Positions 1 to 31,753 of a DNA stretch of 31,753 nucleotides are shown here, piece after piece. The notes below the pieces were generated by a model. The model made no database searches and was not told where the DNA came from. It saw nothing but the letters and a program-made list of their open reading frames with translations. The position numbers and the translations under genes were made by a program. This DNA is from a virus, in IMG/VR virus record IMGVR_UViG_3300029309_000191, positions 1 to 31,753 of that record. The stretch is one strand, 5' to 3'. The stretch's first letter is position 1, and the number at the start of each line of letters is the position of its first letter.

Positions 1-95
1 TTATACGAGAACGAGAATCGGCTATAAGCCACGATGATTTAAAAGTGGTGCGTCCGGTCGCTTTAATTTCCGCAGCCGTCTGTGGGCTTCCTGAT
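1..95. repeat. Terminal direct repeat, left copy (genome end overlap)
   Basis: These 95 bases recur at 31659-31753. The only difference I find is base 18 (T here, G at 31676). The copies sit at the extreme ends of the window and a gene reads through them in frame. The simplest reading is that the sequence is a circular or circularly permuted genome whose assembly overlaps itself. A short physical terminal repeat is less likely, because the repeat lies inside a coding region. Confidence 0.95.
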
Positions 96-395
96 GGGCC
101 TTACGGAGATATCCTTAACCGGCTAAACGAAACGCGAGAGCATTACTTTGCACGTTGGTTATCTCACGACGTATTACACGATATTACGAAGTGGGATAAT
201 TCGAAGATACGTTTAAGCGTTTGGCTTCACCCGGAGAATCGAAGACCTGCGAAGTTACCTACCGCTCGTCCTACTCTCTGCAGAACCATTATCGAGCTTT
301 CCTACCAAATGGCCTGCGGAGTAGATATACCGGATAAGGACTTAGAGGTTCTTATGCCCTACGTCGATTCCTGGGCAGGAGCCTATCGTGGCTAA
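1..395 (+). CDS. Hypothetical protein, 3' part of gene spanning the genome junction
   Basis: The frame is open from base 3 to the TAA at 393-395 and continues upstream into the fragment at 31649-31753. Joined on a circle it gives a 134-residue protein that starts MRNLIRERE. A GTG at 45 could serve as a start within this window, but the ATG at 31649 overlaps the stop of the previous gene as ATGA, so the long form is preferred. I recognise no domain. The protein is soluble, has several Trp/His residues, no signal peptide and no membrane segment. It is translationally coupled to the DUF1376-type replication gene before it and overlaps the next gene by 8 bases, so it belongs to the early/replication block. 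Codon 18-20 is TCG (Ser) here but GCG (Ala) in the right-hand copy. Confidence 0.85.
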   Translation, partial: IRERESAISHDDLKVVRPVALISAAVCGLPDGPYGDILNRLNETREHYFARWLSHDVLHDITKWDNSKIRLSVWLHPENRRPAKLPTARPTLCRTIIELSYQMACGVDIPDKDLEVLMPYVDSWAGAYRG

Positions 396-819
396 ATTCG
401 AAGGTAACGAAGATTTTAAGCGGCAAAAAGAGGTCGAGAGACTTATAGAGCTTTCCTGGCATTGCAAATGCTTACGCATTCCCTACGAGTACGTCCTAGA
501 TAACGTCTGCGTAAGAAGTTCGAAAGTCCTTGCCTATACAGAAATTAAGGTACGAAACTACCTCTGGTCCGACCATGAAGCTATCTTTCTAAGCGTTAAC
601 AAAATAATGATGGCGCAGGCAATCCGGAAAGCTTCGGAAGTTCCTAGCTATCTAGTCGTATCTACGAGAGACGGCTTAGTTCATTGGACAACGATAGATA
701 GAACTTTTAAAAATCTAGTAGCGGGACCAAAGAAAGAGAAGTACCCTAGAGACCGGCACGAATGCGAGCCGAGCGTACTAATACCCAGGGAGGAATTCAA
801 TCCTTTAGCTACGAAGTAA
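388..819 (+). CDS. Putative PD-(D/E)xK nuclease-like protein
   Basis: This 143-residue protein starts with GTG at 388, inside the end of the previous gene, with an AGGAG ribosome site a few bases upstream. Residues 47-56 read VLAYTEIKVR, an E-x-K pair (E52, K54) after a beta-strand-like stretch. A Lys/Ala/Ile-rich helix and the strand YLVVSTRDG follow. That order resembles small phage nucleases of the PD-(D/E)xK fold, with D38 as a possible first acidic residue. The fold is my inference from pattern; the reading frame is not in doubt. It is the last gene of the early block, followed by a 324-base gap with a terminator. It could instead be a non-catalytic DNA-binding relative. Confidence 0.75.
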   Translation: MAKFEGNEDFKRQKEVERLIELSWHCKCLRIPYEYVLDNVCVRSSKVLAYTEIKVRNYLWSDHEAIFLSVNKIMMAQAIRKASEVPSYLVVSTRDGLVHWTTIDRTFKNLVAGPKKEKYPRDRHECEPSVLIPREEFNPLATK

Positions 820-839
820 ACAGAGCGGCGGACTGGATG

Positions 840-1048
840 GGAAACCGTAGCTTTTGATTATCCTCCCTTCGCCTCCTACTTATGGCACCCTCGTAGGTAG
901 GAGGTATTTCCTAGAACGTATCTAGGAGACATTTAAACTCGGTAGGCAAAGAATCCGACTACCGATAACGCCTCTATAAGGCTCGCTTTCTCTCTTAGCG
1001 AAGAGGCTGCAAATTTCTATTTCCTTTCAGAACTCTGCGGAGTTCGGT
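840..1048 (+). other. Non-coding, hairpin-rich intergenic region
   Basis: No open frame of useful length lies between 820 and 1143. The stretch holds a run of inverted repeats: CCTCCTAC/GTAGGAGG (872-879 and 897-904), TCCTAG/CTAGGA (909-914 and 922-927), GGTAG/CTACC (941-945 and 959-963), GCCTCT/AGAGGC (970-975 and 1002-1007) and AACTC/GAGTT (1031-1035 and 1040-1044). The terminator at 1049 follows directly. It could be a structured RNA, the leader of the late transcript or part of an origin. I recognise no tRNA and no convincing sigma70 promoter. Confidence 0.4.
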
Positions 1049-1086
1049 AAACGGCTCGGTCACTTTGTCCGGGTCGTTTATTTTTA
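1049..1086 (+). terminator. Rho-independent terminator after the early block
   Basis: An 11-base-pair stem (1049-1059 with 1069-1079, two G-U pairs) has a 9-base loop, TCACTTTGT, and is followed by ATTTTTA. It lies 230 bases after the last early gene and 58 bases before the metallophosphoesterase gene. It would therefore separate early transcription, which wraps round the genome end, from the late block. Confidence 0.75.
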
Positions 1087-1143
1087 CACCTTGCGCGCGC
1101 GTTCCTTATTACAGAGATTGTCTAAATAGACCGAAGAGTAGGT

Positions 1144-1908
1144 ATGGAGTTAGCCAGAGTCGCGGCAATCTCTTGCTCGCATTCGCCTTTTACCAGTCCG
1201 GTAGCTCATGCCCGGCTCCTAGAATTCCTAACTAGAGTCGGTAGCGAGCTTACTCACTTCGTCCATTGCGGCGACCTTCTCGAAGCGGCTGCGGCTAGCG
1301 TTCACGCCGACGAACACAAGCACACCCTAGCGGACGAGTTCCACCACGCCTCTAACTTTCTTAAGAGCATTCGGGAAGCTCTACCGCCGACTTGCCGCCT
1401 CTACTGGATTTGGGGTAACCACGACGACAATATTTTTAAGAAAGACCCTAGGAGAATCCCGGAAGCTCTTAGGGAAATGATTGAGATAGGACGAGACTCC
1501 CGTTGGCCGGAGTTCTCTAAATGGGTCCAGCTTCCTTATGCGAAGTCTAAAAGAGGCGTACTCCAGATAGGGCAAGCGGTCTTCTATCACGGCTTCGATG
1601 CCGGGCAGACCTCCGACGAGCTAGAGGCTCTTCAAATAAATAATATGACCGGTGGACACGCTCACCGGATTTTCGTTAGAGGTCATACCCATCGACCTAT
1701 ACCGCCTACTAAATGCTTAAGAACCCGAAAAATACCGCTCCCTTACTACTACTCAAACGTCGGGACATTAGGACCGATAGACCCGGAATGGGCAAACCGT
1801 ATAGATACGTCCGCCTGGGCACCTGCGGTACTCCATCTTGAAACGAAAGCCGAACGACCTAACCGCCTTTGCGGTAAGAACTGGGACGCGGAATTGGTAT
1901 ACCTCTAG
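1144..1908 (+). CDS. Calcineurin-like metallophosphoesterase with altered motif I
   Basis: This 254-residue protein shows most of the binuclear metallophosphoesterase signature in order: GD at 43-44, GNHDD at 91-95, YHG at 148-150 and GHTH at 180-183. A second histidine pair (GGHAHR) sits just before the last motif. Family members cleave phosphomono- or diesters with two metal ions. Motif I is normally D-x-H. Here it reads SCSH, with Cys11 where the metal-binding Asp should be and His13 kept. Activity may therefore be reduced, altered or lost. The start ATG follows a weak GAAGAG site. It is the first gene after the early terminator and is followed 12 bases later by a small acidic protein. The substrate is unknown; phage relatives are often proposed to act on nucleic-acid or nucleotide phosphates. 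Confidence 0.85.
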   Translation: MELARVAAISCSHSPFTSPVAHARLLEFLTRVGSELTHFVHCGDLLEAAAASVHADEHKHTLADEFHHASNFLKSIREALPPTCRLYWIWGNHDDNIFKKDPRRIPEALREMIEIGRDSRWPEFSKWVQLPYAKSKRGVLQIGQAVFYHGFDAGQTSDELEALQINNMTGGHAHRIFVRGHTHRPIPPTKCLRTRKIPLPYYYSNVGTLGPIDPEWANRIDTSAWAPAVLHLETKAERPNRLCGKNWDAELVYL

Positions 1909-1920
1909 GAGACACCGCAA

Positions 1921-2118
1921 ATGGCTACGACTGCCTCGGAGAAGCTGCACCAGACCATCACGAAAATAGCTCGATATATGGCTATCGAGTGGGATTTATC
2001 TATTCACGAAGTAGTCGGAGCAGTCGAGTCGGCGAAGCTAGAGCTTTGGAACGAGTGGGAGTCTAATACGCTTCCCCAGGAGCCAGAGCTAGACGACGAC
2101 GACGACGACGACATTTAG
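1921..2118 (+). CDS. Small acidic protein with poly-Asp tail
   Basis: A 65-residue protein of unknown function. The ribosome site AGGAG overlaps the TAG stop of the preceding gene (CTAGGAG), so the two are probably coupled. The first 45 residues look helical (IHEVVGAVESAKLELWNEW). The C-terminus ends in seven Asp residues encoded by a GAC repeat at about 2091-2112. Acidic tails of this kind can mimic DNA or bind basic partners, but nothing here shows that. It is followed 12 bases later by the dockerin-like gene. Confidence 0.75.
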   Translation: MATTASEKLHQTITKIARYMAIEWDLSIHEVVGAVESAKLELWNEWESNTLPQEPELDDDDDDDI

Positions 2119-2130
2119 CAAAGGAATACG

Positions 2131-3162
2131 ATGCTCTCTCTAATAATTATCTCTCTTCTTGGCGACTGGTCTAAACCTAGCGACCCGGACGCGGTAGCTA
2201 TGTGGATTGACGACCTAGGACGACTAACGCCGTTCGGTCGTACTTTCGACGTTTATATTCAATCCGGCTTCGACCCGGATTTTAGCTACCCGAACGGAGA
2301 CCCTCGCCGTCCGTACATGATTGGCTGCACCCGTGGAAACGAGTCTCCTTCTCGTTCGTTCGGTTGGTCTATCGAAGGCCCAATATTTAAGAACCATAGA
2401 CCCGACGCGTATTACCCTTGGTTAGAGAACTGCCAAGAATGCATCGACTACTGGAACCAAGATACCGGGATTCTTTGCCCTGGGGCTGGGGAGTATTGGG
2501 ATTGCATCCAAGCAAACCCTTACCAGCGATGGATGTATATGGGGATGAACTTTACCCCAATTAACTGGGTATTTGAAGGACCGACCGGGTGCTGCCCTAG
2601 AACCGCAGATCATGTAGACCTTGATTATTCTTGGTGCGACTCGTGGATTTTGCACGGCGAGTTAGGTAAGAAGTACGGTAACCAGAACCAGTATCGCTGG
2701 CCTCTGGTGCAGCAGCAGCACAAGGATTTAATAGAGACTCCCGTTCTAAAGTTCTGGCTACCTCAACCCGCAGGAAAAGTTCCGAGCGAACGGTGCTGCT
2801 CTGCTCCATCTCAAAATGACTACGGCGACCTAATACGTTGGGACGCAGACGTTAACTGGGGTAGCGAGCTGCACCCAGGTTCGTTTCATATCGCTAGGTT
2901 TACCGGTCCTAACTACTTCGCCTCCGGTGGCGTTGTTCGATGGGCCTGCGGTAACGATCATCCCTGCGAACCGTCTCCGTACCAAGTTAACTACTACCCG
3001 GATAACTCTTGCCCGTCCGACCTCGACGAGGATGGACGAGTAGGTTATACGGATATCCTCCGAGTCTTAAGTGACGTAGCGGGTTATAAATACCATCCCC
3101 AAACGAATAACGGTTATAACGCAATTCTTAAAGTCTTATCCGAATGGGGACCATGTAAATGA
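2131..3162 (+). CDS. Secreted Cys/Trp-rich protein with C-terminal dockerin-like EF-hand repeat
   Basis: A 343-residue protein. The N-terminus (MLSLIIISLLG) is a short hydrophobic stretch that could be a signal peptide, though it lacks the usual basic residue. The body is rich in Cys, Trp and Tyr, suggesting a disulphide-stabilised extracellular protein. Near residues 293-311 the sequence DLDEDGRVGYTD fits the Ca-binding dockerin/EF-hand pattern D-x-D-x-D-G-6-D. It is followed by ILRVLSDVAG and a degenerate second half, ILKVLSEWGPC. This CPxDLDxDG...WGPC ending is typical of planctomycete surface proteins and type I dockerins. It is preceded by a clear AAAGGA site and overlaps the next gene as ATGA. 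A role in host attachment or a virion-surface role is possible. The main domain is not one I recognise. Confidence 0.85.
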   Translation: MLSLIIISLLGDWSKPSDPDAVAMWIDDLGRLTPFGRTFDVYIQSGFDPDFSYPNGDPRRPYMIGCTRGNESPSRSFGWSIEGPIFKNHRPDAYYPWLENCQECIDYWNQDTGILCPGAGEYWDCIQANPYQRWMYMGMNFTPINWVFEGPTGCCPRTADHVDLDYSWCDSWILHGELGKKYGNQNQYRWPLVQQQHKDLIETPVLKFWLPQPAGKVPSERCCSAPSQNDYGDLIRWDADVNWGSELHPGSFHIARFTGPNYFASGGVVRWACGNDHPCEPSPYQVNYYPDNSCPSDLDEDGRVGYTDILRVLSDVAGYKYHPQTNNGYNAILKVLSEWGPCK

Positions 3163-3371
3163 GCCAGAAGGAACTTTTCGACACAAAGCCTCGTTACCGA
3201 GTCTGCCTAGCATGCCGTCGAAAGTTACCGGAGAGCGAGTTTCTTACGGAGAGGAACGCTAAGGATGGACTCGGAGCGTTCTGCATCGAATGCATAAAAG
3301 CGAGTAACACGCTTCGTAAACCTCCGGCGGACCCGATATCTAAAGCTAAGAAGCATTGGACAAAGATTTGA
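3159..3371 (+). CDS. Small two-CxxC zinc-knuckle protein
   Basis: A 70-residue basic protein with Cys pairs C16-x-x-C19 and C42-x-x-C45 separated by 22 residues, the second pair followed by a Lys/Ser tail. The pattern CxxC ... AKDGLxxxCxxC is common in short phage proteins related to the zinc part of endonuclease VII/HNH-type recombination nucleases. The catalytic HNH residues are absent here, so it is probably a zinc-binding structural or DNA-binding protein. Its ATG overlaps the previous stop (ATGA). The following nuclease gene overlaps its end, supporting a shared DNA-processing role. Confidence 0.85.
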   Translation: MSQKELFDTKPRYRVCLACRRKLPESEFLTERNAKDGLGAFCIECIKASNTLRKPPADPISKAKKHWTKI

Positions 3372-3730
3372 ATAGTAGGCAAAAGGGTAAACGCGGAGAA
3401 CTAGAAGCGGCTAAAGCTTTTGAAGAGGCTACCGGTTTAGTCGTTAAGCGTACTGCCCAGGTTAACGGGAAGCTCTCCGCAGACCTAACCGGAGTCGATG
3501 GGCTGCATTTAGAAGTTAAACGTCGTCGTAGGATTGCCGCGTTAGATTTTCTATTGCAGGCGGAACTAGATTCAGCCGAAGAAGACCAGTCGGACGGCGG
3601 AGTTCCCGTCGTTCTTATGCGACAAGACCAAGATAAAAATTGGGCGGTTCTTCTCCGCCTAGAGAAGTTATCCGAACTCGTTTCAGTTCTCGCAGGGCAG
3701 TCATGCAATCAGAAACATTCCTCCAGTTAA
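3356..3730 (+). CDS. PD-(D/E)xK nuclease, Holliday-junction resolvase-like
   Basis: About 124 residues from the TTG at 3356. A TTG at 3368, which overlaps the upstream stop as TTGA, is an equally good start, because this genome uses that arrangement elsewhere. The N-terminus KGKRGELEAAKAF carries E15. D43 lies in SADLTGVDG and E53-V-K55 follows in LHLEVKRRRR. E...D...E-x-K is the catalytic layout of the Hjc/VRR-type resolvase families, which cut branched DNA using Mg. The run of basic residues after the catalytic Lys fits DNA contact. It lies next to a zinc-knuckle protein, so a role in resolving replication or recombination intermediates before packaging is plausible. Confidence 0.85.
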   Translation: MDKDLNSRQKGKRGELEAAKAFEEATGLVVKRTAQVNGKLSADLTGVDGLHLEVKRRRRIAALDFLLQAELDSAEEDQSDGGVPVVLMRQDQDKNWAVLLRLEKLSELVSVLAGQSCNQKHSSS

Positions 3731-3903
3731 TCACTCCGGCGAGCATCCTTTTAGGAATCGTCTTTAGTGCGGGTCGCGTTAAGTCCGCTATCGACGAGCT
3801 TCGTAGAGCGGTAGATAAGCTAGAGAACGCGGTAAGGCTTATTGACCAGAGAACTCACGACGTAGAGCAGAGGCTTGCAAGGCTAGAAGGAAAAGCGGAG
3901 TGA
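3703..3903 (+). CDS. Small membrane protein with coiled coil (lysis-associated candidate)
   Basis: The frame is open from 3640, but the ATG at 3703 gives the credible protein of 66 residues, starting inside the end of the nuclease gene. Residues about 6-24 (FLQLITPASILLGIVFSAG) form one membrane segment. The rest (IDELRRAVDKLENAV and RLARLEGKAE) is a charged heptad-like coiled coil. A single N-terminal anchor plus coiled coil resembles inner-membrane spanins or XhlA-like holin partners. It is followed by two more membrane proteins with overlapping ends. The lysis role is inferred from topology and neighbours only. Confidence 0.75.
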   Translation: MQSETFLQLITPASILLGIVFSAGRVKSAIDELRRAVDKLENAVRLIDQRTHDVEQRLARLEGKAE

Positions 3904-4334
3904 GGTACGCCGTCGCTATTCTCTTCCTTCTCGGATGCCAGACTACCCAGGAGGGTAGCTTTACTCTCCCTTTTGCGTCGAGCGTAGCGGTCCCGGATAC
4001 GGAAATGGCGAAGGCTCTAAGTCCTTTAAAGTTCTCCGGAACGATCCTAATTTTGACGGGAGCGGCTCTACTCTTTATAACTCAGGGTCGCAGAGGCTGG
4101 ATACCGATAGTAACGGGAGTAGCCTTAACGATACTAATGGCGTTCTTAGCGACGGTCCTAAGCTCGCAGACTTTCGTTTATACAACCATCGCGGTTCTAT
4201 GTCTCACAGCAGGAATAGCGGCGGTAAACCTAAAGGAGTTCCGAACATGGAGCAAATTTCTAACTTCCTTGCCATCTCGTCCGGGTACATCATCGCCTTC
4301 GCCGTCGGAGCGTGGATCGGAAGACCGCTCTTAG
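3900..4334 (+). CDS. Predicted lipoprotein with three membrane segments
   Basis: A GTG start overlaps the previous stop as GTGA. The first 13 residues end in the lipobox LLGC (Cys13), a signal for lipid attachment after signal peptidase II cleavage. Hydrophobic segments follow at about residues 45-61, 66-86 and 90-107. The last 35 residues are Ser/Pro-rich and hydrophilic, and their DNA is shared with a separate small gene in another frame (4247-4366). A lipoprotein with several membrane spans is unusual. It may instead be a small holin-like membrane protein whose first segment resembles a lipobox. It lies in a three-gene membrane cluster that could carry out lysis, but no known holin family is recognised. 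Confidence 0.7.
   Translation: MRYAVAILFLLGCQTTQEGSFTLPFASSVAVPDTEMAKALSPLKFSGTILILTGAALLFITQGRRGWIPIVTGVALTILMAFLATVLSSQTFVYTTIAVLCLTAGIAAVNLKEFRTWSKFLTSLPSRPGTSSPSPSERGSEDRS
4232..4238 (+). promoter_or_regulatory. Strong ribosome binding site inside the upstream gene
   Basis: AAAGGAG lies 8 bases before the ATG at 4247, near-perfect for a Shine-Dalgarno, and sits inside the coding sequence of the lipoprotein-like gene. It is the main evidence that the 39-codon frame after it is translated. Confidence 0.8.
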
Positions 4335-4366
4335 GTCTTCTTTCCGACCGTATTTTTAAGAAGTAA
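4247..4366 (+). CDS. 39-residue membrane miniprotein
   Basis: ATG at 4247, TAA at 4364-4366. The protein begins MEQISNFLAISSGYIIAFAV and ends LLSDRIFKK. A hydrophobic stretch around residues 8-31 gives one membrane segment with a basic C-terminal tail. The start has an AAAGGAG site at 8-base spacing. The first 88 bases overlap the end of the lipoprotein-like gene in a different frame, and the stop is one base before the ATG of the LamG-type protein. Size and topology match small holins or pinholins, but also many unrelated miniproteins. It is easily missed by gene callers because of its length. Confidence 0.75.
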   Translation: MEQISNFLAISSGYIIAFAVGAWIGRPLLGLLSDRIFKK

Positions 4367-4367
4367 C

Positions 4368-5168
4368 ATGGCTCTTTGGACTCCATCCGAGTTAGGTACG
4401 AGTACGCTAACCGCTTGGTATAAAGCCGATTCTATCTCCGGGTCGGACGGAGATAGCGTCGGCTCTTGGGCAGACTCTAGCGGTAACGGTCATACGACCG
4501 CGCAGCTTACAGCCGCTCGACAGCCGACTTTGCAAACCGCCGAGCTAAACGGCTTGTCCGTCGTACGCTTTGACGGTACTAACGACATTCTTTCGGATGG
4601 AGATATAGCGGCTTTAGACGTAGGAACCGGCGATATTTGGATGGCTACCGTATTTAAATCTACGGATAACTCTGCCGTCCAAAATTACTTTGAAAAAGGG
4701 CAAAATAGCTTTGGTTTAAAGACGACCGCCGCCGGAGTCCTGCAAATGACCCTGGGAGCTACTACTAATACTCCCTTGCAGTCCGCAGGAAACTGGAGCC
4801 GTACCGCTTTCGTTATCGTTACCGCCCATCGAGTCTCCGCGACTTGTAACGGATTCGTAAACGGAACCGCTACTACGACGACCGGAACGACCAATACCGG
4901 GAGTATCTCCAATTCGGACGTGTTAGATATTGGCTCTAGAGCGGTCGGAGCAGGTCCGATGGTTGGGGATATCGCGGAGGTACTCTTAGGCGGCGCCACT
5001 TTAACCGATACTAATAGGCAACTTATCGAGGGTTATTTAGCTCACCGTTACGGACTTAGCGGGAATCTTCCGAGCGACCACCCTTATAAAAATTTTGCTC
5101 CGACTATCCGCGTTAGACCGCTTATAGGCGGAGGTAACCAGCTCTTCGGGCATGGGATGATTCAATGA
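4368..5168 (+). CDS. LamG/concanavalin-like tail fibre or surface protein
   Basis: A 266-residue protein. The opening ELGTSTLTAWYKADSIS, then SWADSSGNGH, then LNGLSVVRFDGTND and DIAEVLLGG...GYLAHRYGL, is the order seen in LamG-like jelly-roll domains found in phage fibres and bacterial surface proteins, where they bind glycans or other ligands. No signal peptide is present, as expected for a virion component assembled in the cytoplasm. It starts one base after a miniprotein stop and overlaps the next gene as ATGA, heading a three-gene fibre block. A receptor-binding or fibre role is inferred from the domain and position. Confidence 0.85.
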   Translation: MALWTPSELGTSTLTAWYKADSISGSDGDSVGSWADSSGNGHTTAQLTAARQPTLQTAELNGLSVVRFDGTNDILSDGDIAALDVGTGDIWMATVFKSTDNSAVQNYFEKGQNSFGLKTTAAGVLQMTLGATTNTPLQSAGNWSRTAFVIVTAHRVSATCNGFVNGTATTTTGTTNTGSISNSDVLDIGSRAVGAGPMVGDIAEVLLGGATLTDTNRQLIEGYLAHRYGLSGNLPSDHPYKNFAPTIRVRPLIGGGNQLFGHGMIQ

Positions 5169-6388
5169 CTTTCTTAGGCGACTTCGTAGCAGGACAAACC
5201 GTAAACGCTTACCTCTCGACTAATGACCAGTCTGGTGCGGCGGTAACTATGACCTCCGCGACCGTACGCGTTTATAAAGATAACGGAACTAGCTTCGACT
5301 CTACCCATGCAGCTATCTCTACTAACGTAGATAGCCAAACGGGATTCCATCGCGTAACTATTACGACAAGCGGTAACGCTTCTTTTTACGCTGCAGGCTC
5401 AGAGTTCGCCGTAGTCGTAGCGGGAACGGTAGACTCGCAAAGTGCTAGAGCCGTAGTCGGCAGGTTCTCAGTCCAGAAGGTAGCAGCTCGTACTACCGTC
5501 GATCAGAACCTAGGCTTCGTTAAAAAGAATACGGCTACGACCGTAGCGGTTGGTCCGTTTATTAACGCTTCTACGGGACTTCCAGCGACCACGCTAACAG
5601 CTTCGAATCTTACCTGCAAACTTATTAACGGAATTACGTCTTCGACTCTTTCTCTTACCGGGTCCGGCGGAGATAATGACTTTGTGCATATCGCTAACGG
5701 CGTTTATAGCCTAGAGCTTACCGCGACTAATACGAACTCTAACGGTCGTTCGGTTCTCGTTATCCAAGACGACGACGTAGTTGTTCCTTATACGGGTAGC
5801 TTCTCTACTATCCGAGCTAACTCTTTCGATTCTTTAGTGGCAGAAACCGACGTACTCCAAGCGGACGTTACCCAGGTCGGAGGCTCTGCGGTTACTTCCG
5901 CGTCTGGAGTTCTATCGGTAAATACGACCCAGATTGCTGGAGATGCTGCAGCCGCTACGGCTCTCGATGCCGCGATAGATAACTCTAATAACGTAGTCGC
6001 GGTAAACGTGAAGAGAATCGACGATAGTACGACCTCGGCAACTAACCTCTCTAACTACACAGACGGAACCTCTAACCAGCCGGTAGACGTTACGAAAATT
6101 AGCGGCGACTCTAACGCGGCGGACCGTCTCGAGGGAATGATGGACGGATGCGAAATCTTCGCGGTTGACTCTACGAGCTTTACTCCGACTACTACCGCCT
6201 TCGAATCGACTTCGACCGAAGCGACCGCAGACCACTACAACGACAAAATCGTTCTGTTTATTAGCGGTCCTCTTGCAGGTCAACAAAAGGTCTGCACCGA
6301 CTACGTTCTTAGCGGAGGTCGCGGTAAGTTCACCGTTAACGCTCTTACCGAGGCTCCCGCATCCGGTAACCAGTTCATCTTGGTCTAA
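5165..6388 (+). CDS. Tail fibre/virion surface protein with short repeated motif
   Basis: A 407-residue protein starting MTFLGDFVAGQTVNAYLST, a beginning I associate with marine-phage structural proteins: an N-terminal beta domain, then two Ig-like stretches (near 1-100 and 110-220). From about residue 230 a short unit recurs: ADVTQVGGSAV, NTTQIAGDAAAATALDAA and VDVTKISGDSNAADRLEG. The third copy leads into a C-terminal beta-rich domain. Thr/Ser/Asn richness and the absence of Cys clusters fit a fibre shaft. It is coupled to the LamG gene by ATGA and to the next fibre gene by TAATG. The role in host binding is inferred. Confidence 0.85.
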   Translation: MTFLGDFVAGQTVNAYLSTNDQSGAAVTMTSATVRVYKDNGTSFDSTHAAISTNVDSQTGFHRVTITTSGNASFYAAGSEFAVVVAGTVDSQSARAVVGRFSVQKVAARTTVDQNLGFVKKNTATTVAVGPFINASTGLPATTLTASNLTCKLINGITSSTLSLTGSGGDNDFVHIANGVYSLELTATNTNSNGRSVLVIQDDDVVVPYTGSFSTIRANSFDSLVAETDVLQADVTQVGGSAVTSASGVLSVNTTQIAGDAAAATALDAAIDNSNNVVAVNVKRIDDSTTSATNLSNYTDGTSNQPVDVTKISGDSNAADRLEGMMDGCEIFAVDSTSFTPTTTAFESTSTEATADHYNDKIVLFISGPLAGQQKVCTDYVLSGGRGKFTVNALTEAPASGNQFILV

Positions 6389-7296
6389 TGCCCGTACCCG
6401 TAATTTTAAACCGAACGTCTAACCCTGCATCACCTACGGTGCATACGAAGACGATTTGGACCGGAGGAACGGGTAACGGTCTTTTTACGGCTAATAAGAA
6501 CTGGACCAGTGCCGTCCCGGTTCAAGGCGGTATAGCGTACTTTGCAGATTCTTCTAAGTCTCTAACCGGTAATACTGATCAGCAAACTCTAAACCTAGAT
6601 CAGCTTCGGGTTAGTTCTTCCTTTAACGGAAGCCTCGGTACAAGTTCGAATCCTCTTAAGATTAACTCTACAAAGGTCGTGCTAGATGCTCGGTCTAGCG
6701 ATATCCATTTACAAGGGTCGTTTAAAGAAATAATCGTAGTCGGAGCCGAAGGTATTACAAAAGTCGGCGGTATCTCTACTAATAGGATAGAAAAGCTGAT
6801 TCTTGCTCGGTCCGCCCAGAACGTAGAACTTACTGCAGGTAAATGCGAAGAGGTAATATTAGGAGGTACTTCGTCGCTTACCGTAGATTCAGGAGTAACC
6901 GGAGACAACACGCTTACTTTGTTTGCGGGTATTAATAACGGACGGGTCTCTAGAGACTCTACCTTAAGCTCTGCTTCTAACTTTATAGACCTCCAAGTAA
7001 CCGGTAGAGCAGATAGTAACGCTCGTGTCGGAAATCTTACTCTTCTTGCGGGTTCTCTATTCGAGGGTAAATCCACAACCGGAGTGCAAACCCGGCTCAC
7101 CATGTACGGAGGCAAGTTAAGAGTTATGGCGGCTAACTCTAGCGACGGCTTTGCAGTCCTTAACTCCGACCTTTACGGCGGTATTCTTTCGGATAGAGGT
7201 AGCAATAGGGACTTGACCTTTACCAATAACGCGAATATTTTAGGCTCGGTCGTTCTCGAATTAGAGAGCGGATCGACTGTAGGAGGTCTTACCTAA
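6388..7296 (+). CDS. Beta-helix-like fibre protein, WTGG family (paralog of 25560-26396)
   Basis: A 302-residue protein. After a short leader it reads TIWTGGTGNGLFTANKNW, then a beta-strand-rich body with regular short strands and turns (Leu/Val every other residue, many Asn/Gly/Thr/Ser). This suggests a parallel beta-helix. The WTGG...NW opening and overall plan match the protein encoded at 25560-26396, so the two are probable paralogs at opposite ends of the structural region. The ATG overlaps the previous stop as TAATG, and the same arrangement joins it to the ParB-like gene. It is likely a fibre or spike; an enzymatic active site is not evident. Confidence 0.85.
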   Translation: MPVPVILNRTSNPASPTVHTKTIWTGGTGNGLFTANKNWTSAVPVQGGIAYFADSSKSLTGNTDQQTLNLDQLRVSSSFNGSLGTSSNPLKINSTKVVLDARSSDIHLQGSFKEIIVVGAEGITKVGGISTNRIEKLILARSAQNVELTAGKCEEVILGGTSSLTVDSGVTGDNTLTLFAGINNGRVSRDSTLSSASNFIDLQVTGRADSNARVGNLTLLAGSLFEGKSTTGVQTRLTMYGGKLRVMAANSSDGFAVLNSDLYGGILSDRGSNRDLTFTNNANILGSVVLELESGSTVGGLT

Positions 7297-7796
7297 TGAA
7301 CGTACAAGATGCGCTTAAGCCGCTCTTAGTAGATATCGACTCTTTGCACGCGGACCCGTCTAACGCTCGTAAGCATGACGATAGGAATATTCAAGCTATC
7401 GCCGCGAGTCTCGTAAGGTTCGGGCAAACTAAACCGGTCGTCCTTCATAAGAACGGTAAGACGATTATCGCAGGTAACGGAACCTGGGAAGCGGCGAAAA
7501 GCCTACGCTGGAAAAAGATAGCGGCGGTAACTACGGACCTTAAAGAGTCGGACGCAGTCGCTTACGGTATCGCGGACAATAAGACCGCAGAACTCGCGGA
7601 ATGGGACGACGACGTTCTACGAAGTCTCTTGGAACCGATGGCAGACGACTTAGCTTTGTCTACCGGGTTTAACGACGAAGAGCTTAAAGAGCTACTAGAG
7701 ATAGACTTTAGCCCATCGTCTAGTGAGGAGCAAAGTAAGCTCGACGAGGAGAAGACTACAAAATGCCCGGAATGCGGCTATGAGTGGAAGTCCTAA
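7296..7796 (+). CDS. ParB-like (ParB/Srx fold) protein with C-terminal zinc ribbon
   Basis: A 166-residue protein. Residues about 11-31 (DIDSLHADPSNARKHDDRNI) and then GQTKPVVLHK and TIIAGNGTWEAAKSL match the N-terminal ParB/sulfiredoxin fold, known as a CTP-binding or nuclease-like domain. The last residues contain C157-x-x-C160 (CPECGYEW), half of a zinc knuckle. There is no partition partner (no ParA) and no helix-turn-helix of a chromosomal ParB. In phages this domain often sits beside DNA modification genes. Here it overlaps the Mom-like gene by 17 bases and precedes terminase, so it probably helps modification or its coupling to packaging. It is read as TAATG with the fibre gene. Confidence 0.9.
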   Translation: MNVQDALKPLLVDIDSLHADPSNARKHDDRNIQAIAASLVRFGQTKPVVLHKNGKTIIAGNGTWEAAKSLRWKKIAAVTTDLKESDAVAYGIADNKTAELAEWDDDVLRSLLEPMADDLALSTGFNDEELKELLEIDFSPSSSEEQSKLDEEKTTKCPECGYEWKS

Positions 7797-8469
7797 ACTT
7801 TACTTGGATTGGTGTTCGGCTAAAGCCGCTTCTTACGCTTGTACCCGGTGGCATTACTCCGGAGTTCTACCAGCGTTTAAGACTGCTAAGGTCGGAGTTT
7901 GGGAAGCCGACGAATATAGAGGTTGCATCGTATTTACGAACCCCATGCCTCCTGCACGAAAGCGGTTTAAATGCTCGAACGGTCAAATAACCGAACTCGC
8001 TAGAGTCGCCTTACGTTCGCATTATCATCCGGTCTCTAAGATGATCCGTATAGCCTTAAGGATTCTAAAGAAAGAGAACCCAGGTCTTAAGGTATGCGTC
8101 TCCTACGCCGACTCCGGGCAGGGTCATCACGGCGGTATTTATCAAGCCGCAGGTTTTCGCTACTTCGGAGCTGGAAAAGGAACTAAGGAGTATTTCTATA
8201 AAGGTCGGTGGGTTCACGCTCGCTCTATCGGTCAAGCCATAGATACCGGAAAGCTAACCGAAGATGGATGGAACCTACCTAATAGACCTTCCGGTTTGAA
8301 GCATTGTTACGCTTTAACGCTGGACAAACGTGGCTCCTACTCTATACCCTTAGAGGATAAGCCTTACCCGAAACGACGCGTATTAAGTGACACGAGTGAC
8401 ACGAAAGCCTCCCAGGCTTTAAAGACCGGTGCAACTCCGAGTAGTACGCTCCAGAAAGGTAGAGCCTAA
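7780..8469 (+). CDS. Mom-like DNA adenine modification enzyme
   Basis: The frame extends to 7723, but the ATG at 7780 gives 229 residues, close to the roughly 240 of phage Mu Mom. HYSG at 25-28 with LP following, the strand GCIVFTNP, ELARVAL with R75, and YADSGQGHHGGIYQAAGF at 109-126 match the Mom family in order and spacing. The spacings of Y26, R75, D111 and Y121 resemble the residues I recall as essential in Mu Mom. Mom has a GNAT-like fold and converts adenine to an N6-carbamoylmethyl form, blocking many restriction enzymes. In Mu the gene is very late and tightly controlled. Here it lies between fibre and terminase genes and is coupled to a ParB-like gene, so it is probably co-expressed with late genes just before packaging. 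The C-terminal 50 residues are basic and Ser/Thr-rich. Confidence 0.9.
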   Translation: MSGSPKLYLDWCSAKAASYACTRWHYSGVLPAFKTAKVGVWEADEYRGCIVFTNPMPPARKRFKCSNGQITELARVALRSHYHPVSKMIRIALRILKKENPGLKVCVSYADSGQGHHGGIYQAAGFRYFGAGKGTKEYFYKGRWVHARSIGQAIDTGKLTEDGWNLPNRPSGLKHCYALTLDKRGSYSIPLEDKPYPKRRVLSDTSDTKASQALKTGATPSSTLQKGRA

Positions 8470-8801
8470 TGCCCGCCCCAGTAGACCTAGACGTAGAGCA
8501 GCTTAAAAAGCTAGCGGCGATGCAATGCACCTTCGAGGAGATAGCGGCTTGGTTCGGTATCTCTAGAGCGACTCTCTATAACCGAACGGAGTACCGAGAG
8601 TTAATCGAGCAGGAGAGACTTAAGGCTTTGGCTTCTCTTCGGAGAAATATGTTCCAAAGCGCATTATCTGGTGACCGGCAGATGATGGTATGGCTCTCTA
8701 AGCAGTACCTAGGGATGCGGGAGAAGACCGAGACTAGCGGCGACGGCAACGTGGAGCTAGTTATGAAAATGGTAGAAGCGAAGCCGCCTGATGAAGCTTG
8801 A
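8469..8801 (+). CDS. terS: Terminase small subunit
   Basis: A 110-residue protein. Residues 6-36 contain a helix-turn-helix (QLKKLAAMQCTFEEIAAWFG then ISRATLYNR). The tail LRRNMFQSALSGDRQMMVWL followed by KQYLGM is the typical signature of small terminase subunits of this class. It would recognise the packaging site and load the large subunit. It starts by TAATG overlap with the Mom-like gene and overlaps the large subunit by 11 bases. Position and motif make the call firm even though sequence identity in this family is usually low. Confidence 0.9.
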   Translation: MPAPVDLDVEQLKKLAAMQCTFEEIAAWFGISRATLYNRTEYRELIEQERLKALASLRRNMFQSALSGDRQMMVWLSKQYLGMREKTETSGDGNVELVMKMVEAKPPDEA

Positions 8802-10092
8802 ACGGGAGATACAACTTTTACCGCCGCAGCTACGTTTCATTAAGGCTAACGAGCGGGAGGTTATCTACTCCGGAGCGTTCGGTGCAGGTAAGACGCGAGC
8901 CTTATGCTTGAAGCTCGCTAGCCGGGTTATTGGCTTCCCAGGGTCTAGAGAGGGTCTAGCTCGTAAGCACCTAGTTAGCCTTAAATCGACGACTCTAAGA
9001 ACGCTTCTAGAGTCAGACGGGAACCTTCCGCCGGTTTTACCTCTAGGAAGCTATACGCACAATAAGAGCGAGCGGACTATTAAGGTTCATGGCGGCGGTA
9101 CTATTTACTACTTCGGCTTAGGCGATGCCGAGGACTATCAAAAAATCGGGTCTCTTAACCTTTCAGGATGCGCGGTAGACGAAGCCGTAGAGCTAACCGA
9201 GGCGGACTGGACAATGCTTAGAGGTCGCGTACGTCTAAAGCTAGACGGTCAATCTATGCAGCTATACGGAGCCTGTAACCCAGGCGCGCCGTCGCATCAC
9301 CTAGCTAGACGATTCGGGTTAGCTGGAGGATATAAACCGGCGGATAACTGCAAGGCTATTCAGACAAGAAGCCCGGATAACTTCTTTCTTCCCGAAGAGT
9401 ACGTTAAAGACCTTATGAGTCTTACCGGCGTAGCTTTCGAGCGATACGTTGAAGGAAAGTGGAGAGGCGGAGAGGGTCTCGTTTTCGACCGCTTCGACCG
9501 AAGCCTTCACGTACGCGAACGGGAAGAAGAATGGAAGCGAATCGTCGTAGGTCAAGACGAAGGTTATACGAATCCTGCTGCTCTAGTCGTCCTAGGTGAA
9601 GACTCCGACGGTCGTTTGCATATCTTGGAGGAATGGTATAGAACGAACCAGCTAGAGGAGGACGTTATTAAGGCTGCTAAAGATATAGCCTCTAGATACC
9701 GAGTCGAGAGCTTCGTAGTAGACCCGTCCGCCGCCAAGCTCCGAGCCTCTATGCACAGCAGTGACCTACCCGTAACTCCGGCGGATAACGAGGTTTTCCC
9801 AGGAATCCAGAAGGTGCAGCAGAGGCTACCTAGAGCGGGAGACGGGAAGCCTAGACTAACCGTTGATCCGCGATGCGAGAACCTTATACGAGAGTTTGAG
9901 TCTTACGAATGGCTCGGAGGTTCAAGCGGGTTTAAAGATATACCGAAGAAGGAGAACGACCACGCCTTAGATGCTCTGCGGTATGCGGTGGTCTACTTCG
10001 ACGGCAGTAGCATAGAACCGAGAGTACGAGTCGCAGGGACGGAAGAAACGGGAACTCGCTTTGAAGAAGAACGAATGTGGAGAACTTTCTAA
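8791..10092 (+). CDS. terL: Terminase large subunit (ATPase-nuclease)
   Basis: 433 residues, normal for the family. Walker A is GAFGAGKT at 28-35. Walker B with the catalytic Glu is CAVDEA with D130-E131. The RNase H-like nuclease has D256 (GQDEGYTNP), D311 (VVDPSAAK) and D390-H391...D394 (NDHALDAL). It powers DNA translocation into the prohead and cuts the concatemer. The ATG lies inside the small subunit gene, so expression is coupled. The portal gene follows by TAATG. All key residues are present, so the enzyme should be active. Confidence 0.97.
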   Translation: MKLEREIQLLPPQLRFIKANEREVIYSGAFGAGKTRALCLKLASRVIGFPGSREGLARKHLVSLKSTTLRTLLESDGNLPPVLPLGSYTHNKSERTIKVHGGGTIYYFGLGDAEDYQKIGSLNLSGCAVDEAVELTEADWTMLRGRVRLKLDGQSMQLYGACNPGAPSHHLARRFGLAGGYKPADNCKAIQTRSPDNFFLPEEYVKDLMSLTGVAFERYVEGKWRGGEGLVFDRFDRSLHVREREEEWKRIVVGQDEGYTNPAALVVLGEDSDGRLHILEEWYRTNQLEEDVIKAAKDIASRYRVESFVVDPSAAKLRASMHSSDLPVTPADNEVFPGIQKVQQRLPRAGDGKPRLTVDPRCENLIREFESYEWLGGSSGFKDIPKKENDHALDALRYAVVYFDGSSIEPRVRVAGTEETGTRFEEERMWRTF

Positions 10093-13000
10093 TGCTCGAT
10101 AGACTCCGGCAGGCTGTTGGACTTAAAGCGAAACGCGACCGTTTAGAGTACGTCCGCTCTACGATCAAACCGGAAGCGACCTACGGAAGCGGTAGACAAC
10201 GAGAGCATCAAGCCGCGATGCTTAAGCTTCTTAGCGGGTACGTCTATTCCGCCGTAATGATGAACGCTCGGAGTATCGCAGCCCAACCGATCCGCCTTTA
10301 CGCGTCCTTAGAGACGAGAGCTAATAAGCATTGGGCTACTAAGTCGGTTTCTAAATCTACGACTCGTTACCTAAAAGGCGACTCCCAGCAGAGACCCGCT
10401 AAGTCTGCAATGCTCGGCTCTAATACCGGCGGCGACTTAGTAGAGATTTACGACCACCCTATTTTAGACCTTCTTAATCGCGTCTCTCCGTTTATGGACG
10501 GCTATAACTTTGCGGTCCTTCGTAAGACTTTCCTCCAGGTCTCCGGTAACGAATATCTGCACCCGATCATCGGTCCGCTCGGCTACCCGGTCGAGCTTTG
10601 GGTTATGCCGTCGCAGCACGTAAAGATTCTTCCGACTCGTGACGAGCGGATGATTGAAGGCTACGAGTACGGCATTCCTCCGAATCAGTCTAAGTTCTTG
10701 CCCGATGAGGTCTTGCATAACCTCGTCCCTTCTCCCGACGATCCTCTATACGGGTCCGGCTGGGTATCCGCCGCCGCTCCTGCAGCCGGTCTTCTTCAGT
10801 CTATGGATTCTTACGAGAAGCACCTTTTCGAGAATCAGGCTAGACCGGACTGGGGTATTTTCATTAAGGAGCATCTCAACGAGACCCAATGGAATCGTAT
10901 GGTCTCTTATCTCGACGCAAACCTTAGAGGTAACAGGAACTCCGGTAGACCCTACATTTTCGAAGGCGGATCGGACGCTAGACCTCTCCAGTTCTCTCCG
11001 CGTGACCTTTCATTTTCCGACGGAGAAGAGCGGAAGGTAGAGACTATTGCAGCCGTCTCCGGTGTCCCGGTATCTCTTCTTAAAGCGAACGACCCTAACC
11101 TAGCTTCTGCTCAGGTCGGCTTTGCGTCCTATATGCGAGATACTATCCACCCGTACCTCGTAGCGGACGCGGAGTTTTTAAACCAGCAGCTCCTTCCGCT
11201 CTTCGGTTCTCTCGGAGAGGGACTCTTTCTCGCATACGACAATCCGGTGCAGGAGGACGACGAGCGTATTTCTCGCGTCCTTATGTCCGAGGTATCTACC
11301 GGCGTTCGCTCTATTAACGAGGCTAGAGCCGAGCTTGGTCTAGACCCGAACGAGCAAGGCGACGAGCTGCGGGTTAACGGCGTTCCTCTAGACGTTATCG
11401 GGCAACCTCCAGCTATCCCAGCCTTTGGAGCGTTGTCCGTTCCTGGGGAGCAAGCCGAAAAAGCCGTAGATAGCCCAGGAGAAAAGGCGGAACGGTCGGA
11501 GGTCCGAGTAGGTTCTTTTGTCGAATGGAGGACCGAAAAGGGAAAGTATCTAGGCAAAATCCGCCGGTTTAAGGACTCCGGGACCGAACCCGGAACCATC
11601 GGAGAAGGAGAAGCTACGGAGTCGGACCCTATCGTTTTCGTGCAGGTCTACGTAAGGAACGAGGACGGTAGCTTTACGCCTTCCGACCGAGAAGCTCCGG
11701 TTAAGCTCTCTCGTCTTACAGCTTCCAAAGAGCCGGAGAACGTGCAAGAAAAAGCCGTAAGCGAGTCCGTAAGAGAGTCTCTTAAGAAGAAAGCCGACGA
11801 GCATAACGAAGAAGTCGGAGACGCTAAAAGCAAAAGAACGAACGTAAGAACCCTCGTAGCGGTCTATGAGAGAGGTATTGGAGCTTACCAGAGCCAGCCG
11901 GGTTCGGTCCGACCCCAGGTAAGCTCGGCTGAGCAGTGGGCTATGGCACGCGTTAATGGCTTTCTCCACGCTCTAAAGACCGGGAAGTTTAAGCGTAAGC
12001 CTTTTGATACGGACCTTTTACCGGAGAGCCACCCTCTCTCTAGTAAGGGAGAGAAAGCAGAAAAGTCCGAGCTTCCTTATTATAAAGACTATTTTACGAC
12101 GTTAGAAGAGGCGGAGGAGAGAGCTAAAGAGCTAGGCTGCGAAGGCGTTCATACGGCTGCAGGAGACGCGTACGGTTACGACGGTCTTATTTATATGCCC
12201 TGCGACTCCCATAGTTCTTACGAGGAAACCGTAGAAGCTCAACAGAAAAAATACGAGGACATAGACTTTACGCCTCCAAAGGACGTTCAAGAAGAAGCTA
12301 AACGCGGTTTAGAGTGGCGTAAAGAGCATAACCGAGGAGGTACGGAGGTCGGAGTAGCTAGAGCTAGAGACCTTAGTAACGGCGTTAGCGTATCTCCGGA
12401 CACGATTCGACGTATGACGAGCTACTTTGCACGGCACGAAGTCGATAAAGAAGGCGAAGGATTTAGCCCAGGAGAAGAAGGCTACCCGTCCGCCGGTCGT
12501 ATCGCCTGGGCCTTATGGGGAGGAGATGCGGGAAACCGTTGGTCTAGCTCTATCCGAGACCGTATGGACGCGGAAGACGATAAAGGCGAGAAGGTTACGC
12601 GGAGAGACGACGAGAGCTTAAAAGAATGCGTAGCTCGCGGAATGGAGACGCTACTAGGTGAAGGCTACGACCGAGACCAAGCCGTAGCTATCGCCTATAG
12701 CCAATGCGAGCTTAAGAGCGTAAAGACCGCCTTTCTAACCGGTATGGAGCCGGAAATGAAGAAGAAGGCTTTTAGCTCGATGGACGGCGAAGTATGGCCC
12801 GAACGGTCCTACGAAGCTCGTAAAGCTATCGAGGACGTAGAGGACTTCGCGGACTATGACGCGGTAGACGCGGACGAGGACGTAAGGGAGGGAGAAGCCC
12901 GAAACCCGGCCCAAAGAATCCAAAAGAACCTTGTAAAGGTCTTCCGGTCTCAGGTTAACCAAGTCGTCCGGGCTTTACGCGGAGAGAAGAGCTTTGGACC

Positions 13001-13628
13001 CGGAGACCTCCTTAACCTGCTTAGCTCGCTTTCTGGAGCCGAATCGGACTACCTCTCGGCGGTTCTTGGCCCTATGGCCTCCGCGACTGCTGCAGGCGGT
13101 AAGTTCGGTCTCGATGAGGTCGGCGTTTCTCTTAGCTTCGACGAGACTAACCCCAGGGTCGCAGAGTTCGCTAACAGCTACGCCCAGAGCTTTGCTAAGG
13201 AAGCCTCTAGAGCTTCGCTCCTCCGGGTCCGTTCGGTTATTTCTAGAGGTCTAGAGCAGGGTATTGGGGCGCAGGCTATCGCTAAGGAGCTAGAGACGGA
13301 CTACGCGTTTAGCCCACAGAGAGCGACGGTCGTAGCTCGTACCGAATCGGCTAGAGCTTTCGTCGAAGGCGAGCGGCTTGGTTGGTCGGAGTCCGGCGTA
13401 GTTCGCGGTAAGCAATGGAATCTAGCTCCTGGAGCTTGTCCCTTTTGCGAGCAAACCGCAATCCGTGGAACGTCGAAGGTCTTTAATTTAGACGAGCCTT
13501 TTTACGCGAACGGCGAGACCATTACCGCAGGAGGTAAGACGTATACGGTTAAATATGGCGACGTTCAAGGCGCGCCGCTTCATCCTAATTGCCGTTGTGA
13601 TATTACGGCGGTTCTAATTGAGGAATAA
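10092..13628 (+). CDS. Portal protein fused to MuF-type minor head protein, with inserted modules
   Basis: A GTG at 10077 is in frame, but the ATG at 10092 overlaps the terminase stop (TAATG) and has a GGAGAA site, giving 1178 residues. Residues about 1-440 are an HK97-type portal (RSIAAQPIRLYA, VSGVPVSLL, LGLDPNEQG). About 470-540 is a small beta domain (VEWRTEKGKYLGKIRRF). About 565-640 is a helical module (ERGIGAYQ, GSVRP, ARVNGFLHAL). About 660-715 and 728-875 are further modules (GLEWRKEHNRGG, SYFARHEVDK, YPSAGRIAWALWGGDAGNRW). From about 940 comes a MuF-like domain ending in C1116-P-F-C1119 and HPNC1167-R-C1169, a likely zinc site. Separate portal and MuF genes are usual; here one chain would place the minor head protein at the portal vertex. 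Confidence 0.92.
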   Translation: MLDRLRQAVGLKAKRDRLEYVRSTIKPEATYGSGRQREHQAAMLKLLSGYVYSAVMMNARSIAAQPIRLYASLETRANKHWATKSVSKSTTRYLKGDSQQRPAKSAMLGSNTGGDLVEIYDHPILDLLNRVSPFMDGYNFAVLRKTFLQVSGNEYLHPIIGPLGYPVELWVMPSQHVKILPTRDERMIEGYEYGIPPNQSKFLPDEVLHNLVPSPDDPLYGSGWVSAAAPAAGLLQSMDSYEKHLFENQARPDWGIFIKEHLNETQWNRMVSYLDANLRGNRNSGRPYIFEGGSDARPLQFSPRDLSFSDGEERKVETIAAVSGVPVSLLKANDPNLASAQVGFASYMRDTIHPYLVADAEFLNQQLLPLFGSLGEGLFLAYDNPVQEDDERISRVLMSEVSTGVRSINEARAELGLDPNEQGDELRVNGVPLDVIGQPPAIPAFGALSVPGEQAEKAVDSPGEKAERSEVRVGSFVEWRTEKGKYLGKIRRFKDSGTEPGTIGEGEATESDPIVFVQVYVRNEDGSFTPSDREAPVKLSRLTASKEPENVQEKAVSESVRESLKKKADEHNEEVGDAKSKRTNVRTLVAVYERGIGAYQSQPGSVRPQVSSAEQWAMARVNGFLHALKTGKFKRKPFDTDLLPESHPLSSKGEKAEKSELPYYKDYFTTLEEAEERAKELGCEGVHTAAGDAYGYDGLIYMPCDSHSSYEETVEAQQKKYEDIDFTPPKDVQEEAKRGLEWRKEHNRGGTEVGVARARDLSNGVSVSPDTIRRMTSYFARHEVDKEGEGFSPGEEGYPSAGRIAWALWGGDAGNRWSSSIRDRMDAEDDKGEKVTRRDDESLKECVARGMETLLGEGYDRDQAVAIAYSQCELKSVKTAFLTGMEPEMKKKAFSSMDGEVWPERSYEARKAIEDVEDFADYDAVDADEDVREGEARNPAQRIQKNLVKVFRSQVNQVVRALRGEKSFGPGDLLNLLSSLSGAESDYLSAVLGPMASATAAGGKFGLDEVGVSLSFDETNPRVAEFANSYAQSFAKEASRASLLRVRSVISRGLEQGIGAQAIAKELETDYAFSPQRATVVARTESARAFVEGERLGWSESGVVRGKQWNLAPGACPFCEQTAIRGTSKVFNLDEPFYANGETITAGGKTYTVKYGDVQGAPLHPNCRCDITAVLIEE

Positions 13629-13629
13629 A

Positions 13630-15660
13630 ATGGAAGACTTGAACCCGACCGAATACGGTCTTAAATCCGAAACTCCTACGGTATGGCGTGACCTAGCTAT
13701 TAAAAGCGTAGAGGTAGACCAGCCTAAAAGGTCGGTCGTCGCCTACATCACTACGGACCGGGTAGACGAAGAGGGAGAGGTAGTCGTTCCGGAGGGTATC
13801 GACTTCTCCCGATTCAAGAAGACCGGGACCGTCTTTTATAACCACGACTACGCGGCTCCCTGCGGAGTTTGCGTAAATATCCGTCACGCCGATAACGGGA
13901 TTATTGCGACTACTAAGTTCCCGGCTCGTCCGGAAGGCTACGAGGGTAAATGGCTCGCGGACGAAGTCTTCGCAATGTTCGCTTCAGACCCTCCTATTGT
14001 CCGTTCGTTCTCTATCGGCTTTGCCTATATCCAAACCCGACAACCGAACCAAAAAGACTTTAAGCGATACGGTACGGAGGAAATCAAAAGAATCGTCTCT
14101 AAAAGCCGTATCCTAGAATATAGCGTAGCTCCGCTCCCGATGAACGAGGACGCGTTAGCTACGCAGGTTTATAAGAAACTCAAGCAGGACGAGGAATCGT
14201 CCGAAATTGTTATTACTCCCCAGGCATCATCGGACTATCTAGATAGCGGTAGCGAACTCGCTAACGGTGCAGAGCTAGAAGCCATGACTCAGCCAGAGCG
14301 GTCTTATTTTATTCCTACTAAAGAAAAGGATTTACCTATGAGCGATGAACTCGCTAAAAAAATGATGGTAGACCTCAAGCCTGATATGACTCTGGGCGAA
14401 CTCCTTAACGCTATGTCTAGCGAAAAGGCGGACGAAGCAGAAGATAAGCGGGACGAGGTAGCCAAAGATGTGGCCTACGCTAAGGCAGACGAAGAAGAAA
14501 AAGAGAAAAAGAATAAGGAAGAAGACGAGGACAAAATGAAGTCCTTGGCGGCTGGCCTTTCTGAACTCGTCAAAAAGTCTGCTAACGAAGGTCGCCGACG
14601 CGTGGCCGCCGCTACTCCGGTCGTTACCGCTCCTTCTTACTCCGGTCGTCTTAAGAACCTTAAAGACCAGGAAACCGCTTACGGTCTCGGTCAGTTCTAC
14701 TTGTCAGCTATGGGCAATAAGTCCGCTGGTCAGTGGGTCCACGACCGTTACGGTATTAAGGCTCACGGCGAAACCGTGAACTCTCTCGGTGGCTTCCTCG
14801 TTCCGGAAGAACTGGAGCAAGCGATTATCGACCTCCGGGCCGACTTCGGTAAGTTCCGCGCAAATACTCGCGTTCTGAACATGAGCCGGGATACTCTGCT
14901 TATTAACCGTATTGCAGGTGGCCTTACCGCTTCCTTCGTCGGTGAAGGCTCCGCTATCTCCGAAACCGATGCCAGCTTTGACCAAGTTAGCCTCGTCGCT
15001 CGTAAATGCGCTACCTTGACCCGCTACTCCCGCGAACTCGCAGAAGATGCAGTTATTAACGTCGGAGACTTTATTAGTGGTGAAGTTGCACGAGCTTTCG
15101 CTAACAAGGAAGACGAAGCCGGGTTTAACGGCGATGGTACTTCTACTCACGGCGGTATCGTCGGTCTTAAGAGTGCAGTCGGCTCCGCCGGTACTCACCA
15201 GACCGGTGGCGTTCTTTCGGCTACTACTATCGCAGACCTTACTACCTTGGTCGGTAAGGCTCCGGAGTACGTCTTTACCCAGGGTCGTCCGAAGTTCTAC
15301 TTCTCTACCCAAACCTATCACACCGTCATCATGGACCTTATGGCCGATGCAGGCGGCAACACGGCTAGCATTCTTGCCGGAGGTATCGCGGCTCCGTCGC
15401 TCTTCGGTTACGAGGTCGTTCTTTCCGACGTTCTCTTGAAGGCTACCGCCACTAACACCATCTTCGGCTACTTCGGTGCCTTGGAGCTTGGTACTTCGAT
15501 GGGCGACCGTCGTCCTACCGAGATTGCGGTTAGTGAAGATCGTTACTTCGAATCCGACCAAATCGGCGTTCGCGGTACTACTCGCTTCGATATTAACTGC
15601 CACGACGTTGGCGACTCCTCCGAAGCCGGAGCGGTCGTTGCAATTAAGACGGCATCGTAA
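13630..15660 (+). CDS. Prohead protease - scaffold - HK97-type major capsid protein fusion
   Basis: The ATG at 13630 has an AGGA site and follows the portal stop by one base; 676 residues. Residues about 15-190 are an S78-type prohead protease: H72 in YNHDYAAPCG, S126/S128 in VRSFSIGF and the strand SRILEYSVAPLP. Residues about 237-330 are a Lys/Glu-rich scaffold-like coiled coil (EEEKEKKNKEEDEDK). About 340-676 are the HK97 major capsid fold (GGFLVPEE, FVGEGSAI, GFNGDGTSTHGGIVGL). An in-frame ATG at 14338 with its own AAGGA site could make scaffold-capsid alone. From there codons shift towards GAA, CTC, GGT and CGT, as expected for a very highly expressed product. The scaffold is presumably cleaved off by the protease during maturation. 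Confidence 0.95.
   Translation: MEDLNPTEYGLKSETPTVWRDLAIKSVEVDQPKRSVVAYITTDRVDEEGEVVVPEGIDFSRFKKTGTVFYNHDYAAPCGVCVNIRHADNGIIATTKFPARPEGYEGKWLADEVFAMFASDPPIVRSFSIGFAYIQTRQPNQKDFKRYGTEEIKRIVSKSRILEYSVAPLPMNEDALATQVYKKLKQDEESSEIVITPQASSDYLDSGSELANGAELEAMTQPERSYFIPTKEKDLPMSDELAKKMMVDLKPDMTLGELLNAMSSEKADEAEDKRDEVAKDVAYAKADEEEKEKKNKEEDEDKMKSLAAGLSELVKKSANEGRRRVAAATPVVTAPSYSGRLKNLKDQETAYGLGQFYLSAMGNKSAGQWVHDRYGIKAHGETVNSLGGFLVPEELEQAIIDLRADFGKFRANTRVLNMSRDTLLINRIAGGLTASFVGEGSAISETDASFDQVSLVARKCATLTRYSRELAEDAVINVGDFISGEVARAFANKEDEAGFNGDGTSTHGGIVGLKSAVGSAGTHQTGGVLSATTIADLTTLVGKAPEYVFTQGRPKFYFSTQTYHTVIMDLMADAGGNTASILAGGIAAPSLFGYEVVLSDVLLKATATNTIFGYFGALELGTSMGDRRPTEIAVSEDRYFESDQIGVRGTTRFDINCHDVGDSSEAGAVVAIKTAS
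14325..14340 (+). promoter_or_regulatory. Internal ribosome site and start for separate capsid translation
   Basis: AAAGGA at 14325-14330 lies 7 bases before an in-frame ATG (14338-14340) that begins MSDELAKKMMVDL, residue 237 of the fusion. This looks like the natural N-terminus of a scaffold-capsid protein. It would let the phage make far more capsid subunits than protease from a single gene. The alternative is that this is only a fortuitous in-frame Met and all capsid comes from proteolysis of the fusion. Confidence 0.55.
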
Positions 15661-15677
15661 GAAAGGAACTCGCTCAA

Positions 15678-16091
15678 ATGAACCGATTCCAAAATGTCAC
15701 CTTTAAGCATTTCTCCGAGAGCGATGCTAGCGCGCAGGATAAAGAGATTGACTGCCTCAATGCAGACTACCTTGTAGTCCAGTTCTTTACCTCCGGCGGC
15801 TCTGATGCAGTTATGGCGGAACTCCGCCTTCTGGAGTCCGATGCTTCCGGGTCCGGTCAAGTCGAGATTAGCGGTACTGATATTGCCGCCGACGTTACCT
15901 CACCAGCTGCGGTCGCCGCAGATGCTGGGTGCGCGTTGTTCGTCGTAGACTTGCGCGCTCGTAAGCGTTTCATCACCGTTGGCTTCGATGGTCCCGCATC
16001 GTCCGCTAACTACGTTGCAGCGTTTACCCTTAACGACCAAAAGCCTATTACCGATGCTTCCGCCGATTGGAAGAAGCGGGTTCTTATCTAA
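15678..16091 (+). CDS. Head decoration/stabilisation protein (putative)
   Basis: A 137-residue protein directly after the capsid gene with an AAAGGA site. It is beta-rich, with short strands (YLVVQFF, AELRLLES, CALFVVDL, RFITVGFDG and NYVAAFTLN) and no membrane segment. Codon use matches the capsid part of the preceding gene, indicating high expression. Small beta-rich proteins in this position are usually capsid decoration proteins. I do not recognise a named family, so the role rests on position, size and codon bias. A 20-base-pair hairpin follows its stop. Confidence 0.85.
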   Translation: MNRFQNVTFKHFSESDASAQDKEIDCLNADYLVVQFFTSGGSDAVMAELRLLESDASGSGQVEISGTDIAADVTSPAAVAADAGCALFVVDLRARKRFITVGFDGPASSANYVAAFTLNDQKPITDASADWKKRVLI

Positions 16092-16111
16092 GAACGGTCG
16101 TTACCTAGTAC

Positions 16112-16161
16112 CTCCTCTCAAAGGACCGGTGACCCGTTCGTGGTCACCGGTCCGAGAGGAG
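16112..16161 (+). terminator. Very strong hairpin after the capsid genes
   Basis: A perfect 12-bp stem (GGACCGGTGACC at 16123-16134 with GGTCACCGGTCC at 16142-16153) has a 7-base loop. Across a 3-base AAA bulge it is extended by 8 more pairs (CTCCTCTC at 16112-16119 with GAGAGGAG at 16154-16161). No T-run follows, so it is not a classical intrinsic terminator. It may reduce read-through, be an RNase processing site, or protect the 3' end of abundant capsid mRNA. It lies in the 105-base gap before the connector gene. Confidence 0.55.
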
Positions 16162-16196
16162 AGGTCTAAGTAGAAAGTAAAAGAGGAACAAACCTA

Positions 16197-17078
16197 ATGG
16201 CTCTAGCAGATAACGCGTTAGTCTCGTTGGCGGACACAAAGACCTACCTTGGAGTTTCCGGGTCTTCGGACGACTCTTTGCTAGAGCGGCTAATTAATTC
16301 TCAGTCCACCAGGATTGAAACCTACTGCGACCGAAAATTTAGAAAAGGCACTTATACCGAGTCCTACAACGGAAACCGACAACTTAAGCTTCGTCTCCGT
16401 AACTTCCCAGTTATCAAAATTAGTCGTCTCGCTATTGGAAACCGTTTAGCTTTCACCGTTGAAGCGGACAATACGACCGACCTTAGAAACGTCGTCGAAG
16501 TCCAAGAGGATAGGGTTCTTCTTACCCGGCACGACTCTGCTGGAAGTAAGACCGAAACGACCCTAACTTTCGCCTCTAAACCTACGGCTTCTGAGCTTGT
16601 AACTTCTATCTCGGCTACTACCGGGTTTACTGCGACCCTGGGGCAAAATTGCTTATCGGAGGATTTATTTCCAGCCGGTGGCGTTAACTGCCTTATCTCG
16701 TCTGCTCAGTTCTACTTTCCAGAACGGGACGATTTGCAATACCGACTTCACCACGACCGAGCGACTATCGAATTTGTAGACGTATCGGACATGGTATTTT
16801 TTGGGAAGAGGACTGACGCAGGCCTTCCGTTCCCGCAAACCTTTGCAGGTATCCGCGTAGACTACGAAGCAGGTTACGACGGTCTTAGCGAGATTCCTGC
16901 GGACTTAGCCCAAGCGTGCATTAAACTTGTGCAGTACGCGTATAACGACCGCGAGCAGAATACGACTATGCAGAGCGAGTCTATCGGTAGCTATACCTAT
17001 ACCCGGTCACAAGACCCGCTTATTACCGATGGCGACTTAGTTAAACTCCTAGCCCAATACGTGGACCGTAAATCGTGA
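16197..17078 (+). CDS. Head-tail connector (gp6-like adaptor)
   Basis: A 293-residue protein. The N-terminus LVSLADTKTYLGVSGSSDD, then LERLINSQSTRIETYCDRKF and a later VDYEAGY...IPADLAQACIKLV, match the helical HK97 gp6/SPP1 gp15 adaptor family that docks under the portal. It is longer than the usual 100-200 residues because about 100 residues with beta character (roughly 70-180) are inserted between the helical halves. It has an AGAGGAAC ribosome site. The stop overlaps the next gene as GTGA. It starts the head-tail joining cluster. Confidence 0.85.
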   Translation: MALADNALVSLADTKTYLGVSGSSDDSLLERLINSQSTRIETYCDRKFRKGTYTESYNGNRQLKLRLRNFPVIKISRLAIGNRLAFTVEADNTTDLRNVVEVQEDRVLLTRHDSAGSKTETTLTFASKPTASELVTSISATTGFTATLGQNCLSEDLFPAGGVNCLISSAQFYFPERDDLQYRLHHDRATIEFVDVSDMVFFGKRTDAGLPFPQTFAGIRVDYEAGYDGLSEIPADLAQACIKLVQYAYNDREQNTTMQSESIGSYTYTRSQDPLITDGDLVKLLAQYVDRKS

Positions 17079-17437
17079 GCGTTACTACTCTTATAGATAA
17101 GCATGGCGTAACGGTAAACCTAGAGAGAGCGACGACCTCCGTAGACGCTAGCGGCTTTCCCGTTCGGTCTTACTCGACGACCGCTAGCTTTGCGGTCGGC
17201 TTTGTGCAGCCCCAGTCGTCTTCTGAGCCAGTCCAATACGGTAGAGAAGAGCGGGTAATTACCCATAAGGTCTATTTTAAATCTGGGGTCGTGCTAGAAA
17301 GCGACGATATTTTAGTAGTCGGTACTCGTCGCCTTAAAGTTCTCGGAGTCTTAGACCCTGGGCTTTTCGTTACGAGCGGCTACCATATGGCTCACATTAT
17401 CGCGGACTGCGTAGAAGATGAAAGCGACGACGTTTAA
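17075..17437 (+). CDS. Head closure/stopper-like protein
   Basis: A GTG start overlaps the connector stop (GTGA); 120 residues. The small beta-barrel pattern (GVTVNLERA, SFAVGFVQP, VITHKVYFKSG and DILVVGTRRLKVLGV) and the position between adaptor and HK97 gp10-like genes fit the head-closure (stopper) family, which seals the packaged head. The sequence signature is weak, so the function is mainly from gene order. Confidence 0.8.
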   Translation: MSVTTLIDKHGVTVNLERATTSVDASGFPVRSYSTTASFAVGFVQPQSSSEPVQYGREERVITHKVYFKSGVVLESDDILVVGTRRLKVLGVLDPGLFVTSGYHMAHIIADCVEDESDDV

Positions 17438-17880
17438 TGGGAGCCGAGGGAAGACTAGACGCGAAGCGAATTAAGAACGCCGTAGTCGAAAGTCTGGCAA
17501 GCGGTCTTATCGCGTCGGCTATCGTTGTTCGTAATGCGTCGGTGAGCTTCTTCGTACACGATTCGAAAGGTTTAGGTCCGTCTAAAAATACCCAAACTCC
17601 GCCGGGAGACCCTAATACCGCGTCTGCTCCGGGAGTCCTTACGGGTAACTTGCGTCAATCTATCGACTACGACGACCGAGAAGTAAGGTCTAGTACGCCT
17701 AACGCTAAGGTCGGGACTCCTATTTTTTACGGCAAAATTCACGAGTTCGGAGGTCAATACGGGAACGCTAAATACCCGGCTAGACCTTTCCTCCGACCGG
17801 CTCTCTTTAATAACCGAGAGAAGGTCTTAACCACGATGCAGAAGAACTTCTTGCTTAAGTTTAAGGAGCTAATGAGATGA
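17437..17880 (+). CDS. HK97 gp10-like neck/tail completion protein
   Basis: A 147-residue protein overlapping the previous stop (TAATG). GVLTGNLRQSIDYD, then VGTPIFYGKIHEFGG and YPARPFLRPAL, are the hallmark strings of the HK97 gp10 family. These proteins take part in head-tail joining. The N-terminal 40 residues are helical. The last codons overlap the next gene as ATGA. Confidence 0.92.
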   Translation: MGAEGRLDAKRIKNAVVESLASGLIASAIVVRNASVSFFVHDSKGLGPSKNTQTPPGDPNTASAPGVLTGNLRQSIDYDDREVRSSTPNAKVGTPIFYGKIHEFGGQYGNAKYPARPFLRPALFNNREKVLTTMQKNFLLKFKELMR

Positions 17881-18290
17881 GCCAAGACGTGGTTAAAGGC
17901 TTTTACGATAAGCTTATTAGCGATACCTCCGCCGGGTCTTTTCGTACGCTTCTCTCTAACCGAATCTTTGAGGTAGAGGGACCGACGGAAGGAGCCTTTC
18001 CGCACGCCATTTTTCAAGTAGTGGCGACTCCTTACGAGGACACCTTTGACTCATCATCTCTAAAGGACTATATCTTCCAAGTCGATATCTACGGTAGGAA
18101 ACGTCTTGGGATGACTGCGGTAGGTGCAATCAACACGGCTCTTTTTTCGCTACTCGACCGACAAACCATTACGATTCCAAATAACGATCCTGGGCTAGTT
18201 CGGTGCGTTACCGAAGGCGTTAGGACGGTCGAAAATGACGCGGTGCGTATCCGCTCCGAATGGTTAGTACAAACAGGATCATTTAATTAA
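17877..18290 (+). CDS. Tail terminator-like protein (DUF3168 type)
   Basis: A 137-residue protein. The plan is an N-terminal helix (VVKGFYDKLISD), then FPHAIFQVVATPYEDTFDSS, LKDYIFQVDIYG, a helix (VGAINTALFSLLDRQ) and a final strand pair. This matches tail terminators of siphoviruses, which cap the tail tube and join it to the neck. The position, directly before the tail tube genes, supports this. The ATG overlaps the previous stop. Fourteen bases separate it from the first tail tube gene, which has its own AAGGA site. Confidence 0.85.
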   Translation: MSQDVVKGFYDKLISDTSAGSFRTLLSNRIFEVEGPTEGAFPHAIFQVVATPYEDTFDSSSLKDYIFQVDIYGRKRLGMTAVGAINTALFSLLDRQTITIPNNDPGLVRCVTEGVRTVENDAVRIRSEWLVQTGSFN

Positions 18291-18304
18291 AAAGGATTTT
18301 CAAA

Positions 18305-18715
18305 ATGGCACGACTTGTGGGCTCAGACGGTACTTGTACCGCGACCGGATTCAATATCAAATTTACGACTTGGAGCGCATCGTTTACGCAAGCCGTTACC
18401 GATACCTCCGCCTTTGGCGATAGCTTTGCCCAGAAGCGTGGCGGTCTTATGTCCGGTACGTTCTCGGCTGGTGGAGTTATGCAGTCTAACGCTGCTACTA
18501 CGACTCCAATTCCTATCGACTCTGCTAAGATTAACCTCGCTCCCGAAGGTGTCGCGGTAGTGTTGACGGCTGATAGTACGAATACCTCAACTTGGTCCGG
18601 GACTGCAGTTATTTCTAACTTCGCTCCTAGCGTAACGAACGCTGGAGAATCAACCGCGACCATCGACGGCGAGTTTACCGGAGATATCGCTATTACCTGG
18701 GACGAAACAGGTTAA
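18305..18715 (+). CDS. Major tail tube protein, copy 1
   Basis: A 136-residue beta-rich protein with a strong ribosome site (AAAAAGGA) and high-expression codon use. The sequence order RLVGSDGTC, SFTQAVTDTSAFGD, KRGGLMSGTFSAGG, FAPSVTNAGESTATIDGE and GDIAITWDE is shared almost step for step with the next gene. Position before the chaperone and tape measure and the repeated-sheet pattern support a tail tube subunit. This copy is the better-expressed one by ribosome site and codon choice. Confidence 0.88.
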   Translation: MARLVGSDGTCTATGFNIKFTTWSASFTQAVTDTSAFGDSFAQKRGGLMSGTFSAGGVMQSNAATTTPIPIDSAKINLAPEGVAVVLTADSTNTSTWSGTAVISNFAPSVTNAGESTATIDGEFTGDIAITWDETG

Positions 18716-18724
18716 AAGTCGTCT

Positions 18725-19174
18725 ATGTCGGTTGTAAGGCTAGTAGGGTCAGACGGTAACTGCTCCGTCTCCGGCTATAAGTTAAAGTTTAACTCTTGGT
18801 CCATGACTATGAGCCAAGTAGTTACGGATACTTCCGCTTTAGGAGATACGTTCTCGGTTAAGAGAGGCGGTCTTATGTCGGGTACGTTCTCCGCTAGCGG
18901 TACGTTATTTTCTAACGAAGTGAATAGCTCGCCGGTCCCGCACGCGGGAGACCCTAGCCTTAACCCGGTAAGCCAAGCTATCGCTCTTAGTTCGTCTGCA
19001 GTAGCTTTCGCCGCTTACGCTGCGGACTTCGATTCAGTCTCTAACGATTCTCTTTGGTCTGGCAATCTTGTGGTTGCCTCTTTCGCTCCCTCGGTTAATA
19101 ATGCTGGAGAGTCTACCGCCACGATTGACGGCGAGACTAGCGGAGATATAACTATTAACTGGGACGAGTCGTAA
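18725..19174 (+). CDS. Major tail tube protein paralog, copy 2
   Basis: A 149-residue paralog of the preceding gene: RLVGSDGNC, MSQVVTDTSALGD, KRGGLMSGTFSASG, FAPSVNNAGESTATIDGE and GDITINWDE. It carries about 13 extra residues in the middle (near 80-105). No clear Shine-Dalgarno is seen, and codon choice is less biased than in copy 1. It may therefore be a minor subunit, for example at the tail end, or a decorated tube variant. It probably arose by tandem duplication. Its stop overlaps the next gene as TAATG. Confidence 0.88.
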   Translation: MSVVRLVGSDGNCSVSGYKLKFNSWSMTMSQVVTDTSALGDTFSVKRGGLMSGTFSASGTLFSNEVNSSPVPHAGDPSLNPVSQAIALSSSAVAFAAYAADFDSVSNDSLWSGNLVVASFAPSVNNAGESTATIDGETSGDITINWDES

Positions 19175-19467
19175 TGCTACCGGGAAGAAGTTTAGAAGAC
19201 TGGGTAACGGTGCTAACCTTTAGAGGTCTTAAGACCGGGAAACTTATTACGAAAAGAACCGGAGGTACGTCTAACCAGACTATCGACGAGGCGCAGCTAG
19301 CCGCGTTACGTCTTTATTATTTGCAAGACGACCCAGACCGGATCGTAAGCATAGAAACTAAATCTCGTAGAGAGTGGCTGGAGCAGGCGCAGCCGGTGGA
19401 CTTGCCTGGGCAACCTAAGAAAAAGAGGCGGGTAAATGCTAAAAAGCGTAGAGGTAAAGCTCAATAA
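19174..19467 (+). CDS. Hypothetical protein between tail tube and tail chaperone
   Basis: A 97-residue protein of unknown function. An N-terminal half with strands (DWVTVLTFRG, GKLITKRTGG) is followed by a helix (EAQLAALRLYYL) and a very basic C-terminus (KKKRRVNAKKRRGK). It starts by TAATG overlap and its end overlaps the chaperone gene by 32 bases. Location suggests a tail assembly role; nothing in the sequence names it. Confidence 0.75.
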   Translation: MLPGRSLEDWVTVLTFRGLKTGKLITKRTGGTSNQTIDEAQLAALRLYYLQDDPDRIVSIETKSRREWLEQAQPVDLPGQPKKKRRVNAKKRRGKAQ

Positions 19468-19861
19468 CGAAATCTTCGACGTAAATATTTTCTCGGTCGC
19501 GGATATTCATAGAGTCGGAGAGGTTATCTACCGCTCTCGAAGGGATAACCTTATTAGCGACCTCGTAGCTCTAGGAGTGAGCGACGACGAGAAACTTAAG
19601 AAGGTCTCAGAGCTACGAGAGAAATGGTCTAACGGCTTAGAGGTACTACGTTCCGCCTACTCTATGGATGGCGCACAGATTATCTGCGACGAGGCTCTAG
19701 GAGACCTTGTCGATATTGACGAATGCACCGAACTCCAAGAACTCGTTACGGCTGCTACTCTTATTTGTGGTCTCCCTAACCCGTTCGAAGTTACCGCCGA
19801 ATCGGAAGAGCAAAAAGAAGCCGACGATGACTCCGAGGAGATTAAACCGGACGATCAATAA
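19436..19861 (+). CDS. Tail assembly chaperone, upstream (G-like) frame
   Basis: A 141-residue acidic protein ending in EEIKPDDQ, placed between tail tube and tape measure, the invariable position of tail assembly chaperones. VEVKLNNEIFDVNIFSVADI is followed by helical segments (ISDLVALGVSDDEKLKKV, DECTELQELVTAATLICGL). A second coding segment with no start codon follows in the -1 frame (19846-20073), as in lambda G and GT, where a programmed frameshift makes a minority fusion. The family binds the tape measure during tail assembly. The call rests on position, acidity and the downstream frame. Confidence 0.82.
   Translation: MLKSVEVKLNNEIFDVNIFSVADIHRVGEVIYRSRRDNLISDLVALGVSDDEKLKKVSELREKWSNGLEVLRSAYSMDGAQIICDEALGDLVDIDECTELQELVTAATLICGLPNPFEVTAESEEQKEADDDSEEIKPDDQ
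19844..19861 (+). other. Window for a -1 frameshift joining the two chaperone frames
   Basis: The -1 frame has a TAA at 19843-19845 and the 0 frame ends with TAA at 19859-19861, so any -1 shift must occur in these 18 bases. The 0-frame codons are AAA CCG GAC GAT CAA TAA. No canonical X-XXY-YYZ slippery heptamer is present. The nearest candidate is the single AAA codon preceded by T. Confidence 0.45.
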
Positions 19862-20073
19862 GCGCGCCGACTTCCGACGGAGAGCGGGATTGGACTAGGG
19901 AGCGAGCCTTAATCTCTCACTACTTCTCTGGAGTCGGCGAGCCGATAAACCTAACACTCCAGGAGTGGAACGGTCTTCTCCTGGAAATACCTAAACTTCT
20001 CTCGCTCGGAAAGTCTGCAGCTAAATCCGACCGAGAAAAAGTCGAGGAGGATATGAGGCAAATGTATGGCTGA
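19846..20073 (+). CDS. Tail assembly chaperone, downstream (T-like) segment in -1 frame
   Basis: An open frame of 75 codons ends with the TGA at 20071-20073, overlapping the tape measure start by 8 bases. It reads TSDGERDWTRERALISHYFS, then GVGEPINLTLQEWNGLLLEI and ends EKVEEDMRQMYG. The composition is protein-like and fills the otherwise empty 200 bases before the tape measure. There is no ATG, GTG or TTG near its beginning, so it should be made only as a -1 frameshift extension of the preceding gene. Terminase-to-tape-measure order and the lambda G/T precedent support this. The shift mechanism is not evident. Confidence 0.7.
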   Translation, partial: TGRSISAPTSDGERDWTRERALISHYFSGVGEPINLTLQEWNGLLLEIPKLLSLGKSAAKSDREKVEEDMRQMYG

Positions 20074-22009
20074 GTTACCCGCTGGGGCTTTAACGGTTCA
20101 AATCGACGCGGATATAAAGAGCTTTGAGCAGAAACTTGCTGAAGCTCAATCCCGGATGGAGCAGACTCGTCGCGTTCTTAGCGATGCGTCTAATATCGAG
20201 ATAACCGCAGGCGACGAGCTTAAGCAGGACGCAGAAGAGCGGCTTCGACTCGCTCGGTTACAGTTAGCAATAATCGAAGAGGAAGACTCGGACCTTAAGA
20301 AGGTTCTCCAGACCGAGCTTAAAATTGAGAAGGCGGTTCAACAGCAGGTAACGCGACGTAAGCAGATTCTTGTCCAGTTCGACCAGCAGATAGCGAAGGC
20401 GAAGCAGGCTGGAGCGACCGAGCAGCAAATAGCCGCGATGCTCGCGCAGCAGCAAACCACCCTTTTCATGGAGGATAAAGCTAACCAAGCCGAACTCCAG
20501 CAGATTCACAGCGACCGGCTAGACACTATGACCGGCGAAGTCTCCGACTATATGCAGGCTTCTCAGCGTACTACAGAAGTTCAAGAAGGCGGATTTTTAG
20601 CGGCGACCGGAGCGGTTCAAGCGTTCCAGAGCAAGCTTACCGCAGCCTTGGGAGTCGTAGCCGGATTCGCGGCGGCGGCGGCTTTGGTCTCCGGTATCGC
20701 TAAAGGCTTCCGTGAAGGTATGGAAGCCGCCGAGGGTCAATCCGATGCTATCGCTAAGGCGGATAAGTTTACGGAAGCCTTCTTAAGTAATATCCCTATA
20801 CTTAACCAGTTTGCCGCCGCCGGTCGTGAACTAGCTCTGGCTCTAGGACTCGCAGCAGACGAAGCGAAAGAACTAGAAGAAGCGACAAAATTAGCCGGAA
20901 TCGAGGAAAGAGTATTTGGCGAGTTTGCTCAGGGTCGCGTGCAAATAGCTCAAAATGAAATTAATATTCTTAAGGATAGAGGAAACCTCTTAGAAGCGGA
21001 CCTTAAGACCGCTAAGCTTGCTTTTGACGTAGCGATGGAAGAGGCTAAAGTTAAGAGAGCCGCCGCCGCCGAGGCTAAGCAGGCTGGTATTCAAGGATTC
21101 GAGCAGCTAAGAGCTCAGGCGGACGAGCTAGAACGACAAGCCGAACTGCAGTTAAGAATCTCAGAAACCGCAGCAAGGCGAGCTAACGACGAGCGAGAAC
21201 GGCAAACCGTCGAGGAGACTAACCGAGCATTTATAGAGGCTCAGGACGCGTATAGGGAAAGAAGGCAGTTAGAAGCGGATATAGCTACCGAAAGAGCTAA
21301 CGCTTTAGCGGTCTCGGAGAAAGAGCTAGAAATATCTAAAGCTACCGACGAGGCGACTAAAGCTCAGTTAGAGAACGAGCTAGCCATTATCCAAGCCGAG
21401 CAAGAGTTTGCAGGTATTACGGAAGAGATTAATAAACGATTCAAAGAGCGGGAAGACTTCCTTAAGAGGACCGGAGCGACTGCGGAGCAGATTGCCGAGA
21501 ACGAAATTAAGAAGCAGGAAGAACTAGCCCAGGTCTTTAACACTATTAATAACCGAGTCTTAGCAGGCGAAGAGCAGCGTCGGCAGGCTCTAGAGAGAAG
21601 CCTTAAGAACGAAGAGAAGATAACAAAGGAGAAGAAGGAGCAGCTTAAGACCGTTAGCCAAACTTTCGATACCGCTATTTCGGGCTTCGAAATTACCCTT
21701 CCTTCTCTAGAAGGTGTCGGAGAAGGAGTCGAACCGACTCCGGCGGTTAGTTTGCCTAGTACCGTTCAAGACGTTAACCCAGTAACTCCGGCGGTAGATT
21801 CGGCTTCTCTTGCTACGGCTCTAGAGAAAGTAGAACTCCAAACGAAGTTAGACTCGGATGATTTAGTAGGCCCAATAGAAAATACGATTCGCGGAGTAAC
21901 CGACTTCTTGCAGGAAATGCTAGACCTTGACAAGACTCGGAATAATCTGCTAGAAAATCTAAGAACCGAAATTAAAAATATTAACTCTGCATCGGAGGCG
22001 TTTATCTAA
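20066..22009 (+). CDS. Tape measure protein
   Basis: A 647-residue protein that is mostly long coiled coil: Glu/Lys/Gln/Ala-rich heptads at about 15-190, 280-420 and 430-540. A hydrophobic segment (ALGVVAGFAAAAALVSGIAK) at about 192-212 sits near the middle of the first half. Tape measures set tail length at roughly 0.15 nm per residue, predicting a tail of about 100 nm. The ATG lies inside the end of the chaperone -1 segment. The C-terminal 120 residues are Pro/Thr/Val-rich followed by helices. No lytic domain is visible. Confidence 0.92.
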   Translation: MAELPAGALTVQIDADIKSFEQKLAEAQSRMEQTRRVLSDASNIEITAGDELKQDAEERLRLARLQLAIIEEEDSDLKKVLQTELKIEKAVQQQVTRRKQILVQFDQQIAKAKQAGATEQQIAAMLAQQQTTLFMEDKANQAELQQIHSDRLDTMTGEVSDYMQASQRTTEVQEGGFLAATGAVQAFQSKLTAALGVVAGFAAAAALVSGIAKGFREGMEAAEGQSDAIAKADKFTEAFLSNIPILNQFAAAGRELALALGLAADEAKELEEATKLAGIEERVFGEFAQGRVQIAQNEINILKDRGNLLEADLKTAKLAFDVAMEEAKVKRAAAAEAKQAGIQGFEQLRAQADELERQAELQLRISETAARRANDERERQTVEETNRAFIEAQDAYRERRQLEADIATERANALAVSEKELEISKATDEATKAQLENELAIIQAEQEFAGITEEINKRFKEREDFLKRTGATAEQIAENEIKKQEELAQVFNTINNRVLAGEEQRRQALERSLKNEEKITKEKKEQLKTVSQTFDTAISGFEITLPSLEGVGEGVEPTPAVSLPSTVQDVNPVTPAVDSASLATALEKVELQTKLDSDDLVGPIENTIRGVTDFLQEMLDLDKTRNNLLENLRTEIKNINSASEAFI

Positions 22010-22893
22010 TGACCCTAACCTCTAGCGAAGATAAAAATACCGGCGGACTAGTCGTTGATGGAGTAGCTCAGACCCAAACGCTTACCCGTTCTTTTACCGT
22101 TGTAGATACGCTTTTTGACCCGGCGGCTCCCAAAAATGAACGAGAGGCTGCGATAGCTACCGGAGTTTCTATAGGGAGTCCCCACCCCAACTTCCCTAAC
22201 TCGTCGGCGACTAAATATAGCGTTAGAAGAGAGCCGGATAACCCGTCGGTCTTTCGCGTTCAATTTACTTACGACATTCCTGCAATAGACACCGGCGGAG
22301 GCGGACCGGATGGGCCGCCGGATATCGAGCCTTATAGGCAACAGGTAAATATGAACTTTTCCGCGAAGTTCGAGAAGCTCTGGAGAATCGGCGCGAATCC
22401 GTCTGCTTCACCTTGGGAAGGCGACGGAACAAACGCCGCAGATATTGGCGGAGACCCTACCGATACATGGGGCGAGATAGAAAGACCTTTTCTAATTGTT
22501 AAGCCTCAAGTGCAGGTAACGATGCGTCGGAACGTAAGAACTACGGGAAGCGTTAATTATTTAACGACTCTAGCTAGCTTTGTCGGTACTCGTAACAAAT
22601 CCGTTTTTCTTGGAGCCGCTCAAGGAAACCTTTTATACCTCGGAGCGACTAGCCGACGGCTAACCGACGTAGGAAGAGGCGACCTTTACGAAATTACGCA
22701 TAACTTTGAATACGACAATTTCAAACACCAGCAACAAATTACCGTCCCTGGGCAAGGCGTTTTTGGTCGTTCGGTCGGTGGTGCAGACGCTGGAGTAGAT
22801 GCGAAATATAGAAACAGAGCTTTCCCGGTTCATTGGGTCCAGCCTTATAAAACAGAAATGAACTTTAACGCGTTAGGTATAGATATCTCGTGA
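22009..22893 (+). CDS. Tail tip/distal tail structural protein (putative)
   Basis: A 294-residue protein after the tape measure, joined by TAATG. It is beta-rich, with an N-terminal domain (LTRSFTVVDTLFDP, KYSVRREPDNPSVFRVQFTY), a Gly/Pro linker near residue 95 (GGGGPDGPPD) and a C-terminal domain containing NYLTTLASFVGTRN, LGAAQGNLLYLG and HNFEYDNFKH. The position corresponds to distal tail protein or baseplate hub genes. I do not recognise a family. Confidence 0.82.
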   Translation: MTLTSSEDKNTGGLVVDGVAQTQTLTRSFTVVDTLFDPAAPKNEREAAIATGVSIGSPHPNFPNSSATKYSVRREPDNPSVFRVQFTYDIPAIDTGGGGPDGPPDIEPYRQQVNMNFSAKFEKLWRIGANPSASPWEGDGTNAADIGGDPTDTWGEIERPFLIVKPQVQVTMRRNVRTTGSVNYLTTLASFVGTRNKSVFLGAAQGNLLYLGATSRRLTDVGRGDLYEITHNFEYDNFKHQQQITVPGQGVFGRSVGGADAGVDAKYRNRAFPVHWVQPYKTEMNFNALGIDIS

Positions 22894-23495
22894 GCCAAAT
22901 ACCAAACATAACCCAAGGTCTAAACAAATTTACGCCGGAACTCTACCGACGTATGGCGGACGCTATTGCAGTAGCCGAAGACTCTAATTTTGGAGACCAG
23001 CTAAAAGGGATGCGGGTATGGCCTTCGTTCTGGGCTAGAATTACCGGGTTTAAAATTGCCGACGCAGAGAGAAGAAACAAAACTGTAAGGTCTTTTCTTT
23101 ATACCTGGGCTGGTGGCGGTTTTAGTTCCGGAGAGCCGGACGACGAAGACTTTAACCCTGCGGTTAATCTTGCGGAAGCCGACTTAGACGAAGGTACTTA
23201 TTTAGGCGTAGATATTCAGCAGTTAGAGCTTAGTAGTGATTTTAAGGTAATGCCCTACTGCACCAGTCCTAATAAAATCGTAAATACCGACGGAGACTTA
23301 GACGAAGGTATAGACGAATACTTTACGACTGGTCCGGATGGCGCAGGCGTTCGAATTTACGTCATTGGGTTATTTAGAGAGATTATCGACCCGACGACCG
23401 GAGAACCCTACCCGGATGAGACTTTAGCTCCGACTGCTGCAACCTACGCTTTTACTGCTACTCCGATGCTTGACGGGAGATGTAGCGGTGGGTAA
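22890..23495 (+). CDS. Putative tail/baseplate protein
   Basis: A 201-residue protein. Its GTG overlaps the previous stop (GTGA). The N-terminal LNKFTPELYRRMADAIAVAE is helical; the rest is acidic and aromatic (SFLYTWAGGG, LGVDIQQLELSSDF, TTGPDGAGVRIYVIG). The second half resembles a small adhesion or baseplate module but no family is recognised. Its end overlaps the next gene by 8 bases. The function is inferred only from its place in the tail module. Confidence 0.8.
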   Translation: MSQIPNITQGLNKFTPELYRRMADAIAVAEDSNFGDQLKGMRVWPSFWARITGFKIADAERRNKTVRSFLYTWAGGGFSSGEPDDEDFNPAVNLAEADLDEGTYLGVDIQQLELSSDFKVMPYCTSPNKIVNTDGDLDEGIDEYFTTGPDGAGVRIYVIGLFREIIDPTTGEPYPDETLAPTAATYAFTATPMLDGRCSGG

Positions 23496-25203
23496 CCATC
23501 GACGATGCTGCTGCAACGAGCCTTGCATAGGTGTCGAGATAGAAGCGTTTATAAAAATAACGCCCAAGATGTGCACGAGCGAATACCTCAACTACCAAGG
23601 GAATTACGGTAGTAGAGATACGCCTACCTTTTGGGTTTTTGTCCGAGGAGACTGCGACGAAATTTTTGGAATAGATGGTACCCCACCTACGAAGCCGATT
23701 ATTAGAGACCTCTTTATTCCTTTAGATATTCCGCAGCCTACGGATGAGGATATAGAGGTAAGGGAGATTTTCTTTGGTGATACCGAATCGGTATTTATGT
23801 CCGACATGGCTGGCACTTTAAGCGGTTTTTACGATAACGAGTATATCGGTATGACCCGGAGAGAAGATAACGAGACCGCTAGGATTGTTTATCAAGACAT
23901 GCAAAATGAGCTCGCTAGCTTCACACGGAACGCTTTTAACTTAACTACTGAACTCCTACTACTCGAAGACTGGCTTAACCTAGACGAGGACCGAATAGTT
24001 TTTAATACCCGTTCTTTCTTCCCTGCGCAGACTGCAGACCATGTGAGAGCAAAAGGTTCGGGTGCGTATATCTTTACCGAAAGCGAGCCTTTTAAAGAAA
24101 TAGACGCGTTTATAGACCCAGACAACGGAGAGACTCTTTTTAGTCCTCTTATGCAGCAACTTCCTTTCGGAGACTTCGGAGGAATTGGATTCTTCTTCTT
24201 TGATACTCCGCTCGTCCCTGGGCAGGTAGAAACTCGCACGATTATGGCTTACGACTATAAGGAGATTTACCCGGACGGAGTCCAAAGTACGGCATCAAGT
24301 ACGTATGCAGGAAGTACCGATACCGGAGAATTTCTCTGCTTCTCGGCTCAGTGTGACCCGCATCAAACCGGAACTATGAAGTTCTACGCCGGAGCGGTAG
24401 ACGAACCTAACCCGGACAAAATTGACCCTTCTACGGGAACTATTGGAGACGGTAAGCGTAGTTATCCCGCTTTCGCAACTTTTAACGAGATGAGCTTTGG
24501 GAATTGCAGACGTATTTACCAAGCCGGTGGAGGAGAATGCACAGAAGATGAAGAACCGGAATGCGATGCCGAAGGACTTTGCCACGGGTCTTTAGATGGC
24601 GGCGGAGAAATTAAAGGTGGATATGGTCAAAATAAATTAGAGGTATTCGGTTTATTCGATAAGTTCTTTAGAACGATTAACGGCGACCAATTTGGAGGTA
24701 GCGATACCCTAAAAAATAGGCTTCTTGTTTTTGGCTATGCGAGAGAAGAACCGACCCTTGGACCGGATGGCTATACCCATACCTATCACGTTATGGCCTC
24801 TCCTACTGGAAGTTGTGACGTTCAAAGTCTTGAACCCATGAGCGTGTCGATTACTACGCCAAGCCAGTTTCCCATAGGTATTCCAATGCTCGACTACGGT
24901 TCTCCGTTAGGAAGTCCGGCTAACCCGTACCCGAATGAACGCGAGCCGGATACTGCAGTTCAATGGCATTACGTCTCTGACTTCTGCACCAATCCTTCCT
25001 GCTTCCCTCCGTACGATTGCAGATGTATCTCTCCGGACTTCACGCTTCTTAGGATGCTCTACTCTTATTCTTCTACCGGATGTAATGGAGTTGACGGAAG
25101 TTGGTGGGAGGCGAACGTGAACGTTACTAACCTTCCAGGAGATACAGCCTCGCCAACTACCTGCGATATTCCCGACCCTCCCCAAGTCTCATTCCCTAAT
25201 TAA
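23488..25203 (+). CDS. Large Cys-rich tail-tip/adhesin-like protein
   Basis: The frame reaches a TTG at 23470, but the GTG at 23488 has a GGGAG site 8 bases upstream, giving 571 residues. It begins with a Cys cluster (HRRCCCNEPC) and has further clusters near 360-380 (ECTEDEEPECDAEGLCHG) and 515-535 (FCTNPSCFPPYDCRC). Between them are acidic, aromatic, beta-type stretches (IGFFFFDTPLVPGQ, RTIMAYDYKEIYPDG). The number and pairing of Cys suggest metal or disulphide cross-linking of an exposed virion protein. Position at the end of the tail module fits a receptor-binding or tip protein. No known domain is recognised. Confidence 0.85.
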   Translation: MGNHRRCCCNEPCIGVEIEAFIKITPKMCTSEYLNYQGNYGSRDTPTFWVFVRGDCDEIFGIDGTPPTKPIIRDLFIPLDIPQPTDEDIEVREIFFGDTESVFMSDMAGTLSGFYDNEYIGMTRREDNETARIVYQDMQNELASFTRNAFNLTTELLLLEDWLNLDEDRIVFNTRSFFPAQTADHVRAKGSGAYIFTESEPFKEIDAFIDPDNGETLFSPLMQQLPFGDFGGIGFFFFDTPLVPGQVETRTIMAYDYKEIYPDGVQSTASSTYAGSTDTGEFLCFSAQCDPHQTGTMKFYAGAVDEPNPDKIDPSTGTIGDGKRSYPAFATFNEMSFGNCRRIYQAGGGECTEDEEPECDAEGLCHGSLDGGGEIKGGYGQNKLEVFGLFDKFFRTINGDQFGGSDTLKNRLLVFGYAREEPTLGPDGYTHTYHVMASPTGSCDVQSLEPMSVSITTPSQFPIGIPMLDYGSPLGSPANPYPNEREPDTAVQWHYVSDFCTNPSCFPPYDCRCISPDFTLLRMLYSYSSTGCNGVDGSWWEANVNVTNLPGDTASPTTCDIPDPPQVSFPN

Positions 25204-25216
25204 AAGGTATAAGAAA

Positions 25217-25558
25217 ATGGTTAGACCTTGGTGCCAATATTGGGTAAAAAGTAAATGTCTACTAAACCGGACGGACTCAGGGATGAAATGCGTAGACTGT
25301 ATGCAAGAGCTTAAGAATAAGATTCTTGGAGCTGGAGATATCGTAGCTCTAACGGTTAACACTACTGCTCTAAACCGACTTAAATGGAAAGGCTGTAAAT
25401 GCGGTAAGAGACAAAAGACGCTTAACCGTATTTTGCCTCTCGTTCCTAAAGCCTTCGGAGTTCCGGAGCTTAAAAATGAAGTAAACGTAATTTCACGAAG
25501 CAGCAGAAAAGAAGAGCAGCCTAAATCGAAACCTTGCGGCTGCAGAAAGAAGAAATAA
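25217..25558 (+). CDS. Small basic Cys-rich protein
   Basis: A 113-residue protein with an AAAGG site. Cys residues come in pairs: C6 with C14, C25-x-x-C28 (KCVDCM), C-x-C in GCKCGK, and C-G-C near the end (PCGCRKKK). The pattern suggests two or more zinc knuckles. The protein is very basic. It follows the large Cys-rich protein and precedes a fibre gene, so the two Cys-rich proteins may assemble together. The family is unknown. Confidence 0.78.
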   Translation: MVRPWCQYWVKSKCLLNRTDSGMKCVDCMQELKNKILGAGDIVALTVNTTALNRLKWKGCKCGKRQKTLNRILPLVPKAFGVPELKNEVNVISRSSRKEEQPKSKPCGCRKKK

Positions 25559-25559
25559 A

Positions 25560-26396
25560 ATGGCTACCCTTACTTGGACCGGCGGAGGAGACGGAACAAC
25601 TTTTACGGCTTCGGCGAACTGGGGTGGGACCGCTCCAAGCAACGACGATACGCTAATTATTAATTCTACTAATAAAGCTATCGCTGGAGCGGCTACCGGT
25701 CTAACTGGAATCACCTTAAGGGTAGGCCCAGGGTTTACGGGAACGCTCGGCTCTAGCACAACTTATCTAGACCTTGACGGTCCACTCCTGGAATTTTCCG
25801 CCGCTGGCCCAGGTCATTACTTAACCGGGACTTGGACCGACGTAAGGTTTTTAGGAGGTAGCGGGTCTAGCGAATACGTTTATCTAAAAGGTAACGCGAG
25901 TACGGTTATAACGAACCTAAGCAGTAACCGGTTAATCGGAACTATTCACGTCGCTGCATCGGCTAGCGTTACGAATGTAAAAATGATCGGCTCTCCGTCC
26001 GGCGTTTACGATATTGCAAAAAATGTAAGCTCTATCGCTTCGGTTATCGCCGGTGAAGGATTAATTAAAATCGGCTCTAACGCTACTACGGTTGAAGTTG
26101 TCGGCGGACAAGTTGAAACCTTGAACGCTGCGACCTTTACGACGGTTGAGGTAGACGGTAACGGAGACTTCGATCATAGAAGCTCTGGAACTATTACGAC
26201 TCTAAACGTATACGAGGGTACTTTTACCCATGTTCAAAATGAGACCGCCGGGTTTACTATTACTAACGCTTCGGTCTACTCCGGTGGAGCGATTCGCGGA
26301 GACGGCGTACTTAATAACGTGACCTATACGAACGGCATTAACATGCGAGGCGGAACCGCTACGGTCCCAGTCGGCTCGACTATTTCTCTTTCTTAG
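25560..26396 (+). CDS. Beta-helix-like fibre protein, WTGG family (paralog of 6388-7296)
   Basis: A 278-residue protein. It opens with MATLTWTGGGDGTTFTASAN then WGGTAPSNDDTLII, the same WTGG...NW plan as the fibre gene at 6388. A repetitive beta-strand body follows (LIKIGSNATTVEVVGGQVET, TTVEVDGNGDFDHRSSGTI), compatible with a parallel beta-helix. Similar openings occur in bacterial surface autotransporter-like and planctomycete proteins. It is the last late gene, converging with the minus-strand gene with a 17-base 3' overlap. It is probably a fibre or spike; the receptor is unknown. Confidence 0.85.
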   Translation: MATLTWTGGGDGTTFTASANWGGTAPSNDDTLIINSTNKAIAGAATGLTGITLRVGPGFTGTLGSSTTYLDLDGPLLEFSAAGPGHYLTGTWTDVRFLGGSGSSEYVYLKGNASTVITNLSSNRLIGTIHVAASASVTNVKMIGSPSGVYDIAKNVSSIASVIAGEGLIKIGSNATTVEVVGGQVETLNAATFTTVEVDGNGDFDHRSSGTITTLNVYEGTFTHVQNETAGFTITNASVYSGGAIRGDGVLNNVTYTNGINMRGGTATVPVGSTISLS

Positions 26397-26700
26397 AATC
26401 TTGCCCGTAAAGATTCCAGCGTAAGGCTACGAGAAGCTCTCCGTAACAGACGTTATTGCAGGTGTCGCCTATCGATGCCCGGACTATATCGACGTAAACC
26501 GGCGGACTTCTTCCGTCGGCGTGCTTCGTCGTATCGTGCATGAAGTCGATTATCGTTTTTCTAGCGTGGTCCGCCGCTCCTGGGTTAGGTAACTCCTCCG
26601 CTTCCTTCAATAAGGTATAAGCCTCTCGGCGACCGTACCGCGTAAACGCGTCATATACGAGCCATGTCTGAGGCGTAGAGAAGCCGAAAAAGCGGTCCAT
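26380..26700 (-). CDS. Hypothetical protein, only minus-strand gene
   Basis: A 106-residue protein read leftward, diverging from the early block and converging on the last fibre gene. The sequence is plausibly globular (TWLVYDAFTRYGRREAYTLL, ARKTIIDFMHDTTKHADG, CYGELLVALRWNLYG), with two Cys. No clear Shine-Dalgarno precedes the ATG, and I recognise no helix-turn-helix. As the sole gene on the opposite strand, next to an operator-like inverted repeat, it could be a regulator, an accessory gene or a lysogeny remnant. Nothing decides between these. Confidence 0.65.
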   Translation of the reverse strand: MDRFFGFSTPQTWLVYDAFTRYGRREAYTLLKEAEELPNPGAADHARKTIIDFMHDTTKHADGRSPPVYVDIVRASIGDTCNNVCYGELLVALRWNLYGQDSKKEK

Positions 26701-26754
26701 AGCGGCATCATCGGCGTTTATCTTAAAAAATGTGGCCTTTTCTCCGTATTACTT

Positions 26755-26783
26755 AATTATCTACCGTCATACGGTCGATAATT
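26755..26783. promoter_or_regulatory. Operator-like inverted repeat in the divergent intergenic region
   Basis: Arms AATTATCTACCGT (26755-26767) and ACGGTCGATAATT (26771-26783) are complementary over 12 of 13 positions around a CAT spacer. They sit between the minus-strand gene and the first early gene. A TATAGT (26787-26792) just downstream could be a rightward -10 box; the repeat would then cover its -35 region. This fits a repressor or activator site. A transcript hairpin is the alternative. No obvious TTGACA is present. Confidence 0.55.
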
Positions 26784-26834
26784 CTGTATAGTTAGACGCG
26801 GCTCGTAGCCGTTCTAAAGGAAAGGAATAGAAAA

Positions 26835-27539
26835 ATGTCTACGCTTAAAGAGTTTAAACCTCACTTCTACGTCGATAAGGTCCGTACCTGCGGAGGCCAT
26901 GACGGCTCGACCGCCTATAGCGCGGAGCTTTGGTACTACGGCTCGCTTCTTAACGGTGCTACCCTCGTCGGTACTATCATCCAAGACGGATGGGGCGGAG
27001 GTCTCCAATACGAATTTAGTCCTCGGTTCGCGGAAGAGAAACCGAGCCTTGGCTACCGCGATACTTACGCGAAACTCTACCGTCTCGCTGAACCTATCGT
27101 AAAAGAGTTCGCTAATAACGGCGGCTGGGATTTTAAAGACGGCGAAACTTACGAGTCGAAGAAAGAATCTAGCGAATACTTCGAAGGCTTAGTTCTTGAA
27201 GTCTACCTAGAAGAACTCGTAAACGACCTTCTAGACGAGAAGGAGATTAAAAGTAAGACCCGTACGGCGGTTTGGTACCGGACTAAAGATAGTAAGAAGG
27301 GAGAGTATTACGCTATTAAGCGGGTACTCCTTAATAACGAGGGAGGCTACGAAAAGATTCCTCTCCGAGATAAGCAACTTACTAAGCGTTCTGAGCGTTG
27401 GATTATCTCCTACCTTAAGAGAACTTTAGGTAATAAACTTCTCACCGTTCACGGTCTCCGCTCTATCGACGCGGTAAAAATAGAAGATATCGAAGCGGAA
27501 TTAGGAGAGGACTTGCAAAAGGAAGCGGCTCGCTGGTAA
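26835..27539 (+). CDS. Hypothetical early protein, first gene of the early block
   Basis: A 234-residue soluble protein with a strong purine-rich leader (AAAGGAAAGGAATAG). The N-terminal part is beta/Gly-rich (YSAELWYYGSLLNGATLVG). The C-terminal part is charged and helical (YFEGLVLEVYLEELVNDLLD, RSERWIISYLKRTL, VKIEDIEAELGED). No family is recognised. As the first gene after a putative operator it is likely an immediate-early product, for example one that takes over host functions, but that is inference. A stable hairpin follows its stop. Confidence 0.82.
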   Translation: MSTLKEFKPHFYVDKVRTCGGHDGSTAYSAELWYYGSLLNGATLVGTIIQDGWGGGLQYEFSPRFAEEKPSLGYRDTYAKLYRLAEPIVKEFANNGGWDFKDGETYESKKESSEYFEGLVLEVYLEELVNDLLDEKEIKSKTRTAVWYRTKDSKKGEYYAIKRVLLNNEGGYEKIPLRDKQLTKRSERWIISYLKRTLGNKLLTVHGLRSIDAVKIEDIEAELGEDLQKEAARW

Positions 27540-27557
27540 GCGTTACGGCTACCGTTC

Positions 27558-27577
27558 GGACTCTCTACGGAGAGTCC
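27558..27577 (+). other. Stable hairpin with TACG tetraloop
   Basis: GGACTCTC (27558-27565) and GAGAGTCC (27570-27577) form an 8-bp stem closed by C-UACG-G, the unusually stable UNCG tetraloop class. It sits 18 bases after the stop of the first early gene and 33 bases before the next start. There is no T-run, so partial termination, RNA processing or mRNA protection are the options. Confidence 0.5.
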
Positions 27578-27610
27578 ATACGCTAACCCTAGCGATAAGG
27601 AATAGAACCT

Positions 27611-27790
27611 ATGAAGATTTTCGACTCGGAAGGAATGCGCCTAACGGATTGCTGCGGGTGCCATTCTACTTTTTATCACGACGACGTGGAAGGTCCGCAA
27701 CTCGTATGCAAAAAGTGTTACGAACTCGTCGAAATAGGCGAGGGAGACGGCGAAGAGTACGACCCTAGCCACGACTTAAGAGAGGAATAA
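27611..27790 (+). CDS. 59-residue zinc-ribbon miniprotein
   Basis: ATG at 27611, TAA at 27788-27790. It reads MKIFDSEGMRLTDCCGCHST with a later CKKC, giving a CCxCH...CxxC layout typical of a one-zinc ribbon. The remainder is acidic (EIGEGDGEEYDPSHDLREE). An AAGGA site lies about 9 bases upstream. It fills an otherwise empty 180-base gap between two early genes with matching codon use, which makes it a credible gene although short. Function unknown; possibly a transcription- or replication-associated adaptor. Confidence 0.8.
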   Translation: MKIFDSEGMRLTDCCGCHSTFYHDDVEGPQLVCKKCYELVEIGEGDGEEYDPSHDLREE

Positions 27791-27794
27791 ACCT

Positions 27795-28205
27795 ATGAAC
27801 TTTTTGAGCCTTGTAGTAGCTTTAGAAATGACTCCTTTGGAGTTAGCCATTTGGGAAGTCGAGAGCGGTCAATTTCCCGGAGGTACGCCGTTCTTCGGCG
27901 ATAATGGAGCCGCAGCCGGTCCTATGCAGGTGCATAAAAATTATTGGATAGATAGCGGAGTGGGCGGTAAATATCCAGATTCCCTATTTGACCTAGGGCA
28001 TTCGGTTAGATGCTTTCGAGGATATATGGACCGTTACGCGATTCCTTCTCGTATTCCCGCAGGTTCGAAAATGTGCGAGAACGAGATTAAGTCGAGACTC
28101 CACAACGGAGGACCGCAAGCCTTAAGAGCGACCGGTAAGAAGAAGAAGAACTTAGACCGGTACTGGGAGAAGGTGAAGAAAGTCCTAAAGGAGCTTCAAA
28201 AATGA
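27795..28205 (+). CDS. Lysozyme-like transglycosylase (candidate endolysin)
   Basis: A 136-residue protein. WEVESGQFPGG has E23 in the E-S context of the catalytic Glu of SLT/goose-type lysozyme folds. NGAAAGPMQVHKNYW is the matching GAxGxMQ motif, and the C-terminal half holds SRLHNGG. These enzymes cleave peptidoglycan between MurNAc and GlcNAc. The N-terminal 10 residues (MNFLSLVVAL) are hydrophobic and might aid export. It sits in the early block beside DNA genes rather than with the membrane miniproteins at 3703-4366, which is odd for a lysis enzyme. Its ribosome site is GAGGAATAAACCT, and its stop overlaps the next gene as ATGA. Confidence 0.85.
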   Translation: MNFLSLVVALEMTPLELAIWEVESGQFPGGTPFFGDNGAAAGPMQVHKNYWIDSGVGGKYPDSLFDLGHSVRCFRGYMDRYAIPSRIPAGSKMCENEIKSRLHNGGPQALRATGKKKKNLDRYWEKVKKVLKELQK

Positions 28206-28423
28206 ACCTTCCAAATAGAATTGTTATACAACGTCAAACTCCCTCTAACTCATGGGTCGTTAGAGACACCTACGAAGGAGAGGAAGTACCTATAGGGAAA
28301 GCGGGTAATATTTTTCAAGCGACGGAATTAGCCGCCGACTATGTCCAGGCTGTAAGACGCCAAATCCAAGAAGAAGAAAGGAGGCACGAAAATGAGCCGA
28401 AGTCCGGTCACGATTCAAATTAG
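28202..28423 (+). CDS. Hypothetical early protein
   Basis: A 73-residue protein whose ATG overlaps the lysozyme-like stop. Short strands (RIVIQRQTPSNSWVVRDTY) are followed by a helix (ATELAADYVQAVRRQIQEEE) and a polar tail. No family is recognised. Its end is overlapped by the next gene in another frame, which begins after a very strong ribosome site. Confidence 0.75.
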   Translation: MNLPNRIVIQRQTPSNSWVVRDTYEGEEVPIGKAGNIFQATELAADYVQAVRRQIQEEERRHENEPKSGHDSN

Positions 28424-28622
28424 AGACCCGGAAGCCATAGCCATTGTTATTAACGAGGCTAACCGTCGAGGTATTACCTACGGAGGCGGTCGGCAAATTG
28501 CTACGGCAATCATCAAGGAGTGGGATTTGTCCCGCAGTTCTAAGAAGTTCCAAGTCATTACTAAGGAGGTAATTAACCATGACGAAGGAAAAGAAAGCGA
28601 GCATTTGGGTAGCTCTTCATAA
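28392..28622 (+). CDS. Small protein, possibly ribbon-helix-helix-like
   Basis: A 76-residue protein with an AAAGGAGG ribosome site 8 bases before the ATG. The strand VTIQIRDPEAIAIV and helices NEANRRGITYGGGRQIATAI resemble a short ribbon-helix-helix DNA-binding fold, which would make it a regulator. The resemblance is slight. Its last 44 bases overlap the start of the ERF gene, so translation of the two is coupled. Confidence 0.75.
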   Translation: MSRSPVTIQIRDPEAIAIVINEANRRGITYGGGRQIATAIIKEWDLSRSSKKFQVITKEVINHDEGKESEHLGSSS

Positions 28623-29202
28623 AGCCCAACAATCTGTAACCGCCGTCGGTAAAGGTTCTAAGAACGACTATCACGGCTACTCCTATACGAGCGCGGAAGA
28701 AATGCTAACGGCTTGCCGTAAGGCTTTGCACGAGAACGGACTAGTTGCCTACCGCCTTTCGTGGAAGTTAGTTCAACTTGAAACTAGTACGGTCGTTCTT
28801 AGCCATTTCTGCGTAGCGACTACGGACGGAAGCGGAGAGGAAGATAGCCTTACCGCTCATGTTGAATATCCCGCTATTCCGGGTAACGGAAGACCTCTAG
28901 ATAAAGCGGTATCAGCCGCTCTAACTACGTCCTTCTCTTACTGGCTTCGGGATTTGCTCATGCTTCCTCGTCTCGATGGCGTCGAGGTAGATAACCGAGA
29001 CGATACGAAATATAACCACGAAGCGACCGAGGCACTATCTCTCGCGTACCGAATCCGAGAGAACGCGACCGACGAGCAGTTGCAGAAAATCGAGGCTAGT
29101 CTTCGACCTAAATATAAAGTTGATTCTCTTACGGAAGTTCCGCGTGGAACTCTTAAGGCGATGCTAGAAAAAATCGAGAAGACGAAAGGAGAACCATCCT
29201 AA
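28579..29202 (+). CDS. erf: ERF-family single-strand annealing recombinase
   Basis: A 207-residue protein. Residues about 27-55 (KNDYHGYSYTSAEEMLTACR then KALHENGL) and about 110-135 (GRPLDKAVSAALTTSFSYWL then RDLLMLPR) are the hallmark strings of ERF proteins, which coat single-stranded DNA and anneal homologous strands. The C-terminal 70 residues are helical and probably contact partners. A near-perfect AAGGAGG ribosome site precedes it. It is paired by TAATG with an SSB-like protein, as in many phages, forming a recombination module. Confidence 0.93.
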   Translation: MTKEKKASIWVALHKAQQSVTAVGKGSKNDYHGYSYTSAEEMLTACRKALHENGLVAYRLSWKLVQLETSTVVLSHFCVATTDGSGEEDSLTAHVEYPAIPGNGRPLDKAVSAALTTSFSYWLRDLLMLPRLDGVEVDNRDDTKYNHEATEALSLAYRIRENATDEQLQKIEASLRPKYKVDSLTEVPRGTLKAMLEKIEKTKGEPS

Positions 29203-29474
29203 TGGAAGGCTCGCAAAAAAGATTTATAAACGTAGGAGACGGTACGCTTTTTAGAGCTTCCGAATCTTCTAACCCGAAGGCTCCTCCTTATACGGGAAAA
29301 ATAACGGTAGACGGTAAGGAGTTTGAATTGGCTGCCTGGGTAAGAGAAAGTAAGAAGGACGGAAAAAAGTTCTTCTCTTTGACGGTTACTAAAGTCGAGG
29401 AGTTAGAGTCTCCTTCTACTAGCGGTAACTACTCTCCTAGACCCGCCGTTACCGACGAGGAGATTCCCTTTTGA
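29202..29474 (+). CDS. SSB-like OB-fold protein
   Basis: A 90-residue protein directly coupled to ERF. The OB-like strand run is FRASESSNPKAPPYTGKITV, then DGKEFELAAWVRES and KKFFSLTVTKVEE, and it ends in DEEIPF. That is the acidic-hydrophobic tail used by bacterial SSB to recruit partners. The short OB domain is typical of small phage single-strand binding proteins. It likely protects ssDNA for ERF annealing and replication. The next gene starts by TTGA overlap. Confidence 0.85.
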   Translation: MEGSQKRFINVGDGTLFRASESSNPKAPPYTGKITVDGKEFELAAWVRESKKDGKKFFSLTVTKVEELESPSTSGNYSPRPAVTDEEIPF

Positions 29475-29776
29475 ATCTTCCCATCCAAGGACCGACGGAC
29501 CCTAAAGACGATACCTTTTATAAAGAGGATATCTCGGACGCGCAAGAAACCATTTTTCGCCGTAGAGAATGTATCCACGACTTTTATGAATTTAAAGAGG
29601 GTCTCTTTGAGTGTCGTCATTGCGGCGAGCGTTCCCGTTTAGGTATTACGGATACCGCTAACGAAGGTATTCTTATTAAGTTAACCGCTCTACCTAAAGC
29701 TCCTACTCTCTTTATTCGTCGTAAAGATTTGCCTAAGTGCATTCTCGATCATTACGACCGATGGAAAGATAGATAA
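29471..29776 (+). CDS. Small zinc-binding early protein
   Basis: A 101-residue protein whose TTG start overlaps the SSB-like stop (TTGA). CIHDFYEFKEGLFECRHCG gives a C-x-H...C-x-x-C zinc motif at about residues 34-52. The remainder (LIKLTALPKAPTLFIRRKDL, LDHYDRWKDR) is basic. No family is recognised. It ends eight bases before an intrinsic terminator, closing this segment of the early block. Confidence 0.82.
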   Translation: MNLPIQGPTDPKDDTFYKEDISDAQETIFRRRECIHDFYEFKEGLFECRHCGERSRLGITDTANEGILIKLTALPKAPTLFIRRKDLPKCILDHYDRWKDR

Positions 29777-29783
29777 CCCTACG

Positions 29784-29818
29784 CCGGATGCGGAGTAACC
29801 GCCGCGTCCGGTCTTTTT
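29784..29818 (+). terminator. Rho-independent terminator before the methyltransferase gene
   Basis: CCGGATGCGG (29784-29793) pairs with CCGCGTCCGG (29802-29811) over ten pairs (one G-U) around AGTAACCG, and is followed by TCTTTTT (29812-29818). It is textbook in form. It lies between the zinc-binding protein gene and the methyltransferase ribosome site, so the methyltransferase and downstream replication genes would be expressed only by read-through, antitermination or another promoter. Confidence 0.9.
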
Positions 29819-29821
29819 AAG

Positions 29822-29828
29822 AAGGAGG
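29822..29828 (+). promoter_or_regulatory. Ribosome binding site serving two overlapping starts
   Basis: AAGGAGG is followed by ATG at 29833 after 4 bases and by another ATG at 29837 after 8 bases, in a different frame. The 8-base spacing is nearer the optimum, so both the methyltransferase and the overlapping frame could be translated from the same site. Confidence 0.6.
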
Positions 29829-29832
29829 TTGC

Positions 29833-30801
29833 ATGAATGTTAATCATTTATCCCTATGCGCAGGTATTGGAGGAATCGATCTGGGACTTAAAAGAGTGGT
29901 CCGAGGTTTGCGAACGGTGGCTATGGTCGAAAGGGAAGTCTACGCCGTCTCGCTCTTGGTCTCTAAGATGGAAAAGGGACAATTGGATTCGTGCCCTATC
30001 TACCCAGACCTTTTACGATTCCCTTGGAAAAGATATCGAGGATTATTGGATATCATTAGCGGCGGATTCCCATGCCAGCCGTTCTCAATTTCCGGCTCCC
30101 GGAAATCTACTGAAGACCCTAGACATCTCTGGCCCCATATCGCCGAAGGTATCTCTATTTGCAGACCTAGATTCTGCTTCTTCGAAAATGTCGACGGCAT
30201 CGCGTCCGCAAAGTCTCCCGGCTACTACTCGGTTCTCCACCATGTCCTCAGCGACTTGGAAGAAATGGGTTACAGAGCAGAGGCAGGATGCTTTAGCGCG
30301 GAGGAAGTCGGCGCGCCTCACCTACGCAAGCGATGGTTCATCTTGGCCTACTCCGGACGTAACGATGAGACCGCACGAAGGGAACGTAAGACTTCTTCGG
30401 AAGGGAGTAGAAAAGGGAATGGAGAAGGCGGAAGCGGACGCGATGCTAGGACGGGACATAGCCAAACCGCAGGGAAAGCTACCGGCATGGCCGACTCCGA
30501 CGGTAGCGGAGGGAGGGAAAATCAGCTGCAGTCCAAACTTCGGGCAGATTGGTTTGAGCAATCATCCGAAAATACAAGGGACTCCGGAAAGGGAGAAGCA
30601 GGAGAAGTCCAAAAATGGCCTTCCTACCCATGGCAAGAACCTTACGGATGGGAAGAGCCGAGGGTTATTAAACCCGGATTGGGTCGATACCCTAATGGGA
30701 TTCCCAATAGGTTGGACCGACTTAGAGCTTTAGGAAACGCGGTCGTCCCAGAAGTAGCCGCTACGGCTTTTGTTCATTTACTTAGAAGATTGGAGGATTA
30801 G
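29833..30801 (+). CDS. C5 DNA cytosine methyltransferase
   Basis: A 322-residue protein with motifs in order: I (SLCAGIGGIDLGL, residues 7-19), IV (GGFPCQPFS, catalytic C81), VI (ENV, 118-120), VIII (GAPHLRKRWFILA) and X (LRALGNAVVP, 297-306). It transfers methyl from SAM to cytosine C5 of a specific sequence. The target-recognition region (about 180-280) is polar and Gly/Ser/Arg-rich, unusual in composition, and coincides with a second open frame. No restriction partner is present, so it is likely a solitary enzyme protecting phage DNA. It follows an intrinsic terminator and precedes a small gene and the replication gene. Confidence 0.95.
   Translation: MNVNHLSLCAGIGGIDLGLKRVVRGLRTVAMVEREVYAVSLLVSKMEKGQLDSCPIYPDLLRFPWKRYRGLLDIISGGFPCQPFSISGSRKSTEDPRHLWPHIAEGISICRPRFCFFENVDGIASAKSPGYYSVLHHVLSDLEEMGYRAEAGCFSAEEVGAPHLRKRWFILAYSGRNDETARRERKTSSEGSRKGNGEGGSGRDARTGHSQTAGKATGMADSDGSGGRENQLQSKLRADWFEQSSENTRDSGKGEAGEVQKWPSYPWQEPYGWEEPRVIKPGLGRYPNGIPNRLDRLRALGNAVVPEVAATAFVHLLRRLED
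29837..30733 (+). CDS. Overlapping 298-codon frame inside the methyltransferase gene (WPTP family)
   Basis: This frame lies wholly within the methyltransferase gene in the +1 phase. Its ATG is 8 bases after AAGGAGG. The protein has DSHASRSQFPAPGN near 78-91, TWKKWVTEQRQ with ARRKSARLTYASDGSSWPTP ending at 173, a second AWPTPTVAEGG near 217-227 and a C-terminus LNPDWVDTLMGFPIGWTDL. I recognise these boxes from unannotated phage proteins. Motif IV (GGFPCQP) corresponds to DSHASR, motif VIII (GAPHLRKRWFI) to SARLTYASDGSSW, and motif X DNA begins as the frame ends. A genuine overprinted gene, or a shadow kept open by methyltransferase conservation, are the two options. The function is unknown. 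Confidence 0.45.
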   Translation: MLIIYPYAQVLEESIWDLKEWSEVCERWLWSKGKSTPSRSWSLRWKRDNWIRALSTQTFYDSLGKDIEDYWISLAADSHASRSQFPAPGNLLKTLDISGPISPKVSLFADLDSASSKMSTASRPQSLPATTRFSTMSSATWKKWVTEQRQDALARRKSARLTYASDGSSWPTPDVTMRPHEGNVRLLRKGVEKGMEKAEADAMLGRDIAKPQGKLPAWPTPTVAEGGKISCSPNFGQIGLSNHPKIQGTPEREKQEKSKNGLPTHGKNLTDGKSRGLLNPDWVDTLMGFPIGWTDLEL

Positions 30802-31008
30802 ATGAAGACTAAACACGGATTAATGCGAGTAGACGCCGAGGACTTACTAGCGATAGTAGGTAAGGCGAGCGAGATTAAACGCCACGCTCCGATGCTTAGA
30901 GAGAGCGGTTCTTTCGAACACGAGGAAGAAATAGAGAGGCTAGCCGACGCGATTATTGCGACGGTTATAGACGCGGCTCGTCTAGAGCATCGGGAGGTAG
31001 AACAATGA
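30802..31008 (+). CDS. Hypothetical acidic helical protein
   Basis: A 68-residue protein with a GGAGGAT ribosome site; the ATG immediately follows the methyltransferase TAG. It is mainly helical (VDAEDLLAIVGKASEIKRHA, EIERLADAIIATVIDAARLE). The stop overlaps the replication gene as ATGA. No family is recognised; it may be a replication accessory. Confidence 0.8.
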   Translation: MKTKHGLMRVDAEDLLAIVGKASEIKRHAPMLRESGSFEHEEEIERLADAIIATVIDAARLEHREVEQ

Positions 31009-31652
31009 ACTTCGCCTTCGTTAAATGGTATCCGGGTAATTTTCTCTCCGGGACCGCTCACCTATCTAACGAGGAGGTCGGCGCGTATATCCGCCTTCTC
31101 TGCTGGCAAGCCAGTAGCGGAAGCCTTCCGAACGACTACGAGAGGCTTAGGAGGCTAGCCGACGGAATGAGCCACGATACTTGGCAAGCTATCCGCGACA
31201 AGTTCCAAATCGACGAGGAGAGCGGAGAACTCCGAAACCCCAGGATGCACGAGGAAATGGAGACCGCTAAGGCTCGCGTCGATTCGGCGAAGAAAGCCGC
31301 CGGTAAGAGATGGTCTAAAAATGCGACCGTAGAAGATTCGGACATGCCGCCGGATATACGAGAGCAAATGCCAAAGAAAGAAGGAAGGAAGGAAGGAACT
31401 GCAAAGAGTGAAGGAAAAATAAGCTTTACTCCCGGCGAGACGAAGGACGAGAACGTAATTCTTGTTGCAGAGGCGAGCTGCAAGCTCGGTTTAGATCGGA
31501 TAATGGCTTTTAAGTTCGCTACGAAGTTATTTCAAGCCATGCCGGACCGTAGAGGAACGGAGTTCTTTAGAGACCTTATCGCTCGTTCTAACGCGGCCAA
31601 AATCCCTACGGCTTACTTCCGCTCTGCGGTAAAGAAGGAGTTCGGATTATGA
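31005..31652 (+). CDS. DUF1376-type replication protein
   Basis: A 215-residue protein. The first 100 residues (FVKWYPGNFLSGTAHLSNEE, GAYIRLLCWQASSGSLPND, LRNPRMHEEME) match the DUF1376/YdaU family, a winged-helix domain found in phage replication initiators and helicase-loader operons. A linker rich in Lys/Glu/Gly (KKEGRKEGTAKSEGK) is followed by a helical C-terminal domain (FFRDLIARSNAAKIPTAYFR) similar to primosome-loading proteins. It probably opens or marks the origin for host replication machinery, since no phage polymerase or helicase is present. It overlaps both neighbours as ATGA. Confidence 0.88.
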   Translation: MNFAFVKWYPGNFLSGTAHLSNEEVGAYIRLLCWQASSGSLPNDYERLRRLADGMSHDTWQAIRDKFQIDEESGELRNPRMHEEMETAKARVDSAKKAAGKRWSKNATVEDSDMPPDIREQMPKKEGRKEGTAKSEGKISFTPGETKDENVILVAEASCKLGLDRIMAFKFATKLFQAMPDRRGTEFFRDLIARSNAAKIPTAYFRSAVKKEFGL

Positions 31653-31753
31653 GGAACCTTATACGAGAACGAGAAGCGGCTATAAGCCACGATGATTTAA
31701 AAGTGGTGCGTCCGGTCGCTTTAATTTCCGCAGCCGTCTGTGGGCTTCCTGAT
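31649..31753 (+). CDS. Hypothetical protein, 5' part of gene spanning the genome junction
   Basis: ATG at 31649 overlaps the TGA of the DUF1376 gene. The frame reads MRNLIREREAAISHDDLKVV and stays open to the window end, where it coincides with the start of the window and continues to 395. Together the two parts encode 134 residues. The overlap of ATG with the upstream stop is the start type used throughout this block, which supports this start over internal ones. Confidence 0.85.
   Translation, partial: MRNLIREREAAISHDDLKVVRPVALISAAVCGLPD
31659..31753. repeat. Terminal direct repeat, right copy
   Basis: This is the second copy of bases 1-95. The single difference (G at 31676 versus T at 18) changes an Ala codon to Ser in the spanning gene. 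It may be a population variant or an error at a contig end. Confidence 0.95.

Follow-up and report, generated by a model that had tools for sequence, protein, structure and literature searches.

The Mom-family gene in the stretch of virus DNA analysed here (the window, a 31.7-kb record of 31,753 nt) carries a non-canonical tRNA-Gly gene embedded in its 3′ end, in the part encoding the C-terminal tail of Mom, where the original prediction for this locus had overlooked it. Such a stripped-down glycine tRNA recurs in about 100 divergent phage Mom lineages. We read the locus as a probable three-part DNA-modification cassette, composed of a ParB-like protein, a Mom enzyme of the GNAT fold and the tRNA-Gly gene, in which the tRNA would be charged, would avoid translation and would serve as the donor for Mom; we put the probability of this reading at roughly two in three. 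With slightly less assurance, Mom enzymes may be aminoacyl-tRNA-dependent DNA modifiers that draw their glycine from Gly-tRNA, with a dedicated, minimized and translation-avoiding tRNA-Gly encoded within or beside mom across a large branch of phages. This would amount to a class of DNA base modification fed by a charged tRNA, and the elements would then form a new class of minimal tRNA that was missed here by ARAGORN and Rfam.

The features of the region are listed in Table 1. The ParB-like protein matches the ParB_N domain (PF02195, E value 8.5e-8) and PHROG 620, and its C-terminus contains the predicted CxxC, a feature shared by only half of the ParBs that are linked to Mom (48 of 95 clusters). 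Its reading frame shares 17 nt (7780–7796) with that of Mom, as had been described, and the pair lies directly upstream of the terminase genes, the TerS start and the Mom stop overlapping by 1 nt. A Pfam search of the 166-residue protein gave, besides ParB_N, weak zinc-ribbon matches and no central, parS-binding HTH domain; the GERR CTP-binding motif is absent from this protein and from every Mom-adjacent ParB ORF searched. A promoter and terminator scan of positions 6900–10200 gave counts that were not above those of shuffled sequence. Further downstream, an ORF of 1183 residues (10077–13628) fuses portal, DUF3721/DUF5824 and Mu F-like head domains.

Table 1. Coordinates of genes and RNA features in the window.
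Feature	Position	Strand	Remarks
ParB_N-domain protein	7296–7796	+	166 residues, C-terminal CPECGYEWKS
Mom-family DNA modification protein	7780–8469	+	229 residues, ATG at 7780
tRNA-Gly-like RNA element including CCA	8378–8453	+	inside 3′ end of Mom ORF; GCGTATT AAGTGACACGAGTGACACG AAAGC CTCCCAG GCTTT AAAG ACCGG TGCAACT CCGAGT AGTACGC T CCA
Acceptor stem, 5′ strand, GCGTATT (G1-C2-G3)	8378–8384	+	pairs with 8443–8449
Anticodon arm, AAAGC-CTCCCAG-GCTTT	8404–8420	+	anticodon CCC (Gly) at 8411–8413
T arm, ACCGG-TGCAACT-CCGAGT	8425–8442	+	conserved bulged A at 8440
Acceptor stem, 3′ strand, AGTACGC, with U73 (8450) and encoded CCA (8451–8453)	8443–8453	+	
GAAAGG, Shine–Dalgarno-like for TerS	8454–8459	+	by inspection only; directly 3′ of the CCA of the element
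TerS-like (terminase small subunit)	8469–8801	+	weak matches to PHROG 309/606
TerL (terminase large subunit)	8791–10092	+	profile- and PHROG-based

The window Mom matches Pfam family PF25680 over profile positions 2–202 of 202 (E value 6.9e-34; 117.7 bits, cut-off 27.1) and, with an E value of 9e-42, PHROG 1384 ('Mom-like DNA modification protein'). The expected Tyr, Arg, Asp and Tyr residues are borne out: Tyr26, Arg75, Asp111 and Tyr121 align with Tyr59, Arg111, Asp149 and Tyr159 of Mu Mom (annotated 241-residue numbering). Ser86, which is nearly invariant, aligns with the serine that is mutated in the Mu Mom structure 8bv8, the title of which reads 'inactive mutant S124A'. An AlphaFold2 model (pLDDT 93.9) has this structure as its best PDB match, with a Z score of 18.8 over 188 residues, and we assign the gene on these similarities to the Mom family proper. 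The GNAT-fold domain extends over approximately residues 1–198 (to position 8373) and the remaining ∼31 residues are the translated RNA element. By inspection of the alignment, the loop that binds the CoA pyrophosphate in GNATs (R/Q-x-x-G-x-G/A) is absent from the corresponding Mom region (RVALRSHYHPVSKMIRIAL), which may be counted in favour of Gly-tRNA as the donor. The fold neighbours may be counted against it: among the Foldseek/VIA matches listed, those besides Mu Mom are mostly CoA-dependent acetyltransferases. Aminoacyl-tRNA transferases of the Fem or LFT type are not among the matches listed, an observation that weighs neither way. In Salinibacter phage B2_17 (L005, 5001–5620) the Mom frame appears to be shifted, with the tail motif NPYPKPED outside the annotated CDS frame, apparently through either a sequencing error or inactivation.

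Annotated tRNA-Gly genes stand beside Mom in Salinibacter phage B2_17 and in phage Appa, and the tail of the window Mom was therefore inspected. The element begins immediately after the end of the Mom domain (KPYPKR) and comprises a 7-bp acceptor stem, anticodon CCC, the discriminator base U73, an encoded CCA and a T stem with a bulged A and an A49-U pair. Its D region (AAGTGACACGAGTGACACG) has no GG, U33 is kept and position 55 is G instead of T. Bacterial glycyl-tRNA synthetase (GlyRS) recognizes the identity set U73, G1-C72, C2-G71, G3-C70, C35 and C36, all of which are present. ARAGORN reported no tRNA in the window, the Rfam model RF00005 gave no match to the L012 locus at E ≤ 5 and so missed the window element, and across the window and the collected loci the two programs missed nearly all of the elements. 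Folded alone, the window RNA has a minimum free energy of −22.7 kcal/mol versus −13.9 kcal/mol for the cloverleaf, which is thus not the minimum; unmodified tRNAs are not unusual in this respect.

The family to which the element belongs was delineated by a structural scan that imposed no anticodon rule. Cloverleafs found at the 3′ ends of Mom genes had a glycine anticodon in 47 of 49 cases, versus 12 of 303 elsewhere; after dereplication, the NCC anticodon was present in 49 of 55 at Mom 3′ ends versus 9 of 246 elsewhere in the same loci (Fisher p ≈ 3e-40). Two covariance models were then used, R1 (a D region of 19 nt; 20 sequences) and R2 (no D arm; eight sequences, none of the window type). 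R1 gave a single match per source, at mom, in 87 of 92 sources and nothing else in 631 kb, and R2, which describes the D-arm-less form only, detected the window element with an E value of 1.3e-6. Since divergent T loops escaped the structural scanner, which also parsed some anticodons wrongly, the tallies below combine the covariance models with two elements that were found by the scanner only (L009 and L199).

RNAalifold predicts the cloverleaf and its bulge unprompted and adds a 32–38 pair that narrows the anticodon loop. Changes on both sides of the pair were found in 17 of 21 pairs, including those of the D stem, which the scan did not demand. True partners pair in 97% of cases versus 34–45% for controls with slid partners, a percentage that is partly by construction because the acceptor, anticodon and T stems were chosen by the scan; the D stem, the anticodon identity, U73 and the bulged base lie outside that selection. 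Among 125 unique elements, U73, G1-C72 and C2-G71 are each found in all 125, G3-C70 in 123, the bulged A in 115 and an encoded CCA in 105, and a glycine anticodon in at least 112 (by automatic parsing, which misread a few anticodons). U33 is retained in only 42 and T54-T55 in only 18, and the D arm is missing in about half. The family thus keeps the identity for bacterial GlyRS, while the features needed for translation (U33, D-loop GG, T54-T55) are lost in most members. Constraint at the protein level was considered as the cause of this conservation and rejected: the codon position of the identity nucleotides varies, that of C35 being mostly the third, so that the encoded protein does not account for them.

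Linkage to Mom was examined in both directions. From IMG/VR, GTDB genomes and annotated phages, 267 Mom loci were collected and grouped into 140 clusters at 80% identity; as the loci were chosen by a best-80 rule among matches to window-like Moms, the counts favour the ParB-linked branch. The element stands next to Mom in 95 of the 140 clusters, and is present in 87 of the 95 clusters with ParB versus eight of the 45 without. On the Mom tree its presence requires 15 changes, versus at least 32 (mean 38) for shuffled labels. Conversely, an IMG/VR search by the RNA pattern alone returned 200 sites, 187 of them away from a contig edge; 173 of the 187 abut the 3′ end of a Mom gene and a further five have Mom within 1.6 kb. 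Eight phage records searched in full contained one element each, except for Pan3, where a divergent element was detected by the scanner only. The control searches of Mu, phiEf11, Salmonella SP-031 and five Mom-less ParB loci gave no element, and there are further Mom phages that also lack it.

The element overlaps the Mom ORF in 151 of 160 cases. The median distance from its end to the Mom stop is 18 nt, the stop lying inside the element in 13 of the 151 and after it in the others. Where, as in most cases, the element ends before the Mom stop, a transcript from which the tRNA is released could presumably not also yield complete Mom, which suggests that each transcript may give rise either to Mom or to its tRNA. 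Other placements of the same Mom partner are seen in L467 and L397, in the Mu-like branch of Mom, where a tRNA-Gly-like element lies directly upstream of mom, and in phage Appa, where an ordinary tRNA-Gly(CCC) lies 33 nt downstream of mom on the opposite strand. In G004 (locus L187), one of the eight records searched in full, the element match is ∼4 kb from Mom.

Several further loci deserve description in their own right. Elements resembling tRNA-Gly(UCC) with no Mom nearby occur in L335 (7305–7381), between a ParB–C5 cytosine methyltransferase pair and terminase, and in L305 (781–857). In L317 (0–1302, reverse-strand numbering) the order is a different GNAT-like ORF, ParB, a full tRNA-Gly-like element and a TerS-like ORF, and this GNAT might represent another enzyme family that draws on such a tRNA. 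L470, L472, L438 and L456 have no more than the 3′ half (GGCGGTTCRACTCCGACCTCAACGCTCCA), located after ParB–methyltransferase or ParB–glycosyltransferase genes and just before TerS, as if it were the scar of a swapped ParB–Mom cassette. L267 has two equal-scoring elements ∼700 nt apart in one locus (1312–1381 and 2023–2092). In phiEf11 (L270), ARAGORN finds a tRNA-Asn(GTT) at 39646–39718 that scores 70 bits in Rfam and is missing from the annotation of the record.

The original prediction regarded ParB–Mom as an unusual insertion before terminase, possibly coupled to packaging, and proposed a search for the same gene order in other phages. The order does recur: the end of ParB adjoins the start of Mom in 95 of the 140 clusters; 89 of these could be assessed for TerL, which in 67 lies no more than 3.5 kb downstream. 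The absence of such a neighbourhood, named beforehand as grounds for refutation, is therefore not what is seen. The pair is accordingly not an oddity of this genome but a recurring cassette, already annotated as such in phiEf11. The coupling to packaging finds no such support. Arthrobacter Marthavirus and Microbacterium phage Appa have ParB–Mom with no terminase nearby, and elsewhere Mom is replaced in the slot between ParB and terminase by DNA methyltransferases, a glycosyltransferase or unknown genes. Because other modifier genes occupy this slot, ParB seems to partner DNA modifiers of phages in general, and it may target Mom. The tRNA-Gly-like element is the more telling partner of Mom.

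A modification module of ParB and Mom that is linked to packaging, with ParB connecting Mom to terminase, is thus very unlikely as the explanation of the locus: the conserved order (67 of 89 clusters) speaks for it, but ParB–Mom also occurs away from terminase, the slot holds other modifiers as in a late-operon hotspot, and the tRNA is left unexplained. Such a module could nevertheless coexist with a Gly-tRNA donor. An alternative that does address the RNA sees in the element not an amino-acid donor but a tRNA mimic acting in cis within the mom mRNA, where, bound by GlyRS or processed by RNase P, it would control Mom synthesis or set mom apart from terS. The position of the element fits, since processing would remove the stop codon from the overlapping Mom ORF (151 of 160 cases, a median of 18 nt before the stop) and, in the window, the Shine–Dalgarno-like GAAAGG for TerS follows the CCA. 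We nevertheless consider this unlikely, as the element is also found upstream of Mom, just beyond the stop codon of mom or on the other strand, as well as where mom does not precede terminase, and as the full GlyRS identity set with an encoded CCA (105 of 125) exceeds what a processing site would need.

Phages often carry tRNAs, and the anticodons of the elements do read glycine codons, so that an ordinary phage tRNA aiding translation of these codons might be envisaged. It is a highly improbable account of elements that mostly lack U33 and T54-T55 (retained in 42 and 18 of 125, respectively), often lack the D arm, share a conserved T-stem bulge, serve glycine only and are bound to one gene, and of which the window example escapes both ARAGORN and Rfam. 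Barely credible is the idea that the element derives from a host tRNA-Gly gene and marks the cassette boundary as an attachment site or a relic of recombination. The 3′ halves without Mom at the ParB–methyltransferase or ParB–glycosyltransferase/TerS junctions of the four loci described above would be expected of such a remnant, but the elements at Mom are of full length, with compensatory changes in the acceptor, D, anticodon and T stems that a fossil would not keep; this covariation and the conserved identity elements already contradict it. A codon-usage tRNA and an attachment site were hence rejected as main explanations, the former on the loss of features and the latter on stem covariation.

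The reading that we favour, in which charged tRNA-Gly is the donor for Mom, would proceed as follows. Host GlyRS would charge the element RNA, in which the acceptor stem, U73 and C35-C36 are kept. The charged RNA would be expected to bind EF-Tu and the ribosome poorly, since U33, the GG of the D loop, often the D arm and the normal T arm are mostly lost, and its glycine would thus be reserved for Mom. Mom would then place the glycyl unit on adenine N6 in the DNA of the phage, with ParB as its partner on the DNA side. The Mu Mom product, N6-carbamoylmethyl-adenine, corresponds to adenine plus C2H3NO, which is exactly one glycyl residue. From the N6-glycyl intermediate it could arise by a rearrangement of the Smiles type, in which the free amine attacks C6 and the original C6–N6 bond is lost; glycyl transfer followed by this internal rearrangement would need no other cofactor. 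As the element is absent from Mu, phiEf11 and others, Mom must manage there with another source, for which host Gly-tRNA is the candidate. These absences and the elements without Mom (L335, L317, L470, L472, L438 and L456) are counted against a Gly-tRNA donor.

To our knowledge, the donor for the Mom modification has been in question ever since the modified base was first reported, and a glycine tRNA gene conserved at the end of mom in many phage lineages suggests a specific answer that can be tested directly. A full-text literature search, the scope of which excluded preprints and most subscription journals, so that a prior report is possible, found no paper tying Mom to a tRNA-Gly donor; within the same scope, no precedent for aminoacyl-tRNA-dependent DNA modification was found. 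The ParB–Mom pair alone is of a known kind, and what appears to be new is the arrangement of a tRNA within mom together with its proposed use. If the proposal is correct, the donor for momylation would be identified, DNA would join protein, cell wall and lipids among the things modified by charged tRNAs, and phages would be protecting their genomes with glycine withdrawn from the translation of the host. The element also serves as a sequence marker for Mom cassettes.

Among known systems, Mu Mom (8bv8, PF25680) shares with the window Mom its family, the GNAT-type fold, the Tyr/Arg/Asp/Tyr set and the serine mutated in 8bv8, but in Mu mom follows com at the end of the genome, with neither ParB nor a tRNA-like element. 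Enterococcus phage phiEf11 resembles the window in having an annotated ParB-like gene that overlaps a Mom-like gene (PHIEF11_0062/0063); the pair lies two genes from the end of the record, which opens with the terminase genes, and, unlike in the window, no tRNA-Gly-like element was found. Blf4, Javan422 and phi jlb1 share the slot ParB–[modifier]–(TerS)–TerL, which in these phages is occupied by a methyltransferase or glycosyltransferase and not by Mom, with no element found in the loci. For the RNA itself, the closest parallel is in Staphylococcus aureus, where non-proteinogenic tRNA-Gly species with an altered T stem feed FemXAB, a non-ribosomal glycyl transferase of cell-wall synthesis, have lost G18-G19 and are thought to avoid EF-Tu (PMC4052509). 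The window element is similar in its loss of the D-loop GG and its altered T stem (PMC4052509), and by analogy these RNAs may be regarded as a precedent for tRNA-Gly diverted from translation in a structurally similar way. The S. aureus tRNAs are encoded on the host chromosome and serve cell-wall peptides, whereas the window element lies within a phage DNA-modification gene, and the phage elements, with no D arm and a bulged T stem, depart further from the tRNA norm.

Follow-up and report, generated by a model that had tools for sequence, protein, structure and literature searches.

The 298-codon reading frame at positions 29837-30733, which lies inside a C5-cytosine DNA methyltransferase gene of a virus, is a real gene and not a shadow of the gene that contains it. 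The window analyzed here is a whole virus record of 31,753 bases, and its kin are IMG/VR contigs. The locus very probably encodes a two-polypeptide C5-methyltransferase, in which a catalytic chain (alpha, with motifs I-VIII and X) and a second-frame chain (beta, with the target-recognition region and motif IX) would be made from near-coincident starts; enzymatic activity and synthesis of beta are predicted from the sequence. Because genes for an Erf-like annealing protein, a single-strand binding protein, and a primosomal protein surround it, the locus was placed in a replication module. All features are listed in Table 1.

Table 1. Features of the overlapping methyltransferase locus (positions are those of the window; the roles given for beta are putative)
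Feature	Positions	Strand	Description	Basis
Shine-Dalgarno-like AAGGAGG	29822-29828	+	4 nt before the alpha ATG, 8 nt before the beta ATG	Direct sequence
Tandem start ATGAATG	29833-29839	+	Alpha ATG at 29833 (frame 0), beta ATG at 29837 (frame +1)	
Alpha	29833-30801	+	C5-cytosine DNA methyltransferase catalytic subunit, 322 aa; motifs I-VIII and X, without motif IX	
Beta	29837-30733	+	Second-frame protein, 298 aa; proposed target-recognition/motif IX subunit	
Beta N-terminal part	29837-30343	+	Opposite alpha motifs I-VIII; constrained	dSN/dSS 0.23
Alpha motif IV, GGFPCQPFS	30061-30087	+	Contains the catalytic cysteine; second frame reads DSHASRSQF	Invariant in alpha homologs
Alpha motif VIII region, GAPHLRKRWFILA	30310-30348	+		Translation and alignment
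Beta TRD-like module, WPTPDVTMRPHEGN...KLPAWPTP	30344-30499	+	Common to otherwise diverged phages	
Second WPTP module of beta	30488-30664	+	Variable	Beta alignment A1
Beta motif-IX-like box, LLNPDWVDTLMGFPIGWTDL	30665-30724	+		Regular expression and alignment to the motif IX region of Rita gp76
Alpha motif X, IPNRLDRLRALGNAVVP	30700-30750	+	Frame 0 again; overlaps the beta end	Translation and alignment A2

As originally described, the second frame is an uninterrupted ORF within the methyltransferase gene (ATG...TAG); it is in +1 relative to the alpha ORF and lies wholly within it. All second-frame motifs quoted in the original prediction (DSHASR, ARRKSARLTYASDGSSW, two WPTP boxes, and LMGFPIGWTDL) were found. 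Its reading of these motifs as out-of-frame versions of methyltransferase landmarks was right but incomplete, since the last box does not merely precede motif X; it is a motif-IX-like box that is missing from frame 0. The alpha chain was assigned to phrog_363 and matches PF00145 over residues 5-189 (E=1.1e-32; 114 bits vs. a cut-off of 22). Motifs I, IV (PCQ), VI (ENV), VIII, and X expected of PF00145 members are present in the alpha frame, and motif IX was not found in the same chain. In a canonical C5 methyltransferase, one chain carries motifs I-VIII, a variable target-recognition region (TRD), motif IX, and motif X in this order; motifs I-VIII and X make up the large domain, and the TRD and motif IX the small domain (PMC3404938). 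A regular expression for motif IX matched 1 of 172 alphas, this one (L095) being a single-frame variant, and 159 of 169 betas, several of the remainder being near-variants. The beta box stops where alpha motif X begins, which is its canonical place. Searched alone against PDB, Pfam, and NCBIfam, the box gave no significant match; it is too short, and the argument for the identity of beta therefore rests on longer homology.

Both parts of the locus have relatives in single-frame enzymes. In gp76 of Mycobacterium phage Rita, a single-frame protein of 389 aa with canonical order, residues 3-163 match the alpha profile (E=9.5e-45) and residues 236-352 (TRD-IX) match the beta profile (E=4.1e-9). 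A second, adjacent ORF holds TRD-IX-X in mycobacteriophages Peaches and Murai and in Arthrobacter phage TaylorSipht; it is annotated with an overlap of about 20 bases to the first or with none and matches phrog_1008 (E=1.7e-79, 4.3e-42, and 6.1e-62, respectively). The same family is matched by the whole window beta (E=9.1e-13), by its C-terminal half alone (positions 125-281 of the family, 3.3e-7), and by 9 of the 10 members of beta alignment A1. This family mixes overlapping betas, adjacent TRD-IX-X ORFs, and C-termini of single chains, the window beta being a distant member, and its annotation ('DNA methyltransferase') gives no mention of a second frame. In Paenibacillus alkaliterrae, a single ORF (L095:2176-3075, identical to L190/L226) covers motifs I-VIII, the TRD modules, and motif IX, and motif X lies in another frame; this layout was seen in only one of 52 genomes of the genus, and the ORF may be a naturally frame-joined variant or frameshift product, or a frameshifted copy. 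Therefore, the same enzyme appears to exist in three layouts: as a single chain, split into two neighbouring chains, and split into two chains whose coding sequences overlap. By these profile matches, the C-terminal half of the putative beta subunit and the TRD-IX part of single-chain phage C5 methyltransferases are homologous. What the original prediction missed is that, judged by this homology, the C-terminal half is no unrelated rider but the target-recognition/motif-IX part that the same predicted enzyme otherwise lacks.

Each beta contains 0 to 9 W.TP modules, and modules are common to otherwise diverged phages, which is consistent with exchangeable target recognition. Extra pieces were also observed elsewhere: a Paenibacillus bovis plasmid has additional WPTP and motif-IX-like pieces in a separate ORF downstream of the methyltransferase (L185:3045-3509), one long beta has a second motif-IX-like copy (L170:1484-3373), and a TRD-like fragment lies just upstream of the overlapped gene in L003. 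These pieces are possibly spare or displaced TRD cassettes. A silent store of TRD cassettes in the flanks was considered and rejected, the only flank match being that of L003/L007, which are identical in sequence. In addition, phages XFactor (L231) and Rita (L230), both of the genus Cheoctovirus, have an overlapping-frame and a single-chain methyltransferase, respectively, at the same site with the same upstream neighbours, which suggests that one layout was replaced by the other.

One alternative is that beta is made and selected as a separate overprinted protein with an unrelated role, such as a counter-defence factor. Its N-terminal half is constrained, and helices were confidently predicted at residues 18-56 and 138-163 (AlphaFold2 pLDDT 81-96) that are absent from the single-chain methyltransferases seen here. 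Moreover, the AlphaFold2 model of beta alone (pLDDT 61 overall) had no match by fold in the PDB, and a sequence profile search of beta against solved structures found none. Since no counterpart of the N-terminal half was found in the single-chain methyltransferases seen here, the two-subunit model leaves its constraint unexplained. Such an unrelated role is nevertheless very unlikely: the C-terminal half is co-linear as well as homologous with the TRD-IX of single-chain C5 methyltransferases, alpha has no motif IX, and split phage methyltransferases have the same part as an adjacent ORF. The N-terminal part is not universal, because beta starts inside alpha in other lineages, namely in gp50 of Paenibacillus phage Diva (L182) and in L168. 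The Diva ORF (L182:1288-1992) is annotated in RefSeq as a 'g49 internal gene' and named DNA methyltransferase; individual ORFs of this kind have thus already come to the attention of annotators.

In 137 of 146 distinct loci, the second-frame start lies no more than 8 nt from the frame-0 start. Most of these pairs (99) have the form NTGTG, mostly ATGTG, in which the beta start is followed two bases on by an alpha GTG; beta starts 5 nt upstream in 21 loci and 4 nt downstream in 10, as in the window. AUGUG has been found experimentally to initiate both frames in Escherichia coli, depending on Shine-Dalgarno spacing (PMC9841429). Beta might instead lack a start of its own: ribosomes translating alpha could undergo a programmed +1 frameshift close to the end of motif VIII and so produce a fused I-VIII-TRD-IX chain. 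A single-frame chain of this composition occurs in P. alkaliterrae, and Rita gp76 indicates that the order is workable in one chain. The L095 chain model, built from alignment A9 (alpha N-terminal fragments only; composites A6-A8 were set aside for misalignment of the TRD or of the motif VIII ends), folds as a C5-methyltransferase large domain with M.HhaI as the best PDB match (E=1.9e-14, about 184 columns); confidence was low over the TRD, and the TRD and motif IX were not confidently placed. However, frameshifting would need neither paired start codons nor a second frame that is open and constrained opposite motifs I-VIII, yet both are observed, and we hold this route to be very unlikely in comparison with initiation of beta at its own start.

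The original prediction estimated the chance of 298 stop-free codons as (61/64)^298; the arithmetic is right (6.1e-7), but an equal-base null is not the appropriate one. When the window gene's own synonymous codons were permuted, 5.7 stops were expected in the 298 second-frame codons vs. zero observed, and a stop-free frame arose in 5 of 20,000 shuffles (p = 0.00025). Under a null based on the codon usage of the phage, 8.7 stops were expected, and none of 20,000 shuffles was free of them. A chance ORF was ruled out by these synonymous-shuffle nulls, the result being suggestive for one gene and decisive across many. For the latter, 82 viral loci were used, consisting of 78 of L100-L179 together with the window, L180, L181, and L182. 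The last three came from a search with the second frame; L100-L179 were collected via the methyltransferase frame only, and the second frame was therefore unselected in their sampling. Over motifs I-VIII, zero second-frame stops were observed in 80 of the 82 loci vs. 206 expected by synonymous shuffling; the two loci set aside were L168, with a stop near codon 100, and L182, in which the second frame starts internally. Nearly all other second-frame stops lie downstream of the motif-IX box. The +2 frame was as expected (16.2 vs. 17.0), and the null is calibrated, since the flanking genes of the same loci had 565 stops in +1 vs. 569 expected. Ordinary numbers of second-frame stops were also seen in canonical single-frame methyltransferases, i.e., those of Klebsiella phage KP15 (14 vs. 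14.8 expected), Mycobacterium phage Rita (7 vs. 6.2), and PhiCh1 (7 vs. 3.4). Alpha is open across the TRD as well (0 stops vs. 443 expected), which is weaker evidence because the alphas were read as an open frame.

Both frames are under purifying selection. Changes were classified in both frames for 64 locus pairs, as counts and not with a codon model on a tree. Over motifs I-VIII, differences at codon positions 1, 2, and 3 follow frame 0 (0.118, 0.070, and 0.226), whereas from motif VIII to the beta end they follow the second frame (0.205, 0.079, and 0.126 at frame-0 positions). Codon position 1 of frame 0, which is position 3 of beta, is thus the most variable in the TRD region, the reverse of motifs I-VIII. 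The dSN/dSS of beta was 0.23 (0.17-0.29) opposite motifs I-VIII and 0.15 (0.10-0.23) opposite the variable region/TRD, compared with 1.02 (0.76-1.42) in the flanking-gene control, with few SS sites (196 and 127) and with some contigs, having been fetched twice, entering the pairs twice. In the short stretch past the beta stop, the ratio was 1.55, with a wide interval. The alpha ratio was weaker in the variable region (dNN/dSN 0.42 vs. 0.20). Comparison of 30344-30499 with L002 gave identities of 0.94 for beta and 0.42 for alpha, the 31 nucleotide differences being distributed as 3/1/27 over beta codon positions 1/2/3. In the variable region, it is the second frame and not the annotated one that is the more strongly conserved reading. 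A shadow ORF, open and similar only through conservation of the methyltransferase frame, has a negligible probability: the conservation of alpha motifs does dictate some of the second-frame sequence, but the absent stops, a dSN/dSS far below the flanking-gene control, the paired starts, the ordinary stops in single-frame enzymes, and a TRD module kept in beta while alpha changes all stand against it.

The original prediction had left two outcomes, either a protein family overprinted on phage methyltransferases or database entries that are shadows of them. The former is supported and the latter rejected: frequent stops were not found among homologs, the second frame is not unconstrained, and its homologs either form ORFs of their own or make up the C-terminal part of single-chain methyltransferases.

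Two-polypeptide C5 enzymes are already known. M.EcoHK31I requires both of its polypeptides for activity, and its beta gene is nested in the alpha gene in a different frame; the second chain of the window is likewise read from another frame of the same DNA. A secondary account assigns motifs I-VIII and X of this YGGCCR enzyme to the large polypeptide and motif IX to the small one only (PMC3404938, citing Lee et al. 1995), and the window, likened to it by description only, has the same distribution. In contrast, the beta of the window almost equals alpha in length and shares its start site. The TRD of M.EcoHK31I was placed on the large subunit in the published account (PMC3404938), whereas the TRD modules of the window appear to be in beta: the Rita gp76 TRD-IX aligns to beta and not to alpha, and beta is the more constrained frame there. 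M.AquI (CYCGRG) also consists of two polypeptides, with a natural break between motifs VIII and IX, its small subunit carrying both motif IX and motif X (PMC3404938). Unlike this enzyme, the window has motif X in alpha; the layout of Peaches, Murai, and TaylorSipht, with IX and X on the second chain, is M.AquI-like (L229, L232, and L236).

Tandem TRDs are known from multispecific C5 methyltransferases of the Bacillus phage SPR/phi3T type, in which several of them sit in the catalytic chain. The beta modules are likewise tandem and apparently exchangeable, but are located in the other reading frame. Hidden HNH endonucleases, which are inserted homing elements, are encoded out of frame in the methylases of phages ShiLan and Pacc40 (PMC11855218). 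The window protein is also encoded out of frame inside a phage methylase gene; it differs in that it has no insert or HNH match and spans nearly the whole enzyme. A Pfam search of the window second frame gave no family, hence no HNH domain, and an HNH or other mobile insert was rejected, there being no domain match and no insert. In a limited literature search, in which M.EcoHK31I was judged from a secondary account, no description of this phage overlap was found; the elements not found described are the apparent full-length double coding from coincident starts, the putative TRD in the second frame, and the breadth in phages.

Relatives of beta are encoded on at least 565 stretches of IMG/VR contigs. 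Among sampled bacterial genomes, phrog_1008 relatives were found in 28 of 399 Pseudomonadota and 4 of 399 Bacillota, and in most bacterial loci with both frames readable, alpha is without the motif IX box and the +1 ORF has it. We would give about even chances to a broader reading, namely that a broad viral class of C5 methyltransferases is obligatorily two-frame over some 250-470 codons, with overlapping AUGUG-type starts as a fixed, selected device, TRD cassettes swapped in the second frame, and the N-terminal half of beta as an overprinted extra part with its own function.

A second overlapping +1 ORF family, phrog_16143 (139 positions, 'DNA methyltransferase'), was observed inside C5 methyltransferases with motifs IX and X in frame 0. 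Its ORFs in Streptococcus phage CHPC1151 (L233:1337-1759) and Brochothrix phage BtpYZU03 (L238:1307-1777) are open for about 140-157 codons between flanking stops and weakly match the N-terminal part of phrog_1008. In these phages, the other frame may contribute a different segment. Besides, the window contains an antisense ORF of 299 codons (14704-15603, minus strand) inside a major-head-protein-like gene (13618-15660).

In the mechanism that we infer for the two-polypeptide enzyme, one Shine-Dalgarno sequence would serve both near-coincident starts (ATGAATG here). Initiation in frame 0 would yield alpha, the catalytic large domain with motifs I-VIII and X, and initiation in frame +1 would yield beta, whose C-terminal half would be the small domain with the target-recognition modules and motif IX; the N-terminal part of beta may have a function as well. 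Trans-complementation is known for C5 methyltransferases cut between motif VIII and the TRD (PMC3404938, PMC5944983). Alpha and beta would associate into one active enzyme, the exchangeable WPTP modules of beta would set the methylated sequence, and methylation would presumably protect phage DNA from host restriction.

The existence of long same-strand gene overlaps is disputed for both bacteria and dsDNA phages, and such overlaps are left uncalled by most pipelines. The present overlap is backed by independent lines of evidence from dozens of separate phage lineages and has a ready explanation, i.e., two enzyme halves. In many genomes, the half of this common phage enzyme that is expected to set the methylated sequence is either unannotated or listed as a 'hypothetical protein'. 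Expressing only the annotated frame may therefore yield inactive recombinant 'orphan' phage methyltransferases, and TRD-based specificity prediction on the annotated protein would read the wrong frame. Moreover, dual AUGUG initiation becomes testable in a natural, conserved setting.
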